Origin: Gammaproteobacteria bacterium
Lineage (GTDB): Bacteria > Pseudomonadota > Gammaproteobacteria > Pseudomonadales > JAUIET01
Direction of reading: 5' to 3'
DNA length: 64,000 nt
Assembly: GCA_030431775.1 (NCBI GenBank)
Contig: JAUIHW010000008.1
Span: 1 to 64,000, forward strand
A model generated the notes under the pieces. That model saw only the letters and a program-made list of their open reading frames with translations, was not told where the DNA came from and made no database searches. Position numbers and translations under genes: made by a program. Position 1 is the first letter of the stretch. Each line of letters opens with the position of its first letter. This document shows positions 1 through 64,000 of this stretch, piece by piece.

Positions 1-1
1 A

Positions 2-193
2 CTGGCCGGGAACATTGTGCGGGTGAATATCAGCGCGGGTGATGCCGTGCAGGCGGGTGATGTGCTGTTGATTCTCGAAGCCATGAAAATGGAGACCGAA
101 GTCAGAGCGCATGAGGCGGGCCACGTGAAACAGGTACATGTCAAACAGGGCGACAGTGTTGCCGTGGGCGACGCCCTGGTCAGCTTCAGTTAA
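2..193 (+). CDS. oadA: Oxaloacetate decarboxylase alpha subunit, C-terminal biotinyl domain (partial)
   Basis: Only the last 63 codons lie in the window; the 5' part is off the left edge. The translated piece is a biotinyl/lipoyl domain with the biotin-attachment motif EAMKMET, whose second lysine-flanked Met-Lys-Met carries biotin on Lys. In Na+-pumping decarboxylases this domain carries carboxybiotin from the cytosolic carboxyltransferase to the membrane beta subunit, which is encoded 14 bases downstream. That context makes oadA more likely than another biotin carboxylase carrier. The gamma subunit would be expected upstream, outside the window. Confidence 0.85.
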
Positions 194-207
194 GCCCACT
201 GTCAACC

Positions 208-1374
208 ATGAATGATCTGGCAACTCTCTGGGCGACAACTGGCATCAGCCAAATTAACGCCGGCCAGATGCTAATGATCTGCATCGGTTTGCTGCTGCTC
301 TTTCTGGCAATCCGTAAAGGTTTTGAACCGCTGCTGCTGCTGCCGATCGGTTTTGGAGCAATCCTGGTCAATATACCGGGCGCAGACTTCAGTGCCGCAC
401 CGGTGTATGACTCAGTCGGGCACCTGGAAGCGCCCGGTGGGGTACTCTTTTACATCTACCAGGTCGGTATTGAAACCGGAGTGTTTCCCTTGTTGATATT
501 CATGGGAGTTGGCGCCTTGACCGATTTCGGACCGTTGCTGGCCAATCCCAAAACCCTGTTTCTGGGGGCCGCTGCACAGTTCGGAATTTTCGCTACCGTG
601 TTGGGGGCCGTGGCGCTGTCCAGTTTCAACATTCTGCAATTTTCTATCCAGGACGCTGCGGCGATCGGTATTATTGGCGGCGCGGACGGGCCAACGGCTA
701 TCTACGTTGCCAGTAAGCTGGCCCCAGATCTGCTGGGCGCTATCGCTGTCGCGGCATACAGTTATATGGCTCTGGTACCACTGATTCAGCCACCCATCAT
801 GCGCCTTCTCACCACAGAAGACGAGCGCCGTATTGAAATGACTCAGCTCAGGCCGGTAGGCCAACTGGAGAAGGTGTTGTTTCCGCTGCTGCTGCTGGTG
901 TCGGTTGCGCTGCTGCTGCCCAGTGCCGCACCGCTACTGGGTATGTTTTGCCTGGGGAACCTGATGCGGGAGTCCGGTGTCGTAGACCGCTTGACCGACA
1001 CCACACAAAACTCACTGATCAATACCGTGACGATTTTTCTGGGGCTTGGTGTTGGGTCGAAACTCAGCGCAGAACATTTCCTGAACGCCAAGACTCTGGG
1101 GATTCTGGTGCTGGGAATGCTTGCCTTTGCCATTGGCACCGCCAGTGGACTGATCATGGCAAAAATAATGAACCGTTTCAGCCGCACACCGATCAATCCG
1201 CTGATTGGTGCAGCCGGAGTCTCGGCGGTGCCCATGGCTGCAAGGGTGGCAAACCGGGTTGGGCTTGAGGCCAATCCGCACAATTTCCTGATCATGCACG
1301 CCATGGGCCCCAATGTGGCCGGCGTAATTGGCTCGGCAGTTGCTGCCGGGGTGATGCTCGGGCTGGTTGGATAG
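208..1374 (+). CDS. oadB: Na+-translocating oxaloacetate decarboxylase beta subunit
   Basis: Integral membrane subunit that decarboxylates carboxybiotin and couples it to Na+ export. The 388-residue product is strongly hydrophobic throughout. It contains the family signature [10 protein letters not shown] near residues 153-163, whose Asp is the Na+/H+-coupling residue in characterised homologues, and a C-terminal [13 protein letters not shown] segment typical of the beta chain. It is somewhat shorter than the roughly 430-residue Klebsiella protein, matching the shorter class of beta subunits. It follows the oadA biotin domain after 14 bases, so it is the distal gene of the oad operon. No terminator with a T-run is visible after it. 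Confidence 0.93.
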
Positions 1375-1390
1375 GCGATTGATAAATACC

Positions 1391-1405
1391 GGCGGTCAGG
1401 CCGCC
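1391..1405 (+). terminator. Possible weak hairpin after oadB
   Basis: The sequence GGCGG-TCAGG-CCGCC forms a five-pair GC stem with a five-base loop, 17 bases after the oadB stop. There is no T-run after it, so a classic intrinsic terminator is not supported. It may only slow polymerase or stabilise the 3' end. Confidence 0.25.
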
Positions 1406-1502
1406 AATGAACGCTCGGGAACGGCCTGAGACCAATACTGTCATAAAAGTGTTCGACTCATTGTTGATAATACGCAGTTGCGACCGTTCAGGTGACAAAA
1501 CT

Positions 1503-1519
1503 GCTACTATAAAAGTAGC
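1503..1519. promoter_or_regulatory. Inverted repeat upstream of gspC
   Basis: A six-base inverted repeat GCTACT-N5-AGTAGC lies about 70 bases before the gspC start, in the 213-base gap that must hold the promoter of the type II secretion operon. The loop is A/T rich (ATAAA). It could be an operator or an RNA hairpin. I do not see a convincing -35/-10 pair around it, so the promoter itself is not assigned. Confidence 0.25.
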
Positions 1520-1587
1520 GGATCACCCTATATTTTCAGGCAGTTAGCGTTTTTTTCGACACACTGCCTGAGTTGTTGATACTTTCT

Positions 1588-2574
1588 ATGGAAACTTCTC
1601 TGACGCGCCAGTCTGCAGAACAAAATCTGCGCACATTTTGCACAAAATGTGCGGCCTGGTACTCTGCGCTGCCCAAGCAAACCGTACGCACGGCGCTGCT
1701 CTACGTGCTGTTGCTGTGGATAGTGGGTGGGCTGGTGCAATTGCTGTGGTCGTTATTCCCGTCAGCCGAGGTGGCTGCACCGAACGACACGGTCGTAATT
1801 GGCCGCGCTGCTCCGTCCAGTGGGCAAGCCGCCAGAGCGGAAATCGCGATGGACCCCGCTGCGATTAAACAATGGGAGTTGTTCGGTAAGCTGACTGGCG
1901 AGCCTCCGGAGCAAGCGAAACCGCTGGAAGCATTGAGCTCGGCTGAAAGCCAGGCGACGGAAACGCGCCTGCAATTAACGCTGAACGGAATTATTGAATC
2001 CGACAATGAACGCGGCAGTCGTGCGATTATTACCTACCAGGGCGAGCAGGCCCAATACGCCATTGGCGATAAGTTGCCGGTACGTGGCCAGGTTAAGCTG
2101 CGGCGTTTATTACCCGACCGAGTGCTATTGAACAACGCTGGCAAGATTGAGGCTTTGTTTTTGTTTGATGAGCGGCAACGCAGCCGGACCACCAGCCGTT
2201 CGACCGCCGCTTCCCGGCCAGCTGTGCAGCCGCGAGCGCGGCAAACCAGTATTAGCCAGAGTATGCGCCAGCGTTTGCTGGACAACCCCATGTCGATCAC
2301 TGACGTGGTTCGGATCAGCGAAGCACGCGAAAACGGTAAGCTGATCGGCTACAAAGTACGTCCCAGTCGGGACCGGTCGCAGTTCGAGCAACTTGGCCTG
2401 CAAAATGACGACATCGTGTTAGCGGTGAACGGGGTTTCGCTGGACAATACGTCGAATGCGATGCGAGTATTTCAAACTCTGCGCAAGGAAAGTGAAGCCT
2501 CGTTTGATATTTCCCGGGGTGGGGAAAACATCAGCCTGGTGGTTTCACTGGACGATGTGCAGGCCGGCGAGTAA
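1588..2574 (+). CDS. gspC: Type II secretion inner-membrane protein GspC
   Basis: Inner-membrane clamp protein that links the assembly platform to the secretin GspD. The 328-residue product has a short cytosolic N terminus, one membrane span (about residues 28-50, rich in Leu/Val), and a periplasmic HR-like domain (about residues 115-185, containing LNGIIES and KLPVRGQVKL). The C-terminal PDZ-type domain is at about 240-325 (GLQNDDIVLAVNG). ATG 1588 is chosen; an in-frame TTG at 1573 would add five residues without a better ribosome site. First gene of the gspC-N operon, with gspD starting 24 bases later. Confidence 0.9.
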   Translation: METSLTRQSAEQNLRTFCTKCAAWYSALPKQTVRTALLYVLLLWIVGGLVQLLWSLFPSAEVAAPNDTVVIGRAAPSSGQAARAEIAMDPAAIKQWELFGKLTGEPPEQAKPLEALSSAESQATETRLQLTLNGIIESDNERGSRAIITYQGEQAQYAIGDKLPVRGQVKLRRLLPDRVLLNNAGKIEALFLFDERQRSRTTSRSTAASRPAVQPRARQTSISQSMRQRLLDNPMSITDVVRISEARENGKLIGYKVRPSRDRSQFEQLGLQNDDIVLAVNGVSLDNTSNAMRVFQTLRKESEASFDISRGGENISLVVSLDDVQAGE

Positions 2575-2598
2575 GCGCTGGAATTATGAGTTGCAACT

Positions 2599-4686
2599 AT
2601 GATTCTACCCAATAATTTCGATTCACACCTAGGCCTCTCGTCGAGGATGCGGCAGCGCATTAAAGAAACGCTACGCGTACTCAGTGCAGCACTGCTGGTG
2701 CTGGCTGTCAGTGCCGGTGCCGATCAGTGGAAACTTAATTTTAATGACACTGATATTAACGAGCTGGTCAAATTTGTGGCCGATGCCACTGGGAAAACAA
2801 TCGTTGTCGACCCCAAGGTTAAGGGCAAGGTTAAAGTCATTTCAACCAAGTCCGTGAACACTGAGGAATTGTACGATTTGTTTTTGTCGATTCTCGAGGT
2901 GCACGGCTTTGCAGCAGTGCGTTCCGGTGACGTCATCCGAATTGTGCCCACCAAGGATGCACGCTCCTTACCGGTGCCTGTGTCCGGCGGCTCCGGAGGA
3001 GAAATCGTTACCCATGTGATTCAGTTGCAGAATGTAACGGCAGCCAAATTGATTCCCATCTTGCGGCCGATGGTGCCTCAGCAGGCGCACATGGCGGCTT
3101 ATTCACCGAGCAATTCAATCATTATTTCCGATACTGCAGCCAATATCAGCCGTATTCGCCAAGTCATCTCGCAGATGGACCGCTCAGCGGACCAGAACAC
3201 TGTCGTGGTGAAACTTGAACATGCTTCGGCCGAAGAAGTGGTCCGATTGCTGGAGAACCTGGAGCGCGAATCCGGTGGGGATAAAAATGAAGCCAAGCGA
3301 GTGACTCTGGTTGCAGATACCCGCACTAACAGTGTCTTGATCACCGGTGATCGCGGCGAGCGCCTGCGAGTCAGGTCATTGATCAGCCATCTTGATTCAC
3401 CGCTGGAACAGAGTGGCAATGCCAGAGTCGTTTATTTGAAATACGCGAAAGCGACTGATCTTGCCGAAACCCTGACTAAAGTGGTGGCTAATATCGCCAA
3501 GCTGGACGCCCAGAAGCCGGGCGCCAAAACCAATGCCACTCGGGCAGGACAGGCCGCAAGTACGATTGAAGCAGACGCGGCCACCAATTCCTTGATCATC
3601 ACGGCGGACCCGGCAATTATGCGCAACCTGGAGGCAATCATAAACCGGCTGGATATTCGTCGTGCCCAGGTGCTGGTCGAAGCAATCATTGTTGAACTTC
3701 AGGCGGTGGATAATAAGGATCTTGGCGTGCAATGGGTGTTTGCTGACAAGAATTCGGGCTTCGGCAGTTCGTCCAACGGAGATGGTCTTTTGACCAATAT
3801 CGGTGCTGCGGCACTGGACAATAACAGTGATGCAACGACCACCACGATCGACCCGGAAACCGGCCGTGAAACCACCACGACCACGCCCGACGACAGCTTG
3901 ATTAATCTCGCTGGTGCGCTGGCGAATAATGTCGGACAAACGCTGGGCATTGGCCGCCTTAATGAAAATGGCACCAGCTTTGCGGTGTTGCTGAACGCGC
4001 TGCAGGAAGACACGGAGTCCAACATTCTGTCGACACCCAGTCTGCTGACGCTGGATAACAGCCCGGCATCAATCTCGGTGGGTCAGGAAGTGCCTTTTCT
4101 GACGGGTAGTTTCACCAATGCATCCGGTGATGGCGTTAACAACCCCTTTCAGACCATTGAACGTGAAAACGTGGGCATCAGTCTGAATGTGACCCCGCAT
4201 GTTAATGATGGCGATTCGGTGGTTCTGGAAATCGAGCAGGAGGTGTCCAGCCTTACTGGTACGGTTGCCAGCGATATCATTACCAACGAGCGCAAGGTGA
4301 GTGCGACCGTTTTGGCCAAAGACGGAGAAATTATAGTACTCGGCGGCTTGATCAAAGACGATGTTCAGGAATCGGTTCGAAAAGTTCCTGTGTTAGGCGA
4401 CATTCCACTGCTGGGTCGTTTATTCCGCTCGACTGGCACCTCAGTGGATAAAACCAACCTGTATGTGTTTTTGCGGCCGACGATTATTCGTGATTCCGCA
4501 ACGCTGACCGGGGCTACGGCTGAAAAGTACAAGTACATTCGGACTCAGCAGCTCAACCGCAAGCTGCGAGGCGTGGACCTGGTGTCGGATGATCAGTTAC
4601 CGCTGCTACCCGAGTGGGAAGCACAACTGCGCCGCTTGCAGCAAGAGCCCGTTCCAACGGTAGACACCACCAACGGGGCTCTGTAA
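2599..4686 (+). CDS. gspD: Type II secretion secretin GspD
   Basis: Outer-membrane secretin that forms the exit channel of the type II system. The 695-residue product has a signal peptide (hydrophobic core LLVLAVSAGA), an N0 domain (WKLNFNDTDINELVKFV) followed by N1-N3 repeats containing NSIIIS, NSVLIT and NSLIIT. The C-terminal secretin domain carries EVPFLTG and the hallmark VPVLGDIPLLGRLF. An internal ATG at 2647 would give a more ordinary-length signal peptide and is a plausible alternative start. A Thr-rich insertion near residues 410-435 lies in the cap/N3 region. gspE starts three bases after its stop. Confidence 0.96.
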   Translation: MILPNNFDSHLGLSSRMRQRIKETLRVLSAALLVLAVSAGADQWKLNFNDTDINELVKFVADATGKTIVVDPKVKGKVKVISTKSVNTEELYDLFLSILEVHGFAAVRSGDVIRIVPTKDARSLPVPVSGGSGGEIVTHVIQLQNVTAAKLIPILRPMVPQQAHMAAYSPSNSIIISDTAANISRIRQVISQMDRSADQNTVVVKLEHASAEEVVRLLENLERESGGDKNEAKRVTLVADTRTNSVLITGDRGERLRVRSLISHLDSPLEQSGNARVVYLKYAKATDLAETLTKVVANIAKLDAQKPGAKTNATRAGQAASTIEADAATNSLIITADPAIMRNLEAIINRLDIRRAQVLVEAIIVELQAVDNKDLGVQWVFADKNSGFGSSSNGDGLLTNIGAAALDNNSDATTTTIDPETGRETTTTTPDDSLINLAGALANNVGQTLGIGRLNENGTSFAVLLNALQEDTESNILSTPSLLTLDNSPASISVGQEVPFLTGSFTNASGDGVNNPFQTIERENVGISLNVTPHVNDGDSVVLEIEQEVSSLTGTVASDIITNERKVSATVLAKDGEIIVLGGLIKDDVQESVRKVPVLGDIPLLGRLFRSTGTSVDKTNLYVFLRPTIIRDSATLTGATAEKYKYIRTQQLNRKLRGVDLVSDDQLPLLPEWEAQLRRLQQEPVPTVDTTNGAL

Positions 4687-4689
4687 GCC

Positions 4690-6210
4690 ATGGACCCCTT
4701 GGAGGACAAAAGTAGCGCTGTGGCGCAGTCGGATAATGGGCTGCGTCCGTTGCCGTTCAGTTTCGCGCGTGAGCAGGGAGTCTTGGTGGAGCTGCAGGAA
4801 TCGGGCGATGCTGTCTTGTACCACCTACCCAGTATCAAGATGGATACCTTTCAAGAATTGCAACGGGTGTATGGTGGGGCGCTTGGCAGTCGAGAGGTTA
4901 CCACAGACGAATTTCAGTCACGCCTGACTGCGCTGTATCAGAGCTCTGACAACGAGGCCAGCCTGGTTGCTGAAAACATGGACGCTGACCTGGACCTCGG
5001 CCGTCTGGCTGAAGAAATTCCGGCGACGGCAGACCTGATGGACAGTGACCAGGACGCCCCGGTTATCCGTCTGATCAATGCCTTGCTTTCCCAGGCGATT
5101 CGCCAGCAGGCGTCGGATATTCATATTGAAACCTTCGAAGAGCAAATGGTGGTGCGCTTTCGGGTCGACGGTGTTCTGCAGGAAGTGTTGTCACCCAAGC
5201 GCGCCCTGGCGAGCCTCCTGGTGTCGCGCCTTAAAGTGATGGCGAAACTGGATATTGCCGAGAAGCGAGTACCACAGGACGGCCGCATTTCGGTGCGCGT
5301 GGCCGGTCATGCAGTGGATATTCGAATGTCAACGATACCCTCGGTGCATGGCGAGCGGGTGGTGCTGCGGCTGCTGGATAAACAGGCTGGCCAGCTCAAG
5401 CTTGAGCAATTGCGCATGAACGACGAAGTTGAGGGCAACTACCGAAAAGCCCTGATGCACCCGCACGGGGTGATTTTGGTTACCGGCCCAACCGGTTCGG
5501 GTAAAACCACCACGCTGTATGCCGGTTTGACGCATATTAATCAGTCCAGCCGCAACATCATGACTATTGAAGACCCGATCGAATACATGTTGCCGGGCAT
5601 CGGACAGACCCAGGTCAATCCCAAAGCAGACATGACATTTGCACGCGGACTGCGGGCCATTCTGCGTCAGGACCCCGATGTGGTCATGGTGGGTGAAATA
5701 CGGGATATTGAAACCGCCGAGATTGCGGTGCAAGCCAGTTTGACGGGCCACCTTGTACTGTCGACATTGCACACGAACACGGCCATCGGGGCGATCACCC
5801 GGCTGGCCGATATGGGGGTGGAACCATTTTTGCTGTCCTCCAGTCTGGTGGCTGTTATGGCGCAGCGTCTGGTTCGTTTGCTCTGCCTGGAATGTCGTGA
5901 GCCATGCACCCCGGATGCGGCTACGCTGGAACTCTTGAACGTTGCCAGCCTGCCGAGCACCGCTACCGTCTATCGCGCCAGTGGTTGCCGGGCTTGTAAT
6001 CAGTCTGGCTATCGTGGGCGCACCGGTATTTACGAGCTTATTATGATTGACGATCAGTTGCGTCACATGATTCATGATGGAGCCAGCGAACAGCAGGTGC
6101 AGGCCTATGCACGGCAGTTCAGTCAGGGTATTTTTGCCAATGGCCTGGAACGAGTGTTCGCAGGTGAAACCACGGTTGAAGAAGTGGTTCGTGTCACTAC
6201 GGCGGGCTAG
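4690..6210 (+). CDS. gspE: Type II secretion ATPase GspE
   Basis: Cytosolic hexameric ATPase powering pseudopilus assembly. The 506-residue product shows an N-terminal domain, then SDIHIE, the Walker A motif GPTGSGKTT near residue 265, the Asp box IEDPIEY, the Walker B region DPDVVMVGEIRD, and the His box LTGHLVLSTLHTN. A four-cysteine zinc site (CLEC ... CRAC, about residues 397-440) is present as in true GspE proteins and separates it from some PilB types. It sits between gspD and gspF in the gsp operon. Confidence 0.96.
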   Translation: MDPLEDKSSAVAQSDNGLRPLPFSFAREQGVLVELQESGDAVLYHLPSIKMDTFQELQRVYGGALGSREVTTDEFQSRLTALYQSSDNEASLVAENMDADLDLGRLAEEIPATADLMDSDQDAPVIRLINALLSQAIRQQASDIHIETFEEQMVVRFRVDGVLQEVLSPKRALASLLVSRLKVMAKLDIAEKRVPQDGRISVRVAGHAVDIRMSTIPSVHGERVVLRLLDKQAGQLKLEQLRMNDEVEGNYRKALMHPHGVILVTGPTGSGKTTTLYAGLTHINQSSRNIMTIEDPIEYMLPGIGQTQVNPKADMTFARGLRAILRQDPDVVMVGEIRDIETAEIAVQASLTGHLVLSTLHTNTAIGAITRLADMGVEPFLLSSSLVAVMAQRLVRLLCLECREPCTPDAATLELLNVASLPSTATVYRASGCRACNQSGYRGRTGIYELIMIDDQLRHMIHDGASEQQVQAYARQFSQGIFANGLERVFAGETTVEEVVRVTTAG

Positions 6211-6245
6211 AACGGTTTAATTCAGTGATAGTGAGCACGCCCTAA

Positions 6246-7460
6246 ATGCCAGCTTTTAGCTACCAGGCGCTGGACAGCAGCGGCAAAACTGTCAAGGGTG
6301 TATTGGAAGGTGACAGCGAACGTCATATACGCAATCAACTGCGTGACAAAAAGCTCAAGCCTATCGCGGTACAAACGTCGAAATCCGGTAGCGGGGTTCG
6401 TTCCGGTGGGTCCGGCAGCGGGCGTAAAATCCGTTTTGCCGAACTGGTTCTGTTAACCCGGCACCTGGCAACCTTGATCCAGTCCAATCTGCCGATCGAC
6501 GAAAGTCTGCAGGCGGCGGCTCGGCAAAGCCGGCGCTCGAAAGTGGAAGGCTTGTTGCTTGATGTACGCTCGCGAGTCACCGAAGGTCATTCCATGGCCT
6601 ATGCTCTGGGTGAGTTTCCTCAGGTGTTTAATGAAATGTACCGGGCAATGGTCAAAGCCGGGGAGCATTCCGGATTTCTCGGGCTGGTGCTGGAGCGCCT
6701 GGCCGACTACACCGAGGCCCGACAGTATACTCAGCAGAAGCTGAAGATGGCCATGATATATCCGCTTATTATTGTGCTGGTGGCCTGTGCAGTTGTCGGC
6801 GGTCTGTTGGTTTATGTGGTGCCGGATCTGGTCCGCATTTTTCAGAACAGCCAGGCTGAGCTGCCGACACTGACCAAAGTGATGATTGCCTGCAGCGATT
6901 ATCTGTCTCAGTGGGGCGGCCTGACTGTACTGGCGATTGTTCTGTTGGTATTCGGGTTCCGTATGGCCATGCGGAATGCTGATTTCCGTCGCCGTATTCA
7001 TGTCTTGCAATTACGTTTGCCGCTGATGGGCGAGCTGATCAGGAATTCTGAGTCTGCGCGTTTTGCAAGCACTCTGAACATTCTTATTGCCTCCAGTGTT
7101 CCCCTGTTAGAAGCCATGCGTATCGCGGCAGAGGTGATGCACAATATTTTGTTGCGCGAAGCGGTCGAGCAAGCCGCACTTCAGGTGCAAGAAGGTGCCA
7201 GTTTGCATAAGGCGTTGGAGAAAAGTGAACAGTTTCCGCCAATGATGGTCCACATGATTGCCAGTGGAGAAATCAGCGGTGAGCTTGAGGCCATGTTGGG
7301 TCGGGCTGCGCAAAATCAGGAGCGCGAACTGGAAATGACGGCCAACGCCCTGATGAGTGTTTTGGAGCCCGTGATGATTGTCGTCATGGGTGGAATCGTT
7401 CTGCTGATTGTATTGGCCATATTGATGCCGATATTCCAGTTGAACAATCTGGTTGGGTAA
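6246..7460 (+). CDS. gspF: Type II secretion inner-membrane platform protein GspF
   Basis: Polytopic inner-membrane protein of the assembly platform. The 404 residues contain two T2SSF domains (about residues 70-195 and 272-395), each ending in hydrophobic spans; the last span is VMIVVMGGIVLLIVLAI. Typical family segments include TRHLATLI near the start, MVKAGEHSG, and the repeat copy MIASGEISGELE. It begins 35 bases after gspE and is followed 14 bases later by gspG. Confidence 0.95.
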   Translation: MPAFSYQALDSSGKTVKGVLEGDSERHIRNQLRDKKLKPIAVQTSKSGSGVRSGGSGSGRKIRFAELVLLTRHLATLIQSNLPIDESLQAAARQSRRSKVEGLLLDVRSRVTEGHSMAYALGEFPQVFNEMYRAMVKAGEHSGFLGLVLERLADYTEARQYTQQKLKMAMIYPLIIVLVACAVVGGLLVYVVPDLVRIFQNSQAELPTLTKVMIACSDYLSQWGGLTVLAIVLLVFGFRMAMRNADFRRRIHVLQLRLPLMGELIRNSESARFASTLNILIASSVPLLEAMRIAAEVMHNILLREAVEQAALQVQEGASLHKALEKSEQFPPMMVHMIASGEISGELEAMLGRAAQNQERELEMTANALMSVLEPVMIVVMGGIVLLIVLAILMPIFQLNNLVG

Positions 7461-7474
7461 AACGGAGAGAAGAT

Positions 7475-7903
7475 ATGCGCAAGCAAAGTGGTTTCAGCTT
7501 GATCGAAATTATGGTGGTTGTAGTGATTATGGGAATCCTGGTCAGCTTGGTCGCACCAGCGGTGCTAAACCGGGTGGATGATGCACGCATTCAAAAAGCA
7601 CACGCGGATTTCAAATCGATTGAAACGGCCCTTAATCTCTACCGAATGGATAATTTCAACTATCCCACCAGCGACCAGGGACTGCAGGCATTGGTGTCTC
7701 AGCCCAGTACAGAGCCATCCGCTCCGAATTGGAAGGCCGGAGGCTACCTGCAGGAAATGCCACAGGACCCCTGGGGCCGACCCTACCTCTATCTGTCACC
7801 GGGCGAGCATGGTGAGGTTGATATTTACACCTTGGGGGCCGATGGAATACCGGGTGGAGAAGGCCAGAACGCCGACATCGGCAACTGGTCGGAAGAGAGC
7901 TAG
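7475..7903 (+). CDS. gspG: Major pseudopilin GspG
   Basis: Main subunit of the type II pseudopilus, cut by a prepilin peptidase that is not encoded in this window. The leader MRKQSG is followed by FSLIEIMVVVVIMG, with the cleavage Gly and conserved Glu at mature position 5. The C-terminal part has the family signatures NYPTSDQGLQALV, DPWGRPY and an acidic calcium-loop region (LGADGIPGGEGQNADI). The 142-residue length fits GspG. A good ribosome site, GGAGA, precedes ATG 7475. Confidence 0.97.
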   Translation: MRKQSGFSLIEIMVVVVIMGILVSLVAPAVLNRVDDARIQKAHADFKSIETALNLYRMDNFNYPTSDQGLQALVSQPSTEPSAPNWKAGGYLQEMPQDPWGRPYLYLSPGEHGEVDIYTLGADGIPGGEGQNADIGNWSEES

Positions 7904-7914
7904 GGTCGCAGTGA

Positions 7915-8487
7915 ATGGCGCAGCGTGGCTTCTCATTGCTGGAGATTCTGGTCTGGATGGCCATCGCGGCTATTGCGATCAGCTTTGTCGGTTTGGCCGT
8001 GGGCTCCGGAAGCCGAGCCGACCAGTTTACCGCCGAGACAGAGCGGCTCAGCGGTATGATGCAATTGGCACGCGAAGAAGCGGTACTGACCAGCAAGCCC
8101 ATTGGCCTGCGTTTTTTGGCAGAGCCCAATGCCCAGTCGCAGACAATCAGTTACGAGTGGTCAGTGTTTGAACAAGGACGCTGGTTACCGCTCTCCCAGC
8201 ACAACTACTTTCGCCCAGCCAGCCTGATGGCGGGCGTCAGCTTCGACATACGCCTGGAAGGGCGTGGGATCGAGTTGATGACAGCCGAGCAGGATGAACA
8301 AGATGAACAAAACTCCCAAGCTGGCTACCAGCCGGATATATTCTTCCTGCACAGCGGCGAAATTGCCCCGGCTTTCGAAATTGAACTGCACGCCGAAGCA
8401 CTCGCCCGACAATACCTTCTTGAAGGGAATCCGCTGGGCCAGCTGCGTATGCTGAGTCGAAACGGCTTTGATCAGGAGTGGCGATGA
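7915..8487 (+). CDS. gspH: Minor pseudopilin GspH
   Basis: Minor pseudopilin at the pseudopilus. The leader MAQRG is followed by FSLLEILVWMAIAAIAISF, giving a type IV prepilin cleavage site and the conserved Glu. The body is a 190-residue GspH-type domain with AREEAVLTSKPIGLRF, characteristic of GspH/FimT. An acidic Gln/Glu/Asp stretch (AEQDEQDEQNSQ) lies near residues 123-135. Starts 11 bases after gspG and overlaps gspI by four bases (ATGA). Confidence 0.92.
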   Translation: MAQRGFSLLEILVWMAIAAIAISFVGLAVGSGSRADQFTAETERLSGMMQLAREEAVLTSKPIGLRFLAEPNAQSQTISYEWSVFEQGRWLPLSQHNYFRPASLMAGVSFDIRLEGRGIELMTAEQDEQDEQNSQAGYQPDIFFLHSGEIAPAFEIELHAEALARQYLLEGNPLGQLRMLSRNGFDQEWR

Positions 8488-8918
8488 TGCTGGGAGTTGC
8501 CGCGCGACATCGACTGGGAACGCCAGCGTCAGGTTTTACTCTGGTTGAAGTTCTGGTCGCCCTGGCGATTGTTGCCATCGCCCTTCCGGCTCTCATGGTG
8601 AGCCTGTCCGAACAGATTCGCGGCTTCTCACATCTGAGTGACAAGTCTGTCGCTCACTGGGTGGCAATGAACAAGATGACTCAGTTGCGACTGCAGCACC
8701 AGCATAAAGAAGCGATTCCCAAGGACCGCCAGCAGGGTACCAGCGAGATGCTTGAACGTGACTGGCACTGGCGGGTAGATACCGAGAAAACCGCCAATGA
8801 GCAGTTGCTGCAGGTAGAAGTCAGCGTGCGTCTGGAGCCTGACGATAAGGCGCCCGCCCTTGCGACCCTATTGCATTATTTTGTTTTACCCCTGCCAGAG
8901 GCACCAGGGGGTGCATAG
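8484..8918 (+). CDS. gspI: Minor pseudopilin GspI
   Basis: Minor pseudopilin that nucleates the pseudopilus tip with GspJ and GspK. After a longer leader ending in PASG comes FTLVEVLVALAIVAIALPAL, with the cleavage Gly and Glu-5. The remaining domain has WVAMNKMTQLRL, a GspI hallmark. Start ATG 8484 overlaps the gspH stop as ATGA and follows AGGAG at 8474-8478; ATG 8487 is equally possible. The product is 144 residues. Confidence 0.92.
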   Translation: MMLGVAARHRLGTPASGFTLVEVLVALAIVAIALPALMVSLSEQIRGFSHLSDKSVAHWVAMNKMTQLRLQHQHKEAIPKDRQQGTSEMLERDWHWRVDTEKTANEQLLQVEVSVRLEPDDKAPALATLLHYFVLPLPEAPGGA

Positions 8919-8919
8919 T

Positions 8920-9561
8920 ATGCAGGCGAAAGGCTTTACCTTGCTCGAGGTGCTCGTGGCTGTCGCTTTGACTGCGATTATGGGCGTGATTGCATACGGC
9001 TTTCTTAATTCTGCAATCGATGCCCAACGCGGCTATTCCCTCAGTGCCAAACGGCTCGATGAGGTGAACTTATTCTTTTCACTGCTAAGTCGCGATCTGC
9101 TGCATGTTGTCAATCGGGAAATCACCAACGAATATGGAGAGAAGGAGGCGCCACTCGCCGGTGGCCTGCACAGTCAATACGTGCTGACACTCAGTCGCAG
9201 CGGCTACCCCAACCCAAGGAATTTACCGCGCAGCGAATTACAACGCATCGCCTATGGTCTTAATGATACCAGTATAGAAAGAGTCGCGTGGCAGGCTTTG
9301 GATCGGGTTGATTCCGAAGATGCCTACAAAGCCATTGCGCTGGAGGGCGTCGAGCGATTCGAGATCCGTTTTATTCGCAGTAGCGATGTCATCGTCGATC
9401 GTGATGATGTGGCAAAAGACTGGTTGAATGCCTGGGGTGCGATGGGCCAGCTTGCTAACAGCGAGGTACCCAGTGGTTTACCAGCGGCTATCGAAGTGCT
9501 GGTCGAATTGCAGAACTTTGGTGAAGTACGCCGCTTGTTTTCGCTGGAGGGGGCTTCGTGA
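8920..9561 (+). CDS. gspJ: Minor pseudopilin GspJ
   Basis: Minor pseudopilin of the tip complex. The start is ATG 8920, one base after the gspI stop, giving the canonical short leader MQAKG followed by FTLLEVLVAVALTAIMG. The 213-residue product contains the GspJ features LLSRDLLHVVNRE and VERFEIRFI. It overlaps gspK by four bases (GTGA). Confidence 0.92.
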   Translation: MQAKGFTLLEVLVAVALTAIMGVIAYGFLNSAIDAQRGYSLSAKRLDEVNLFFSLLSRDLLHVVNREITNEYGEKEAPLAGGLHSQYVLTLSRSGYPNPRNLPRSELQRIAYGLNDTSIERVAWQALDRVDSEDAYKAIALEGVERFEIRFIRSSDVIVDRDDVAKDWLNAWGAMGQLANSEVPSGLPAAIEVLVELQNFGEVRRLFSLEGAS

Positions 9562-10589
9562 ACCGCCCGCCGGCATTGTCGGAACAGCGGGGCGCTGCCG
9601 TGGTGGTGGCTATTCTGATTACCGCTCTGGTCGCAGTGATTGGTGTTCGTATGGGGAATGAGTACCAGCTGACATTTCGCCGCACCTCCAATGTGCTGCT
9701 TGGTGATCAAGCGACTCTGTTTCTAATCAGCGCGGAAAATATCGCCCGGCAATTACTGATGGCTGATAAAGACGATGAAGGAGACCACCGTGGCGAACCC
9801 TGGGGCACCCAGTATCCGCCGGTGCCTATCGGCAAGGGCATGCTCGCCCCCGAACCGCTGGCGGATCTGCAGGCGCGCTTCAATATCAACAGTCTGACGC
9901 GTGGCTTGTCTTCGGGCCAGCAGAATCAGCTGACTTACGGGCCGCAGCAAAAAATGTTTATTCGATTGCTGCAGACATTTGATGATTTGGATATGGACCG
10001 AGGTCGTGCGGAAGCGATCACCGATGCGGTAATTGACTGGATAGATGAAGATAACAGCGAGCGCGGCTTCAATGGGGCCGAAAACCTTTACTATGGTGAG
10101 CTTGCACCACCTTACCGCACCGCTAACGGTCCGATGCGGTCTATTACCGAGTTGCGACTGGTTAAAGGGGTGGATGCTGAGCTGTTTCAGGCATTGGCTC
10201 CGCACGTAGCAGCCCTTGATACCGATGTATTCCAAATCAATATTAATACCGCCACGGCGAATATTCTGCAAGCGCTTGGTTACAATGCACCGGACCAGTT
10301 CACACCACTTTCAAAGGCTGAGATCGAAGCGTATCTGGAGCAGACTGACCCGGCAGTGGCGATGACCCAAGAGGCCTTTGTCGCAATGGAGCCCTGGCAG
10401 CGTTTACTGGGTCAGGCTGGGCAGGGCGGCGTTCAAAACGCCATGGGAGAGTATGGCTTTACCAGCCGATACTATTCGATGACCAGCCATGCCCGCTTGG
10501 GCGAACTGACGATTCCCATGCGCTCGGTGTTGCGAGTGGATGACAATACAACAGTAAAGGTACTCTCGCGCAGCACAGGGAGTTTATGA
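9558..10589 (+). CDS. gspK: Type II secretion tip pseudopilin GspK
   Basis: Large minor pseudopilin that caps the tip. The N-terminal segment RGAAVVVAILITALVAV is a pseudopilin helix lacking Glu-5, which is normal for GspK. Downstream are the family features RFNINSLT, AITDAVIDWIDED and FQININTA, the last from the SAM-like helical domain. The start is GTG 9558 inside the gspJ stop (GTGA), implying coupled translation. The product is 343 residues. Confidence 0.93.
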   Translation: MNRPPALSEQRGAAVVVAILITALVAVIGVRMGNEYQLTFRRTSNVLLGDQATLFLISAENIARQLLMADKDDEGDHRGEPWGTQYPPVPIGKGMLAPEPLADLQARFNINSLTRGLSSGQQNQLTYGPQQKMFIRLLQTFDDLDMDRGRAEAITDAVIDWIDEDNSERGFNGAENLYYGELAPPYRTANGPMRSITELRLVKGVDAELFQALAPHVAALDTDVFQININTATANILQALGYNAPDQFTPLSKAEIEAYLEQTDPAVAMTQEAFVAMEPWQRLLGQAGQGGVQNAMGEYGFTSRYYSMTSHARLGELTIPMRSVLRVDDNTTVKVLSRSTGSL

Positions 10590-10613
10590 ATATATGAACA
10601 ATGGGTCGAACAC

Positions 10614-11843
10614 GTGAAGAATCGCTGCTTACTGGAATATAACCCGGAGAGTGGGGCCTGTCGTTGGTTGCGCTATCTCGAGAGCGGTCCGGACCTGCCG
10701 GCACACACCGGCGAGCTGGAGGATTTTTTTGCAGCGCATGAAACCGCGTCGATTGATGAGCTGTTGCTGGTGGTTAACAGCGCGCGGGTTGCCATTCGCA
10801 CAGTGGCATTTGAGCCACAGGAACGCCGGCACATACTCAAAACGGCCAGCTTTGAATTGGAAGAATCGCTGGTAAGCGATCTTGAAGAATTGCATGTGGC
10901 TTATGCCAAGCCCGGTGAACGGACGCTGACCCTCGCGGTTGTGGACAAGGCGTTTATGCATGCCTTGCTGGAGCCATTCACGGAGCGCCACATCAAAGTG
11001 GTGGGAGTATTGCCACTGGTGCAGCTCCTCGACGGCGAGCAGGGTCAGTGGTCTGTTAATGCAGGAGAAGATACTTTAAGTGTGAAGCTATCCGAGCATC
11101 AGCAGTTTGTCACCAGTTACGCCCAGGCGCGCCTGGCCTGGACTATTGCGGCGCGCGATCATGAAAGTCTTCCCTCACTTATCAGGCTTTATCAGGATTC
11201 CGACGCCGCTGCGCAACAACTGGAAGACTGCCTGCCCAATGCCTTGCAAAGCCTGGTTCAAGCCACTGGTACGCCCTGGTTTGCGCGTACTCAGTGGGCG
11301 GCGTTCAGTCGTCGTGCCATTAACTTGCTGCAGGGAGAATTCAGCCCGTCTGTACCGTGGGTCGCAATCTGGCAGTTCTGGCGCTTGCCGCTTATTTTTT
11401 TGGCGGTTGGCGTACTGGTCTATACGCTATCGGCCTATCTCGACAATCGACGGCTCCATGCGGAAAATCTGCACTTGCGTCAACAAATGACCGAAGTCTA
11501 TCGCCAGGCTTTTCCCAATAGCCAAGTCAGTGACCCGGAACAGCAAATGCGCAGCAAACTGCGAGAATTCAGCAGTGGCGGTGAGCAATCACGCTTTTTA
11601 CCCCTCTTTTACCAGTCGGCAGAAGTGTTGAAAACCTTCGAAGGTATCAAACTGTTGAACGTGAATTTTACTATGCGTACTAACGAATTGCGGTTGGATA
11701 TCATGGCTCGGCAGTTTGAAGACATCGAGAAAATCCGCAGCAGTCTGGCGGAGCAAGGAATCGCCGCCAGCCTGGTGAGCAGCAACAGTGTTGAGGGCGG
11801 CGAGCGGGCCAGAATGATTTTTAAAGAGAGCGGGGGTGCCTGA
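10614..11843 (+). CDS. gspL: Type II secretion protein GspL
   Basis: Inner-membrane protein that recruits GspE. The N-terminal cytosolic actin-like domain (about residues 1-245) is followed by one membrane span (LPLIFLAVGVLVYTLSAYL, about 260-280) and a periplasmic ferredoxin-like domain with the typical LRQQMTEVYRQAFPNS. It starts at GTG 10614; no in-frame ATG lies nearby upstream. The product is 409 residues. gspM follows after three bases. Confidence 0.92.
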   Translation: MKNRCLLEYNPESGACRWLRYLESGPDLPAHTGELEDFFAAHETASIDELLLVVNSARVAIRTVAFEPQERRHILKTASFELEESLVSDLEELHVAYAKPGERTLTLAVVDKAFMHALLEPFTERHIKVVGVLPLVQLLDGEQGQWSVNAGEDTLSVKLSEHQQFVTSYAQARLAWTIAARDHESLPSLIRLYQDSDAAAQQLEDCLPNALQSLVQATGTPWFARTQWAAFSRRAINLLQGEFSPSVPWVAIWQFWRLPLIFLAVGVLVYTLSAYLDNRRLHAENLHLRQQMTEVYRQAFPNSQVSDPEQQMRSKLREFSSGGEQSRFLPLFYQSAEVLKTFEGIKLLNVNFTMRTNELRLDIMARQFEDIEKIRSSLAEQGIAASLVSSNSVEGGERARMIFKESGGA

Positions 11844-11846
11844 GTC

Positions 11847-12323
11847 ATGAATCGACTGAATCTGGATTGGTTCCACGCCCTGGAAAATCGCGAACAATGG
11901 ATGCTGGTACTCGGTGGTGCTGTGTTGTTGCTGTATCTGATATACATTGGGCTGTGGCGTCCCTTGCATGTTGAAAACAAGCAATTGTCCGAGCGCAACG
12001 CCGCCGCCGCAGAAACCCTGCAGTGGATGCGCAACGGTGCCGAGCGTTTGCAGCAGCAACAGGGCAGGGAGAACACATCGACAGGGCAATCGATATCTCA
12101 ATTGTTGAATGCGTCGGTCGCTTCGGGCGATATTCGATTCAGTCGTTTTCAGCCCAGGGGTGAAGACCTCGCTCAGGTCTGGTTTGAGGATACCGAGTTT
12201 GCCAAGCTTTTCGTTTGGTTAGAGTCGCTCAGCCGCCAAAACGTGGCGGTGAGTAACCTCAGTGTTACTGGCAGTTCACGCAGCGGTCTGGTCAGTGCCT
12301 CACTGCAGTTGCAAAAACAATGA
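11847..12323 (+). CDS. gspM: Type II secretion protein GspM
   Basis: Bitopic inner-membrane partner of GspL. The 158-residue protein has one span (MLVLGGAVLLLYLIYIGLW, about residues 20-40) after the conserved NREQWML, then a periplasmic ferredoxin-like domain (FSRFQPRGEDLAQVWFE). It sits between gspL and gspN, with a four-base overlap with gspN (ATGA). Confidence 0.9.
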   Translation: MNRLNLDWFHALENREQWMLVLGGAVLLLYLIYIGLWRPLHVENKQLSERNAAAAETLQWMRNGAERLQQQQGRENTSTGQSISQLLNASVASGDIRFSRFQPRGEDLAQVWFEDTEFAKLFVWLESLSRQNVAVSNLSVTGSSRSGLVSASLQLQKQ

Positions 12324-13105
12324 GAGGTTTTCTTTCCAGGCGTGTGTTGCTGGCAGCGCTACTGTTGTTCCTTGTGCTGTTGCTGCTGACGGCTCCGGCA
12401 CGGGTTCTGGTCACGAGCCTGGGTTTACATCGCGCAGGTCTGTACTTCCACGGTGTGAGCGGCCGTTGGCATGAGGGCGAAAGCCGCGAATTGCAGATTC
12501 ACACCCCGTCAGCGGCGGTGCGACTGGCCGATGTACGCTGGGATTTAAAACTGTCACAACTTTTCCTTGGACGGTTCGCCGCCGAGTTCACGGCCCGATT
12601 CAGTGAGCAGCCTGTGGCAGTGAACGTGTCGCATTCCCTGTTTGGCGAAACTCGGGTCAACGGGCTAACGGTGGGTTTTTCACTGTTGGAAATCAAGCCG
12701 CTGCTCCGCGACCTGCTGATTCCGCTGGACGGGTTTGTGCGTATTGAGGATCTTAGCTTCAGCTATTCCAACTCATGGTTTACGTTTTTGCAGGGCCGGG
12801 TGCAGTTACGCAGCCTGTTGGCCAGTTTACCCGCCGCCGATATTGACATTGGTGATTTGTTACTAGAACTCAAGCTGGCCGAGTCGGACGGCCGTAAAGC
12901 ACCGTTGTTGGCCGAGAGCATTGATTACCAGGGCCGCTACGGAATTGACGTGAATCTGCGCATGCAGCCGAATCGTAGCTACACCTTAACCCTTGGCAGC
13001 CGACCGGATGACACCGTGCCCACTACGCTGGTTCAGCAAATGGGGATGCTGTTTGGTCCGCCATTGAATGGTCGGCACCAGTTTATCCACACAGGTCGTT
13101 TGTAA
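12320..13105 (+). CDS. gspN: Type II secretion protein GspN
   Basis: Accessory inner-membrane protein of some type II systems. The 261-residue product has an N-terminal span (LLAALLLFLVLLLLTAPARV), followed by LHRAGLYFHGVSGRWHEGES, a T2SSN-type opening in which the region around VSGRWHEG matches the family's V.G..W.G pattern. The C-terminal part ends with FGPPLNGRHQFIHTGRL, similar to other GspN ends. It overlaps gspM and is directly abutted by the methyltransferase gene at 13106. Confidence 0.82.
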   Translation: MRGFLSRRVLLAALLLFLVLLLLTAPARVLVTSLGLHRAGLYFHGVSGRWHEGESRELQIHTPSAAVRLADVRWDLKLSQLFLGRFAAEFTARFSEQPVAVNVSHSLFGETRVNGLTVGFSLLEIKPLLRDLLIPLDGFVRIEDLSFSYSNSWFTFLQGRVQLRSLLASLPAADIDIGDLLLELKLAESDGRKAPLLAESIDYQGRYGIDVNLRMQPNRSYTLTLGSRPDDTVPTTLVQQMGMLFGPPLNGRHQFIHTGRL

Positions 13106-14395
13106 ATGCTCACTGAAGGTCTGCTTGAGATCCTGCGGTGCCCCGATAGCGGTGAGCCATTGACGCTTAATGAGAACAAGCTGTGTTCTTCACAGTGGGA
13201 GTACCCGGTGCTTGGCAGCGGCGTACCGTGCCTGTACCGCCGGCCGGAACAATCGCGGCTGGAATGGGGCAGTCGTATCAAGCACTTCATAGACCTCGAA
13301 CGGGCGCATCTAAAACAGTTACAACAGCTTGCTTCGCAACAAGCAAGCTTGACCCGTAAGCGCCTGTTGCTACAGCATGAGGCGCGTCACAAGAATCTCG
13401 CGCAGATGGAAAAGATGCTGGCCAATTGGCTGCCCCAAAAAGCGCTGCCGAATACGCCGTCCAGCCAGCAAATCTATTCCTATTTTCAGCTTTTCTTTCG
13501 CGATTGGTGCTGGCCGGAGGAACTTCAAGCCAGTGTGGAGTATTTTGTTTCAGCGCTGGCCAACCGCGACCCTGGCCAGTTATTGCTGCTGGGCAGCGGA
13601 GCCGGTGGTTTATCTTACCAGCTGGCGCGTGAGTTACCCGAATGGCATATTGTATCGCTTGAGCATAACCCCTTCCTGGCGCTGGCCTCCCAGCACCTGT
13701 TTCAGGGTAAGTTACTCAAGCTGCATGATTACAGCCTTTATCCCTGCCGGCTTGAAGACACCGCTCGCAAGTATCAGATCAAGGTTCCACCCATGACTGA
13801 CAAACAGCATCAGCTGGTGCTGGCAAGCTTTCCGCATCTACCGTTTGCGCCAGCCAGTTTTGATGCGCTGATTGCGCCCTGGTTCTTTGATATTCTGGAC
13901 TGTTCATTTTCAGACGCGGTGGCCACCGCTAGCTATTTTTTAAAAGCGAACGGGCGATTCCTGCTGAGTGGGCCGGTGAATGTGCACAATCCGTGCTACG
14001 AGTTACAGTGGTGTCGCGAAGAAATTGAAGACTGTCTGCAAACCTGCTTCGAGACCGTGAGTTGCTGTCAGCAGCGCCAGCCTTATTTGGCCAACCCATT
14101 GGATTCACAACAACGCCTGGAAACCGTATTGTTCGCCACGGCCGATGGTGTTCGAAAAGCGCAGCCACCGGCGGATACTCTGGGGGACGAGCAAATTTTG
14201 TTCAGCCCTGAGCTGCAGCAATACCAACTTCGCACCGAGACGGTGCATAATATTTTGCAATGCATCGACCGCGACATGAGTTATCAGGAGCTGGCTTACA
14301 TACTGCAATCCCGCTTTGGGTTTGCAGACCATGAAGCCGGGCATTACGCCCGGTTGTTCATGGCACAAGTACAGTCTGAGCTGGCCAAGGGCTGA
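13106..14395 (+). CDS. Trm112-like/SAM-dependent methyltransferase fusion, function unknown
   Basis: The 429-residue product starts with a Trm112-type segment (EILRCPDSGEPL ... YPVLGSGVPCLY, about residues 7-50). A helical linker rich in Gln and Leu follows, then a Rossmann methyltransferase core with motif I LLLGSGAGGLSYQLA near residue 157 and a motif IV-like FDALIAPWFFDIL near 253. A C-terminal region of about 90 residues (residues 335-429) looks helical and winged-helix-like. Only Cys-11 and one other Cys remain of the Trm112 zinc ligands, so metal binding is doubtful. ATG 13106 directly follows the gspN stop, so it is likely cotranscribed with the secretion operon. The substrate is unknown. 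Confidence 0.65.
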   Translation: MLTEGLLEILRCPDSGEPLTLNENKLCSSQWEYPVLGSGVPCLYRRPEQSRLEWGSRIKHFIDLERAHLKQLQQLASQQASLTRKRLLLQHEARHKNLAQMEKMLANWLPQKALPNTPSSQQIYSYFQLFFRDWCWPEELQASVEYFVSALANRDPGQLLLLGSGAGGLSYQLARELPEWHIVSLEHNPFLALASQHLFQGKLLKLHDYSLYPCRLEDTARKYQIKVPPMTDKQHQLVLASFPHLPFAPASFDALIAPWFFDILDCSFSDAVATASYFLKANGRFLLSGPVNVHNPCYELQWCREEIEDCLQTCFETVSCCQQRQPYLANPLDSQQRLETVLFATADGVRKAQPPADTLGDEQILFSPELQQYQLRTETVHNILQCIDRDMSYQELAYILQSRFGFADHEAGHYARLFMAQVQSELAKG

Positions 14396-14396
14396 G

Positions 14397-16028
14397 CTAT
14401 ACAGGATTGGTGATGGTGCCGGCCACAATCGGCTCAAAGGCCGTGAGGGTGTCAATCAGTGCCCCTAACGGCGTTGGAAAGTTTGTCGAAAAAGCGCCTT
14501 GCTCACCGTGCAATGCCATGTAGTTCAGTATGACGGTATCCACCAACAGGTTGACGTTGTTGGCGGCTGGTGACGAGGCGGTTTCGACAGAGGCATCGGA
14601 ACGCATGTAACCGATTTGTTGATGAATTGCCTGCTCTTCAGGTGTCGCGCCGATCAGCACGGGCCTTCTTCCTGGGTTATAGACCAGAAAAAAGGACGCG
14701 GCCGTAGAAGAATTGTCGCCCGTCCATTCGCCTTTGCCTCTTCCTTCTACCGAATTGTCTATCGTGCCGTTACTGGACAATGAGCCATCACTGCACACAT
14801 ACATCATTAGAGGGACGCCCACCTGGTGAGCGTATTCCAGACAGGCGCCCATGCAACGGCCGGCTCGCAAGTCACGGACTTCGCCGGTAGCGCGAGCTCC
14901 GCCGTGATAGTCGTAACCGCCCATGGTGATCGTGCCCGCACCGGCAAAACCGTCAATGACCATTTTCATGACTGAGGCTGTTTTCTGAAATTCGCGATCG
15001 TCGTCGAATTCCGCTTCCGAGAAGATTCCGCCTGCATCGCTGACAATGATCGGGTTGGAACCCTGGCGGTCGTCGGGGTTGATTTGCGATGGGTCGCCGA
15101 ACCGTTCTGCCAGATCGGCGCTTTTCACGTAGGCGCACCGCACCTGATCCACCAACTCGGCATTGTTGGCCAGCCCGGTATTCACGCGACTCATTTTGGC
15201 GTCACTGACCCGGTAAACGGATTCCATGACAGCAACGGCTTCCGCCTGGGTCAGGCTACCGAAATCGCCCACATCCACCATGCCGGTCACATCGCTCGGC
15301 CTATCTATTTTGGTGGGTCGAATAGATGGGTCGATCAAATGCGCCGGCGCCATTGAATTGCCACCGGAGTCGGAGTTATTCGACCCGATCAGGGTAACCA
15401 GTGAGCCATCGGCGCCACTTGCCCCCTGGCCGGCGCGGGCAATTCCGTACATTGGGTTGTGCGGATTGTTGCCGGTGTCGTTGTCTGAACGAGCCGGAAT
15501 AACCGCACCATTAATGTTGCCGCTGGCGACAGCATTCGGTGCTTTTTCGAGTATCCCACGAAGAAAAGCACTGTCGCTGTGAAACGCTAGCCCCAGAGAG
15601 GTGTCTGTGTGGTCACCGTTACTGGTGGTGGTCGGTGTCGCTTCAGCGACCCCCGGCACCATATCGCCAGGTAAGCCCAGTTTGCTGTAACCGGCCGTGC
15701 TCAGGAAATCGAATTGCCCGCCCTGGCCGCCAACCAATACGTTTGAACCGGCCATATTGGCGCCACCTGCGAGGTCAAAGCATATAAACGGTATCTTGCC
15801 GGCTCCCTGGGTGGCGATGCCACAGGCGGCTACTTCAGCAGCCACATCAGCCGACAGCGCATACGCGGCGCGTGGGTTGGCAAACAAACTGAATAGCGAA
15901 CTACCCACCACGGTGCCGGCACCCGCAGTGAAACCCTGCGCGATGAACTGGCGACGGGTACGAGGCTTCGCGTGACAAGGGTGGCGTAAGGGTTGATCCA
16001 GGCCAAAAAATTTTTTTCGTCGTGACAT
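14397..16028 (-). CDS. Tat-exported DUF1501-like protein
   Basis: The 543-residue product begins with a twin-arginine signal (TRRQFIAQGF followed by a small-residue hydrophobic stretch, AGAGTVVGSSLFSLF), so folded export to the periplasm is expected. The body resembles DUF1501-type, alkaline-phosphatase-fold proteins: IPFICFDLAGGANMAGSN near the start, GGYDYHGGARATGE and CLEYAHQVGVPLMMYVCSDG later. No metal site was confirmed. It is the last gene of a leftward three-gene unit, 16 bases after the LamG lipoprotein gene. Co-export with haem-motif neighbours suggests a periplasmic partner, perhaps cofactor-loaded, but the reaction is unknown. Confidence 0.65.
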   Translation of the reverse strand: MSRRKKFFGLDQPLRHPCHAKPRTRRQFIAQGFTAGAGTVVGSSLFSLFANPRAAYALSADVAAEVAACGIATQGAGKIPFICFDLAGGANMAGSNVLVGGQGGQFDFLSTAGYSKLGLPGDMVPGVAEATPTTTSNGDHTDTSLGLAFHSDSAFLRGILEKAPNAVASGNINGAVIPARSDNDTGNNPHNPMYGIARAGQGASGADGSLVTLIGSNNSDSGGNSMAPAHLIDPSIRPTKIDRPSDVTGMVDVGDFGSLTQAEAVAVMESVYRVSDAKMSRVNTGLANNAELVDQVRCAYVKSADLAERFGDPSQINPDDRQGSNPIIVSDAGGIFSEAEFDDDREFQKTASVMKMVIDGFAGAGTITMGGYDYHGGARATGEVRDLRAGRCMGACLEYAHQVGVPLMMYVCSDGSLSSNGTIDNSVEGRGKGEWTGDNSSTAASFFLVYNPGRRPVLIGATPEEQAIHQQIGYMRSDASVETASSPAANNVNLLVDTVILNYMALHGEQGAFSTNFPTPLGALIDTLTAFEPIVAGTITNPV

Positions 16029-16044
16029 GTGATTTCCTCGTCGC

Positions 16045-18561
16045 TTATTGAATCAGCATAGCCGCATTACTGAGGGCGGCTGCGCAAACCCCTTTGCTGG
16101 CGGGCCGGGTTTGGGCCGCACTGCAGCTTGCATTGCTGCTTCCATTACCGCCACACAGGCGGTCAAACAGTGTATTCAGTTCGGTTTGAGTCGCGACCGG
16201 GTCGGGTTGGGTAGCAAGCCCACTCATCACAACCGCGTCCACCAACGGAGCGGTAACCAGGGGCCGCTGGGCCGCGCTCAGGCTCTGATCGAAATCCATG
16301 CCAGGGAAAAATCCCGGGTTGGTTTCGATCAGAGCATCGCAATAACCGATGCCGAGTTGAGTGATTGACATTTGATGGGAAGACAGGAAAGTTTCGATGT
16401 CGGGCACTGCCGGCAATGCCTTGCGAATGGTATTGAAGGTATCTTGCAGGCTTGGTTCGGACGCAATATTGATGCCGGTAATCTCACCCATTGATGCGCT
16501 GATGGCATCGAAAGTGCGAACACCGATTTCGGAACCACCGACTCCATCAAGCTGTGGCGGCAGTACGGAAGGCACGCCTGGCACAGTCACGTTGCTGTGC
16601 GAACCCAGAACCTCGAAGGTCAGAAAGAATTCATCGCTGTCGGGGCCTTTTTCCAGAGCAATGATTGTCCCCAGAGCTGACAGAACCTGGTTGTTATCAC
16701 TAATCGTCGTTGCCAGGGATGCGTATGACTGACCCACCGTCGCTTCGCGACCATTGACACCAATACGCATGCCTTCCAGTTGAACATTACTCGGGCTGGA
16801 GGTACTTTCCAGAGTTATATAATACGGCTCATTAAACAGGTAGGAGTAGCTGTCAAACTGACTCACTTCAAACACGATATAGCTTTCTGGAGTGTCGATC
16901 AGATGTGAAATACTGAACAGCAGGAAGAATTTCTCACCCACGCCCACGTCATAGTTCTGGCTGATCTGTTCAGGCGTCAGTACCCGGTTGTGAATGGCCA
17001 CCATTCGAATAACGCCTTCCCATAGGCGATTGCTGGAGACTTCATTGCCCAGTACAAAGGCATAGGTGTCGTTCCAGTCTGCCAGTGTGCCACCGGGGCT
17101 TGGGTCGGTGTCGTCCGTGCTCAGTCCGTTAACATAGATTTGACGACCGGCAACCGGGTCGAATGTAACTACCACATGTTGCAGGGTAGCCTGAAGATCT
17201 TCCTCGTCCGGGTTGGTTGACATGGCGGGCGTGCCATTGGCGTCTGTGTTTGTGCTGCGGTTGAGAAATTCATAGTTGTAAAGAGTCTGGCCCAGCGTGA
17301 AATTTCGCGCATCAGTACCAGCCGAATAGCTGACAATACGGGCCGGATCTTCGGCGTCACCCTGTGTGACATTACCGGGTGCTACCCACGCTTCCACGCT
17401 GTATTCCCCGGTTGCAGTGATCAGGTCGTAAAGCTTACGGCTGTCATTGGTTGTTCCTTGTGCCTTACCATCAACAACCCGAATCCCCCAGCCACCGACC
17501 CATTCGACATCACCACTGAGGGTGAGGTTAAGATCAGGCGCAACCCCGCTGGTGTCGAACGCAGTCGTACCGGTGCCACTTTGAAATTCCCATTTGGCAA
17601 TGACATTGGCCTCGTGCCGACCACCGGTGTTTGCCAAAATACCGTCCGCCAGTGTGAGTGCCTTGCTGAGTACCAACGAGGAGTCTGGCTCGGTCACAGC
17701 AATACCACCTGCCATGGCGGCGATCTGCGTTTGCATCTGGTCTGCATCATTTTGGCAGCTGAGTGACCAGCAGTTATGAAATTCATCGCGCAGTCGCAAT
17801 ACGAAACGGGAGTTTGCCGGATTATCCAGGTCCATTTTGCTTTGCGCAGCCAGGTACGCTTCCTGTGCATCGGCAACCGCGAAGTAGGGCGATTGCGGGA
17901 TTGCAGCATCCTGTGTGTGGCAATTGACACAATGTGCAGTCAGTAAAGGGTGGACCGTGCTCGCGAAACTGGTATCTGCTACATCGGCTGGAAAATTCTT
18001 GCTGCTGCCCGGATCAATGATCGGCGGCGGCGTCAGCGCAATCACATTCGCCGTGCCGCCCTGCGAATCGTTTGCCCAGGCCGTGATGTAACCTTCGATA
18101 ATATTGGCACAGGCTGACAGGGCCGCGCTGTCATCGCCCTGCCAGCAGTTATGCCCCTCCAAAACTTTGGTGACCATTCTTGAACTCGCGGGAATGCTCA
18201 AATCAACAATGCCATTTACGGAACTGTAGGCCAGATTGACATCGTCACTGCGGACAAAAGAAGGTGCTTGACCGCCGGCGGTATGACAGGCTCCGCAGCG
18301 GTCATCACCGCGCAGGTTTTCCCAAACGTTGATGCGAAAGGCTTGCACGTCAGCGGTTTGCGGTTCGGGGCCAGTGTAGGCATTGTTGTTCCCGGTGCCA
18401 GTGCTGCTGTCTGGGTTAACAGTAGGCGCGGTGCCGCTGCCACCGCTACAGGCCTGCAGCACAATAATCAGGGGTAAGAGTATTGCCCACTTCGGCGAAA
18501 GAAAAAAACTATTCATCGAACAACCTGTAGCAGAGTTTGGCTTAAAACGTTGGCTATTCAT
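16045..18561 (-). CDS. LamG-domain lipoprotein with two CxxCH haem-binding motifs
   Basis: An 838-residue exported lipoprotein. The lipobox is LQAC after a hydrophobic stretch. The start may be ATG 18561, two bases after the upstream stop (coupled translation), or ATG 18516, which gives a shorter signal peptide. CGACH (C89, H93) and CVNCH (C211, H215) indicate covalent c-type haem or a related cytochrome-like fold. Two further Cys-rich GHNCW/FHNCW motifs follow each haem motif as a repeated unit. A concanavalin-like LamG region lies at about residues 330-550 (EYSVEAWVAPG, IYVNG, VAIHNRVLTPEQI). Cys pairs occur again at the C terminus. Function unknown; it is probably a surface or periplasmic binding and electron-transfer protein. 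Confidence 0.7.
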   Translation of the reverse strand: MNSQRFKPNSATGCSMNSFFLSPKWAILLPLIIVLQACSGGSGTAPTVNPDSSTGTGNNNAYTGPEPQTADVQAFRINVWENLRGDDRCGACHTAGGQAPSFVRSDDVNLAYSSVNGIVDLSIPASSRMVTKVLEGHNCWQGDDSAALSACANIIEGYITAWANDSQGGTANVIALTPPPIIDPGSSKNFPADVADTSFASTVHPLLTAHCVNCHTQDAAIPQSPYFAVADAQEAYLAAQSKMDLDNPANSRFVLRLRDEFHNCWSLSCQNDADQMQTQIAAMAGGIAVTEPDSSLVLSKALTLADGILANTGGRHEANVIAKWEFQSGTGTTAFDTSGVAPDLNLTLSGDVEWVGGWGIRVVDGKAQGTTNDSRKLYDLITATGEYSVEAWVAPGNVTQGDAEDPARIVSYSAGTDARNFTLGQTLYNYEFLNRSTNTDANGTPAMSTNPDEEDLQATLQHVVVTFDPVAGRQIYVNGLSTDDTDPSPGGTLADWNDTYAFVLGNEVSSNRLWEGVIRMVAIHNRVLTPEQISQNYDVGVGEKFFLLFSISHLIDTPESYIVFEVSQFDSYSYLFNEPYYITLESTSSPSNVQLEGMRIGVNGREATVGQSYASLATTISDNNQVLSALGTIIALEKGPDSDEFFLTFEVLGSHSNVTVPGVPSVLPPQLDGVGGSEIGVRTFDAISASMGEITGINIASEPSLQDTFNTIRKALPAVPDIETFLSSHQMSITQLGIGYCDALIETNPGFFPGMDFDQSLSAAQRPLVTAPLVDAVVMSGLATQPDPVATQTELNTLFDRLCGGNGSSNASCSAAQTRPASKGVCAAALSNAAMLIQ

Positions 18562-18563
18562 GA

Positions 18564-19790
18564 TCAGTCACCCATACAGTACACGGCGCTCTCGGCGTAT
18601 ACCTGTTTCAGTTGATAACCACTTTTGAAGCCGTTCACAATGGTCTCGAAAGTGCTGCGATCGTTTTCCCCAGGCTCACGCAGGCAGACCTGCCGAAATA
18701 CTTTTTTAACCTGGCATTGAGCAAACGCTTCACTGCGCGCCAGCTCGAGACCCAGGCTGGCTGCGCCCGCGCCTTCTCCAGGCAGGCTGGTGTCCCAGCC
18801 GAGAACTTCGGCATTCGGGCCTTCCCGCCAGTAGTTGACCCAGGCATCATCCGGGGTTCGAAAACCGTATGGGAAAGTTGTATCGTTATTAAAATACTTC
18901 GGGTCGACTTGGCCGGCGGTGTACTGGATAAAGCCGTCATTACCCTCATTGTCGTTGTCAGCATTGACAAAATCGTAGTAGGCAAACGCTTGTGCCATCG
19001 GGTCCATACCGGCGTGACAGCCGACGCAACTGTTTAGAAAGAGGCGACTGTCGCCACCGGGACTACGGCTGACATCCTGACGAATCCGGTCACTCGGTCG
19101 ACTGGTGTCCTTAACTTGTTCAAGGTCATTGCAGAGGTGGTTCAGCAGGGTAAAGCGGAACATCGCGCGATTAGTGCCGTCGATGAAAAACGCCTTGGCG
19201 GCTGCGCGCGTGGTCATTACACCCGCAGCACCCTGAGGGTCGATGCCGATCACATTGCTCTGTGTGTCAGCAACCAACACATTAGGGTCGCTGAGATCAG
19301 CATTGTTCAACTCGATGGTTTCGTAGTGGGCATTACTGGTATTGGAGTAGGCCGGCACACCCGCAAGGCTGGGGTGATTCAGGTTGCCGACATAAATGGT
19401 ATCGGCCGAGAGTATTTCGCTGAAATCACGATCATCGCGGACCATGCCAATGACCGTCGCGGTGTAATCATTGAGCGGTGCGAATGGGTCAAAGTCGGTG
19501 TTGGTCCATGGAGTGGCCAGGTTTTTCAACGTCACCGAGTAGAATGCTGGGTGAGCCATTGCGCGGTAGGCCGCGTCCATCGCGCTACGGCCGCCCACTC
19601 CACTGATGTCATCGGCCATCGCAGTGAGCGTTGCATCACTGGCGGGCACACCGGCTATTCGATCATGTATTCGCTTGGCTTGTTCCAGAGGACCAGCCTG
19701 AAGAAGCTGCGGGCCGATCAGCAAGCTGAGGATGGTGCTGTTGAGGAGTAGTCGAAAAGCCAATTTGGCGTTCACGTTTGGATTGTGCAT
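18564..19790 (-). CDS. Exported protein with one CxxCH motif, DUF1592/1585-like
   Basis: The 408-residue product has a signal peptide (LLLNSTILSLLIGPQLLQAG) and a single CVGCH motif (C255, H259) in the context NSCVGCHAGMDPMAQAF. This resembles the cytochrome-like domains of planctomycete-type DUF1588/DUF1592 proteins. The C-terminal FAQCQVKKVFRQVC also matches the end of such proteins. It is the first gene of the leftward unit, followed by the LamG lipoprotein (two-base gap) and the DUF1501-like protein. The assignment rests on motif pattern only. Confidence 0.62.
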   Translation of the reverse strand: MHNPNVNAKLAFRLLLNSTILSLLIGPQLLQAGPLEQAKRIHDRIAGVPASDATLTAMADDISGVGGRSAMDAAYRAMAHPAFYSVTLKNLATPWTNTDFDPFAPLNDYTATVIGMVRDDRDFSEILSADTIYVGNLNHPSLAGVPAYSNTSNAHYETIELNNADLSDPNVLVADTQSNVIGIDPQGAAGVMTTRAAAKAFFIDGTNRAMFRFTLLNHLCNDLEQVKDTSRPSDRIRQDVSRSPGGDSRLFLNSCVGCHAGMDPMAQAFAYYDFVNADNDNEGNDGFIQYTAGQVDPKYFNNDTTFPYGFRTPDDAWVNYWREGPNAEVLGWDTSLPGEGAGAASLGLELARSEAFAQCQVKKVFRQVCLREPGENDRSTFETIVNGFKSGYQLKQVYAESAVYCMGD

Positions 19791-19916
19791 GGATTAGGCC
19801 TTTGCTGGGCTGCGTGATTCGAACTGCTGCAAATCAGTCTAGTTGCTGACCGGCAGGGCAATGTGAAGCGCTGCACAGCTGCGTACATTGCTTGGGTATA
19901 AATTCAGCGATTCGTG

Positions 19917-19930
19917 ACTGTGGCCACAGT
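19917..19930. promoter_or_regulatory. 14-bp perfect palindrome in divergent promoter region
   Basis: ACTGTGGCCACAGT is a perfect palindrome in the 209-base gap between two divergent units of haem-motif proteins. Its symmetry and position suit a dimeric regulator serving both directions. No regulator gene is adjacent, and a matching second copy was not noticed nearby. A TATAAA at about 19898 could be a -10 element, but no -35 is clear. Confidence 0.35.
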
Positions 19931-19950
19931 TCCGGAGCCTGGCAAAACCA

Positions 19951-19967
19951 CGTGCTTCCACAGCACG
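19951..19967. promoter_or_regulatory. Inverted repeat CGTGCT-N5-AGCACG before the HzsA-like gene
   Basis: A six-base inverted repeat with a five-base spacer lies 33 bases before the ATG at 20000. It could be an operator or a leader hairpin for the rightward gene. It differs in sequence from the palindrome at 19917. Confidence 0.28.
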
Positions 19968-19999
19968 ACTAAACTCAGCGTAAACCGTGCACGAGCTTA

Positions 20000-22663
20000 A
20001 TGACAATGAACACACCGCTGCGAATCCGGCTGTATCGAAATAGCCTGCTGTTGTTGAGCTTTTTGTTAGCAGCCTGTGCCGGTGGAGGCGGGGAAAATGG
20101 TGGCAGTGTGGGCATCAGCGATGGCCAGGACCCCGATCCGGCCGTTGTCGATGTCGCTATTGCCTATGTCAAGCGGCCACTGCCTCGCGATGAGGATGGT
20201 AATTTGCTGGAACAGGACCTGCGGGACCCGGCGGCCTTCAACCCGGGCGCCGAACTCTTTGTCCGCGATCGTGCGTCACCAAGTTCAGCAGCCCGCAACA
20301 TCACTGCCGGAGTGTTTGCGGACGGCGAACTGTATGATGTTAAAGATCTGGCGGCCTCTTACGATGGCTTGCGTTTGCTGTTCGCAATGCGTGCACCGGA
20401 AATTGAAGACGCCGATGAGGACGAACAGCCCAGCTGGAATATTTGGGAATACAATTTCGAGACTGACGAGCTGCGGCGGGTCATTGCATCAGATCTGACG
20501 GCTGAGGAGGGGCAGGATGTGGCCCCACAGTATCTGGCCGACGGCAGTATTGTGTTTGCATCCACCCGACAGCGCGAATCCAGGGCGATTTTGCTCGATG
20601 AAGGCAAGCCTCAGTTCGCCGCTTTGGACGAAGAGCGCGACCGTGAAGCAATGGTTCTGCACAAAATGGATGCCGAGGGAGGTGAAATTACTCAGCTGAC
20701 ATTCAATCAAAGCCATGACCTGAATCCCAGTGTATTGGATGATGGTCGCATAGTGTTCTCTCGTTGGGACGGTGCTGGAGGCAACAGTAGCATCAACTTG
20801 TACACGATTAATCCCGATGGCAGCAATTTGCAGCTTCTCTATGGTAACCACAGCCACCAAAGCCCGGATGGAACCACGGTTCAGTTCATGCAGCCGCGGC
20901 AAAACGATGACGGCTTAATCATTGCTGCGCTGCGACCGTTTGAAAGTTTGGATCTCGGTGGTGAGATTGTCGCCATTGATACCGCGCGATTTACCGATAT
21001 TAACCAGCCTATCGCAGACCATGCTGGTCTGGAGGGCCCAGCGCAGCAATCCGCTTCGTTGACTGATGTGCAATTGGCACAGGATATCTCGCCTGGCGGC
21101 CGTTACAGTTCCACCTTTCCTCTGCGTGATAACACCAATCGAATGCTGGCCAGTTGGTCGCAGTGCCGACTGCAATCCGGTGAACAATTGTTGCCCTGTA
21201 CAGACGCCAACCTGGCGAATCCCGAATTCAGCGAGGCCGACCCTCTGTACGGAATCTGGATGTTTGATCTCAACAACGAATCGCAGTTACCGGTTGTCGC
21301 GCCTGAAGAAGGGGTTATGTACACCGATGTGATTACCCTGCAGGACCGTCCCTTTCCGGAAGATCTCGGGCAGGAGCATATCGACAATGATCTTGCCGAG
21401 GCCGATCTCGCTCTGGTGCATATCGAAAGTGTGTACGATCTTGATGGAGTGGATACGGCTGAGCCCGATATCCCCACCGTGGCGGACCCGGCCCAGGTAT
21501 CGGCCAATCAACGCCCGGCGCGCTTTCTGCGAGTGGTCAAACCGGTCTCGATGCCGGATGAAGACGTCCACGATTTCAGTAACACGGCTTTTGGACGCAG
21601 TGCCCAGCAATTGATGCGAGACATCATCGGCTATGTGCCGATCGAGCCTGATGGTTCGGTGATGTTTACTGTGCCTGCACGCATCCCTTTCGCGATCAGC
21701 ATCGTCGACCGCCAGGGCCGGCGAATCAGTGGTCGGCACCAGAACTGGCTGCACTTGCAGCCGGGCGAACAGTTGCAGTGTCAGGGTTGCCATACGGCAA
21801 ACAGCGAGCTTCCTCACGGGCGTTATGACGCGCAGCCGGACTCGGTGAATCCGGGCGCGCTAACCCCCACGGTTGAGTTCCCCAATACTAACCCGGCGCT
21901 TTTTGCTGATGAGATTGGCGAAACAATGGCTGAGGTTTTTGCGCGTATCAATGGTGCCCGTGCACTCAGCGTGGACCTGGAGTACGTTGATGAATGGAGT
22001 GGGCCGGGTATCGCAGATCCAGACCCGGATTTTGCTTACCGCTATGCCGATTTGCTAACAGAACTGCCAACGACTGCCGATTGCGCGACCGAATGGGCGC
22101 CAATTTGCCGGATAACCATCAATTATGAACAACATATTCAGCCGCTGTGGGACATTCCTCGAACTGCACTTGACCCGCTCGACCCGGTGCAGGATCAAAC
22201 CTGTGTTTCCTGTCATGCCCCAGTCGATGACATGGGGGTGGCTCAGGTACCCGTCGCTCAACTTGATTTGACGGCAAGTGCTTCGGCCGATGAGCCGGAT
22301 CATTTCACCTCTTATCGTGAGTTGCTGTTCGAAGACAATGAACAAGAGGACCTGAATGGTGCCATAGTTGATCGCCTGGTACAGGCAACCGATGACAACG
22401 GTAACCCCATATTTCAGACTGATGCGGACGGTAACCTGATTCTAGATGGCAATGGTGACCCTATTCCTGTGCTGGTCACCGTGCCGATCAATTCGAGCAT
22501 GAATGTGGCAGGTGCTATTGCCAGCGACCGATTTTTTCAGCGTTTTGACGCTGGCGGTAGTCATGCCGGTTGGTTAAGCAATGCTGAACTGCGACTGCTG
22601 TCGGAGTGGCTGGATATAGGCGGTCAATATTACAACAATCCGTTCGATGCGCCAGTGGATTGA
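20000..22663 (+). CDS. Large lipoprotein: propeller-like domain plus two CxxCH motifs, hydrazine-synthase-alpha-like architecture
   Basis: The 887-residue product has a lipoprotein signal (LLAAC, then a Gly-rich tether). The first half contains TolB/PD40-type beta-propeller repeats (SHDLNPSVLDDGRIVFSRWD, INPDGSNLQLLYG). A middle domain follows (residues about 500-600) with FLRVVKP, QQLMRDIIGYVPIEPDGSV and GRRISGRHQNWLHL, leading into CQGCH (C594, H598). A second motif, CVSCH (C735, H739), lies in the C-terminal part with repeats of DNNGNP/DADGN type acidic loops. The order of propeller, middle domain and haem motif recalls the alpha subunit of hydrazine synthase and its non-anammox relatives. 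Hydrazine chemistry is not implied. Transcribed divergently from the 18564-19790 haem gene. Confidence 0.62.
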   Translation: MTMNTPLRIRLYRNSLLLLSFLLAACAGGGGENGGSVGISDGQDPDPAVVDVAIAYVKRPLPRDEDGNLLEQDLRDPAAFNPGAELFVRDRASPSSAARNITAGVFADGELYDVKDLAASYDGLRLLFAMRAPEIEDADEDEQPSWNIWEYNFETDELRRVIASDLTAEEGQDVAPQYLADGSIVFASTRQRESRAILLDEGKPQFAALDEERDREAMVLHKMDAEGGEITQLTFNQSHDLNPSVLDDGRIVFSRWDGAGGNSSINLYTINPDGSNLQLLYGNHSHQSPDGTTVQFMQPRQNDDGLIIAALRPFESLDLGGEIVAIDTARFTDINQPIADHAGLEGPAQQSASLTDVQLAQDISPGGRYSSTFPLRDNTNRMLASWSQCRLQSGEQLLPCTDANLANPEFSEADPLYGIWMFDLNNESQLPVVAPEEGVMYTDVITLQDRPFPEDLGQEHIDNDLAEADLALVHIESVYDLDGVDTAEPDIPTVADPAQVSANQRPARFLRVVKPVSMPDEDVHDFSNTAFGRSAQQLMRDIIGYVPIEPDGSVMFTVPARIPFAISIVDRQGRRISGRHQNWLHLQPGEQLQCQGCHTANSELPHGRYDAQPDSVNPGALTPTVEFPNTNPALFADEIGETMAEVFARINGARALSVDLEYVDEWSGPGIADPDPDFAYRYADLLTELPTTADCATEWAPICRITINYEQHIQPLWDIPRTALDPLDPVQDQTCVSCHAPVDDMGVAQVPVAQLDLTASASADEPDHFTSYRELLFEDNEQEDLNGAIVDRLVQATDDNGNPIFQTDADGNLILDGNGDPIPVLVTVPINSSMNVAGAIASDRFFQRFDAGGSHAGWLSNAELRLLSEWLDIGGQYYNNPFDAPVD

Positions 22664-22769
22664 TCGTTTTGTGGACGCGAGCTGTTCGCCTGTTAAGCAG
22701 GAGTGAACCCATCCTGCGTCGCGCTCAGGTCCTGCTAGACTCAAAGAATAAAGGATGTGCTACCGCCGA

Positions 22770-23504
22770 ATGACGAAACCAATTGCCTACATAATGGTTC
22801 TGCTCTCTCTAACACAATTTGTGTGTGCCAAGGAAGAGCAGCGCGTTCAGGTTGCTGACCCATACATCGATCTGCACACCGGCCCCGGCAAGGGCTATCC
22901 GAAATTCTATGTCGGAGAAAAAGGCGATTGGATCGTTCTACTAAAGCGCAGAACGACCTGGTTTAAGGTTCGTCTGAACAATGATGTTGAGGGTTGGGTT
23001 GAAGAAGACCAGCTCACCGCGACCCTGGCACCGTCGGGAGAACGGCTGGACATTAAAAAGCTGGATGCGGAGAGTCTTGCAGACAGGCATTGGGCAATTG
23101 GTATTTCCGGTGGCGATTTTGGGGGGGCCGACCTGGTTTCTCTGCATATCGCCTATGTATTTACCGAGAATATTTCGACAGAGCTCACGCTTTCACAAGC
23201 GCTTGGCACTTTTTCCAATAATTACCTCTATGATTTGAGTGTGCTTCACAAGGCTTTCCCTGAGTGGCGCGTTTCGCCTTATTTCGTATTGGGAGGGGGG
23301 CAGATCAATACCGACCCCGATGCCACATTAGTGGAAACGGAAGATCGTACGGATGACACCTTTCATGTGGGGGTAGGTTTGGAGCTGCCGATGGCACGCC
23401 GTTTTTCCCTGCGGCTTGAGTATCGCAATTATTTGGCCTTAACCAGCCGTGATGATGACGAAGAGATAGAACAATGGAAACTTGGACTGCACGCTTATTT
23501 TTAA
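22770..23504 (+). CDS. Secreted SH3-domain plus outer-membrane beta-barrel protein
   Basis: After a signal peptide (AYIMVLLSLTQFVCA) comes a bacterial SH3-like domain (DLHTGPGKGYPKFYVGEKGDW, VEGWVEEDQL; about residues 25-90). An outer-membrane barrel-like domain follows: glycine-flanked alternating strands such as WAIGISGGDFGGADLVSLHIAYV, ending in LGLHAYF with terminal Phe. ATG 22770 is preferred; ATG 22755 would lengthen the signal peptide by five residues but sits right against the AAGG. The 31-base overlap with the next gene suggests coupling. Function unknown. The N-terminal half is clearly paralogous to the protein at 27149. Confidence 0.7.
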   Translation: MTKPIAYIMVLLSLTQFVCAKEEQRVQVADPYIDLHTGPGKGYPKFYVGEKGDWIVLLKRRTTWFKVRLNNDVEGWVEEDQLTATLAPSGERLDIKKLDAESLADRHWAIGISGGDFGGADLVSLHIAYVFTENISTELTLSQALGTFSNNYLYDLSVLHKAFPEWRVSPYFVLGGGQINTDPDATLVETEDRTDDTFHVGVGLELPMARRFSLRLEYRNYLALTSRDDDEEIEQWKLGLHAYF

Positions 23505-24112
23505 GCATCTTGTTGAGTACGCTGGCGCCTTGCCTGGCAGCCCAGTCCGGTCAGCCGGTTGATGTTGTTGATCCTGACCTGGAGCGTCAGGAAATTGACA
23601 TTGATGCGATCGACAGCGAAGATTTTGAGTTCAGTATCTATGGCGGCATTCTGAGTATTGAAGACTTTGGCAGCGATACTGTTATCGGTGCCAGGGCAGC
23701 GTATCACATAACGGAAACCCTGTTTTTGGAAGCGGCGTATGGCATGTCGGAGGCGGGCGAGACCAGCTTTGAGACGTTGAGTGGCGCAGCGCAATTATTA
23801 ACGGATGACGAGCGTGATTTCGAATACTACAACCTGTCTGCCGGCCTGAATATATTGCCCGGGGAAACCTTCATTGGCAGCAGTTGGGCGTTTAATACAG
23901 CTTTGTATGTGATTGCAGGAATCGGCTCGACCGAGTTTGGAGGCGACGAGCACTTTACCATCAATTTCGGAGCGGGTTATCGCATGCTGTTCAACGACTG
24001 GTTTGCGCTGCACGTTGATGTGCGCGATCACCTGTTCGACAGTGATTTGCTCGGCACCGAAAAAACTGTGCACAACATCGAACTGACGGCTGGATTCAGC
24101 GTATTTTTCTGA
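23474..24112 (+). CDS. Outer-membrane beta-barrel protein, paralogue of 27445-28125
   Basis: The 212-residue product has a signal peptide ending LAAQ, a short acidic spacer (LERQEIDIDAIDSED), and an eight-strand-like barrel ending in the classic terminal phenylalanine (GFSVFF). Distinctive segments (AAYHITETLFLEAAYG, AGLNILPGETF, GAGYRMLFNDWFALHVDVRDHLFD) recur with clear similarity in the protein at 27445. It resembles OmpA/OmpW-type outer-membrane beta-barrel domains. It lies between the SH3-barrel gene and the tlpA-like gene in one rightward unit. No ligand can be assigned. Confidence 0.72.
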   Translation: METWTARLFLSILLSTLAPCLAAQSGQPVDVVDPDLERQEIDIDAIDSEDFEFSIYGGILSIEDFGSDTVIGARAAYHITETLFLEAAYGMSEAGETSFETLSGAAQLLTDDERDFEYYNLSAGLNILPGETFIGSSWAFNTALYVIAGIGSTEFGGDEHFTINFGAGYRMLFNDWFALHVDVRDHLFDSDLLGTEKTVHNIELTAGFSVFF

Positions 24113-24123
24113 GAGGTACTCGC

Positions 24124-24639
24124 ATGAAGATGTTTACTCGTTCATTGTGGCTATTGCTGTCAATGTTGAGCGTGGCTGCTTTGTCTACAGCCGACGAGAG
24201 AAATGGCCCAGCGCCGGACTTTGTCTTGAAAAGTAATCAGGGCAAGAATATTCGGCTCTCGGAGCTACGCGGAGAAATTGTATTGATCAATTTCTGGGCC
24301 ACCTGGTGTGGGCCATGCCGTCAGGAGATGCCCTTGCTGGACGATATTCACCAGAATTATCGGGACATGGGGTTCACTGTACTGGGTGTCAATGTTGAAA
24401 ATGATCCCGCCAAGGCCGACGATCATTTAGCTGAAAACCCAGTCAGCTTTCCCATCCTGTATGACACTCGCAGTGAAGTCAGCAAGCTCTACCAGGTAGA
24501 TGCAATGCCGACCACGGTGATGGTAGACCGGGACGGCAATATCCGTCATTTTCATCGCGGCTTCAAGCCTGGCTACGAGGATGCCTATGCGGCTCAGGTT
24601 AAACAACTGTTTCGAGAACAGTATGCAGCCGCTGATTAG
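24124..24639 (+). CDS. TlpA-type periplasmic thioredoxin
   Basis: The 171-residue product has a signal peptide (LWLLLSMLSVAALSTADE) and a thioredoxin fold with the redox motif WCGPC (C62, C65). The surroundings are those of TlpA/ResA: RGEIVLINFWATWCGPCRQE, LGVNVENDP, and the cis-Pro segment VDAMPTTVMVDRDG. It is expected to reduce disulfides or haem-binding apocysteines outside the cytosol. Neighbouring genes encode CxxCH proteins upstream and a lipoprotein with a Cys-rich tail immediately downstream; both are plausible substrates. Overlaps the next gene by 17 bases. Confidence 0.88.
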   Translation: MKMFTRSLWLLLSMLSVAALSTADERNGPAPDFVLKSNQGKNIRLSELRGEIVLINFWATWCGPCRQEMPLLDDIHQNYRDMGFTVLGVNVENDPAKADDHLAENPVSFPILYDTRSEVSKLYQVDAMPTTVMVDRDGNIRHFHRGFKPGYEDAYAAQVKQLFREQYAAAD

Positions 24640-24850
24640 AATCGCCGGGCTGCCAGTGCTGGCGTTAATGGCTTCCTGCTCCAGCATAGAGCCCTGGGTC
24701 AAGCCATACGAGCGCGACCGGCTGTCGGACCCCATCATGCAGTTTGATGCCGCACCCGTATCAGCTGCGTACATGCACCATGTCTACCAGGCGCGTGAAG
24801 GTGCGCGTGGCGCTGAGGGCGGTACCGGAGGCGGTTGTGGTTGCAACTAG
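24623..24850 (+). CDS. Small DUF4266-like lipoprotein with a Gly/Cys tail
   Basis: A 75-residue lipoprotein starting at ATG 24623 inside the tlpA-like gene. The lipobox is LMASC (Cys-19). The mature part contains SSIEPWVKPYERDRLSDPIM, typical of the DUF4266 family, and ends GGTGGGCGCN, so two cysteines sit in a flexible glycine tail. The gene order TlpA-DUF4266-DUF3570-ApbE recurs in other bacteria as far as I recall. The tail could bind a metal or be a modification site; neither is shown. It overlaps the DUF3570-like gene start by 14 bases. Confidence 0.78.
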   Translation: MQPLIRIAGLPVLALMASCSSIEPWVKPYERDRLSDPIMQFDAAPVSAAYMHHVYQAREGARGAEGGTGGGCGCN

Positions 24851-26003
24851 GGCAGCTCTCATTTGGCGTTATGTCCTGGCATTGTCTATGCCGTTGCTGG
24901 CGTCACAGGCATTCTCCGCGGTGATCCCTGAAGACCGCACAGACGTGATGTATCACTCCTACAGTGGTGGTGGCGTGACCATTGACGGGCCTTCAATTCT
25001 GGTGCGCAAAGGCTTCAAGGAAAAGTTTTCCTTATCCGCGAATTACTACGTTGATAACGTGTCCAGCGCGTCCATTGATGTTCAGCTGTCCGCCAGTGAA
25101 TACCAGGAAAAACGAACCGAAAAGTCAATTGGCTTCGACTACCTCGAAAATAAAGCGCTACTCAGCTTTAGTATGACGCAGAGTGAGGAAAACGATTACG
25201 ATGCGGAGTCGTTTCACTTCAACCTGAGTCAGGATTTTTTCGGCGATCTCAGCACGCTGTCGCTGGGCTATTCGCGTGGTAGTGATAAAGTGTTTCGCAA
25301 TGATGATGACGAATTTTCACGCGAAGTTGATCGTCAGCACTACCGATTTGGTTTCAGTCAGATTCTTACCCGCAATGCCATCATGTCGCTGAACTATGAG
25401 GGCATTTCCGATGAGGGTTTCCTGAACAATCCCTATCGTCAGGTACGCTTTGTCGACCCTGCTGACCCGAACAACTTCCGCCTGGAAGCTGAAGTGTATC
25501 CAAACACCAGAACCAGCGACGCTCTGGCGCTCGGTGTGATGGTGTACCTGCCATACCGCGCATCGTTTAAATTCAAGGCACGTTACTACACAGATGACTG
25601 GGGAATCGATGCGAATACTGTCGAATTGGGCTACATCCATCCGCTGGGAGAACGCTGGGTAATCGACAGCCACTACCGTTATTACGATCAAACCGCCGCA
25701 CAATTTTTCAGCGATCTTTTTCCACGCGCAGACTTTCAGGATTTCAAAGCTCGGGACAAAGAGCTCAGTACGTTCAGCTCGCACGCGCTCGGTGTTGGCA
25801 TTCGCTATGAGCAAAAAATCAAACGATTTAAGGTTCTCGAAAGGGCCAGCGTTAATTTATCAGTTGACCACATCCGCTTCGACTATGAAGATTTTCGAGA
25901 CGCCACGGCCAGTCAGAACAGCACCGAGATAGCGGCTGGAGAGGAACCTTTCTACAGCTTTAGCGCGAATGTGGTACGCTTTTTTATCTCGATTTTCTAT
26001 TAG
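24837..26003 (+). CDS. DUF3570-like outer-membrane barrel protein
   Basis: The 388-residue product starts at GTG 24837 after a GGAGG site at 24827-24831, giving the signal peptide region IWRYVLALSMPLLASQAFSA. The body is rich in alternating aromatic strands and ends in FISIFY, an outer-membrane-type C terminus. The opening VMYHSYSGGGVTIDGPSILVRK and ESNYYVDNVSSAS-like strand are those of the DUF3570 family. It is translationally coupled to the DUF4266-like lipoprotein (14-base overlap) and to apbE (35-base overlap), which argues for a complex. A pore or scaffold role is inferred. Confidence 0.75.
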   Translation: MVATRAALIWRYVLALSMPLLASQAFSAVIPEDRTDVMYHSYSGGGVTIDGPSILVRKGFKEKFSLSANYYVDNVSSASIDVQLSASEYQEKRTEKSIGFDYLENKALLSFSMTQSEENDYDAESFHFNLSQDFFGDLSTLSLGYSRGSDKVFRNDDDEFSREVDRQHYRFGFSQILTRNAIMSLNYEGISDEGFLNNPYRQVRFVDPADPNNFRLEAEVYPNTRTSDALALGVMVYLPYRASFKFKARYYTDDWGIDANTVELGYIHPLGERWVIDSHYRYYDQTAAQFFSDLFPRADFQDFKARDKELSTFSSHALGVGIRYEQKIKRFKVLERASVNLSVDHIRFDYEDFRDATASQNSTEIAAGEEPFYSFSANVVRFFISIFY

Positions 26004-27015
26004 TGCCCAAGCCCTGAAAACTGACCTGTCCACACTGTCAACTGCCTGTGCTGCGTTCATTGGCCTCGCTTTGTACTGTCTACCGGTCAACGCGGAGTGG
26101 TATCAGCGCACAGCTACCGCCATGGGTACCGAGATTTCAGTAGAGCTTTGGGCCGAAGGTCCTGACACTGCCGCACGGGCGATGGACGCGGTAGTTGAGG
26201 AAATGCACAGGGTCGAACAAAAATTCAGCCCCTACCTGCCTGACAGCGAGCTGAGTCGGGTCAATCGCGAGGCAGCGCAGTCGGCGGTGCCGGTTTCCCT
26301 GGAATTCATTGGTCTTTTGCAACAGGCACAGAAGGTATCCAAACTGAGCCATGGCGCTTTTGATGTGAGTTACGCAGCGGCCGGTAAATTGTATGACTTT
26401 CGAGCCGGCATCAAACCGGGTGATCATCAATTAAGCGAGCAACTGCCCAACATCAATTATCAGCACATTACTATTGCTGCCGCTGAACAACGGGTGAGTT
26501 TCAGCCAGGCAGGTGTCAGCATTGATTTTGGTGGCATCGCCAAAGGGCATGCAGTTGACCGGTGTATTGCTTTGCTGGAGAAAAAGGGTATCAAAAATGC
26601 CATGGTCAGTGCGGGCGGTGACAGTCGTCTTTTGGGCGATAAACGTGGCCGACCCTGGGTGACCGGGATCAAAAACCCGCGAGGGGAAGATGCTCTATTG
26701 CTGATTCCATTGCAGGATGTGGCTATCTCCACGTCAGGTGATTACGAGCGCTACTTTATTGATGAATTCGATCAGCAAAGACACCACCACATTCTGGTTC
26801 CTTCTACCGGCAGGTCAGCCGATCGGGCACGCAGCGTTTCCATTATTGGGCCCGATGCCACGACCACCGATGCTTTGTCCACCGCTGTATTTGTGATGGG
26901 CCCGGAAGCTGGTTTGCATTTGATCAATTCGCTGTCCGGAATCGACGCCATCATCATCGATGACGATGGTTTGTTGCACTATTCTGCAGACCTGCAACAG
27001 GCAACTGACAATTAA
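25969..27015 (+). CDS. apbE: ApbE-type FAD:protein FMN transferase
   Basis: Transfers FMN from FAD to a threonine of exported flavoproteins, using Mg2+. The 348-residue product carries the expected series of motifs: SHGAFDVSYAAAG, DFGGIAKGHAVD (near 185), SAGGDSRLLG, ISTSGDYERYF, HHILVPSTGRSAD and TTDALSTAVFVMG. A signal-anchor-like stretch (STACAAFIGLALYCLPVNA) places it in the periplasm or inner membrane. The gene overlaps the DUF3570 barrel gene by 35 bases. I found no classic (S/T)GA(S/T)-type flavinylation site in the neighbouring proteins, so the acceptor is unknown; it may lie elsewhere (Rnf/Nqr subunits) or use a different motif. Confidence 0.9.
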   Translation: MWYAFLSRFSISAQALKTDLSTLSTACAAFIGLALYCLPVNAEWYQRTATAMGTEISVELWAEGPDTAARAMDAVVEEMHRVEQKFSPYLPDSELSRVNREAAQSAVPVSLEFIGLLQQAQKVSKLSHGAFDVSYAAAGKLYDFRAGIKPGDHQLSEQLPNINYQHITIAAAEQRVSFSQAGVSIDFGGIAKGHAVDRCIALLEKKGIKNAMVSAGGDSRLLGDKRGRPWVTGIKNPRGEDALLLIPLQDVAISTSGDYERYFIDEFDQQRHHHILVPSTGRSADRARSVSIIGPDATTTDALSTAVFVMGPEAGLHLINSLSGIDAIIIDDDGLLHYSADLQQATDN

Positions 27016-27148
27016 TACCGAACTTAGCACCCCGCTCCAATAGAAGTACGCCCGGCTTTGGCCTACTTTTATAAGGTGCCCCTAAGCGGGCCGGCTTTGT
27101 TGAACACGATAGCGTGTCCTGAAACGAACTCCTCAAAGGCTGAAAAAC

Positions 27149-27448
27149 ATGCAAGCGCTAACAATAAGAAACCTGCTGTTTGTGCTAGGCGCAAGTGTTT
27201 GGCCTTTGCTCGCTTTTGGACATGAGCCCGAGTTTGTGGTCCAGGCGAGCTTTATCGATATGCATACCGGGCCCGGGCGCGGTTACCCGAAGTTTTACGT
27301 GATCGCCAAAGGCGAATCCCTGAGGCCCATTAAGCAGCGGACCAGTTGGATTAAAGTGGAGGCTCACAAAGGTCACGTTGGCTGGATCAGGGCGCAGGAT
27401 CTGGAAAAAACCCGCAGTCGGGACGGTCGGCAAGTCCGGCTACCGTGA
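27149..27448 (+). CDS. Small secreted SH3-like protein, paralogue of the 22770 N-terminal domain
   Basis: The 99-residue product has a signal peptide (FVLGASVWPLLAFGHE) and a single SH3-like domain whose signature DMHTGPGRGYPKFYVIAKG nearly repeats the 22770 protein's DLHTGPGKGYPKFYVGEKG. It ends shortly after VGWIRAQDLEK. The barrel part that follows in the other copy is here encoded by the next gene, which it overlaps by four bases (GTGA). This suggests either a gene split or a fusion after a tandem duplication. Confidence 0.75.
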   Translation: MQALTIRNLLFVLGASVWPLLAFGHEPEFVVQASFIDMHTGPGRGYPKFYVIAKGESLRPIKQRTSWIKVEAHKGHVGWIRAQDLEKTRSRDGRQVRLP

Positions 27449-28125
27449 AGAGGCTGTTCGCAATGCAACTGAATAACTGTTTAGGAATGAGACGAGTGCT
27501 GAAAATTCTTGTCATGATACTTGCTTTGTGGCCCTCAACATGGGTTTTGGCCCATGGAGAAAACGACACAAATGAAGCCGAGATTACCCCTGAAGATCTG
27601 GACCGCGAAGAGTACATCGTACCTTGGATCGATACCGAGAATGCGGAAGTCAGTATTTTCGGAGGCGGGATAAATTTTGACAACTTTAATACCAAAGGCT
27701 CATACGGCGCTTCGCTTGCTTATCATATCAATGAAGACATGTTTCTCGAGTTGAGCTATTTGGAGTCTGAAGTCAGTGACTTTGAACTTCGCTCACTGGG
27801 CGCACCACAACTTCCTTCGGTCGAGGAACCTGTGTACTACACGAGCCTGTCTTTGGGTATGAACATGTTACCCGGTGAGATCTTCATTCTTGATCGATGG
27901 GTGTTCAGCTCGACATTCTATCTGATAGGTGGTGTCGGCAATACTAATTTCGCCGATGACGACAAGTTCACATTCAATGTGGGATTTGGTTACCGCGTCT
28001 ATCTGACTGATTGGTTGAGTCTCCGTTTGGAAGCGAGAGACCACATGTTTGACAATGAAATTCAAGGTGAAGAGGCGCTACGTCACAATTTCGAGTTTCG
28101 CCTGGGCACCAGCATCTTTTTCTAG
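27445..28125 (+). CDS. Outer-membrane beta-barrel protein, paralogue of 23474-24112
   Basis: The 226-residue product starts at GTG 27445 in a GTGA overlap; ATG 27487 would give a tidier signal peptide (MRRVLKILVMILALW). After LAHGEN comes an acidic spacer, then a barrel with strong resemblance to the 23474 product: SIFGGGINFDNF, AYHINEDMFLELSYLE, LGMNMLPGEIFI, GFGYRVYLTDWLSLRLEARDHMFD. It ends in a terminal Phe pair (GTSIFF). Forms the end of the SH3/barrel block that flanks the TlpA-DUF4266-DUF3570-ApbE set. Confidence 0.72.
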   Translation: MKRLFAMQLNNCLGMRRVLKILVMILALWPSTWVLAHGENDTNEAEITPEDLDREEYIVPWIDTENAEVSIFGGGINFDNFNTKGSYGASLAYHINEDMFLELSYLESEVSDFELRSLGAPQLPSVEEPVYYTSLSLGMNMLPGEIFILDRWVFSSTFYLIGGVGNTNFADDDKFTFNVGFGYRVYLTDWLSLRLEARDHMFDNEIQGEEALRHNFEFRLGTSIFF

Positions 28126-28179
28126 GCGCTGATTAAAGCACTTGGCTAAAATTTATAGAGTTTTCCGGATCCGAACATC

Positions 28180-28728
28180 ATGAAACGTTTCTTACAGTCC
28201 GTACTGCCTGCCAAAGTGTTGTCGGTACTCCTGCCGGTTGTCTGTCTGACGCTGGCGGGAATCTCTTCCTCGATTAATGCTGAGGAAAGCCTCAGTGATG
28301 AAGTACAAAACCTCAAACAGCAGGTGATTGAACTGAATCGCGATTTGTTCATTCTTGAAGAGGAGTTGTTGTTTCCTGCCAATACCCAGGTGGCAGTATT
28401 TCTGTCGATGGATGTCGGGGAGTTCTTTCAGCTCGATGCTGTAAACCTGAAAGTTGATGATAAGGAAGTGTCAAATTATCTGTATACCGAAAAACAGGTC
28501 GATGCTTTGTTCAGGGGCGGCATACAGCGGCTTTATGTGGGCAATGTGCGAAATGGCGAACATGAAATTAGCGCTTTTTTCACCGGGCGTGGTCCGCAAG
28601 GGCGGGACTTTCGTCGCGCTGTTACTCACAGGTTCACCAAGGACGGGGATGTTAAATACCTGGAGCTGAGAATCCGCGATTCGCTGCAACGACATCAACC
28701 GGAACTGACTGTAAAAGAGTGGCAGTAA
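28180..28728 (+). CDS. Exported coiled-coil protein of a TPR/Exb-type envelope locus
   Basis: The 182-residue product has a signal peptide (LSVLLPVVCLTLAGISSSINA) and a predicted coiled coil at about 37-65 (DEVQNLKQQVIELNRDLF). A beta-rich domain with VAVFLSMDVGEFFQLDAVNL and GGIQRLYVGNVRNGEHEISAFF follows. I do not recognise a named family; it is not a DNA-binding protein. It starts the rightward unit that runs to the TonB/AgmX-like gene, and its TAA overlaps the next ATG (TAATG). A structural part of that envelope complex is likely. Confidence 0.62.
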   Translation: MKRFLQSVLPAKVLSVLLPVVCLTLAGISSSINAEESLSDEVQNLKQQVIELNRDLFILEEELLFPANTQVAVFLSMDVGEFFQLDAVNLKVDDKEVSNYLYTEKQVDALFRGGIQRLYVGNVRNGEHEISAFFTGRGPQGRDFRRAVTHRFTKDGDVKYLELRIRDSLQRHQPELTVKEWQ

Positions 28729-30695
28729 TGATCAACCGCTCGGCACAACGGCCGTTGCGCTGCGTGGTGGCAAGCGTTTGCTGCCTGCTGGCAATGGTCA
28801 CTGTGGCGAAAGACCAAGCCGCACCGTCTGTGGCCCAATCCCTGGGTTACGGCGTAATGCTCTACGAGTATTTCCAGCGCAATAATTTTGCTGCTTTACG
28901 TGAGTTTGCTGTTGCTGAACAGCGGGGCAAGCTGGAAGGGCATGGGACACACCCCAAGTTGATGCGTGGCGGAATCAGCCTTGCATTTGGTATGGACCGA
29001 GAGGCTGAAAGAATTTTTCGAGAGCTTCTGAATGGGAGCTATTCGCAAGCGATAGAGAGCCAGGCCTGGTTTTACCTGGGTAAGATTGCCTACCAGCGTG
29101 GAAACTACGAACGTTCCAGGACGGTTCTTGCCAGCGTGGGTGCTGATTTACCGATTCACTTACAGGATGAATACCGCTCACTGGTCAGTCAATTGGCTCT
29201 GCGCTTTGAAGACTTTACACATGCGGAAAAGGCGCTTGAGCGAATTGCCGAAGATTCTCCTTACCGCGCCTATAGTCAATTCAATCTGGGTGCAGCGCTT
29301 CAAAAACGGTTTATTCGCTCGCAATATGATGGTGCGCCAAACTCCGATTGGTATCCAGCCAGTATTCGCCTCGACAGTGCGGGCGAAATGGCGCTGCGGC
29401 TTGACTACGACAATGCACAAGCACTGAGTCCAGATGAGTTTCGGGCACTGGCAGACCGCGCCTACCTGGCATCTGGATACGCTTTGTTGCAAGGAGAGCG
29501 CTATGGCGCTGCCATCGATCGATTCAAACGGGTACGATTGCAGGGGCCATATACCGCGAAAGCCATGCTGGGCTATGGCTGGGCGGAAGTGGAACGTGAA
29601 CAATTTGCAGCCGCTCTGACACCATGGGAGCATTTACTCGGCCAGTCTTTATTGAGCCCGGCGGTTCAAGAGGTTTATCTTGGTATTCCCTATGTCTATG
29701 AGAAACTGGGGGCTAAGGCCAAAGCACTGAGCGGATTCGAGCGCGCTGCTGTCAGTTATCGTGAAGAGATGGCCCGTATACGCAAAGCGACGGCAACTCT
29801 TAAAACGGCCAATATCATGGAGTTGTTCGTGGTCGAGCAAGCAGAGGGATTTGTTGACTGGGTCACTGCGCGTGATGACGTGGTGATCAATCCTCAATCG
29901 ACGTATCTTGCGGAACTGTTGGCGGGGCACGAATTTCAATCGACTTTTACTGATCTTCGTGACTTGTACGCGATGCAGGCGAACCTGGAGGATTGGCAGC
30001 GTCGGCTCGCGACTTTTGAGTACGCGATGGAAAGTCGTTATCAGGTCCGACAGAATGTTTTGCAGGGCGAGAAAATGGCGCTTCTGCAGAAAATCGGCAA
30101 ACTGGAGACAAAGCGCAACACACTTTATGAAGAGCTCAGCCGAATTGAAAGCGAAGGTGATGTCATTGCTGTTATGCCTGGACCGCAGCAGCGCAATGCT
30201 CGTCGCGCGATGGCTGCCAGGGACACGGCTGAAGGAATTATTGCTTCGGGTGGTGATGTTCGCGCTAAAGGAGAATGGGCAGCATTTCTGGCAGGGGTTG
30301 CTTTGTGGGATGCGCACGAGGTGTTCTCTGAGAATCTCTGGTCAGTTCGCAAGGATCTGCAGATCACTGATGAGGTGTTGCAACGCGCTTTTGATAAGAA
30401 AGAATCCATTGAACGCCTGCTGGATGAACAATTCGACCTGCAGGGCTACCGCAATAGAATTGCCAGTGCGCGACAGCAACTGAATGCAACTTTGCTGGAA
30501 AACAGCGCAGCAATTCAGCGAGCACAGAGTCAGTTGGTCGCGATGGCCAATCAACGTCTCGCACGACATTATCGAAGTATCGAAGCTAACCTGGCTCAAA
30601 CTCAGTTGGCTATCACCCGCCTGTATGACATTAACGCCTCGGCCCTGGATGCGGCCTCGCAACCACCCAGTGACATGGAGTCAAACCGTGAATAA
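28728..30695 (+). CDS. Large exported TPR/helical repeat protein
   Basis: The 655-residue product starts at ATG 28728 in a TAATG overlap; a signal peptide (VASVCCLLAMVTVAKD) follows. Tetratricopeptide-like helical pairs run through residues about 40-350 (AWFYLGKIAYQRGNYERSR, AEKALERIAEDSPYRAYSQFNLG). The C-terminal half has long coiled-coil-like helices (EDWQRRLATFEYAMESRYQV, RQQLNATLLENSAAIQRAQS). This looks like a periplasmic scaffold. It resembles in type, not in clear sequence identity, the TPR proteins of the Glt/Agl machinery. Ends overlapping the next gene's GTG start. Confidence 0.65.
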   Translation: MINRSAQRPLRCVVASVCCLLAMVTVAKDQAAPSVAQSLGYGVMLYEYFQRNNFAALREFAVAEQRGKLEGHGTHPKLMRGGISLAFGMDREAERIFRELLNGSYSQAIESQAWFYLGKIAYQRGNYERSRTVLASVGADLPIHLQDEYRSLVSQLALRFEDFTHAEKALERIAEDSPYRAYSQFNLGAALQKRFIRSQYDGAPNSDWYPASIRLDSAGEMALRLDYDNAQALSPDEFRALADRAYLASGYALLQGERYGAAIDRFKRVRLQGPYTAKAMLGYGWAEVEREQFAAALTPWEHLLGQSLLSPAVQEVYLGIPYVYEKLGAKAKALSGFERAAVSYREEMARIRKATATLKTANIMELFVVEQAEGFVDWVTARDDVVINPQSTYLAELLAGHEFQSTFTDLRDLYAMQANLEDWQRRLATFEYAMESRYQVRQNVLQGEKMALLQKIGKLETKRNTLYEELSRIESEGDVIAVMPGPQQRNARRAMAARDTAEGIIASGGDVRAKGEWAAFLAGVALWDAHEVFSENLWSVRKDLQITDEVLQRAFDKKESIERLLDEQFDLQGYRNRIASARQQLNATLLENSAAIQRAQSQLVAMANQRLARHYRSIEANLAQTQLAITRLYDINASALDAASQPPSDMESNRE

Positions 30696-33567
30696 CAGAC
30701 TGGCAAAGTTCTGTATTGGCGTGCTGCTAGCGAGTAATCTGCTGGCCTGCGGTGGATTCGATGCAACCGAGCGCAGCGAGCCCACGCTGGCCGATTTGCA
30801 ACAAGTGGCTCCGCCTCAGAAAGATGATGCATTGCCAGTGGTTAGTCGGCGGAAAGTGATCGACAGCTACCGCTCGCTATTGGAGATTACCGACGATCCT
30901 GAAATCCGGGCCAGGGCCATGGCGCGCCTGGGTGACCTGATGATGCTGGAGAGTGAGGAGCGTCAGCTGGACTCCGGGGAGACCCAACAAGCCGTCAACC
31001 GCCGCTACTACGATGAAGTGGTTGCCTACTACAGGCAGCTGCTGGCCGAGTATCCTGAGCGCGAGGGCAATGACTCTCTGTATTATCAGCTTTCTAAAGC
31101 GTACGACCTGGACGCTCGTCAGGAGGAATCTGCGGAAACCTTGGACCGATTGGTCAGAAAATATCCTGATTCACCATACGCTGCTGAGGCGCACTTTCGC
31201 AGTGGAGAACTGTTGTTTGCTGACCAACGATACCGTGAAGCCCAGCATGATTACGAACAGGTTCTACGTTTTGGGCTGGACACCCCATTTTTTGATAATG
31301 CTCTTTACATGAAAGGCTGGTGCGAATTTAAGCGCAGCCGTTATGAGGAGAGTCTGCTGTCGTACTGGCGGGTCATGAATCGCATATGGCCCAAAAACAC
31401 GGCGGTTGAGGACTTGCGCAAGAGCCATCAGAACCTGGTGGACGATACGCTGCGGGTTATGTCCCTGGCGTTTTCTTATCTAGATGGTCCTGTATCAATT
31501 CGCCAGCTGACGGCTGATGCCGGCAAGATGCACTACGAGCCGGTACTTTATGAACAGTTGGCCGAACTTTACCTGAGCAAGAAACGCTATAAAGATACTG
31601 CGGACACTTATCAGACATTTATTGATGTTTACCCCAACAGCGACCAGGCGCCGCTGTTTCACGTACGCCAGATAGATGCGTATGACAAAGGCAACTTTCC
31701 AACTCTGATTTTACCAGCCAAGCAGCAGTATGTAGAGAACTACGGCATCAATAGCTATTTCTGGAGCATCAAAGAGGAGGCTGTGCGCGACAGTCTTAAA
31801 CCAAAATTGCGCGAGTATCTGCAGGAGTTGGCGAAAGTGGCTCATGCCGATGCGCAGGAAATGAAGCAGATCTGGCAGAAAAACCTTGGCAATAAACGCA
31901 AGCTGGCCAAGCTTAAATTCACTGATGAAGACTATTTCGAGCAATACCGGCAGGCCGGGCGTTGGTATAAGGAATACCTGATGACCTTCCCCGATGCGGA
32001 CAACAGTAACGCGCTTTGGTTTCTGTATGCGGAAAGCCAATACGAAGCGCGTGACTATGCGGACGCCATCGGTACCTATCAACGCATAGCTTATGCGATT
32101 CCCGATCACCCCAAAGGTGCTGAAGCAGGCTATGCCGCCCTGTTGACCTATGACCAACACATTGAAACCCTGGCCGATCAACCGGCGGGTGTTAAAGAGC
32201 GCTGGGACGACAAACGGGTCGATAGTTCATTACGGTTTGCTGATACTTATCCTGGCGATCCACGAGCCAGCGCTGTTCTGCTGAAAGCATCGGAAGACCT
32301 GTTAGCACGGCAGCGTTACGCGGATGCTGTCAGCAATGCCAGACGATTGATAGACTGGCAACCGACGATCAATCAGAGACAACGCCTGGACGCTTGGCTG
32401 GTTATCTCTCATGGCGAGTTTGAACAACAGAATTATGCGGCCGCCGAGCAGGGATACCTGCAGGTACGCTCCTTGTTGCCCGGCGATGATCCACGCCTTG
32501 CCGGCATAACCGAGAACCTCGCCGCCAGTGTGTATAAGCAAGGTGAACAAAGCTTGGCCGACGGTAATGTTCGCGATGCAATCGACCAGTTTCTGCGAGT
32601 CGCCCGGGTTGCACCTACTGCAGCGATTGCCGTGAATGCGGAATTTGACGCGGCTACTCATATGCTGACCCTGGAAGCCTGGCCCGAGGCGATCACGGTT
32701 TTGCAGAGGTTCCGGCAGAAATATCCGAATCATGAATTGAGTAAGGAGGTACCCGCCAAGTTGATCCTTGCTTATCAGGAAAATGGACAATGGTTTGAGG
32801 CCGCCGAAGAACTTGATCAAATGGCGCGCAACGATGCGGATCCGAAAAGTGCCAGAACTGCAACCTATCTCTCAGCTGAGCTTTACCAAAAATCAGGCCG
32901 GGCGGATAAGGCGGTAGCACTTTTTGAGCGCTACGTTGCAAGCTATCCGCAGCCAATTGAACAGCAGCTGGAAGCCGTGTTTCAGTTGAGTGAGTTACAA
33001 CTGGCGGCTAACAATACTACGGAGTATGAAAAGTGGCTCAATAAAACGATTCAGATTGACCGCGATATGGGCGCGCAGCGCAGTGATCGCTCTCGTTACC
33101 TGGCCGCAAAAAGCAGCTTACATTTTGCGGATCAGCGGCGGGCACAATTTGAGTCGGTAAAACTGACTCTGCCATTGAAGAAGAGCCTTAAACGCAAGAA
33201 AACGGCGCTGCAAGCAGCACTGCAATCTTATGAGCAGCTGGCGAACTATCAGGTGGAGGAGTTTACAACTCGGGCTACCTTCAATATCGCCAATATCTAT
33301 GCACAACTGTCCAGTGATCTGATTAACTCCGAGCGTCCGCCGAATATGAATGAACTTGAACTCGCACAATACGAAGTTCTGCTCGAGGAGCAGGCGTATC
33401 CTTTCGAGGAACAGGCGATCGAGATTCATGAGACCAACGCTCGTCGCAGTTGGGCTGGAATATACGATGACTGGGTGCAGCGGAGTTTTGAGGCCTTGGC
33501 TGGATTGATGCCAGGGCGTTATAACAAAGAGGAAATCACCGAGGTGGCCGCCGATGCAATTCACTAG
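30688..33567 (+). CDS. Large TPR lipoprotein
   Basis: A 959-residue lipoprotein. The start is GTG 30688, overlapping the preceding stop. It gives a short signal peptide ending in the lipobox LLAC (VLLASNLLAC). An upstream in-frame extension to 30484 exists but would run through the preceding gene. Many TPR units are visible (LLAEYPEREGNDSLYYQLSK, LVRKYPDSPYAAEAHFRSGE, YAIPDHPKGAEAGYAALL, KYPNHELSKEVPAKLILAY), as in outer-membrane TPR proteins of the YbgF/GltE sort. It probably tethers the scaffold to the outer or inner membrane. Overlaps the next gene by 14 bases. Confidence 0.72.
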   Translation: MNNRLAKFCIGVLLASNLLACGGFDATERSEPTLADLQQVAPPQKDDALPVVSRRKVIDSYRSLLEITDDPEIRARAMARLGDLMMLESEERQLDSGETQQAVNRRYYDEVVAYYRQLLAEYPEREGNDSLYYQLSKAYDLDARQEESAETLDRLVRKYPDSPYAAEAHFRSGELLFADQRYREAQHDYEQVLRFGLDTPFFDNALYMKGWCEFKRSRYEESLLSYWRVMNRIWPKNTAVEDLRKSHQNLVDDTLRVMSLAFSYLDGPVSIRQLTADAGKMHYEPVLYEQLAELYLSKKRYKDTADTYQTFIDVYPNSDQAPLFHVRQIDAYDKGNFPTLILPAKQQYVENYGINSYFWSIKEEAVRDSLKPKLREYLQELAKVAHADAQEMKQIWQKNLGNKRKLAKLKFTDEDYFEQYRQAGRWYKEYLMTFPDADNSNALWFLYAESQYEARDYADAIGTYQRIAYAIPDHPKGAEAGYAALLTYDQHIETLADQPAGVKERWDDKRVDSSLRFADTYPGDPRASAVLLKASEDLLARQRYADAVSNARRLIDWQPTINQRQRLDAWLVISHGEFEQQNYAAAEQGYLQVRSLLPGDDPRLAGITENLAASVYKQGEQSLADGNVRDAIDQFLRVARVAPTAAIAVNAEFDAATHMLTLEAWPEAITVLQRFRQKYPNHELSKEVPAKLILAYQENGQWFEAAEELDQMARNDADPKSARTATYLSAELYQKSGRADKAVALFERYVASYPQPIEQQLEAVFQLSELQLAANNTTEYEKWLNKTIQIDRDMGAQRSDRSRYLAAKSSLHFADQRRAQFESVKLTLPLKKSLKRKKTALQAALQSYEQLANYQVEEFTTRATFNIANIYAQLSSDLINSERPPNMNELELAQYEVLLEEQAYPFEEQAIEIHETNARRSWAGIYDDWVQRSFEALAGLMPGRYNKEEITEVAADAIH

Positions 33568-34369
33568 CAGGCTGTTACGCCATTCTGGTCTGATTCTGCT
33601 GAGTGTTCTGATCAGCGGTTGTGCGGCGCTGGACCCTTACATCAACCCTTATTATGAAGACGACCCGGCGGATTCGGAGGTGCCGTCCGCAGCGGAGTCG
33701 GCTGCGACCAGCGAGGAAAGCAACGCCGAATGGGACCGGGTAGTAGGGCGTGAACGCAGGCCGGATTCGCAGCCTCGAGCTGCCGAGCAAAACCAGGGAA
33801 GCACGGTGCAGGGAAGTGCTGCACAGGATGCCAGTTTGCTGGCAACTGCAGGGCCCAATCCTTACTACGTTGACGTGCGCCGGGTAGGTAGTACCGTCAG
33901 TGCCGAATTTACCCGGGGAATCAGTGCGATAGAAGCCGGGGACTGGCCACTGGCGCAGACAGTTTTTGAACGACTCAGCAAACAACAAAGCAAGCTCAGT
34001 GGCCCATGGCTTTATCTTGGGGTTGCGCAAGAGGCTCAGGGAGATCTTGAGCAGGCAAAAAACAGTTATGAAAAGGCACTGGCGGTCAATCAACACAACC
34101 AGGAAGCCTACAACCGGCTGGGTTTACTGCTGCGTAAGCAGGGTGACTTCAACGGAGCCGAGCAGGTCTATCAGCGGGCGATTGGGGTTTGGCCGGCGTA
34201 TGAGCCCATTCGGCTGAATCTTGGCATACTGTATGAGTTATATCTGGGTGATCTCGGAAAAGCCTTGCAACAGTATGAAATCTACCAAAGCCTGTTAGCG
34301 GAGCCGGACCGCCGGGTTGGTGGCTGGATCAAGGACCTTCAACGCCGACTGGAGGTGAGCGCATCATGA
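33554..34369 (+). CDS. TPR lipoprotein
   Basis: The 271-residue product has a lipoprotein signal with lipobox LISGC (Cys-23), a Ser/Glu/Ala-rich low-complexity linker (about residues 35-95), and three tetratricopeptide units at about 115-230 (GPWLYLGVAQEAQGDLEQAK, EAYNRLGLLLRKQGDFNGAE, PIRLNLGILYELYLGDLGKA). It is similar in plan to AglT/GltE-type TPR lipoproteins of myxobacterial gliding systems. Coupled by short overlaps to both neighbours. Confidence 0.75.
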   Translation: MQFTSRLLRHSGLILLSVLISGCAALDPYINPYYEDDPADSEVPSAAESAATSEESNAEWDRVVGRERRPDSQPRAAEQNQGSTVQGSAAQDASLLATAGPNPYYVDVRRVGSTVSAEFTRGISAIEAGDWPLAQTVFERLSKQQSKLSGPWLYLGVAQEAQGDLEQAKNSYEKALAVNQHNQEAYNRLGLLLRKQGDFNGAEQVYQRAIGVWPAYEPIRLNLGILYELYLGDLGKALQQYEIYQSLLAEPDRRVGGWIKDLQRRLEVSAS

Positions 34370-34677
34370 GCATGCAACTGGTTCGAATGCTGTTGCTCAG
34401 TTTGCTGGCCAGCTCGACGCTGTTCGCGCAGGATAATAACGACGAAGTCATCAACCTGCAGGGAACGTTCCAGGGTAATAGAGAGCAACCTCGCGTCCTG
34501 TATATTGTGCCCTGGCAGCAACCGGGTGGGCCTCCCGAACTGGAGCGGCCGGTCAGTGGTGATATCAACCAGCTTTTCGAACCCATTGACCGCAATAGTT
34601 TTCAGCGCGAATTGAAGTACTTCAAGTTTTTGCAGGAAGGTGATCAGAATTCCACCAATCCAAAGCTTTTTGAGTAA
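34366..34677 (+). CDS. Small exported protein of the TPR/Exb locus
   Basis: The 103-residue product has a clear signal peptide (MLLLSLLASSTLFAQ) and a short mature part containing RVLYIVPWQQPGGPPELERP and an amphipathic C-terminal helix (FQRELKYFKFLQ). I recognise no family. It overlaps the TPR lipoprotein gene by four bases (ATGA) and precedes the exbB-like gene by 66 bases. The conserved-looking IVPWQ..G.PP core suggests a structural linker. Confidence 0.6.
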   Translation: MSMQLVRMLLLSLLASSTLFAQDNNDEVINLQGTFQGNREQPRVLYIVPWQQPGGPPELERPVSGDINQLFEPIDRNSFQRELKYFKFLQEGDQNSTNPKLFE

Positions 34678-34743
34678 CGGAGTGTGCGGTATACCGCTAC
34701 ACTTGTTTGAAATGCACCATCTTTAAAGACAAGGGAAGAAACT

Positions 34744-35418
34744 ATGGACATGGCAACTCTTATTGCCTTCTTTCAGAATGGCGGCCCATTCATGTACCCG
34801 ATCGCTATTGTATTGGGTATTGGTCTGGCCATTGCCATCGAGCGCTTCATATTTTTATCGGGCGCGAAAAGCAGCAACCGGCGTGCGTTTGATCAGATGT
34901 TGCCTATGTTGCAGAAGCGCGACTACAAAAATGTGATCGGCTTCGCACAAAAGTCCAAGGCGCCGGTAACCCGGATCATCGCTGCTGGTGTCGCGCGAAC
35001 AGCGACGACCCAGCGTCGCGATGAAGTTGAATACGCAATGGATGAGGGCGTGCTGGAAGCCCTGCCCCGCCTGGAGCGGCGCACACAATATCTTGCTACG
35101 CTGGCCAATATTGCTACCTTGTTAGGTCTGCTCGGCACTATTATCGGCTTAATCGCAGCATTTACCGCGGTTGCCAACGCCGATCCGGCTGAGAAGGCGA
35201 CTCTGCTGTCACAGTCAATTTCCATCGCCATGAATACGACTGCGTTTGGCTTGATGGCGGCTATCCCTCTGTTGCTATTGCATTCGTTTCTGCAGTCGAA
35301 AACGTCTGAGATTATCGACAGTCTGGAAATGGCAACGGTCAAATTTCTGAATATGTTAGGGGATTCGCGCGCGATTGCATCGAAGACTCGAGCTGAAGAC
35401 AGCGCCAATCCTGCCTAA
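34744..35418 (+). CDS. MotA/TolQ/ExbB proton-channel family protein
   Basis: Inner-membrane stator or motor subunit using proton flow. The 224-residue protein has three spans: about 16-36 (YPIAIVLGIGLAIAIERFIF), about 118-140 (IATLLGLLGTIIGLIAAF) and about 160-184 (TTAFGLMAAIPLLLLHSFL). The channel threonines of this family are present in LLGTIIGLI and NTTAFGL. The large cytosolic loop between spans one and two is typical of TolQ/ExbB. Followed by two ExbD-like genes and a TonB/AgmX-like gene. Confidence 0.9.
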   Translation: MDMATLIAFFQNGGPFMYPIAIVLGIGLAIAIERFIFLSGAKSSNRRAFDQMLPMLQKRDYKNVIGFAQKSKAPVTRIIAAGVARTATTQRRDEVEYAMDEGVLEALPRLERRTQYLATLANIATLLGLLGTIIGLIAAFTAVANADPAEKATLLSQSISIAMNTTAFGLMAAIPLLLLHSFLQSKTSEIIDSLEMATVKFLNMLGDSRAIASKTRAEDSANPA

Positions 35419-35438
35419 GGCTATTTCGAGAAAACGTA

Positions 35439-36044
35439 ATGCGGCGAATGCGACACAGGCATCGGGAAGAGGCCGAACTGAACATTACTGCCTTCATGAA
35501 TCTGATGATCGTGTTGGTTCCAGTACTGTTAATGACCATGGTCTTTTCTCACATCACCGTATTGGGGCTGACTCTACCGGATGCGGCAACCAGTCCGAAT
35601 ACACCTGATGAAGATAAGCATATCGAGCTTGTCGTTCGACAGGATGAGTTGCAGGTGTACTATCCGCGCGGCTTTCTGTTGAAGCGTATTCCAAAAACTG
35701 AAGTGCTCGCCACTGATGACAGCGGCGCAGCCGCTCGTTCGACCAGTACAGCGCCAGCAGCGGGTGAGGAGGTCAGTCCGGATGACGCTTTTGAGCATGA
35801 CTATGAGCTGTTGGCGCAGGTACTTCAGGAAGTAAAGCGGCTACTCAAGGAAAAAGACATCGATAAACGGGATATCACCATTCTGTCCGAACCGGATACG
35901 GATTACCAGACCATCGTCAGCTTGATGGACGCATCGCGGTCTTTTAAAGCCGTGGTGGCGGGCTCTGTCGTTAATGCGGAATTGTTTCCCGAAGTGTCTT
36001 TGGGCGATGCGCCGGTATTACCTGATCAGGTGGCGAGCCAATGA
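35439..36044 (+). CDS. ExbD/TolR-like protein with Asn in place of the proton-carrying Asp
   Basis: The 201-residue protein has one N-terminal span in the ExbD/TolR context LNITAFMNLMIVLVPVLL. Aligned by eye to TolR (INVVPLLDVLLVL), the conserved protonatable Asp is Asn-21 here. The periplasmic part carries the peptidoglycan-binding/dimerisation fold (HIELVVRQDELQVYY, DKRDITILSEPDTDYQTIV). A Ser/Thr/Ala-rich insert lies at about 85-105. It follows exbB after 20 bases and overlaps the second exbD-like gene by four bases. It may be a non-conducting partner subunit. Confidence 0.85.
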   Translation: MRRMRHRHREEAELNITAFMNLMIVLVPVLLMTMVFSHITVLGLTLPDAATSPNTPDEDKHIELVVRQDELQVYYPRGFLLKRIPKTEVLATDDSGAAARSTSTAPAAGEEVSPDDAFEHDYELLAQVLQEVKRLLKEKDIDKRDITILSEPDTDYQTIVSLMDASRSFKAVVAGSVVNAELFPEVSLGDAPVLPDQVASQ

Positions 36045-36586
36045 AGAACAGCAGTCATAACAAACGTCACCAGCGGCACAAGAATCGGGTTAAGCGTAAT
36101 TCAACGCTAAACCTCACCGCGCTTATGGATATTTTTACGATTCTGGTGTTTTTCCTGCTGGTTAACTCATCCGATGTTGAAGTGCTGGAGGCCAATAAAG
36201 ACATTAAATTACCGGATTCGGTCGCCGAAACCAAGCCAGAGAAAACCATTGTTGTCATGGTTAACAACACGGATTTGATCGTACAGGGCAAGAAAGTAGC
36301 CGACATTGAATCCGTGCTGGCTTCTAGCGAGGTGGAAATTTCCGAACTTGCCGAGGAATTGGCGTATCAAGCCAACAAGCGACCCGAGTTGACCGATGAA
36401 GAAAAGGAAAAAGGCCGAGCGGTTACCGTGATGGGGGATAAGGATGTACCGTACCAGTTGTTAAAGCGGGTAATGACCACTTGTGCAAAAGCTGACTATC
36501 GAGATATTTCCCTGGCAGTGAACAAATTGGAGTTGCCGGAGCCTGATCCGGCGACCTTACAAAGCATGACCGAGCAGGAAAGCTGA
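36041..36586 (+). CDS. ExbD/TolR-like protein with intact proton-carrying Asp
   Basis: The 181-residue protein has a very basic N terminus (HKRHQRHKNRVKR-type composition) and one span in the context LNLTALMDIFTILVFFLLV, where Asp-30 aligns with TolR Asp-23. The periplasmic part has IVVMVNNTDLIVQGK and ends in DYRDISLAVNKLELPEP. The two ExbD-like genes are adjacent, as in several Agl- and Exb-type loci. It overlaps the TonB-like gene by one base (TGATG). Confidence 0.88.
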   Translation: MKNSSHNKRHQRHKNRVKRNSTLNLTALMDIFTILVFFLLVNSSDVEVLEANKDIKLPDSVAETKPEKTIVVMVNNTDLIVQGKKVADIESVLASSEVEISELAEELAYQANKRPELTDEEKEKGRAVTVMGDKDVPYQLLKRVMTTCAKADYRDISLAVNKLELPEPDPATLQSMTEQES

Positions 36587-37539
36587 TGACGTCCATGCTG
36601 CTCACTCATGCGCCTGTACTGCAGTTACCCTGGTCAATTGATGCCCAGGATGATCGGTTTTTTTTCCGAATATTGGCCATTACACTGTTCGTGCTTTGTC
36701 TGGCAGGTATTGTTATTCCTCTGATCACGCTACCGGAAACCCCTCGTGAAGAAGAAGAGAAACTTCCCCCTCAGCTGGCCAAACTGGTACTGGAGAAGAA
36801 GGAGCTGCCGCCACCGCCACCGCCACCGGAAGTGAAAAAGCCTGAGCCCAAACCGAAGCCGAAGCCCAAACCCAAACCTAAGCCAAAGCCAAAGCCGAAG
36901 CCCACGCCAAAACCTCAGCAAACTATCGAAGAGGCAAGAAACAAAGCGGCGACCTCGGGTTTGCTGCAGTTCAAAGACGATTTGATGGAAATGCGCGACA
37001 GCGTGGATACCAAAGCGCTCAGCAATAACGCATTGTCGCGGGCGGCTGGAGAAGCACGCCAGGTTGAGCGTTCTATCATAACAGGCAAAGCTGGCTCGAC
37101 CAGTGGCGGCATCAATACGGCCAAGCTTAGCCGCGACACAGGCGGAGCAGCGCTGTCAGGCCGCCAGACTACGGTGGTAGCGGGCGTGCCTGGAGGAGGC
37201 AAAGGCAAAAGCAGTGGTAATCGTCGCGGTGATGGCAGTAGCGGTGTTTCAGGTCGCAGTGATGAATCCGTCAGAAAGACCTTCGACCGCAATAAAGGCT
37301 CAATTTTTGCGATATATAATCGAGCCTTGCGCAAAGACCCGGCATTGGAAGGCAAGGTCACCATGCGTCTGGTGATCGAACCTAATGGTCAGGTATCCAA
37401 GCTCGACCTGATTTCCAGTGAACTCAACAACCCGGCGCTTGAAAGCAAGCTATTGGCCCGAATCCGCTTGATTAACTTCGGCCCGGAAGACGTTGCCAGA
37501 ACGACGGTGAATTATTCGTTTGACTTCCTGCCTTTCTAG
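36586..37539 (+). CDS. TonB/AgmX-PglI-like energy-transducing protein
   Basis: The 317-residue product has one N-terminal span (FRILAITLFVLCLAGIVIPL, about 25-46), an acidic then Pro-rich spacer, and a Pro-Lys repeat arm (residues about 78-108). A Gly/Ser-rich linker follows. The C-terminal domain at about 225-317 (VRKTFDRNKGSIFAIYNRAL, VTMRLVIEPNGQVSKL, ARIRLINFG) matches the AgmX/PglI-type C-terminal domain, a TonB-like fold. It is the natural partner of the ExbB/ExbD subunits just upstream. Its TAG stop lies exactly in the CTAG flank of a MITE-like insertion. Confidence 0.85.
   Translation: MTSMLLTHAPVLQLPWSIDAQDDRFFFRILAITLFVLCLAGIVIPLITLPETPREEEEKLPPQLAKLVLEKKELPPPPPPPEVKKPEPKPKPKPKPKPKPKPKPKPTPKPQQTIEEARNKAATSGLLQFKDDLMEMRDSVDTKALSNNALSRAAGEARQVERSIITGKAGSTSGGINTAKLSRDTGGAALSGRQTTVVAGVPGGGKGKSSGNRRGDGSSGVSGRSDESVRKTFDRNKGSIFAIYNRALRKDPALEGKVTMRLVIEPNGQVSKLDLISSELNNPALESKLLARIRLINFGPEDVARTTVNYSFDFLPF
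36841..36921 (+). repeat. Pro-Lys coding repeat in the TonB/AgmX-like gene
   Basis: A run of CCNAAR units (CCC AAA, CCG AAG, CCT AAG in varied order) encodes alternating Pro-Lys over about 27 residues. Synonymous variation between units shows selection on the peptide rather than simple recent slippage. In TonB such Pro-Lys/Pro-Glu arms span the periplasm. Confidence 0.8.
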
Positions 37540-37802
37540 GGCAGCTCTGAAAAATACCCAATGCCTCTGCGCAACCTGTAGCGAGGCGTGGCTAGGCGCG
37601 TGCCGCAGGCCAAGGCTGGTTGCCCTTGGCAAGGCGCGCAACGAAGTCACGGCACGCTACAGGCCGTGCTCTTCGGGGCTTCCAGGCGAACCCAGCCTTT
37701 TCGTTGCAAGTTCTCGACTTACCACCAGTAAGCCTTCCAACTCGCGCCTCAACTCTGGATTCGCCTGGAAGCCAGAGGTATCGGGTATTTTTCAGAGCTG
37801 CC
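37540..37802. mobile_element. 263-bp MITE-like element with about 26-bp terminal inverted repeats and CTAG target duplication
   Basis: The ends are GGCAGCTCTGAAAAATACCC on the left and its exact reverse complement on the right (37783-37802), with imperfect pairing for six more bases. The element is bounded on both sides by CTAG (37536-37539 and 37803-37806), the four-base target duplication typical of IS5-group insertions. The interior has no coding capacity but contains further inverted repeats, such as CTTCCAGGCGAA near 37679 against TTCGCCTGGAAG near 37762, so the transcript could fold into a long hairpin. It is placed between the TonB/AgmX-like gene and the convergent hydrolase gene. Confidence 0.78.
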
Positions 37803-37818
37803 CTAGGTTCGCTGAGTC

Positions 37819-38553
37819 TCAGCTGTAGACTTCCGACAGCAACGACAGAAGTCTGCTCCATGAGTCAGTGTCGGCGCTTTTGTTGTAGCCGAGTGGAACG
37901 CCATAACGTTCCCGTCGTTCATCAGCAGCCGGATTGGTAAAGCCGTGTTGCGCACCATCGTAGCCAATGAATTCGTAGTGAGCACCGGCGGCGTCCATTT
38001 CTGCTTTGAAGTTGCTTACCTGGGTGTCATCAACCATGGCATCATCGTTCCCATGACAAACCAGCAAGCGCGCCTTGACCTCGCCGGGTTGCGCCGGCGA
38101 CTCGGCTGCCAGGTTTCCGTGAAAGCTGATGGCTGCAGCGAGGTCCATGCCGTTGCGCGCCATAGTCAGTGCTACAGCACCGCCAAGACAGTAGCCCATC
38201 GCGCTGATTGGTGCCGAAACGGTGAGAGGGTAGCTTCGCAAATAATCAGCCGCTGCACTAACCCTGGCAAGCAGTTGCTCCGAGTCAGCCAGCAGAGCCT
38301 GCATCAGGCCAGCCGCTTCATCTGGAGCGGAGGCGATCTTGCCCTCTCCATACAAATCGGTTGCCAGCGCTATATAGCCTGCTTCGGCCAGCTGCTCTGC
38401 CCGGCGCTTCGGGTAATCGTCCAGCCCCCACCACTCAGGTAAAACCATAACAGCCGGGTGCTTTGCCCCGTCATCCGGGCGGGCCAGATAAGACTTCATC
38501 GCAATGCCGGCAGCGGTGTAGTGAATGGTCTCGGTAATCACAGAATCTGTCAT
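37819..38553 (-). CDS. Dienelactone hydrolase family protein
   Basis: Alpha/beta hydrolase of about usual length (244 residues). It has LPEWWGLDDYPKRRAEQLA near the N terminus, the nucleophile elbow GYCLGG with Cys-122, an Asp in VCHGNDDAMVD, and a catalytic His in AQHGFTNP, matching the Cys-Asp-His triad of dienelactone hydrolases. It lies alone on the minus strand just past the MITE. A true carboxymethylenebutenolidase role is not demanded; no other aromatic degradation genes are near. Confidence 0.9.
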   Translation of the reverse strand: MTDSVITETIHYTAAGIAMKSYLARPDDGAKHPAVMVLPEWWGLDDYPKRRAEQLAEAGYIALATDLYGEGKIASAPDEAAGLMQALLADSEQLLARVSAAADYLRSYPLTVSAPISAMGYCLGGAVALTMARNGMDLAAAISFHGNLAAESPAQPGEVKARLLVCHGNDDAMVDDTQVSNFKAEMDAAGAHYEFIGYDGAQHGFTNPAADERRERYGVPLGYNKSADTDSWSRLLSLLSEVYS

Positions 38554-38667
38554 GCATGCTCCTCATGCGAGTTGATCTCTTGAGTACAAATAATACCGCC
38601 TTGCAATGTAGACGCCCAGAGGCTGTGGCAGAATGCGGACATCTTTTTATACGGTAGCCAGTATTCG

Positions 38668-39150
38668 ATGAACTATTGTCCACAATGTGCGACCGAGCTA
38701 CAGGAGCGCCTGGTTGATGACAGTATCAAGCCCGCCTGTCCTGACCACGGCTGTGGTTTTGTATTCTGGAATAATCCCACGCCGGTTGTGGCCATGATCG
38801 TTGAAAGGCCAGACGGTGTTGTGCTGGCGCATAATGCGCAATGGGAGCACCGGTTTTTCTCCATCATAACCGGTTTCCTGGAAGCCGGTGAGGACCCGCG
38901 AGACTGTGCCATACGGGAAACGGCCGAAGAACTCGGCCTAACGGCACAATCGGCCCAACTGATCGGTGTTTATAGCTTCGCGCGCCAGAATCAGGTGATC
39001 ATCGCTTATCATATCGAGGCCGATGGCGATATCACTTTGAATGAAGAGTTGGATGAATACAAGATAGTTCCAGTTAGCGAATTGCGTGGTTGGGACATGG
39101 GCACCGGGCTGGCAATCAATGATTGGCTGGCAACGCGCCAGGAGCAGTAA
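38668..39150 (+). CDS. Nudix hydrolase with N-terminal zinc ribbon (NudC-like)
   Basis: The 160-residue product starts with a zinc-ribbon-like CPQCATEL ... CPDHGCGFVFW, followed by a Nudix domain. The Nudix box GFLEAGEDPRDCAIRETAEELGL is complete (Gly, Glu, Arg-Glu, Glu-Glu spacing; residues about 70-92). It probably hydrolyses a nucleotide-linked pyrophosphate; the zinc ribbon plus short length resembles truncated NADH pyrophosphatases, but the substrate is unassigned. The thioesterase gene starts on the base after its stop. Confidence 0.88.
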   Translation: MNYCPQCATELQERLVDDSIKPACPDHGCGFVFWNNPTPVVAMIVERPDGVVLAHNAQWEHRFFSIITGFLEAGEDPRDCAIRETAEELGLTAQSAQLIGVYSFARQNQVIIAYHIEADGDITLNEELDEYKIVPVSELRGWDMGTGLAINDWLATRQEQ

Positions 39151-39819
39151 ATGAGCAAGTTGACGAACCCTTTCGATGTTGAAGAACTCATGGCGCCACC
39201 CAATGAAGCCTGGGCCGCAAAGCGTGAGTTAGCCGAACAGCTGCGTAGCATGGCCGAGGTATTGATGACCAGTGCGCCTGATCCTGAGGCCATGCGGGCA
39301 GCCAGTGCCTATCTGCGTCAGCAGCAGGCCGATTTTGAAAGCAGCCCCCGGACTTTCGGGCGCATGGAGTTTTTCCAGCAGGAGCGGGAATCACCCTATG
39401 TGCATTATGAAATGAACCCGTTGTGTGGCCATAGCAATCCAGTGGCACCGCCGTTAAATTCCTGGCTGCGTGATGAACAGGCCTTTGGTCGGGTTAGACT
39501 GGGTTGGCAGTACGAAGGGCCACCTGGCTGTGTGCACGGCGGCTTTGTTGCCGCGATTTTCGATGACTTTTTAGGCATGGCGCAACGGCTCACGCCACAC
39601 CCCGGCATGACCGGTACTCTTACCGTGCGCTACCGAAAGCCCACACCGCTGAATACCGATCTAGAGCTGTATGGCTATGTGAAAAAAGTGGAGGGACGTA
39701 AGAACCTGTTGGTCGGTGAAATGCGGGCAAATGGTGAGTTGACCGCTGAATGTGAAGGCTTGTTCATAGGCTTTAAGCAAGATGCCATGCGGCAGTATCA
39801 GCGTCAGCAGCCGCGTTGA
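39151..39819 (+). CDS. PaaI-family hotdog thioesterase
   Basis: The 222-residue product has an N-terminal helical extension and a C-terminal hotdog fold with the signature GPPGCVHGGFVAAIFDDFLG, in which the His-Gly-Gly and acidic residue are the family's acyl-CoA thioesterase features. TLTVRYRKPTPLNTDLEL then gives the core strands. It is immediately downstream of the Nudix gene and ahead of acyl-CoA dehydrogenases, which fits fatty or aromatic acyl-CoA metabolism. Confidence 0.85.
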   Translation: MSKLTNPFDVEELMAPPNEAWAAKRELAEQLRSMAEVLMTSAPDPEAMRAASAYLRQQQADFESSPRTFGRMEFFQQERESPYVHYEMNPLCGHSNPVAPPLNSWLRDEQAFGRVRLGWQYEGPPGCVHGGFVAAIFDDFLGMAQRLTPHPGMTGTLTVRYRKPTPLNTDLELYGYVKKVEGRKNLLVGEMRANGELTAECEGLFIGFKQDAMRQYQRQQPR

Positions 39820-39826
39820 TTCAGTC

Positions 39827-40534
39827 TCACAGCCGTTCGAAAATATATTCACTCATTGCACTAACATCGATTGTTTCCATCTCCAGAAATTTCTGTACTG
39901 TGGTCATCATGCGGTTTAGATTGGCCTGAAACTTTTTCTCGTCTCCTTCGGCATCGTAAAAGACCTGCGGGTTGCTCAAGGCGCCCACCGGGAACCCTTC
40001 TTCAACGACTGCGGTCCAGTCTGGCAATTCTATGTCACCACTCAATCGGCGTACGATTTCATTGCGAATGTACTGGAAAGTGGATTGGGTTTCGATTGCG
40101 CAGGCCATATGCTCATAGTGCCAAATGCGAAGGAATTCCTCATAGGCAAGATCCTGCCGCGCCTGCACGCAGGTGATCTGAGCAAACCCTGGAGTTCGCT
40201 TGCCTAAGGCTGCCTGCTGTTTGGTATTAATGATCGGCGTTGATTCAACGACCAGAAAAGTGGCCAGTGCATCACAGTGAGGGGCCAGTAGCTTTTCCAT
40301 CTGCTCATGCTGCTGAGACATGTCCAGCCAATAGGACAACATGGCTGCCTTGGGCTGCTTTGTCGTGCTCATAATGAGGCTTTCGCCCGCCGCGGTGTCG
40401 TCATCGGAAACGCAGATTTTCAAGCCGCGACTGCCTGCCTGAAGCTCCACGGCCAGCTTTGTAAGCAACAGGTCAGCAAACGCCTGACTGGATTGTGCTT
40501 CAGGCTTCCATAACAGGGTAACGAGTTTTTCCAT
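39827..40534 (-). CDS. EthD-like dimeric alpha/beta barrel protein
   Basis: A 235-residue cytosolic protein. ATG 40534 is preferred because AGAGGACA lies just before it; ATG 40603 would add 23 residues. Two ferredoxin-like halves are suggested by MEKLVTLLWKPEA at the start and FAQITCVQARQDLAYEEFLRIW with HYEHMACAIETQSTF in the middle, as in EthD-domain proteins. No catalytic residue can be named. It is transcribed toward the thioesterase gene and away from the acyl-CoA dehydrogenases. Confidence 0.6.
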   Translation of the reverse strand: MEKLVTLLWKPEAQSSQAFADLLLTKLAVELQAGSRGLKICVSDDDTAAGESLIMSTTKQPKAAMLSYWLDMSQQHEQMEKLLAPHCDALATFLVVESTPIINTKQQAALGKRTPGFAQITCVQARQDLAYEEFLRIWHYEHMACAIETQSTFQYIRNEIVRRLSGDIELPDWTAVVEEGFPVGALSNPQVFYDAEGDEKKFQANLNRMMTTVQKFLEMETIDVSAMSEYIFERL

Positions 40535-40708
40535 TGTGTCCTCTGAAAGACGGTCTTGAAGGTTTATCAAGGCATGATAACCAGCCACATGGAACTGTGG
40601 CACTGTCAGGTGGGCGTTTTACTATTTAGTCATCTATTAGCAAGCCGGAGCGAGGAAAACTAAAATGGGCGATTGACTGGATTAATTGCGTTCACTGAGT
40701 GGGTAGAT

Positions 40709-41818
40709 ATGAACTTTGAGTTTTCTGAAGAGCAAAAACTGGTGCAGCAACAGGCCCGTCAGTTTTTGACTGAACAATCCCCGCTGTCTGTAGTGCGCGA
40801 AGTGCTGGAGAGAGATGCTTCGCAGGTGCGAATCCACGAGGATGTCTGGCAGGGTATTGTCAAGTTGGGCTGGCCGGGAGTGGCAATCGATGAACAGTAT
40901 GGCGGCCTGGGAATGGGCTATCTCGAACTGTGCGTGCTGGCCGAAGAGCTGGGTCGCTCCCTGGCCCCTACACCGTTCTCAAGTACAGTGTATCTGGCCG
41001 CCGAGGCCTTGCTATTGGCTGGGACTGAGGCACAAAAGGAGCGGTGGCTGCCTGCAATCGCTACTGGTGGGTTGGTGGCCGGACTTGCCTTCGTGGAGGC
41101 GACTAACGGCATTGCCGGGCAAGCGCTCAACATGCGTTGGCAAGACGGCGGTTTACAAGGCCGTAAAACGCCAGTCTTCGATGCAGAAATGGCACAACTG
41201 TTGGTGGTATCGGCAATTAATGAGGCTGGTGAACCTGGCTTTTATCTGCTGGAAACTGATCAGCCGAGCGTGCGTTGCGAGTCACTTACCAGTATCGACC
41301 CCACCCGGTCCATTGCGGCGGTAGAATTCAGTAAGGCCGCGGCTGACCCAATGCGGCAGGATTTGGATTTCGCGGCGACCATGGGAGTTATCCAGGATCG
41401 TGCGGCCGTTTTGTTCGCGTTCGAACAATTGGGAGGTGCTCAGGCCTGTCTGGAAATGGCCACGGATTACACCCGTCAGCGCTACGCCTTTGGCCGACCA
41501 ATTGCGTCTTTTCAGGCCTTGAAGCACAAAATGGCTGATATGTTTGTCGCTATAGAGCTGGCACGGTCCAACGCCTATTACGGCGCCTGGTCTTTGTCGA
41601 CCGGTTCTGATGACCTGACGGAAGCAGCCTGCGTGGCGCGCCTTTCCGCAAGTGATGCTTACTATCAGTGCAGCAAGGAAAACATGCAGGCACACGGCGG
41701 GATGGGCTATACCTGGGAGCTTGATTGCCATTTGTATTACCGACGAGCGCAACACCTGGCGTCTGTGCTCGGCCGCCAGGCATACTGGAAAGACCGATTG
41801 ATCGCGGAGGTTGCGTAA
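40709..41818 (+). CDS. Acyl-CoA dehydrogenase, small-type paralogue
   Basis: FAD-dependent acyl-CoA dehydrogenase fold of 369 residues, starting at ATG 40709 (MNFEFSEEQ). The N-terminal helical domain (YGGLGMGYLELCVLAEELGR) and C-terminal domain (ATDYTRQRYAFGRPIASFQALKHKMADM, QAHGGMGYTWE) are intact. The middle beta domain is divergent: VEATNGIAGQALNMRW stands where FTEPxAGSD is usual. Together with the next gene it forms a pair typical of heteromeric steroid or branched-chain acyl-CoA dehydrogenases. Overlaps the next start as TAATG. Confidence 0.88.
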   Translation: MNFEFSEEQKLVQQQARQFLTEQSPLSVVREVLERDASQVRIHEDVWQGIVKLGWPGVAIDEQYGGLGMGYLELCVLAEELGRSLAPTPFSSTVYLAAEALLLAGTEAQKERWLPAIATGGLVAGLAFVEATNGIAGQALNMRWQDGGLQGRKTPVFDAEMAQLLVVSAINEAGEPGFYLLETDQPSVRCESLTSIDPTRSIAAVEFSKAAADPMRQDLDFAATMGVIQDRAAVLFAFEQLGGAQACLEMATDYTRQRYAFGRPIASFQALKHKMADMFVAIELARSNAYYGAWSLSTGSDDLTEAACVARLSASDAYYQCSKENMQAHGGMGYTWELDCHLYYRRAQHLASVLGRQAYWKDRLIAEVA

Positions 41819-43047
41819 TGGATTTTAAAGACAGCCCGGCACAAGCCGAGTTTCGACACAAAGTACGGCAATGGTTACAGGCCAATGCCCCGGCCGACAA
41901 TACGCTGAGTCGTGGTGGCATGGAGTCTGACGAGGCCATGCGTGAAGGACGTGAATGGCAAGCGAGAATCTATGATGCGGGTTGGGCCTGCCTAACCTGG
42001 CCAAAGGAGTACGGTGGTCAGGGATTGACGGCCATAGAACAGGTTATCTGGTCGCAGGAAGTTGCCAAATTTTCCACCCGCGACGGGTTCTTCGCTATTG
42101 GTATTGGCAACTGTGGGCCGGCCATCATGCTGTATGGCAGCGATCAGCAAAAGCAGAGTCTGTTGCCGCGTATGGCAAGAGCGGATGATATCTGGTGCCA
42201 GCTGTTCAGCGAGCCAGGCGCAGGTTCCGATGTTGCTGGCCTGAAGACTCGCGCAGACAAGGACGGTGACTCCTGGAAAATCAACGGTCAGAAAATATGG
42301 ACATCACAGGCGCAGTATGCGGATTACGGTGTAATCCTGACCAGAACAGACCCGACCTTGCCTAAGCACAAAGGTCTGACCATGTTTTTTGTGGACATGA
42401 AGCAGCCCGGAGTCGAGGTTCGGCCAATCAAACAGGCAGACGGCGGGCAGGCATTCAACGAAGTGTTTTTCAACGATGCCGTGGTACCCGATGTTCAGCG
42501 GCTTGGCGAACTGAATGGAGGGTGGGGTGTTGCCCTGGCTGTATTGATGAACGAGCGACTGGCCATTGGCAGCGTCGCGCCCAATGGCTGGCCCGAATAT
42601 TGGGATATGATTCGTAAGCTGGAACTGGATGGTAAACCGGCTCTGGAAGACAGTGAAGTTCGACGGCGAACGGCCGACTGGTACGTGAAAAACGCTGGCT
42701 TGAAGAATGCCCAGGCAAGGATGTTATCCGCAGTGGCCAACGGTGGTGTGCCCGGCGCCGAGGCTTCTCTTGGCAAACTGGTGGGTGCTTCGATGTGCCA
42801 GGATATCAGCGCTTATGCTTTGGATTTGTTTGCCGAGATGGGCGTCTGTGCTGATGAACAGATGGCCTTAATGCAGGCGCAATTCCAGAAGGCCTATTTG
42901 TACGCGCCGGGTTTGCGCGTTGCGGGTGGCACAGATGAGGTAATGCGTAATATTATTGCTGAGCAGGTACTTGGCTTGCCCGCTGATGTGCGAGTGGATA
43001 AGGGAGTGCCTTTTAACGAGATAAAGGCGGGGAATATACGACAATGA
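41818..43047 (+). CDS. Acyl-CoA dehydrogenase
   Basis: The 409-residue product starts at ATG 41818 inside the preceding TAA. It has the canonical middle-domain signature [17 protein letters not shown] and [15 protein letters not shown], plus the C-terminal [20 protein letters not shown]. This is the complete partner of the divergent paralogue upstream; heteromeric ACADs with one degenerate chain are known in steroid and bile-acid degradation. Its TGA overlaps the rubredoxin ATG by three bases (ATGA). Confidence 0.9.
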
Positions 43048-43217
43048 GTGATTTCAAAAAATACGAATGCGTTATATGCGGGTTCATTTATGATGAGGCT
43101 CTGGGCTTGCCCGACGATGGGATCCCACCCGGTACCCGGTGGGAGGATGTTCCCGAAGACTGGGAGTGTCCTGATTGTGGTATTAGCAAGTTTGACTTTG
43201 ATCTCTTGGAACAATAA
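43044..43217 (+). CDS. Rubredoxin
   Basis: A 57-residue protein with the two iron-knuckle motifs [12 protein letters not shown] and [13 protein letters not shown], and the middle WEDVPEDW, matching rubredoxins. It carries one Fe on four Cys and transfers single electrons. It is encoded between an acyl-CoA dehydrogenase and an SDR gene with ATGA and TAATG overlaps, so it is cotranscribed with them. It may serve an alkane- or lipid-oxygenating enzyme, or the dehydrogenase pair; no alkane hydroxylase is present in the window. Confidence 0.95.
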
Positions 43218-43966
43218 TGCAACGATTTATCAATAAAACGGTTTTGGTGAGCGGTGGCGCGTCCGGTATTGGTATGGCGACGGCGAGGCGCATCGCGAAC
43301 GAGGGCGGCCAGCTGTTTCTTGTGGACATTCAGGAGCAGGCTCTACGCCGCTTTGCGGATGAACTGACTGACTCTGGAGTGGAAGTGGCCTGGCACGCCT
43401 GCAATGTGGCCGATGAGGCTGCTGTGGCGGAATCGATGTCTGCGGTGATAAAGCACTACGGCAAACTGGATGTGTTGTGCAATATAGCTGGTATTCTACG
43501 TTTCGACCGCTTCCATGAGCTGGAGCTGGCTGACTGGCAAAAGATCATTGATGTAAACCTGACGGGTGTGTTTTTGTTGTGCAGGGCAGCCATTCCGCAC
43601 TTGCTGGCGAGCAAGGGCAATATAGTCAATGCAGCCAGCACGGCCGGTATCATGGGGTTGGCCTATGGTGGCGCTTACTCAGCATCCAAGGGAGGTGTAG
43701 CCGCGATGACCCGGGCCATTGCAATTGAATACGCGAAAGATGGCTTGCGGGCAAACTGCGTATCACCTGCGGATATCAAATCTGCAATGACTAAATCACC
43801 AAGTTTTCCAAAAGGGGCCGATATGGCCCTGTTACAGCGTTCAAGTTCACTGACCGGGGTGCAGGAGCCTGACGTGGTTGCCAATGTCATTGCGATGCTG
43901 GCCTCTGAAGATGGTTGCCATGTTAATGGTGAAAACATTCGGGTCGACGGTGCAGCGCTGACTTAG
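43217..43966 (+). CDS. Short-chain dehydrogenase/reductase
   Basis: Classical SDR of 249 residues. It has the nucleotide-binding SGGASGIGMATARR near residue 12, NIAGI, the catalytic Ser in NAASTAGIMG and the YxxxK pair in AYSASKGG, and a C-terminal GENIRVDGAALT end. Probably an NAD(P)-dependent 3-hydroxyacyl or steroid alcohol dehydrogenase. It is the last gene of the acyl-CoA dehydrogenase-rubredoxin unit and is convergent with the histidine kinase gene. Confidence 0.9.
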   Translation: MQRFINKTVLVSGGASGIGMATARRIANEGGQLFLVDIQEQALRRFADELTDSGVEVAWHACNVADEAAVAESMSAVIKHYGKLDVLCNIAGILRFDRFHELELADWQKIIDVNLTGVFLLCRAAIPHLLASKGNIVNAASTAGIMGLAYGGAYSASKGGVAAMTRAIAIEYAKDGLRANCVSPADIKSAMTKSPSFPKGADMALLQRSSSLTGVQEPDVVANVIAMLASEDGCHVNGENIRVDGAALT

Positions 43967-43970
43967 AGGA

Positions 43971-43989
43971 GACCGTAAAACGTTCTCTA
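43971..43989. terminator. Possible bidirectional hairpin between SDR and histidine kinase genes
   Basis: GAGACCG-TAAAA-CGTTCTC forms a seven-pair stem with one mismatch and a five-base loop in the 20-base gap between convergent genes. The flanks lack a long T-run, so termination strength is uncertain. Confidence 0.3.
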
Positions 43990-45966
43990 GACTGACTCCT
44001 TGGGGAGCTCAAATGGCACCACAAAACGAATCAGTGCACCGTTGTCGCAGGGTAGAGCGCTAATATTCCCTTTCATACGCTGCACCAGCTGCTTGCAAAT
44101 TGCCATGCCCATGCCATGCCCGGTGTCATCGCGGCCCGTCTGCATAAAAGGGTCAAATGCCGCTTCCAAACGTTCTGTGGGTATGCCGGGACCGCAGTCC
44201 TGCAATGCAAAACTAATCCGCGAACTGTTAATCGACAGTTTTTCCGGGGCAATACTCAAGCTGATGCGTCCGCCGCTGCTGTTTTTAATAGCTTCATCGA
44301 GTAACTGTCCAAGGACCAGCTCAAGCTTGCTGCTATCCCCCCACAACAGCTGTGGCAGGGTCGGATCGAATTCCACCACCAGGCGCAGGCCTCGATCACG
44401 CAGGCGCGACAAATAATCATCCCGCAGCTTCTTGGTCAGCAATCGAAGGTCAATAAGGTTGCCTGCCTCCTGGTTGTCCTGCTTTGCTTTCGCCTCAGAA
44501 AAGCTAAGCAGGGAATTCACCAGTTCGAGCATGTGGTCCGCTGATACCTGGGCAGAGTGCGCATATTCCTCCACTTCCTCGCTAAGAGGTTCCAGACGCA
44601 TCAATTCAATGGAGCCGAGAATGCCGTTTAGTGGTGTACGTAATTCATGGCTTACGTTGGCCAGGAATTCGTCTTTGAGAGAGTCGTTATGTTCGCGCTG
44701 TGCCAGCCCCAAGCTGAGCTCCCGGTTGCCGGCTTGCAGGTCAGCACGAGCCTTGTCGGCGATTCGGGTTTTCTCTTCACGTACCACCTTAATTTTCTCA
44801 CCCAAGGCCAGGGCGAGAAGCAGTGCCTCCAGCGCCGATCCGTAGCGTGCGGCATTCTCGGTAAACGTATTGGGCTGAATCATACCGATCGATACCAGCA
44901 TGAAAATGGTCGAGCCAAGCAGTAAAAAGGCCCAACCCAGCAGAAAATAAATCGCCCCGGGCACTTTCTTATAAGTGGCCAGCGCACCACTCCACAATAG
45001 TACCAGCGAGCCCAGCATGGTTAACAGATTGCCGGAAGTTAATGCGGCCTGATAATTGGCAACAATACTCAGTAGCATGACCAATAAACTGAATACACCG
45101 ACCGCCTGTATAAGCCAGTCGGTATACCTGCTGTGTTGGTGAGTAGCCAGGAAACTGCGGGTGAACAGTACCGCGAAGAAAAAGGCAGCGCCCATAAGGA
45201 ACGGTATGCTGACATTGTTCCATGCGGGAGAATCAGGCCACAGGTACTGAAAGGTTAGCCCGGCAATGGAAGATTGCAGAAAGGCAAATGCCGAAATATA
45301 CAACACATAATACAAATAACTGCGTTCTCGCAACGAGAAGAACAACATAAGATTGTAAGCGGCCATAATGAACAACACCCCCAGATACACACCATGGCCC
45401 AGACGGGTGAGGCTGCGGCTCTCAAAAAATTCGGCCGGTGACCAGATACTGAGCGGGATTTGCAATGAGCTGGAGGTGCGCACTTTGATGTACACATCTG
45501 TGGCCTGGTTAGGTGGCAGGCGCAAGTAAAACACATGAAAGTTATTGCGACTGCGACGCACAGACTGTGGTCGGCGATCACCCGATTGCAATTGTGCAAA
45601 CACGCCGTCTACGGGGTAATAAACATCCACATAATCGAGAGCAGCGTAGTCAATTTCCAGAATCCAGTCATGACTTAAATTTCGACGCTCCGGAGGCAAT
45701 TCGTATTTGAGCTGCAGTTTCAGCCAGTAAGTGGCGTCTGAATAGCCTCCGGAGAATCGATCAGCAGACGGTTTGAACAGGTCTTCTGATTGTTGCAGGA
45801 CGTCTTCAAGTCTTAGCGCGCGGCTCGAGTCTTCCAGAAAAACCGCTAGGGAGTTTGCGTCGTAATGACCCTTATGATGATTGAGAATCAGCGGTGATTG
45901 CGGAGTTCCCATGGCGGAACTCGCGTACAGCAGAACTATGACAAATGCGGTTTCAAGACGACCCAT
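43987..45966 (-). CDS. 7TMR-DISM sensor histidine kinase
   Basis: Membrane sensor kinase of 659 residues. A signal peptide is followed by an extracellular 7TMR-DISMED2 domain (FSGGYSDATYWLKLQL, WILEIDYAALDYVDVYYP), seven membrane spans (about 185-385), a coiled linker, a HisKA domain with phospho-acceptor His-440 (NVSHELRTPLNG), and a HATPase domain (EAIKNSSGG, DCGPGIPTERL, GHGMGMAICKQL). No receiver domain is attached and no response regulator gene is adjacent. It probably senses carbohydrate or envelope ligands, as other DISM proteins do. Divergent from the LolA-like gene. Confidence 0.9.
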   Translation of the reverse strand: MGRLETAFVIVLLYASSAMGTPQSPLILNHHKGHYDANSLAVFLEDSSRALRLEDVLQQSEDLFKPSADRFSGGYSDATYWLKLQLKYELPPERRNLSHDWILEIDYAALDYVDVYYPVDGVFAQLQSGDRRPQSVRRSRNNFHVFYLRLPPNQATDVYIKVRTSSSLQIPLSIWSPAEFFESRSLTRLGHGVYLGVLFIMAAYNLMLFFSLRERSYLYYVLYISAFAFLQSSIAGLTFQYLWPDSPAWNNVSIPFLMGAAFFFAVLFTRSFLATHQHSRYTDWLIQAVGVFSLLVMLLSIVANYQAALTSGNLLTMLGSLVLLWSGALATYKKVPGAIYFLLGWAFLLLGSTIFMLVSIGMIQPNTFTENAARYGSALEALLLALALGEKIKVVREEKTRIADKARADLQAGNRELSLGLAQREHNDSLKDEFLANVSHELRTPLNGILGSIELMRLEPLSEEVEEYAHSAQVSADHMLELVNSLLSFSEAKAKQDNQEAGNLIDLRLLTKKLRDDYLSRLRDRGLRLVVEFDPTLPQLLWGDSSKLELVLGQLLDEAIKNSSGGRISLSIAPEKLSINSSRISFALQDCGPGIPTERLEAAFDPFMQTGRDDTGHGMGMAICKQLVQRMKGNISALPCDNGALIRFVVPFELPKESV

Positions 45967-46012
45967 GGCGGGGTACTATAGCATGCTGAACTTGCAGTAT
46001 TTCGGAGATACC

Positions 46013-46825
46013 ATGTCATTATTCAAGCGCTGGGACAAGCGGTTCATTGCCCTTCTGTTTTGCCTCCTTGCGCACCCTTCCGTGTGGGCGCAGCAGACTT
46101 CAGAGAGCGCACAAAACCGAGGGCTTGCTATTGCCTTGGAGCAGGACCGGCGAGACCGGGGTTGGGGAGACTCCAGTGCGGAACTGGAGATGATACTGCG
46201 CCGGGCCAATGGTCAGCAGACGGTTCGCCGCCTGCGCATAAAACTGTTGGAGGTGCCGGGGGATGGTGATAAGGGGCTGACCATATTTGATGAGCCGCGC
46301 GATGTTCAGGGGACCGCTTTTCTGAATTATTCTCATGCGCTGGAACCGGATGATCAGTGGATTTATCTGCCTGCCATACGACGGACCAAACGCATTTCGT
46401 CGAAGAATAAAACCGGCCGTTTCATGGGCAGTGAGTTTACCTACGAAGACATGTCTTCCGTGCAGGTAGAAAAATATACCTACAAGTATCTGCGCGATGA
46501 CTTGCTCGACGGCCAGGATGTATTTGTGGTGGAGGCCTACCCCAAGGATGCCTACTCCGGCTATTCCAAACAGTTGGTCTATATTGACCAGCAGGAATAC
46601 CGCACCTTGAAAACTGAATTTTTTGATCGCCGTGATGGCCTGCTTAAAACTCTCAGTTTTCATGACTATCAGCAGTATCTTGATCGGTTCTGGCGGGCGG
46701 GACGTTTGATTATGGAGAACCACCAAACCGGGAAAAGCACTGAGCTTAACTGGAAGAACTATGAATTTGGCGTTGGCTTAAGCGAGCAGGACTTCCATCG
46801 TTCCGTGCTCCAGAGGGCGCGCTAG
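46013..46825 (+). CDS. Outer-membrane lipoprotein-sorting (LolA-like) protein
   Basis: The 270-residue exported protein starts at ATG 46013 after a CGGAGA site and has a signal peptide (FIALLFCLLAHPSVWA). The core DQWIYLPAIRRTKRISSKNK and GRFMGSEFTYEDMSS are hallmarks of the LolA-like family often labelled outer membrane lipoprotein-sorting protein. In other bacteria such genes accompany RND-type lipid exporters, but none is seen here. Divergent from the histidine kinase by 46 bases. Confidence 0.85.
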   Translation: MSLFKRWDKRFIALLFCLLAHPSVWAQQTSESAQNRGLAIALEQDRRDRGWGDSSAELEMILRRANGQQTVRRLRIKLLEVPGDGDKGLTIFDEPRDVQGTAFLNYSHALEPDDQWIYLPAIRRTKRISSKNKTGRFMGSEFTYEDMSSVQVEKYTYKYLRDDLLDGQDVFVVEAYPKDAYSGYSKQLVYIDQQEYRTLKTEFFDRRDGLLKTLSFHDYQQYLDRFWRAGRLIMENHQTGKSTELNWKNYEFGVGLSEQDFHRSVLQRAR

Positions 46826-46988
46826 CGTCGGGCCCAAAGCTTGTCCAAGTTCATGAATCGTTCATTTTAAATGTGATGGAATTGGCAATCGTGTGTTTGC
46901 CAGAGCCTGGTTTTTGGCCGGAAATGAAGCACACGATATAGTTATAGTAATGACAGGTCATCGGCCTGCCCAAAATCCTGGAGCCTCC

Positions 46989-48776
<1,788 letters not shown>

Positions 48777-48876
48777 CCGGCGACTGCGATGGCGCGATCA
48801 GGCCTTGCGGCAAGGCAGTCAAGCCGTTTACTTTCGGCTAGAGAGCGCGCCTGGAAAGTTTAGGTAAACGCGCCTG

Positions 48877-50145
48877 TCAGTGGCCCGCATGTTCGATTTT
48901 TACCCCAAAGCGCTCGGTATAGAACTGGAAACGTTCGTATAATTGCGAGCGGTCCAGGCCGAAGTCTCCCGCCAGGTCGTACAACACCTGGCCATATTTC
49001 CCGCGAGGGTTCTCCTGCATATACCGCAGCATATTTGCGCGTATCGAGTCAGTCAGCGGGTTGCCGGCGAGTGTGTATATATCATCCACAGTGGCAACGT
49101 CGTCGGCCATAAACTCGTGGAACAGTACCTGACGAGTTTGGCTGGGAGGCAGGCAGTCAACCCCAGACACGCAGCCACGCAGCATGGTCTCCACCCGATC
49201 AATCCAGTAGTCGGCAATATGCGTCGGCCGAACCGGCTGGCGGCTCATGCGCGCTGTGTAGCTCAACATCGTGAGCAGAGACGCGCTGACCGATACCGGG
49301 TCACGGTGGGTGATTACGAAGGTGGCGTCCGGGAAAACATTCAGCAAAGCAGGCAGCTGCTCGAGATGCTGGGGGGATTTGAGTACCCAACGGTCCGGGC
49401 CTCTTAACCACTGCAGCGCCTGCAGAGTGCGTTTCAGAAAGCGGTAATGGTCGGTTTGATCGTGCGCGAGATAGTAGTCGCGCCAAGCCGGCATCAGCGC
49501 GTAGTTCTCAAACAACATCATTGAAAAGTCCATGCCCATCAGTTCGACTTCTTCATGGGTATGTTCCGGTGTCATGTCGTGCATGTTTTTAAAATACGGC
49601 ATGATGCTGTCTTGCATCTGCAACTGCTCTCGACATTGCAGAATTCGCGGGTCATTTTCATCCAACGATGCGGGGCTGGCGGCCAGGGGAAACGGTTCCA
49701 AAGATTCCCAGTAGGGCAATGATCGCAGGCGCTCGTCGACTGATATCAAGTTCAGCAGATGGGTTGTGCCACTGCGGGGCAGTCCGGCGATGATAATGGG
49801 GCGGTCTATTTGAATATCGGCGATTTCCGGGTGCTCTGCCCAGAGTTTTTCGAAACGCGCGCGCTGCGCTGCATAACGCACCATGATATTGAAATTGGTC
49901 TGGCGGCCAAAAGGCGACAGGTCCCCGTCAGCATCCATACTGTCGAGCAGTAACTTCATGCGGGCGAGATAGCCCGGTTCGGCGTATGCTGGCAAGCCGC
50001 TGTCTGCCTCGGCTGCCTGCTGTACTGCATCGACTGTTAACGCGACGCTGCTCGGGTCGACTGATTGCAGAAACTGTTCCACAAATTCTGGGAAATCCGG
50101 CTGCGCGAGGTCTTTGATTCTCACCGGGTCAGGTCGTTTGCTCAT
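48877..50145 (-). CDS. Sulfotransferase family protein
   Basis: The 422-residue product has the 5'-phosphosulfate-binding loop PIIIAGLPRSGTTHLLNL (near 115-132) and the 3'-phosphate region RWVLKSPQHLEQLPALLNVF with TFVITHRDPVSVSAS, as in PAPS-dependent sulfotransferase_3-type proteins. An N-terminal helical segment precedes the core. The substrate is unknown; such proteins are common in marine and steroid- or lipid-degrading gammaproteobacteria. Convergent with the metalloprotease and divergent from the acyltransferase pair. Confidence 0.85.
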   Translation of the reverse strand: MSKRPDPVRIKDLAQPDFPEFVEQFLQSVDPSSVALTVDAVQQAAEADSGLPAYAEPGYLARMKLLLDSMDADGDLSPFGRQTNFNIMVRYAAQRARFEKLWAEHPEIADIQIDRPIIIAGLPRSGTTHLLNLISVDERLRSLPYWESLEPFPLAASPASLDENDPRILQCREQLQMQDSIMPYFKNMHDMTPEHTHEEVELMGMDFSMMLFENYALMPAWRDYYLAHDQTDHYRFLKRTLQALQWLRGPDRWVLKSPQHLEQLPALLNVFPDATFVITHRDPVSVSASLLTMLSYTARMSRQPVRPTHIADYWIDRVETMLRGCVSGVDCLPPSQTRQVLFHEFMADDVATVDDIYTLAGNPLTDSIRANMLRYMQENPRGKYGQVLYDLAGDFGLDRSQLYERFQFYTERFGVKIEHAGH

Positions 50146-50477
50146 GATTGGTGCCCACTTGTATAGGTTGCTCAGGGTAAAATATGACTGTTGCCTTGTC
50201 TGCTTAGCAAGTGTTCATGTGCACTGACAGTGCAAGTGCCAATCGCGCTTGTCCAAAAGAGTGTAAGCCACCTATGGCCAGCGTTAACAAGCGTAAAGTG
50301 CTATTTTTCGCCCTGTTCCATGAATTTTGTCGGCCTATAATGGTCCTAGGTTACAGTGCCCGCCAGACTGGTCGCAAGAGCGTACTGGGGATAAAGAAAA
50401 CCGGTCTGGTCGCGCACAGAAGAGTATAATCTGCAGCTCGCCGAGCACTATGCTCAAAGAGCCCAAGAGCAAAGCCC
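50146..50477. other. 332-bp intergenic region with two -10-like hexamers
   Basis: Region between the sulfotransferase (minus strand) and the olsB-like gene (plus strand). I see no supported gene. Two perfect TATAAT hexamers occur on the plus strand at 50336-50341 and 50425-50430, the latter about 50 bases before the olsB-like start. Good -35 partners are not obvious, so they are only candidate promoter elements. Confidence 0.4.
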
Positions 50478-51293
50478 ATGAACCGCGCAACAGAGCAACA
50501 ACGCGATCATCAGGAACTGGCAGACTACGAGATGCCGGCCGTACAGGCTGGTCGTTACGAAGTTCGATTTGCCAGAACTGCCGGTGAGATTCGTGGCGCG
50601 CAGGCGCTGCGCTATCGAACACTGTACGTGGAAAATCAAGGGCGTGTTACCGCAGACATGCTGCAAAGCGGGCGTGAAGAAGACGAATGGGACCCGATTG
50701 CGCAGCATGTGATTGTCCTCGACAGGAGCAAGCTTGAACGACCAGTCGTGGGTACCCTGCGCCTGGTCAGCAAGCATGCGCTGGCACCGACGCAAAGTTT
50801 TTATACCGAGCACGCTTATGACATTAGCAATTTGCGTGCACGTTACAGCAGAATTCTTGAACTCAGCAGATTCTGTATTGATAAAGACGGGCGCAGCGGC
50901 GCGATTCTGATGCTGATCTGGAAATACACCATGCAGTTCATTGTCGCACAACGCTACGAGTTGATGTTGGGGTGTGCCAGCTTTCCCGGTGCGGATATTG
51001 AAAGGCACCGCTGTATACTGACTTATCTTTATCGGAACAATCTGGCGCCCGCAGAATTGCAGTCGCGACCGGTTGCGGGGCAGAGTGTGCCAATTCGTGA
51101 GTTGCTGGATGATGCTGGGGAATGGGAAGAAGCTAAACAGGCTGTACCAACCCTGCTACGCGGGTATCTGAAAGTGGGCGCAAAGATCGCCGATAGTGCC
51201 ATCATTGACCCTGTTTTTAATACAGTATTTGTTGGCATCTATGTTGATGCCCGTGACATGGTAGTGCAGAATCACACGCTTGTTCGTTACTAA
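50478..51293 (+). CDS. GNAT acyltransferase, OlsB-like (ornithine lipid) or hemolysin-type
   Basis: The 271-residue product has a GNAT-type acyltransferase core similar to OlsB: EIRGAQALRYRTLYVE, EEDEWDPIAQHVIVLD, VGTLRLV, ELSRFCIDKDGRSG, LMLGCASFPGAD. OlsB attaches a 3-hydroxyacyl chain to ornithine to form lyso-ornithine lipid. The next gene, 41 bases later, is PlsC-like, as OlsA is. Together they fit ornithine lipid synthesis, a phosphorus-free membrane lipid often induced at low phosphate; no Pho box was identified. Confidence 0.8.
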   Translation: MNRATEQQRDHQELADYEMPAVQAGRYEVRFARTAGEIRGAQALRYRTLYVENQGRVTADMLQSGREEDEWDPIAQHVIVLDRSKLERPVVGTLRLVSKHALAPTQSFYTEHAYDISNLRARYSRILELSRFCIDKDGRSGAILMLIWKYTMQFIVAQRYELMLGCASFPGADIERHRCILTYLYRNNLAPAELQSRPVAGQSVPIRELLDDAGEWEEAKQAVPTLLRGYLKVGAKIADSAIIDPVFNTVFVGIYVDARDMVVQNHTLVRY

Positions 51294-51334
51294 CCAGGTT
51301 ATTTTTCGCCGCTTGTCGTCGAAAATGCTCAGTA

Positions 51335-52135
51335 TTGCACGCCATAATTCGCACTGTCCGCGCCGCCGTTTCCTTCGTTGCGCTGTTTATTTGGGTGATC
51401 AGCATGGTTGGCCTGTTCTATCTGGCCAGGCTGTTTCGCTATAAGAATCTGCAAAGCATACCGCGCGCTTTTCATCGTGGGGTCTGCAAAGTGTTTTCAG
51501 TTCACGTGAAGCAATATGGTGAGTTGTGCCGACATCAACCGATGTTATATGTCGGCAACCACATTTCTTATCTGGACATATTCGTGCTGGGTGGCGTTAT
51601 TCCCGGCTATTTCATTGCTAAATCTGATGTGGCTGGCTGGCCTTTGCTTGGGCGTATGGCCCGTCTGCAAAACACGCTTTTTTTTGAACGTAACGCCCGT
51701 AGGGCAGCGGTACAAATTGATATTATGCGAAACCATCTGCAAGCCGGTGGTAATTTAATTTTGTTTCCGGAAGGAACCAGTACCTATGGCACTTCGGTCG
51801 TACCTTTCAAATCGAGTCTTTTCAAAGCTGCAGAACATGATTCAGCTGATGTGTTAGTGCAGCCGTTTGCGATCAGCTATACTCGCTGTGCGGGTAAGCC
51901 AATGTCAGCTGAGCACCGTGATAATTTTGCCTGGTATGATGAAATGGCATTTTTCAAACACTTTATACGAGCGTTGGGAAACCCTCGGTCAGTCGCCGAG
52001 GTGCATTATTCGACGCCTGTGCGTGTCAGCGACTTTGCATCACGCAAAGACTGCGCCCAGCATTGCTGGGAGGAATCTTCCAGGTTGTTACGCGAAAGCC
52101 TGCAACAGGGACAGGAACTGACTCAAAATCAGTGA
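51335..52135 (+). CDS. PlsC/OlsA-like 1-acylglycerol-phosphate or lyso-ornithine-lipid acyltransferase
   Basis: The 266-residue product has an N-terminal membrane anchor (FVALFIWVISMVGLFYLARLF), the acyltransferase motif NHISYLDIF (NHxxxxD), an ARLQNTLFFER block, and FPEGTSTYGT with KSSLF. The start is taken as TTG 51335, because no in-frame ATG or GTG lies upstream before a stop and a later one would cut the anchor. It is paired with the OlsB-like gene, which favours an OlsA role; general lysophosphatidate acylation remains possible. Confidence 0.78.
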   Translation: MHAIIRTVRAAVSFVALFIWVISMVGLFYLARLFRYKNLQSIPRAFHRGVCKVFSVHVKQYGELCRHQPMLYVGNHISYLDIFVLGGVIPGYFIAKSDVAGWPLLGRMARLQNTLFFERNARRAAVQIDIMRNHLQAGGNLILFPEGTSTYGTSVVPFKSSLFKAAEHDSADVLVQPFAISYTRCAGKPMSAEHRDNFAWYDEMAFFKHFIRALGNPRSVAEVHYSTPVRVSDFASRKDCAQHCWEESSRLLRESLQQGQELTQNQ

Positions 52136-52192
52136 GGCAAACAGCGGCAAGGCAAGCAAGCTTCTGCCCAGCGCTGTGCCGCCAACCGGAGG

Positions 52193-53560
52193 TCAGTCCT
52201 TGAACTCTGCTACCAGGCCGGTGATTGATTCCTTGGCATCGCCAAACAGCATTCGGGTGTTTTCGCCAAAGAACAATGGATTATCGACACCCGAGAAGCC
52301 CGCTGCCATTCCCCGCTTGAGAACAAACACTGTGCGAGCCCTTGGTACTTCAATTACTGGCATGCCGTAGATCGGGCTGGATTCGTCCTCGTTAGCCGCC
52401 GGGTTAACGACATCGTTGGCGCCGATGACAATTGCCACATCGACCAGATCCATGCGCGGGTTGGCATCATCCATTTCAATCAGCTGGTCATAGGGCACAT
52501 TGGCTTCCGCCAACAAGACATTCATATGGCCGGGCATGCGCCCGGCAACCGGGTGGATCGCAAAGCTGACTTCTGCGCCGTTGTCTTCCAGGTTCTCGGC
52601 CAACTCGCGTACGGCGTGTTGGGCCTGTGCTACAGCCATGCCATAACCGGGCACGAACATGACGTTGCTGGCGGCCTCGAGTATCAGGTAGGCATCCTCC
52701 ACCGATATTGGCTTGACTTCACCTTCCGTTTGTTTGGTGGAATGCTTGACCGCGCCAAAGCCGGAAAACAACACGTTGGCCAATGAGCGGTTCATGGCCT
52801 TGCACATTATGTTGGTCAGAATGATACCCGCCGAGCCAACCAATGAGCCTGCAACAATCAATAGATTGTTATCAATCGCGAACCCGGCCGCGCAGGCTGC
52901 CAGGCCTGAATAGCTGTTGAGCAGGGAAATTACCACCGGCATATCGGCCCCGCCAATCGGAATGACTGCCATAACCCCGAATACGAAGGCCAGGACAACC
53001 AGGAGCCAGAGTGCGGATGAGCTGGAACTTGGATTTTGTATAAACAGATAGGCCAGAATGACAATCGCCGCAATAATGCCCGCATTTACCATGCGTTGTG
53101 CGTCAAATACAATTGGTTTTCCATCCATACGCTCGCTGAGCTTGGCGTAGGCAATCAGGCTTCCCGTAAAAGTAACGCCGCCAATAATGACCGACAGGGC
53201 AATGGTAAATGCAGTGAAGCCGTCAACCTGGGCACCAAACAGGGCAACCCAGCCAACCAACAGGCTTGCCATGCCACCCGTGCCGTTGAAGATTGCAACC
53301 ATTTCTGGCATCGCAGTCATTTCCACTTTCTCAGCGGCATAAGCACCGATCCCGCCGCCGATCAACACGCAGATTATGATCGTCGAATAGCTAAGAATTT
53401 GGCTGCTGAACAGGGTAACGAATACCGCCAGAGCCATACCGACAGCCGACAGCAGATTGCCGCGTCGTGCCGTGGCAGGGGAGCCCAATTGCTTCAGGCC
53501 AAAGATAAACAGTATTGCGGCTGCGATATACGCCAGGTTGATTAAATACTCTGTGCTCAT
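52193..53560 (-). CDS. pntB: NAD(P) transhydrogenase beta subunit
   Basis: The 455-residue membrane subunit has about nine spans in the first 270 residues and a C-terminal NADP(H)-binding domain (VMFVPGYGMAVAQAQHAV, HPVAGRMPGHMNVLLAEANV, VIVIGANDVVNPAA, VFVLKRGM). It couples hydride transfer between NADH and NADP+ to proton entry. The gene overlaps the preceding pntAB by four bases on the minus strand. Distal gene of the pntAA-pntAB-pntB operon. Confidence 0.96.
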   Translation of the reverse strand: MSTEYLINLAYIAAAILFIFGLKQLGSPATARRGNLLSAVGMALAVFVTLFSSQILSYSTIIICVLIGGGIGAYAAEKVEMTAMPEMVAIFNGTGGMASLLVGWVALFGAQVDGFTAFTIALSVIIGGVTFTGSLIAYAKLSERMDGKPIVFDAQRMVNAGIIAAIVILAYLFIQNPSSSSSALWLLVVLAFVFGVMAVIPIGGADMPVVISLLNSYSGLAACAAGFAIDNNLLIVAGSLVGSAGIILTNIMCKAMNRSLANVLFSGFGAVKHSTKQTEGEVKPISVEDAYLILEAASNVMFVPGYGMAVAQAQHAVRELAENLEDNGAEVSFAIHPVAGRMPGHMNVLLAEANVPYDQLIEMDDANPRMDLVDVAIVIGANDVVNPAANEDESSPIYGMPVIEVPRARTVFVLKRGMAAGFSGVDNPLFFGENTRMLFGDAKESITGLVAEFKD

Positions 53561-53856
53561 CGGCCCGCTCCACTACTTGAGTCTTTCTTTTTGAACATCG
53601 CCAGCATGCGGTTGGTCACCATGTAACCGCCTACCACGTTCACCGATGCAGTGATCACCGCAAGCGCGGCGAGGAATTCCGCAAAGCCGCCGTGGTCAGC
53701 ACCTGCTGCCAATACCGCACCCACCAGAGTGATGCCGGAAATCGCGTTCGCGCCGGACATCAGTGGGGTGTGTAAGGTGGCCGGTACCTTGGAGATTAAT
53801 TCAAAGCCGAGAAATATCGACAGCATCAAGATAAACGTCAGATAAACAATTTCCAT
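53557..53856 (-). CDS. pntAB: NAD(P) transhydrogenase alpha subunit part 2 (membrane)
   Basis: A 99-residue membrane protein with three to four spans (IVYLTFILMLSIFLGFELI, ISGITLVGAVLAAG, ALAVITASVNVVGGYMV), matching the membrane domain that is fused to the C terminus of PntA in E. coli. Here it is a separate gene between pntAA and pntB, the three-gene form common in many marine and alphaproteobacteria. Confidence 0.93.
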   Translation of the reverse strand: MEIVYLTFILMLSIFLGFELISKVPATLHTPLMSGANAISGITLVGAVLAAGADHGGFAEFLAALAVITASVNVVGGYMVTNRMLAMFKKKDSSSGAGR

Positions 53857-53864
53857 TTTTTGCC

Positions 53865-55004
53865 CTATTTCTCGTAGTGGTTTTTGATGGCTTCGTTCAC
53901 AAGTTCACCATCTCGGGTGATCAGGCAACCTTGAATAATGTCGTCATCTTCTTTCAACACCAGACCGGCATCGCCTTCTTTATCCCAGAATTCCTGAATA
54001 AGGTTGTAAAGATTGGCTGAATACATTTCGCTGGCATTGCGGCAGACCTCAGACGGCAGATTACCCATACCGATGACCGAGACACCGTTGATGTCGACGA
54101 TTTCATTCAGTACGGAACCCTCTACATTACCACCGGATTCAACGGCCATATCCACGACGACGCTGCCAGGGCGCATGCCCTCTATCATGTCACGAGTTAC
54201 AATAACAGGCGCTTTGCGTCCGAACAGTTGCGCTGTGGTGATCACCACATCTGATTGGGCAATCACTTTCTTCTGGCCCTGTTTCTGAAGCTCCAGCTGC
54301 TCCTCGGTTAAGGCTTTGGCGTAGCCATCCTTGGTCTGGCCGGTTTCCCCAAGGTCGATGTCAACGAACTTGGCGCCGAGAGAGCGCACCTGTTCGGCGA
54401 CGACTGGGCGAGTGTCGAAGGCATCAACACGTGCGCCAAGTCGTTTGGCCGTGGCGATTGCCTGCAATCCTGCAACACCGGCACCAATCACGAACACTCT
54501 GGCGGGCGCGATGGTGCCCGCTGGTGTCATCATCATAGGGAGAATTTTCTTAAGCTGGCGGGCAGCCAGTATCACCATTACATAGCCCGCAAGGTTCGCC
54601 TGGGAGCTCAAGGCGTCCATTTTCTGTGCTCTGGTCGTGCGCGGGATCATCTCCATGCTAACCGCATTGATTCCGGCTTCCTGCAGCTTGCCCACGAGCT
54701 CGCGTTCGTTGTAAGGGTCAAGGTAGCTGATGTGCGTGCTACCGCTCTTCAGGTTCTTGATTTCGTCTGCATCCGGCTTTCTCAGCCGCATGATGACATC
54801 AGATTCGCTCAATATTTTACTGCGATCTGCACAAACTTCCGCACCGGCGTCAGCGTATTCCTCATCGGCAAACCCGGATGCCTCGCCGAGCCCTGACTCA
54901 ACCACCAACTTGGCGCCGAGGGCGCACAGCCGCTTGGCATTTTGCGGCACCACTGCGCAGCGAAGCTCGCCGTCAGCGGTTTCCTTGGGAACTCCAATCT
55001 GCAT
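53865..55004 (-). CDS. pntAA: NAD(P) transhydrogenase alpha subunit part 1 (NAD-binding)
   Basis: The 379-residue soluble subunit has the alanine dehydrogenase/PNT N-terminal region (MQIGVPKETADGELRCAVVP) and an NAD-binding Rossmann domain (VFVIGAGVAGLQAIATAKRLGARVDAFD). The pattern PVIVTRDMIEGMRPGSVVVDMA follows. It binds NADH on the cytosolic face. First gene of the leftward pnt operon, eight bases before pntAB; the 241-base gap on its 5' side should hold the promoter. Confidence 0.96.
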   Translation of the reverse strand: MQIGVPKETADGELRCAVVPQNAKRLCALGAKLVVESGLGEASGFADEEYADAGAEVCADRSKILSESDVIMRLRKPDADEIKNLKSGSTHISYLDPYNERELVGKLQEAGINAVSMEMIPRTTRAQKMDALSSQANLAGYVMVILAARQLKKILPMMMTPAGTIAPARVFVIGAGVAGLQAIATAKRLGARVDAFDTRPVVAEQVRSLGAKFVDIDLGETGQTKDGYAKALTEEQLELQKQGQKKVIAQSDVVITTAQLFGRKAPVIVTRDMIEGMRPGSVVVDMAVESGGNVEGSVLNEIVDINGVSVIGMGNLPSEVCRNASEMYSANLYNLIQEFWDKEGDAGLVLKEDDDIIQGCLITRDGELVNEAIKNHYEK

Positions 55005-55245
55005 GTTTTTCTCCGTCCAGAAAGCAGTGGTATCAGGGCTCTTGAGTAGACCGGCCGCCGTCTGCGGTCAGTCCACCCGCCCGGCAGCAAAGTCGGGGAA
55101 ATGCCCTGATTCGGCGCGGTAGTTTACTCAAATCGCTAGATACGTCGAGTACCGGCTGGCGAATATTTCGTGCTCAAGTACTGCTTTGGGTTTAAATATC
55201 TTTAAAAAACAGTGCTTTAGATGGTTATTCGCGGTGATATAAAAA

Positions 55246-56388
55246 TTAGTTACCGTTGAGGCGACGCACGGCATCAGCGAATGACATTACGCTGCAGCTT
55301 GGCGTTTCAATGGGCTCTTTTGCAAGCAGATACCGGCAATAAATCGTGCCGTAGCCCCGACCTTCAGTGTCCAGCCAGTTATTGCAACCTGGATTTTGGT
55401 GGGCGATCAATAATCGATAAGACCCATCGGCGTCCTGTTCCAGCTGGTTCATGTTCAGTCCGACCTGACGAAAACGGTGGTCGAAGGTCTGCAAATAGCG
55501 GTTCCACAGAGTGATATTGGCGTACCGGCAGGCGGGTATTTTCCCTTCAATCAGCAAGGCCTCATCTTTCCCGAGCACAAACGGGCAGGCTGCATAGGCT
55601 GCATCGACGGCGCCAAAACCACCACCGTCTGTATTCTGCCAACCGAGGGCTTGTGGCAGTGCATTGGGCGTCAGGGAAAACCAGTCTGGAACATTGTCGG
55701 CATTTTGCAGTGGAAGGTTGACCGTGTGACCTTTGATATAACCGCTGACGATGCGCAGTTTTTCCGCCAGTCTCGCACCGCTCAGTGGAAGAGGCGGCTG
55801 TGCTGCCGGCAAACGTTCGATTTCGAGCACAGGTTTTACATTGGGATCTGAGACCGCGGGGCGCTGGTTTGCGAAGTAATGCCGGCTGATTACGCAAATG
55901 GTCTGCTCATCGATATACATGCTGTTACCATCGCGGATATCGCTGCCCAGCAAAATTTCGTAATTACCTTCGTTATCAAAATCAATGTGCTGGTCATTTA
56001 ATTCGCTGACTACGCCAGTTCCCCACAGGGTATCCGGATCACCAATGTGCGCGGTGAATGATAAGTACACCTCTGTGGTCCGGCGGCCTTTAATACGGTA
56101 CTGGCTTGCGCCGTCCAAGGGAGCAAAAAAGACATAGTGGTCCGGGCCGTCACCGCCAAATTTCTGGGTCGGGGTGATTAGCTGGCTGAAGTAGGGTGCT
56201 AACGGGTCGTTGTCCAGGCCGATTTCCAGACCGACCTTGAGCAAGTGCAACAGATAGTGTTCGCCTTCGGCAATGTCGGCTTCACTGGTGATGCCTCTGA
56301 CGTCGCTGAAATAATCAACGTCAATTTCCTTGAGGGTATCAAAAAACTCGTGTAGCGCCTGGCGGCTCTCGGGAGGGGTGTCCGTCAT
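55246..56388 (-). CDS. DUF1214-like protein
   Basis: A 380-residue protein starting at ATG 56388 after AGGAGA; a longer in-frame extension lies over the divergent dehydrogenase gene and is rejected. The C-terminal half contains TLWNRYLQTFDHRFRQ, NMNQLEQDADGSYRLLIAH, WLDTEGRGYGTIYCRYLL, typical of DUF1214. The middle has ASQYRIKGRRTTEVYLSF. No signal peptide or catalytic motif is visible. Function unknown; such genes are common in steroid- and lipid-degrading bacteria. Confidence 0.75.
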   Translation of the reverse strand: MTDTPPESRQALHEFFDTLKEIDVDYFSDVRGITSEADIAEGEHYLLHLLKVGLEIGLDNDPLAPYFSQLITPTQKFGGDGPDHYVFFAPLDGASQYRIKGRRTTEVYLSFTAHIGDPDTLWGTGVVSELNDQHIDFDNEGNYEILLGSDIRDGNSMYIDEQTICVISRHYFANQRPAVSDPNVKPVLEIERLPAAQPPLPLSGARLAEKLRIVSGYIKGHTVNLPLQNADNVPDWFSLTPNALPQALGWQNTDGGGFGAVDAAYAACPFVLGKDEALLIEGKIPACRYANITLWNRYLQTFDHRFRQVGLNMNQLEQDADGSYRLLIAHQNPGCNNWLDTEGRGYGTIYCRYLLAKEPIETPSCSVMSFADAVRRLNGN

Positions 56389-56503
56389 CGGTGATTCTCC
56401 TGCTTTAGGCTTGTCCGGCTCACTCGGGGCGTGGCTCTTGGCGGTAGCTGTAACTATGCGATAATCCTGCTGCCTGCTGTTCAAATGCCCCCGGGGAGCC
56501 ACT

Positions 56504-57520
56504 ATGTTACGCGTTTTACTGCAGACTGCCGAGAAGTTCTGCGTCGAGGAAACCCCTTGTCCATCACCCGGGCCGGATGACGTCGTGGTGGCTGTCCGCC
56601 ATTGCGGCATTTGTGGCAGTGACCTGCAGTACATTGCGAATGGAGGCGTAATGGGTCCGGCGGAAGGTGGCATGCCTCTGGGCCATGAGTTGGCTGGGGT
56701 CATTCACAGTGTGGGAGCGAATATCCGGCAATTCAGGGAAGGTGACCGGGTGTGCGTCAACCCGATGGGCGCGGGCAACGCCATTGGCAATGGCGGGCCT
56801 GAAGGAGGCTTCGCGCAATTCCTGTTGGTGCGAAATGCAGCAGCCGGTGATGCGGTTTACCACTTGCCACGGCATCGATCGTTTCGCGACGGAGCGCTGG
56901 TTGAACCGCTGGCGGTCGGCATGCACGCGGTCAACCGCGGCGACCTGACCGCCGGAGCGAAAGTGGTCGTGTTTGGCGCTGGAGCAATCGGTCTCAGCTG
57001 CGTTATTGCGCTGCGCCACAAGGGCGTAGACAACATCATCGCCCTGGACTATTCAGAGAGCCGCTGTGCAAGGGCTTTGCAGCTGGGTGCCAAGAAGGCT
57101 TTCTCACCGGATGATATCGATTTGCTGGACACGCTGAGAGCGGAGCAGGGAGAAAGCCAGGTTTTGGGCGGAATTCCGGCGGCCGATACCGATGTGTACA
57201 TTGATGCGGCCGGTGCAGCGGGCATTGTTGCGCAGGTGTTGGCGGTTTGTAAAAACGATGCACGCCTGGTCGTCGCGGGGCTGCATAAACAAGCGGTCAG
57301 CGTTGACTTAATGATGGTACTCGCCCGGGAGCTGTCAATCGTGGGCGCAATGGCCTACCCGGATGAGTTTCCAGCGGTGTTATCCATGCTCGAGAACCCA
57401 GATCTGGATTTATCGCCGATGGTGAGCCATCATTTCCCTTTACAGCAATTTGATGAGGCCTTGGCGCAGGCCCGTATGCCAGCCAATTCCGCCAAGGTTA
57501 TGGTAGACATGCCGGCTTGA
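56504..57520 (+). CDS. Zinc-type medium-chain alcohol dehydrogenase, lacking the structural zinc lobe
   Basis: The 338-residue product has the catalytic zinc residues Cys in RHCGICGSD and His-Glu in PLGHELAGVIHSVG, and the Rossmann motif VVVFGAGAIGLSCVIAL. The usual four-Cys structural zinc loop is replaced by a Gly/Asn-rich NPMGAGNAIGNGGPEGG. It is similar to idonate- or sorbitol-type dehydrogenases. Divergent from the DUF1214-like gene. Substrate unknown; NAD preference is suggested by ALDYSESR after the second beta strand. Confidence 0.87.
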   Translation: MLRVLLQTAEKFCVEETPCPSPGPDDVVVAVRHCGICGSDLQYIANGGVMGPAEGGMPLGHELAGVIHSVGANIRQFREGDRVCVNPMGAGNAIGNGGPEGGFAQFLLVRNAAAGDAVYHLPRHRSFRDGALVEPLAVGMHAVNRGDLTAGAKVVVFGAGAIGLSCVIALRHKGVDNIIALDYSESRCARALQLGAKKAFSPDDIDLLDTLRAEQGESQVLGGIPAADTDVYIDAAGAAGIVAQVLAVCKNDARLVVAGLHKQAVSVDLMMVLARELSIVGAMAYPDEFPAVLSMLENPDLDLSPMVSHHFPLQQFDEALAQARMPANSAKVMVDMPA

Positions 57521-57578
57521 TGGCACCGGTCAATTGCCGCATAATGCGCCCGCATTGGTAAGCAATTGATGCCTTTGT

Positions 57579-57693
<115 letters not shown>

Positions 57694-57727
57694 CATTCCA
57701 CGGTGCTACACATTCCACGGTGCTACA
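57694..57727. repeat. Two tandem copies of a 17-bp repeat between ffs and dnaX
   Basis: CATTCCACGGTGCTACA occurs twice without a gap (57694-57710, 57711-57727). The second copy runs into an extended -10-like TGCTACAAT. The copies may be a regulator site or a slippage product just downstream of ffs. Confidence 0.8.
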
Positions 57728-57729
57728 AT
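57721..57729 (+). promoter_or_regulatory. Candidate extended -10 promoter for dnaX
   Basis: TGC-TACAAT is a near-consensus extended -10 element, 60 bases before the dnaX ATG. A good -35 is missing at the expected spacing (around 57701), which an extended -10 can tolerate. It lies in and just after the 17-bp tandem repeat. Confidence 0.4.
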
Positions 57730-57788
57730 AAGTCGCTGTCGAGCGTAGCCCTTCTTCCTGCGGCCGTCGCCGACGTGGAGAACTCAGC

Positions 57789-59465
57789 ATGTCGTATCAG
57801 GTGTTGGCTCGAAAGTGGCGGCCGGCAACGTTTCATGAAATGCAGGGCCAGCAGCATGTGCTGCAGGCACTGGTCAATGCGCTGGACAGCGACCGGCTGC
57901 ATCACGCCTACCTGTTCACAGGTACAAGGGGGGTTGGGAAAACCAGCGTTGCTCGCATTCTTGCCAAGTGTCTGAATTGCGAAAAGGGTGTCAGCTCAAC
58001 GCCCTGCGGGCAATGCGGTGCCTGTGTGGCAATTTCCGAGAACCGGTTTGTCGATTTGATCGAGGTGGATGCGGCCTCGAGAACAAAGGTTGAAGACACT
58101 CGGGAATTGCTGGAAAACGTCCAGTACGCGCCCACCGCAGCACGTTTCAAGATCTACCTGATCGATGAAGTCCATATGCTGTCCACCCACAGTTTTAACG
58201 CTCTGCTAAAAACCCTGGAAGAACCACCCCCGCATGTGAAGTTTCTGTTCGCCACGACAGACCCGCAACGTTTGCCAGCCACTATCCTATCGCGTTGCCT
58301 CCAGTTCAGCCTGCAGAAGCTTGCCCCGGAGCTGATTGTTGGGCATCTGCAAAATGTGTTGAACTCCGAACAGGTCGCGGCTGAAGAGGCAGGTTTGTGG
58401 GCTATTGCGCGAGCAGCCGAGGGTAGTATGCGCGATGCGCTGAGCCTGACGGACCAGGCCATCGCCTATGGCGGCGGTGCGATAGACGCAGCCGGGGTGC
58501 AATCAATGCTCGGCGTTACGGATCAGCGCAGTGTTTGCGAAGTACTGGACGCTGTACGACTAAGAGACAGCGCGCGTGCTTTGCAGACCATTGAGCAAAT
58601 CGCTCGGGCCGGGCACGACATGCAGGGCTTTCTGGATGCTGTATTGTCCGCGCTGCACGCGGTTGCCGTATTGCAGTCCGTACCCGACTATCAGGCTGAT
58701 GCCTGGGACCAGGTTGAGGAGTTGCGCAAACTTGCTGAACAGCTTCCAGCGGAGGATATCCAGCTTTACTATCAGTTTGCCCAGCAGGCGCGACGAGATC
58801 TGCCGTTTGCGCCTGAGCCACGCATGGCGATTGAAATGGCTTTGCTGAGAATGCTGACATTTCTCCCTGAAGAACAGGCCGTCGCTGCTCAAGACTCCGA
58901 AGGCGAAAAAAAAAAGCCCCTAGCGCCAGTCCCTGAATCCGCCAAGCCGGCAACCATTGAGGGCGCGCCAGCAAGCGCCTCCGCCGATTTCCCGGCAGCG
59001 AAGGTTGCTACGGTCGCTGCCGAGATACCCAGTGCCCAATCAGCGGCAGCAGTTGCCAATTCATCCACCGATGACTGGCTGGGCTTGTTCGCCCGCTTGC
59101 CGTTGTCCGGAATGGCCAGAAACATCGCCGCGAATTGCGAGTTGCTTGCGGTGGAGGCCAATTGTTGGCGCTTCAGGTTGGATGAGCATAACTGCAAGAT
59201 TTTCCAGCCCGCGCATGTTCAGCAGATCGAGTCAGCACTTGGCGATTTGCTGGGTGAGGCGGTGACCGTGCAGTTGGACTCTGGCGTAGTAGAACGAGAA
59301 ACCCCCTATCTTTACCAGCAGCGTCGCCGCAGGGAAAGGCAGCAGCAGGCGGTAGACAGTATAATGGCGGACCCGAACGTCAATTTGCTGCTGGCAACCT
59401 TTGGCGGAGAGGTGGACCCGCAGTCAATAGCACCGCGTGACAATACAGTCGGCCCCAAAGAATAA
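57789..59465 (+). CDS. dnaX: DNA polymerase III tau/gamma subunits
   Basis: Clamp-loader ATPase of 558 residues. It has Walker [17 protein letters not shown] near residue 46, a zinc site (CLNC ... CGQCGAC), Walker B/DEVH in LIDEVHMLS, and sensor 1 [20 protein letters not shown]. Domain III ends near [10 protein letters not shown] (about 358-366). A run of ten A at 58906-58915, containing A AAA AAG in the E. coli slippery phase, follows at residues 373-376. A -1 shift would stop at TGA 58934-58936 after 382 residues, and the other frame at TAG 58921. So a short gamma product is likely alongside full-length tau. Start ATG follows GTGGAG. Confidence 0.96.
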
Positions 59466-59491
59466 CGGGCCATATGCAGGAGATGTTAAAT

Positions 59492-59815
59492 ATGAAGTCC
59501 GGTTTGGGTGACCTGATGAAGCAGGCGCAGGAAATGCAGCAAAAAATGCAGCAGGCTCAGGAAGAACTGGCCAATATGCAGGTGACCGGAGAGTCTGGCG
59601 CGGGTTTGGTTAGAGTGACCATGAATGGTCGCCATGATGTCAGTCGAGTGCACCTCGACCCGAGTCTGCTCAGCGAAGACAAAGAAGTACTGGAAGACCT
59701 GCTGGCTGCTGCGGTCAATGATGCGGTACGCAGGGTGGAAGCCGAGCAAAAGCAGCGTATGAGTGAGTTGACCGGTGGCATCAGTATGCCCGACGGCTTC
59801 AAGATGCCCTTCTGA
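59492..59815 (+). CDS. ebfC: YbaB/EbfC nucleoid-associated protein
   Basis: A small DNA-binding protein of 107 residues from ATG 59492 ([20 protein letters not shown]), which matches known starts and has AGGAG ten bases before it; ATG 59474 would add six residues. It has the helical dimer arm, [18 protein letters not shown], and ends in GFKMPF. It sits between dnaX and recR, the standard order. Confidence 0.95.
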
Positions 59816-59817
59816 CC

Positions 59818-60423
59818 GTGTCATTCAGCCCGCTTACCAATCAATTGATTGACGCTTTGCAGTGCCTTCCCGGCGTTGGGCCGAAAAGTGCCCAACGTAT
59901 GGCCTTGCATCTATTGGAGCGCGATCGCGACAGCGCGCTAGTGCTCGCCGACGTGTTGCGTGCGGCTGCCGAACAGGTTGGCCATTGCCGGCTCTGCCGT
60001 ACTCTGACCGAGAACGAGGAATGTGATATATGTCAGCAGAGTCGGCGTGACCGCTCACTAATCTGTGTGCTGGAAACCCCTGCCGATGTTCTTGCTGTGG
60101 AACAGGCTGGCGGGTACCGCGGGCTGTATTTCGTTCTGCTTGGCCATCTATCGCCCATTGATGGCATTGGCCCGGAAGATCTGGGGATCGACCGTTTGCT
60201 TGAACGTGCCGCTGACCCTGCTGTCAAGGAAGTCATTCTTGCAACCAACCCCACGGTTGAAGGAGAGGCCACCGCGTACTATCTCAGGGAGCATCTCAAA
60301 CCTTGCGCTGTTCGAGTATCCAGAATTGCCCACGGTGTTCCGCTTGGAGGTGAACTGGAGTATGTGGATGGCAGTACGCTGGCGCATGCTTTCTCCGGGC
60401 GTACAGAAGTTGTTGATGAGTAA
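59818..60423 (+). CDS. recR: Recombination protein RecR
   Basis: Gap-repair protein acting with RecF/RecO. The 201-residue product has the N-terminal helix-hairpin-helix ([17 protein letters not shown]), the four-Cys zinc finger [17 protein letters not shown], and a Toprim domain ([35 protein letters not shown]). GTG 59818 start, two bases after the ebfC stop. The rnd gene starts inside its end (overlap of eight bases). Confidence 0.96.
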
Positions 60424-61573
60424 TAGTGCTTCACACTACATCGATTCGGTAGAGGGTTTGAGAGAAGCTTGCTCTGGCTGGCAGCAGCTTGCCTTTGTTG
60501 CCCTGGATACTGAGTTCATGCGCAGTGACACCTACTTTGCGGAACTGGGTTTGATACAGCTTAACGTTGATTCAAAGCTGCTGCTTGTCGATCCCCTGGT
60601 GCCCGGCATGGCCGAGGAATTGGCTCCCATCATGACCAGTCCGGATGTTGTCAAACTGTTGCACTCAGGCTCGGAGGATTTGCAGATACTGCACCAGTAC
60701 CTGGGCAGCAAGGTGGGCCCGATATTTGACACCCAGATAGCCGCAGCGTTTTGTGGATTCGGATTTTCCACCTCTTATCGTTCGCTCGTCGAACAGATCT
60801 GTGAAGTGCAGCTCGCGAAAGGCCAGACCCGATCTGATTGGCTGCAACGTCCACTGGCGGCTGCACAGCTCAACTATGCCGCTGAAGACGTTGCCTATTT
60901 GCCTGCATTGTTTGATGAGCTGAATACGCGTCTGCGCGGCAGCGACAAGCTAGGGTGGGTAGAGGCTGAATGCGCGGGTCTGGCTGAAGAAGCCATCTCC
61001 GCCGTCGACCCTGAACAGGCTTACAAGCGAATCAGTCGCGCCTGGCAACTCCCGGCGAAAAATCTGTTTGCCTTGCAGCGGCTTGCACAATGGCGCGAGT
61101 ACACAGCAATTGAACGCAATCGTCCTCGCAATTGGGTGCTTAAAGACCGCCAGCTGTGGAGCCTGGCGGAAAAGTTGCCAGCTCAAGCCGCTGAACTGTC
61201 AGCGGTCGGAGAGCTGTCGGCTGCCCAAAAACGCCGCTATGGCGAAACGCTGCTCGAGTTGATCGAAAGTGTGCTGAACGCAGATACAAGCGCTTATCCG
61301 CAAGCCATTGCCGAGCCACCCGGCAAGTCGTATGCTGAAATTGGTAAGCAGTTGCGCGCCTTGGTGCTCGCGTGTGCTGATGAACTCCAGGTTGCGCCGG
61401 AAATGCTTGCTCGTAAAAAAGACCTGGAATATCTGATGCAAACTCATGCCAGCAGCGGGAGCGCTCAGCTTCCGCCGTCTCTGAATGGTTGGCGACAGCA
61501 GCTGCTTGGCGAGCGATTGCGTGAGCGGGTAAATCGCTATTTTGAACAGCAGGTCATCGGCAATGGCAATTGA
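60416..61573 (+). CDS. rnd: Ribonuclease D
   Basis: 3'-5' exonuclease for tRNA and structured RNA ends. The 385-residue product starts at ATG 60416 within recR. It has the DEDD exonuclease motifs: VALDTEFMR (DTE), [11 protein letters not shown], and the Y/D motif in [10 protein letters not shown]. Two HRDC-type helical domains follow (about 205-290 and 295-375; [21 protein letters not shown]). The recR-rnd-ycgL order matches Pseudomonas. Confidence 0.95.
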
Positions 61574-61592
61574 TGCCGGGCCTGCAGGGGCA

Positions 61593-61871
61593 ATGTCGGG
61601 CGAAGGGGCGGCACTCACGCCGTGCCGAGTGTACAAAAGTTTACAGCACGCCTATACCTATCTGTATGTTCTTCCCGAGACTGATCTGCAACAATTGCCC
61701 GATGGCCTGCTGGAGCGTTTTGGGGATCCGCAGCATATTCTGGATCTTGAGCTTTCTGCAGGCAGTAAACTCGCATTGGCAGACCCGGATAAAGTACGTG
61801 CAGCCCTGGCCAGCGATGGCTTCTACCTGCAAATGCCGCCTGGCGCCAATCACGCAGTATGGCGGCTGTAA
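61593..61871 (+). CDS. ycgL: YcgL-domain protein
   Basis: A 92-residue protein whose core CRVYKSLQHAYTYLYVLPET ... GFYLQMPPG is the YcgL family signature. The start is uncertain: ATG 61593 follows AGGGG closely and leaves 10 extra residues before the core, while ATG 61563 overlaps the rnd end and adds ten more. The family is a conserved gammaproteobacterial protein; its biochemical role is not established beyond reports linking relatives to RNase D function. Confidence 0.88.
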   Translation: MSGEGAALTPCRVYKSLQHAYTYLYVLPETDLQQLPDGLLERFGDPQHILDLELSAGSKLALADPDKVRAALASDGFYLQMPPGANHAVWRL

Positions 61872-61900
61872 GCAGCGTTGATTGTCTGGAGGGGAAAGCA

Positions 61901-62314
61901 ATGAGCGGATTTATGGATTGGGCGGTTAACAATGATTACTTTGTAATGTGGCTGTTGTACCTGTTGGGTGTGGCCGGAGTCATGCTGGTTCTGTGGCGCC
62001 TCAGTCGAGCTTGGCCAGCGTGGCTGTCCACCACGGTGCGTTTGATGTCGCTTGGTTTGCTGGTGGCGCCTACGCTGATACCTGCGGAAAGACCCCGCTA
62101 CGCGCCAGCAATTATCGTCGCACCCTTCGAATGGCTGGATGGCGGTGCCAGCGGAGCCGCTGACGCCGTGTCGTCATTGCTGCTCGGTGCCGCAGTTGCG
62201 CTGCTGGCCGTGTTGCTGGTTATTGCTGCTGGAGCAGTCGTGCGACGTCGCGCCCAGGCTGCAAACGAAGCACCTGCCGGCGCTGAAGCCTCTCCACACC
62301 CAAACGCACGTTAA
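61901..62314 (+). CDS. Small inner-membrane protein, function unknown
   Basis: A 137-residue protein starting at ATG 61901 after GGAGGGGAAAG. It has three hydrophobic spans (VMWLLYLLGVAGVMLVLWRL; STTVRLMSLGLLVAPTLI; LLLGAAVALLAVLLVIAAGAVV) and an Ala/Pro-rich polar C terminus. No family is recognised. It lies between ycgL and the moxR-like gene, 45 bases before the latter. Confidence 0.7.
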   Translation: MSGFMDWAVNNDYFVMWLLYLLGVAGVMLVLWRLSRAWPAWLSTTVRLMSLGLLVAPTLIPAERPRYAPAIIVAPFEWLDGGASGAADAVSSLLLGAAVALLAVLLVIAAGAVVRRRAQAANEAPAGAEASPHPNAR

Positions 62315-62359
62315 GACAGGTTATAATGACCGGCTTTTGACCGGGTCAGTGGGAGAACT

Positions 62360-63208
62360 ATGGAATTTACGGGTACTGAACGATATGTGGCGACGGACGA
62401 GTTGCGGCTGGCGGTTAACGCCGCGGTTCGCTTACAGCGGCCGCTGTTAATCAAGGGCGAACCCGGCACCGGTAAGACAATGCTTGCCGAAGAAGTAGCG
62501 GACGCACTTGGGAAGCCTCTGCTGCAGTGGCATATCAAGTCAACCACCAAAGCGCAACAAGGCCTGTATGAATACGATGCGGTCTCCCGACTGCGCGATT
62601 CCCAGCTTGGTGATGACAAGGTTCACAACATCGCTAACTACATTGAGCCGGGTAAGCTTTGGGATGCATTTGATGCGGATGAGCAGGTTGTCCTTCTCAT
62701 TGATGAAATAGACAAGGCTGATATCGAATTTCCCAATGATCTGCTGGTTGAGCTGGATCGAATGGAATTTTTCGTTTATGAAACCGGGCAAACAGTCAAA
62801 GCAAAACATCGGCCGATTATTATCATCACCAGTAATAACGAAAAAGAACTTCCGGATGCTTTTCTGCGCCGCTGCTTTTTTCATTTTATTAATTTTCCTG
62901 ACCGCGAGACAATGAAGCAGATTGTCGATGTGCATCATCCGAATGCACAGAAAGAATTGGTCCAGGAAGCGTTGGAAGTGTTTTTTGATGTCCGCAGCGT
63001 GCCAGGGCTCAAGAAAAAGCCCTCCACCTCAGAGCTGATCGATTGGTTGAAATTGTTGATGGCTGACGACATACCCGACGAGATACTGAAAAATCGAGAC
63101 AACAGCAAGGCTATCCCGCCATTGTATGGGGCGTTGGTGAAAAACGAGCAGGATGTGCAGCTGCTCGAGCGTCTGGCCTTTATGCATCGTCGTGAGCAGC
63201 GACGCTAA
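62360..63208 (+). CDS. MoxR-family AAA+ ATPase
   Basis: The 282-residue product has Walker A GEPGTGKTMLAEEVA near residue 34, Walker B VVLLIDEIDKAD, sensor 1 IIITSNNEKELPDAFLRRC with the arginine finger region, and a C-terminal helical lid. MoxR ATPases act as chaperones that remodel or activate VWA-protein partners. Such a VWA gene follows 18 bases later, giving the usual MoxR-VWA pair. Ribosome site GGGAGAA precedes ATG 62360. Confidence 0.92.
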   Translation: MEFTGTERYVATDELRLAVNAAVRLQRPLLIKGEPGTGKTMLAEEVADALGKPLLQWHIKSTTKAQQGLYEYDAVSRLRDSQLGDDKVHNIANYIEPGKLWDAFDADEQVVLLIDEIDKADIEFPNDLLVELDRMEFFVYETGQTVKAKHRPIIIITSNNEKELPDAFLRRCFFHFINFPDRETMKQIVDVHHPNAQKELVQEALEVFFDVRSVPGLKKKPSTSELIDWLKLLMADDIPDEILKNRDNSKAIPPLYGALVKNEQDVQLLERLAFMHRREQRR

Positions 63209-63226
63209 AGCGCGGGTTTCTCAGTC

Positions 63227-64000
63227 ATGCTGATCAGCTTTTTCACCGGCTTGCGTAATGCAGAGATACCTGTAACTCTGCGTGAGCTGATGGATTTGAT
63301 AGAAGCTTTGAAGCAGCACCTGGTATTTGGTGACGTCGAGGATTTTTATTTTCTAAGCCGTGCCTGTCTGGTCAAGGATGAAAAATACTACGACAAATTT
63401 GACCTGGCATTCAGCCGCTATTTTCAGGACCTCGAATCGCTTGATGACGTGATCGAGGCGTTGATCCCCGAGGATTGGTTGCGCAAGGAGTTCGAAAAGC
63501 AGCTTACCGAGGAGGAAAAAGCCAAAATTGAGTCGCTCGGTGGGCTCGAGAAACTGATTGAGGAATTCAAGAAGCGTCTGGAAGAACAAAAGGAGCGTCA
63601 CGAGGGCGGTAACAAATGGATAGGGACTGGTGGCACCTCACCTTTTGGTCAGCAAGGCTATCATCCGGAGGGGATTCGGGTCGGTTCAGACGGTAAAAAC
63701 GGTAAGGCGGTGAAAGTCTGGGACAAGCGCCAGTTTAAAAACCTGGATGATAGTGTTGAGCTGGGTACCCGAAATATAAAACTGGCTTTGCGGCGACTCA
63801 GAAAATTTGCCCGCACTGGCGCCAATGATGAGCTCGATCTGGGGGACACTATTCGGTCCACTGCGCGCAATGCGGGTCTGCTCGACATCAAGATGGTACC
63901 CGAGCGGCACAACGCCGTGAAAGTACTGTTGTTCCTGGACGTTGGCGGTTCCATGGACCCACATGTGCGTGTTTGCGAAGAGCTTTTCAGTGCTGCGCGT
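63227..64000 (+). CDS. VWA-domain (CoxE-like) protein, truncated by window edge
   Basis: An open frame of 258 codons runs from ATG 63227 to the right edge with no stop. The N-terminal half is helical and charged (FFTGLRNAEIPVTLRELMDL, TEEEKAKIESLGG). A VWA/CoxE-type domain begins near residue 225, with a metal-site-like DVGGSMD (DxGxS in place of DxSxS). It is 18 bases downstream of the moxR-like ATPase and is its probable partner. The 3' end is outside the window. Confidence 0.88.
   Translation, partial: MLISFFTGLRNAEIPVTLRELMDLIEALKQHLVFGDVEDFYFLSRACLVKDEKYYDKFDLAFSRYFQDLESLDDVIEALIPEDWLRKEFEKQLTEEEKAKIESLGGLEKLIEEFKKRLEEQKERHEGGNKWIGTGGTSPFGQQGYHPEGIRVGSDGKNGKAVKVWDKRQFKNLDDSVELGTRNIKLALRRLRKFARTGANDELDLGDTIRSTARNAGLLDIKMVPERHNAVKVLLFLDVGGSMDPHVRVCEELFSAAR

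Follow-up and report, generated by a model that had tools for sequence, protein, structure and literature searches.

A conserved candidate recoding site at ten consecutive A's in the dnaX gene of a gammaproteobacterium, with transcriptional slippage as its likeliest route

The dnaX gene and its run of ten A's

The window, by which we mean the whole stretch of 64,000 nucleotides that was analysed, carries a dnaX gene with the following features:

57789..59465, + strand: dnaX, 558 aa, tau being the full-length reading of the A10 (list of open reading frames and Pfam)
58485..58871, + strand: domain III (PF12169), residues 233-361, the last domain common to tau and gamma (Pfam)
58872..59054, + strand: Pro/Ala-rich linker from domain III to domain V (interval between the Pfam matches, and sequence)
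58906..58915, + strand: A10 run, candidate slippage site, one of the genome's two A10 runs (sequence)
58910..58916, + strand: A_AAA_AAG heptamer in the phase of -1 frameshifting (sequence)
58921..58923, + strand: TAG closing the +1 frame, where an A9 or A12 mRNA would end at 377 or 378 aa
58934..58936, + strand: TGA closing the -1 frame, where an A8 or A11 mRNA or a -1 ribosomal shift would end at 381 or 382 aa
59055..59429, + strand: domain V (PF12170, interacting with alpha), present in tau only (Pfam)

The Pfam matches on the window DnaX were DNA_pol3_delta2 (residues 20-178), the ATPase lid (183-230), gamma3 (233-361) and tau_5 (423-547). Directly upstream of dnaX there is a 4.5S (small SRP) RNA gene at 57588-57684, the sole match in the window at the Rfam gathering thresholds, and the open reading frames downstream are presumably ybaB and recR.

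Residues 373-376 are encoded by GAA AAA AAA AAG, with the G at 58916, and are followed by CCC. The dnaX frame of 57789-59465 puts A_AAA_AAG in the nnA AAA AAG phase, and the first-pass annotation of this DNA rightly saw, at 58906-58916 and within the 558-aa frame, ten A's and a G with the heptamer in the E. coli phase. It had also placed the run exactly after domain III. However, the PF12169 match ends at residue 361, so that the run begins 12 codons past the domain and not at its end. Both alternative frames stop shortly, just as had been annotated, the +1 frame one codon and the -1 frame six codons past the run. The computed products were 381 aa for A8, 377 for A9, 558 for A10, 382 for A11, 378 for A12 and 559 for A13, and a -1 ribosomal shift at the heptamer gives 382 aa, as A11 does. 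The short products, which had been estimated at about 378-382 residues, are thus of 377-382 aa. The full-length protein would have a mass of 61 kDa and the short forms one of about 42 kDa, and the products of 377 and 378 aa would end in EKKSP and EKKKSP, tails that require an altered mRNA or a +1 shift. The zero frame remains open to 59465 with domain V in frame, and a zero-frame stop right behind the site, as found in the reversed dnaX genes described below, was looked for in the window and is absent.

An assembly error in the length of the run was considered and rejected: the dnaX frame is open only for A10 plus or minus multiples of three, and therefore the assembled length is probably right. 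A contingency locus subject to replication slippage at the A10 is also unlikely, because dnaX is essential.

Regarding the rarity of such runs, the window holds two matches of nine A's when 0.79 are expected, and at least two appeared in 21 of 100 shuffles, so that two in 64 kb is not rare by chance. The whole genome of 4.67 Mb has 11 nine-A matches, which correspond to 9 runs of nine or more A's, whereas a rough scaling from the shuffled window gives about 58. There are two A10 runs in the window's genome and two in the genome of its congener, and in both cases one of the pair lies in dnaX. Among the other genomes with a long run in dnaX, three (G022, G038 and G223) have no A10 in the assembly except the one in this gene. 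Two A10 runs outside dnaX, in G044 and G103, lie in no long open reading frame according to a simple scan. G032 has only an A9 in dnaX and 24 A10 matches elsewhere.

Slippery sites in the linkers of related dnaX genes

We searched 293 genomes of the order for dnaX, found a match in 284 and examined 164 genes, which are the matches whose coordinates were listed, together with one or two from each family, a sample that leans towards window-like genes. Weaker unlisted matches, G003, G018, G027, G033, G045, G052 and G141 (at a contig edge) are not among the 164, and six genomes of family f20 (G093, G190, G210, G230, G250 and G289) were left out while six others of that family are in the sample. 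Named loci were inspected outside the 164-gene counts.

In the region after domain III, 88 of the 164 genes have an in-phase run of six to eight A's followed by G (short runs), 13 have A9 or A10 (long runs) and 63 have neither. The 88 short-run sites comprise 85 in linkers of normal layout, two in reversed genes and one (G061) in domain V; the window dnaX and its one compared congener are included in the 13. A candidate linker site is therefore present in 100 of the 164 sampled genes, in three layouts (85 short-run, 2 reversed and 13 long-run), but this proportion is not an order-wide rate, because the sample leans towards the genes most like that of the window. Leaving G061 aside, the sites lie anywhere from codon 362 to codon 534.

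These sites are far more numerous than the coding sequence explains. In the 161 complete genes (without the truncated G090, which was scored as having no site, and the reversed G024 and G282), AAAAAAG was found 92 times in the frameshift phase of the linkers against 7.4 expected from synonymous shuffles, the largest of 200 shuffles giving 15; seven of the 92 sit inside long runs. The other two phases of the same word gave 2 (1.4 expected) and 0 (3.8 expected). Linker runs of nine or more A's numbered 12 in these genes, against 3.6 expected and a shuffle maximum of 11. The comparison across the order thus supports a putative recoding at the dnaX linker site.

Among the named loci, a short-run site was found in Porticoccus, Marinobacterium, Amphritea, Microbulbifer, Spongiibacter and Zhongshania, a long run of A9 in the cultured Oceanospirillum sanctuarii (L061), and a dnaX run of six or more A's was found in none of the 45 loci titled Pseudomonas (one of them, L044, incomplete). 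No linker site was present in the examined genomes of f20 (6/6), f7 (10/10), f28 (11/11) and f34 (5/5), nor in 10 of the 11 of f36. These siteless families may represent repeated losses of gamma made by recoding.

Two main layouts and a reversed one

Most of the short-run sites resemble the E. coli dnaX site: they have a Shine-Dalgarno-like word and an early stop in the -1 frame, and about half show a putative downstream fold. We compared 86 of them (the 88 minus the two reversed genes, G061 being kept in both numbers). The -1 stop came within 6 codons in 83, where random placement in those linkers would give 32, and Shine-Dalgarno pairing of -5 kcal/mol or better was found in 70, against 17.6 expected, with a median of -9.3 kcal/mol in the 88 relatives. 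Treated in the same way, E. coli K-12 dnaX scores -7.4 kcal/mol, and its -1 frame ends after one codon. The mean z of the downstream fold was -1.68, with about half of the sites below -1.5. A +1 stop within 3 codons was as frequent as expected (11/86 vs 10.8). Both stops fell within 6 codons in 15 genes against 6.6 expected, an excess that the enrichment of -1 stops alone would give.

The long-run sites are arranged differently. Here 11 of the 13 genes reach a +1 stop within 3 codons and 12 reach a -1 stop within 6, where random placement in their linkers would give 1.3 and 4.9; both stops fall within 6 codons in 11, when 0.9 are expected and the largest of 20000 draws was 5. The contrast with the short runs in the +1 stop is clear both by genes (Fisher p = 3e-7) and by genus medians, 10 against 41 genera (Mann-Whitney p = 7e-5). 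Shine-Dalgarno pairing of -5 kcal/mol or better is not enriched (1/13 vs 2.1 expected) and the mean fold z is -0.20. The runs occupy all three phases, with 8, 3 and 2 genes respectively; five of the 13 lie outside the A_AAA_AAG phase and a T follows a further one, whereas seven have retained both the G and the phase of ribosomal shifting, perhaps by ancestry or through use. The length is exactly A10 in 12 of the 13 genes, and domain V is found in the zero frame by the domain V model also in 12, this domain being broken in G091. Six further long-run genes of family f44, outside these statistics, had the -1 stop within 6 codons in 6/6 and the +1 stop within 3 codons in 4/6. Considering the 11 genomes of f44 that were examined, the run is A10 in eight and A9, A8 and A6 in one each.

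In a tree built from domains I-III, the long-run label has to change 8 times, and well-supported branches force 4 of these changes; this is a quick tree with several long branches, which counts the changes and not their directions. The sister group of the window is family f42, which has short-run sites (branch support 93, not starred), and by path length a siteless gene of f15 is equally near to the window.

Reversed dnaX genes were seen in three genomes, at loci L130/L323 (G024), L322 (G063) and L223/L312 (G282). In these genes the zero frame ends one codon past A_AAA_AAG, whereas the -1 frame has no stop for 254, 294 and 152 codons respectively. It is this -1 frame that holds domain V of tau, with PF12170 above the cut-off in 3/3. 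A sequencing error is unlikely for G024 and G063, since they are diverged genomes of one genus, and the two congeners of G282, G243 and G263, have A10 in the normal layout. In PMC3711429, a GeneTack cluster of reversed dnaX genes has ten A's in nine of 17 members and slippage was inferred by its authors. The window shares the A10 with them, but there a shift is needed to make tau, which in the window is the zero-frame product.

The route to gamma in the window

We propose that the window dnaX makes tau of 558 aa and gamma-like products of 377-382 aa, the latter mainly by slippage of RNA polymerase, and we would put the probability of this reading at roughly 0.68. Among the mRNAs transcribed through the ten A's, some would have a run of different length, the A/T hybrid being proposed to realign inside RNA polymerase. 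Messengers with 10 or 13 A's would be translated into tau of 558 or 559 aa, while those with other lengths would end at the TAG at 58921 or the TGA at 58934, giving a gamma-like clamp-loader subunit which would keep domains I-III and lack the alpha-binding domain V. That slippage occurs, how efficient it is and that gamma is put to use are what we infer.

The nearest known parallel is Thermus thermophilus dnaX, which, according to PMC1088944 and PMC5009743, has nine A's with a near stop in both other frames and makes gamma by transcriptional slippage, from mRNAs whose change in length is not a multiple of three. The window gene is similar in encoding tau in one open frame with a late run of A's and stops in both frames. 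It differs in having ten A's instead of nine and an in-phase A_AAA_AAG within the run. Moreover, slippage in the window is a prediction made by comparison. The annotated resemblance to the Thermus type is borne out in so far as the window belongs to the class of 9-10 A's, has no Shine-Dalgarno-like word and has stops in both other frames, and these same three properties make us favour a Thermus-type route over a ribosomal one. Among the sampled genes of the order, the sites of 9-10 A's have the layout that slippage needs and the usual ribosomal stimulators are on average absent, which also leads to the slippage reading.

The congener, of which one genome was compared, is 72% identical to the window in domains I-III. 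Its dnaX has A10G with stops after one (-1) and two (+1) codons. The site is at codon 441, however, against codon 373 in the window, and the two A10 runs do not align with each other. That such a site recurs elsewhere in the linker suggests selection on the site and not on the local protein sequence. As for the concern that the run could vary among close relatives, the congener keeps the length of exactly A10, although the place does not hold, being 68 codons further along the linker.

The second A10 of each of these two genomes lies in what is likely one orthologous PAS-domain sensor gene, 40-43% identical:

G000:C89:127298-127307 (L264): A10 of the PAS sensor gene in the window's genome
G001:C10:139240-139249 (L263): A10 of the PAS sensor gene in the congener

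In the window's genome the frame of this gene is open across the A10 and both other frames have early stops. In the congener there is a zero-frame stop about 20 codons past the A10, and the homologous C-terminal part is in the -1 frame. No A10 was found in the PAS sensor of the more distant relatives G050, G012 and G053. The gene is a second slippage candidate, or else it is broken in the congener.

The main alternative is -1 ribosomal frameshifting of the E. coli type at A_AAA_AAG, giving a gamma of 382 aa, with the longer run being incidental. Actually, the window agrees with E. coli dnaX in the heptamer and its phase, in its place between domains III and V and in the early end of the -1 frame, although the stop comes after 6 codons instead of 1, the run has ten A's and the site is at codon 373, against 428 in E. 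coli K-12. The in-phase A6-8 G of 88/164 relatives, including the sister family f42 (support 93, not starred), speaks for the same mechanism, and so does the single tRNA-Lys: among 38 tRNA matches in the window's genome (98.3% complete) the only one for lysine is UUU, and with such a tRNA set, according to PMC5009743, E. coli ribosomes shift well. Nevertheless, an E. coli-type Shine-Dalgarno word about 10 nt upstream is absent from the window, where the score is -3.3 kcal/mol before the run and -4.3 before the heptamer, compared with -7.4 in E. coli. The window is the only one of the 13 long-run genes with a fold z below -1.5 (-1.56 on 52 nt), but this is not confirmed on the longer stretch of 74 nt (z 0.19). 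Furthermore, a +1 stop after one codon is unneeded for -1 shifting and yet it marks the A9-A10 class, in which 5/13 runs are out of phase. We therefore consider this explanation unlikely. The heptamer had also been annotated as suited to -1 shifting, and this stands, given its exact phase in the window and a slippery linker site in one phase with a prompt stop in many relatives; a ribosomal share of the output is compatible with the data, because the heptamer is intact and the one tRNA-Lys is UUU. The comparison across relatives agrees with both halves of the annotated prediction, in which a short gamma would arise either by frameshift or by transcript slippage.

Polymerase slippage and ribosomal shifting could also act both at once and divide the output, since the A10G string suits both routes and the G and the ribosomal phase are both retained in seven of the 13 long runs; but the ribosomal stimulators are absent from the long-run class on average, and we regard such joint action as quite improbable. 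A neutral origin, in which a loose linker encodes KKK and happens to be A-rich and any slippage is noise, we hold to be very improbable: 63/164 relatives lack a site and P. aeruginosa dnaX gave only tau when expressed in E. coli (PMC3290774), but A10 is rare in the genome, paired stops lie close to the long runs, the same run recurs in the congener at a different place of the linker and the site is conserved in many relatives.

Returning to polymerase slippage, two lysine tRNAs have been given as a possible reason for it in Thermus (PMC5009743), whereas the window's genome has one. A pattern search in 62 genomes, which could miss unusual tRNAs, matched a CUU tRNA-Lys only in G009, with a short run, and in G035, without a site, and had no match in 4/62. 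In the 13 long-run genomes it matched no CUU tRNA; UUU was matched in 11 and there was no match in two. A difference in lysine tRNAs as the cause of the A10 is thus not supported by this search, and neither is the idea of a second lysine tRNA, since no CUU was matched in long-run genomes and the window's genome has one lysine tRNA, UUU. A short DnaX beside tau is also found in Caulobacter, but there, according to PMC5009743, gamma is made by proteolysis and not by recoding.

In conclusion, the window dnaX carries a candidate recoding site that is conserved and belongs to a known kind, and transcriptional slippage is its likeliest route. According to PMC3290774 (2012), dnaX frameshift signatures are not maintained in most bacteria outside enterobacteria and Thermus. 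We found no report of the present pattern in this order in the open-access literature, most subscription papers lying outside the search. Relatives within the order seem to reach the same end either by slipping of the ribosome or by slipping of the polymerase. As a tentative generalization, which we consider possible but would not yet bet on, the gamma-making route might have switched repeatedly within the order between ribosomal frameshifting and polymerase slippage, with ten A's as the preferred run length and no second lysine tRNA as the trigger, and in the genus of the window slippage might be a two-gene programme of dnaX and the PAS sensor, each with one of the genome's only two A10 runs. 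The candidate sites in 100 of the 164 sampled genes make it possible to test whether selection maintains gamma, and why a gene would use polymerase slipping over ribosome slipping.
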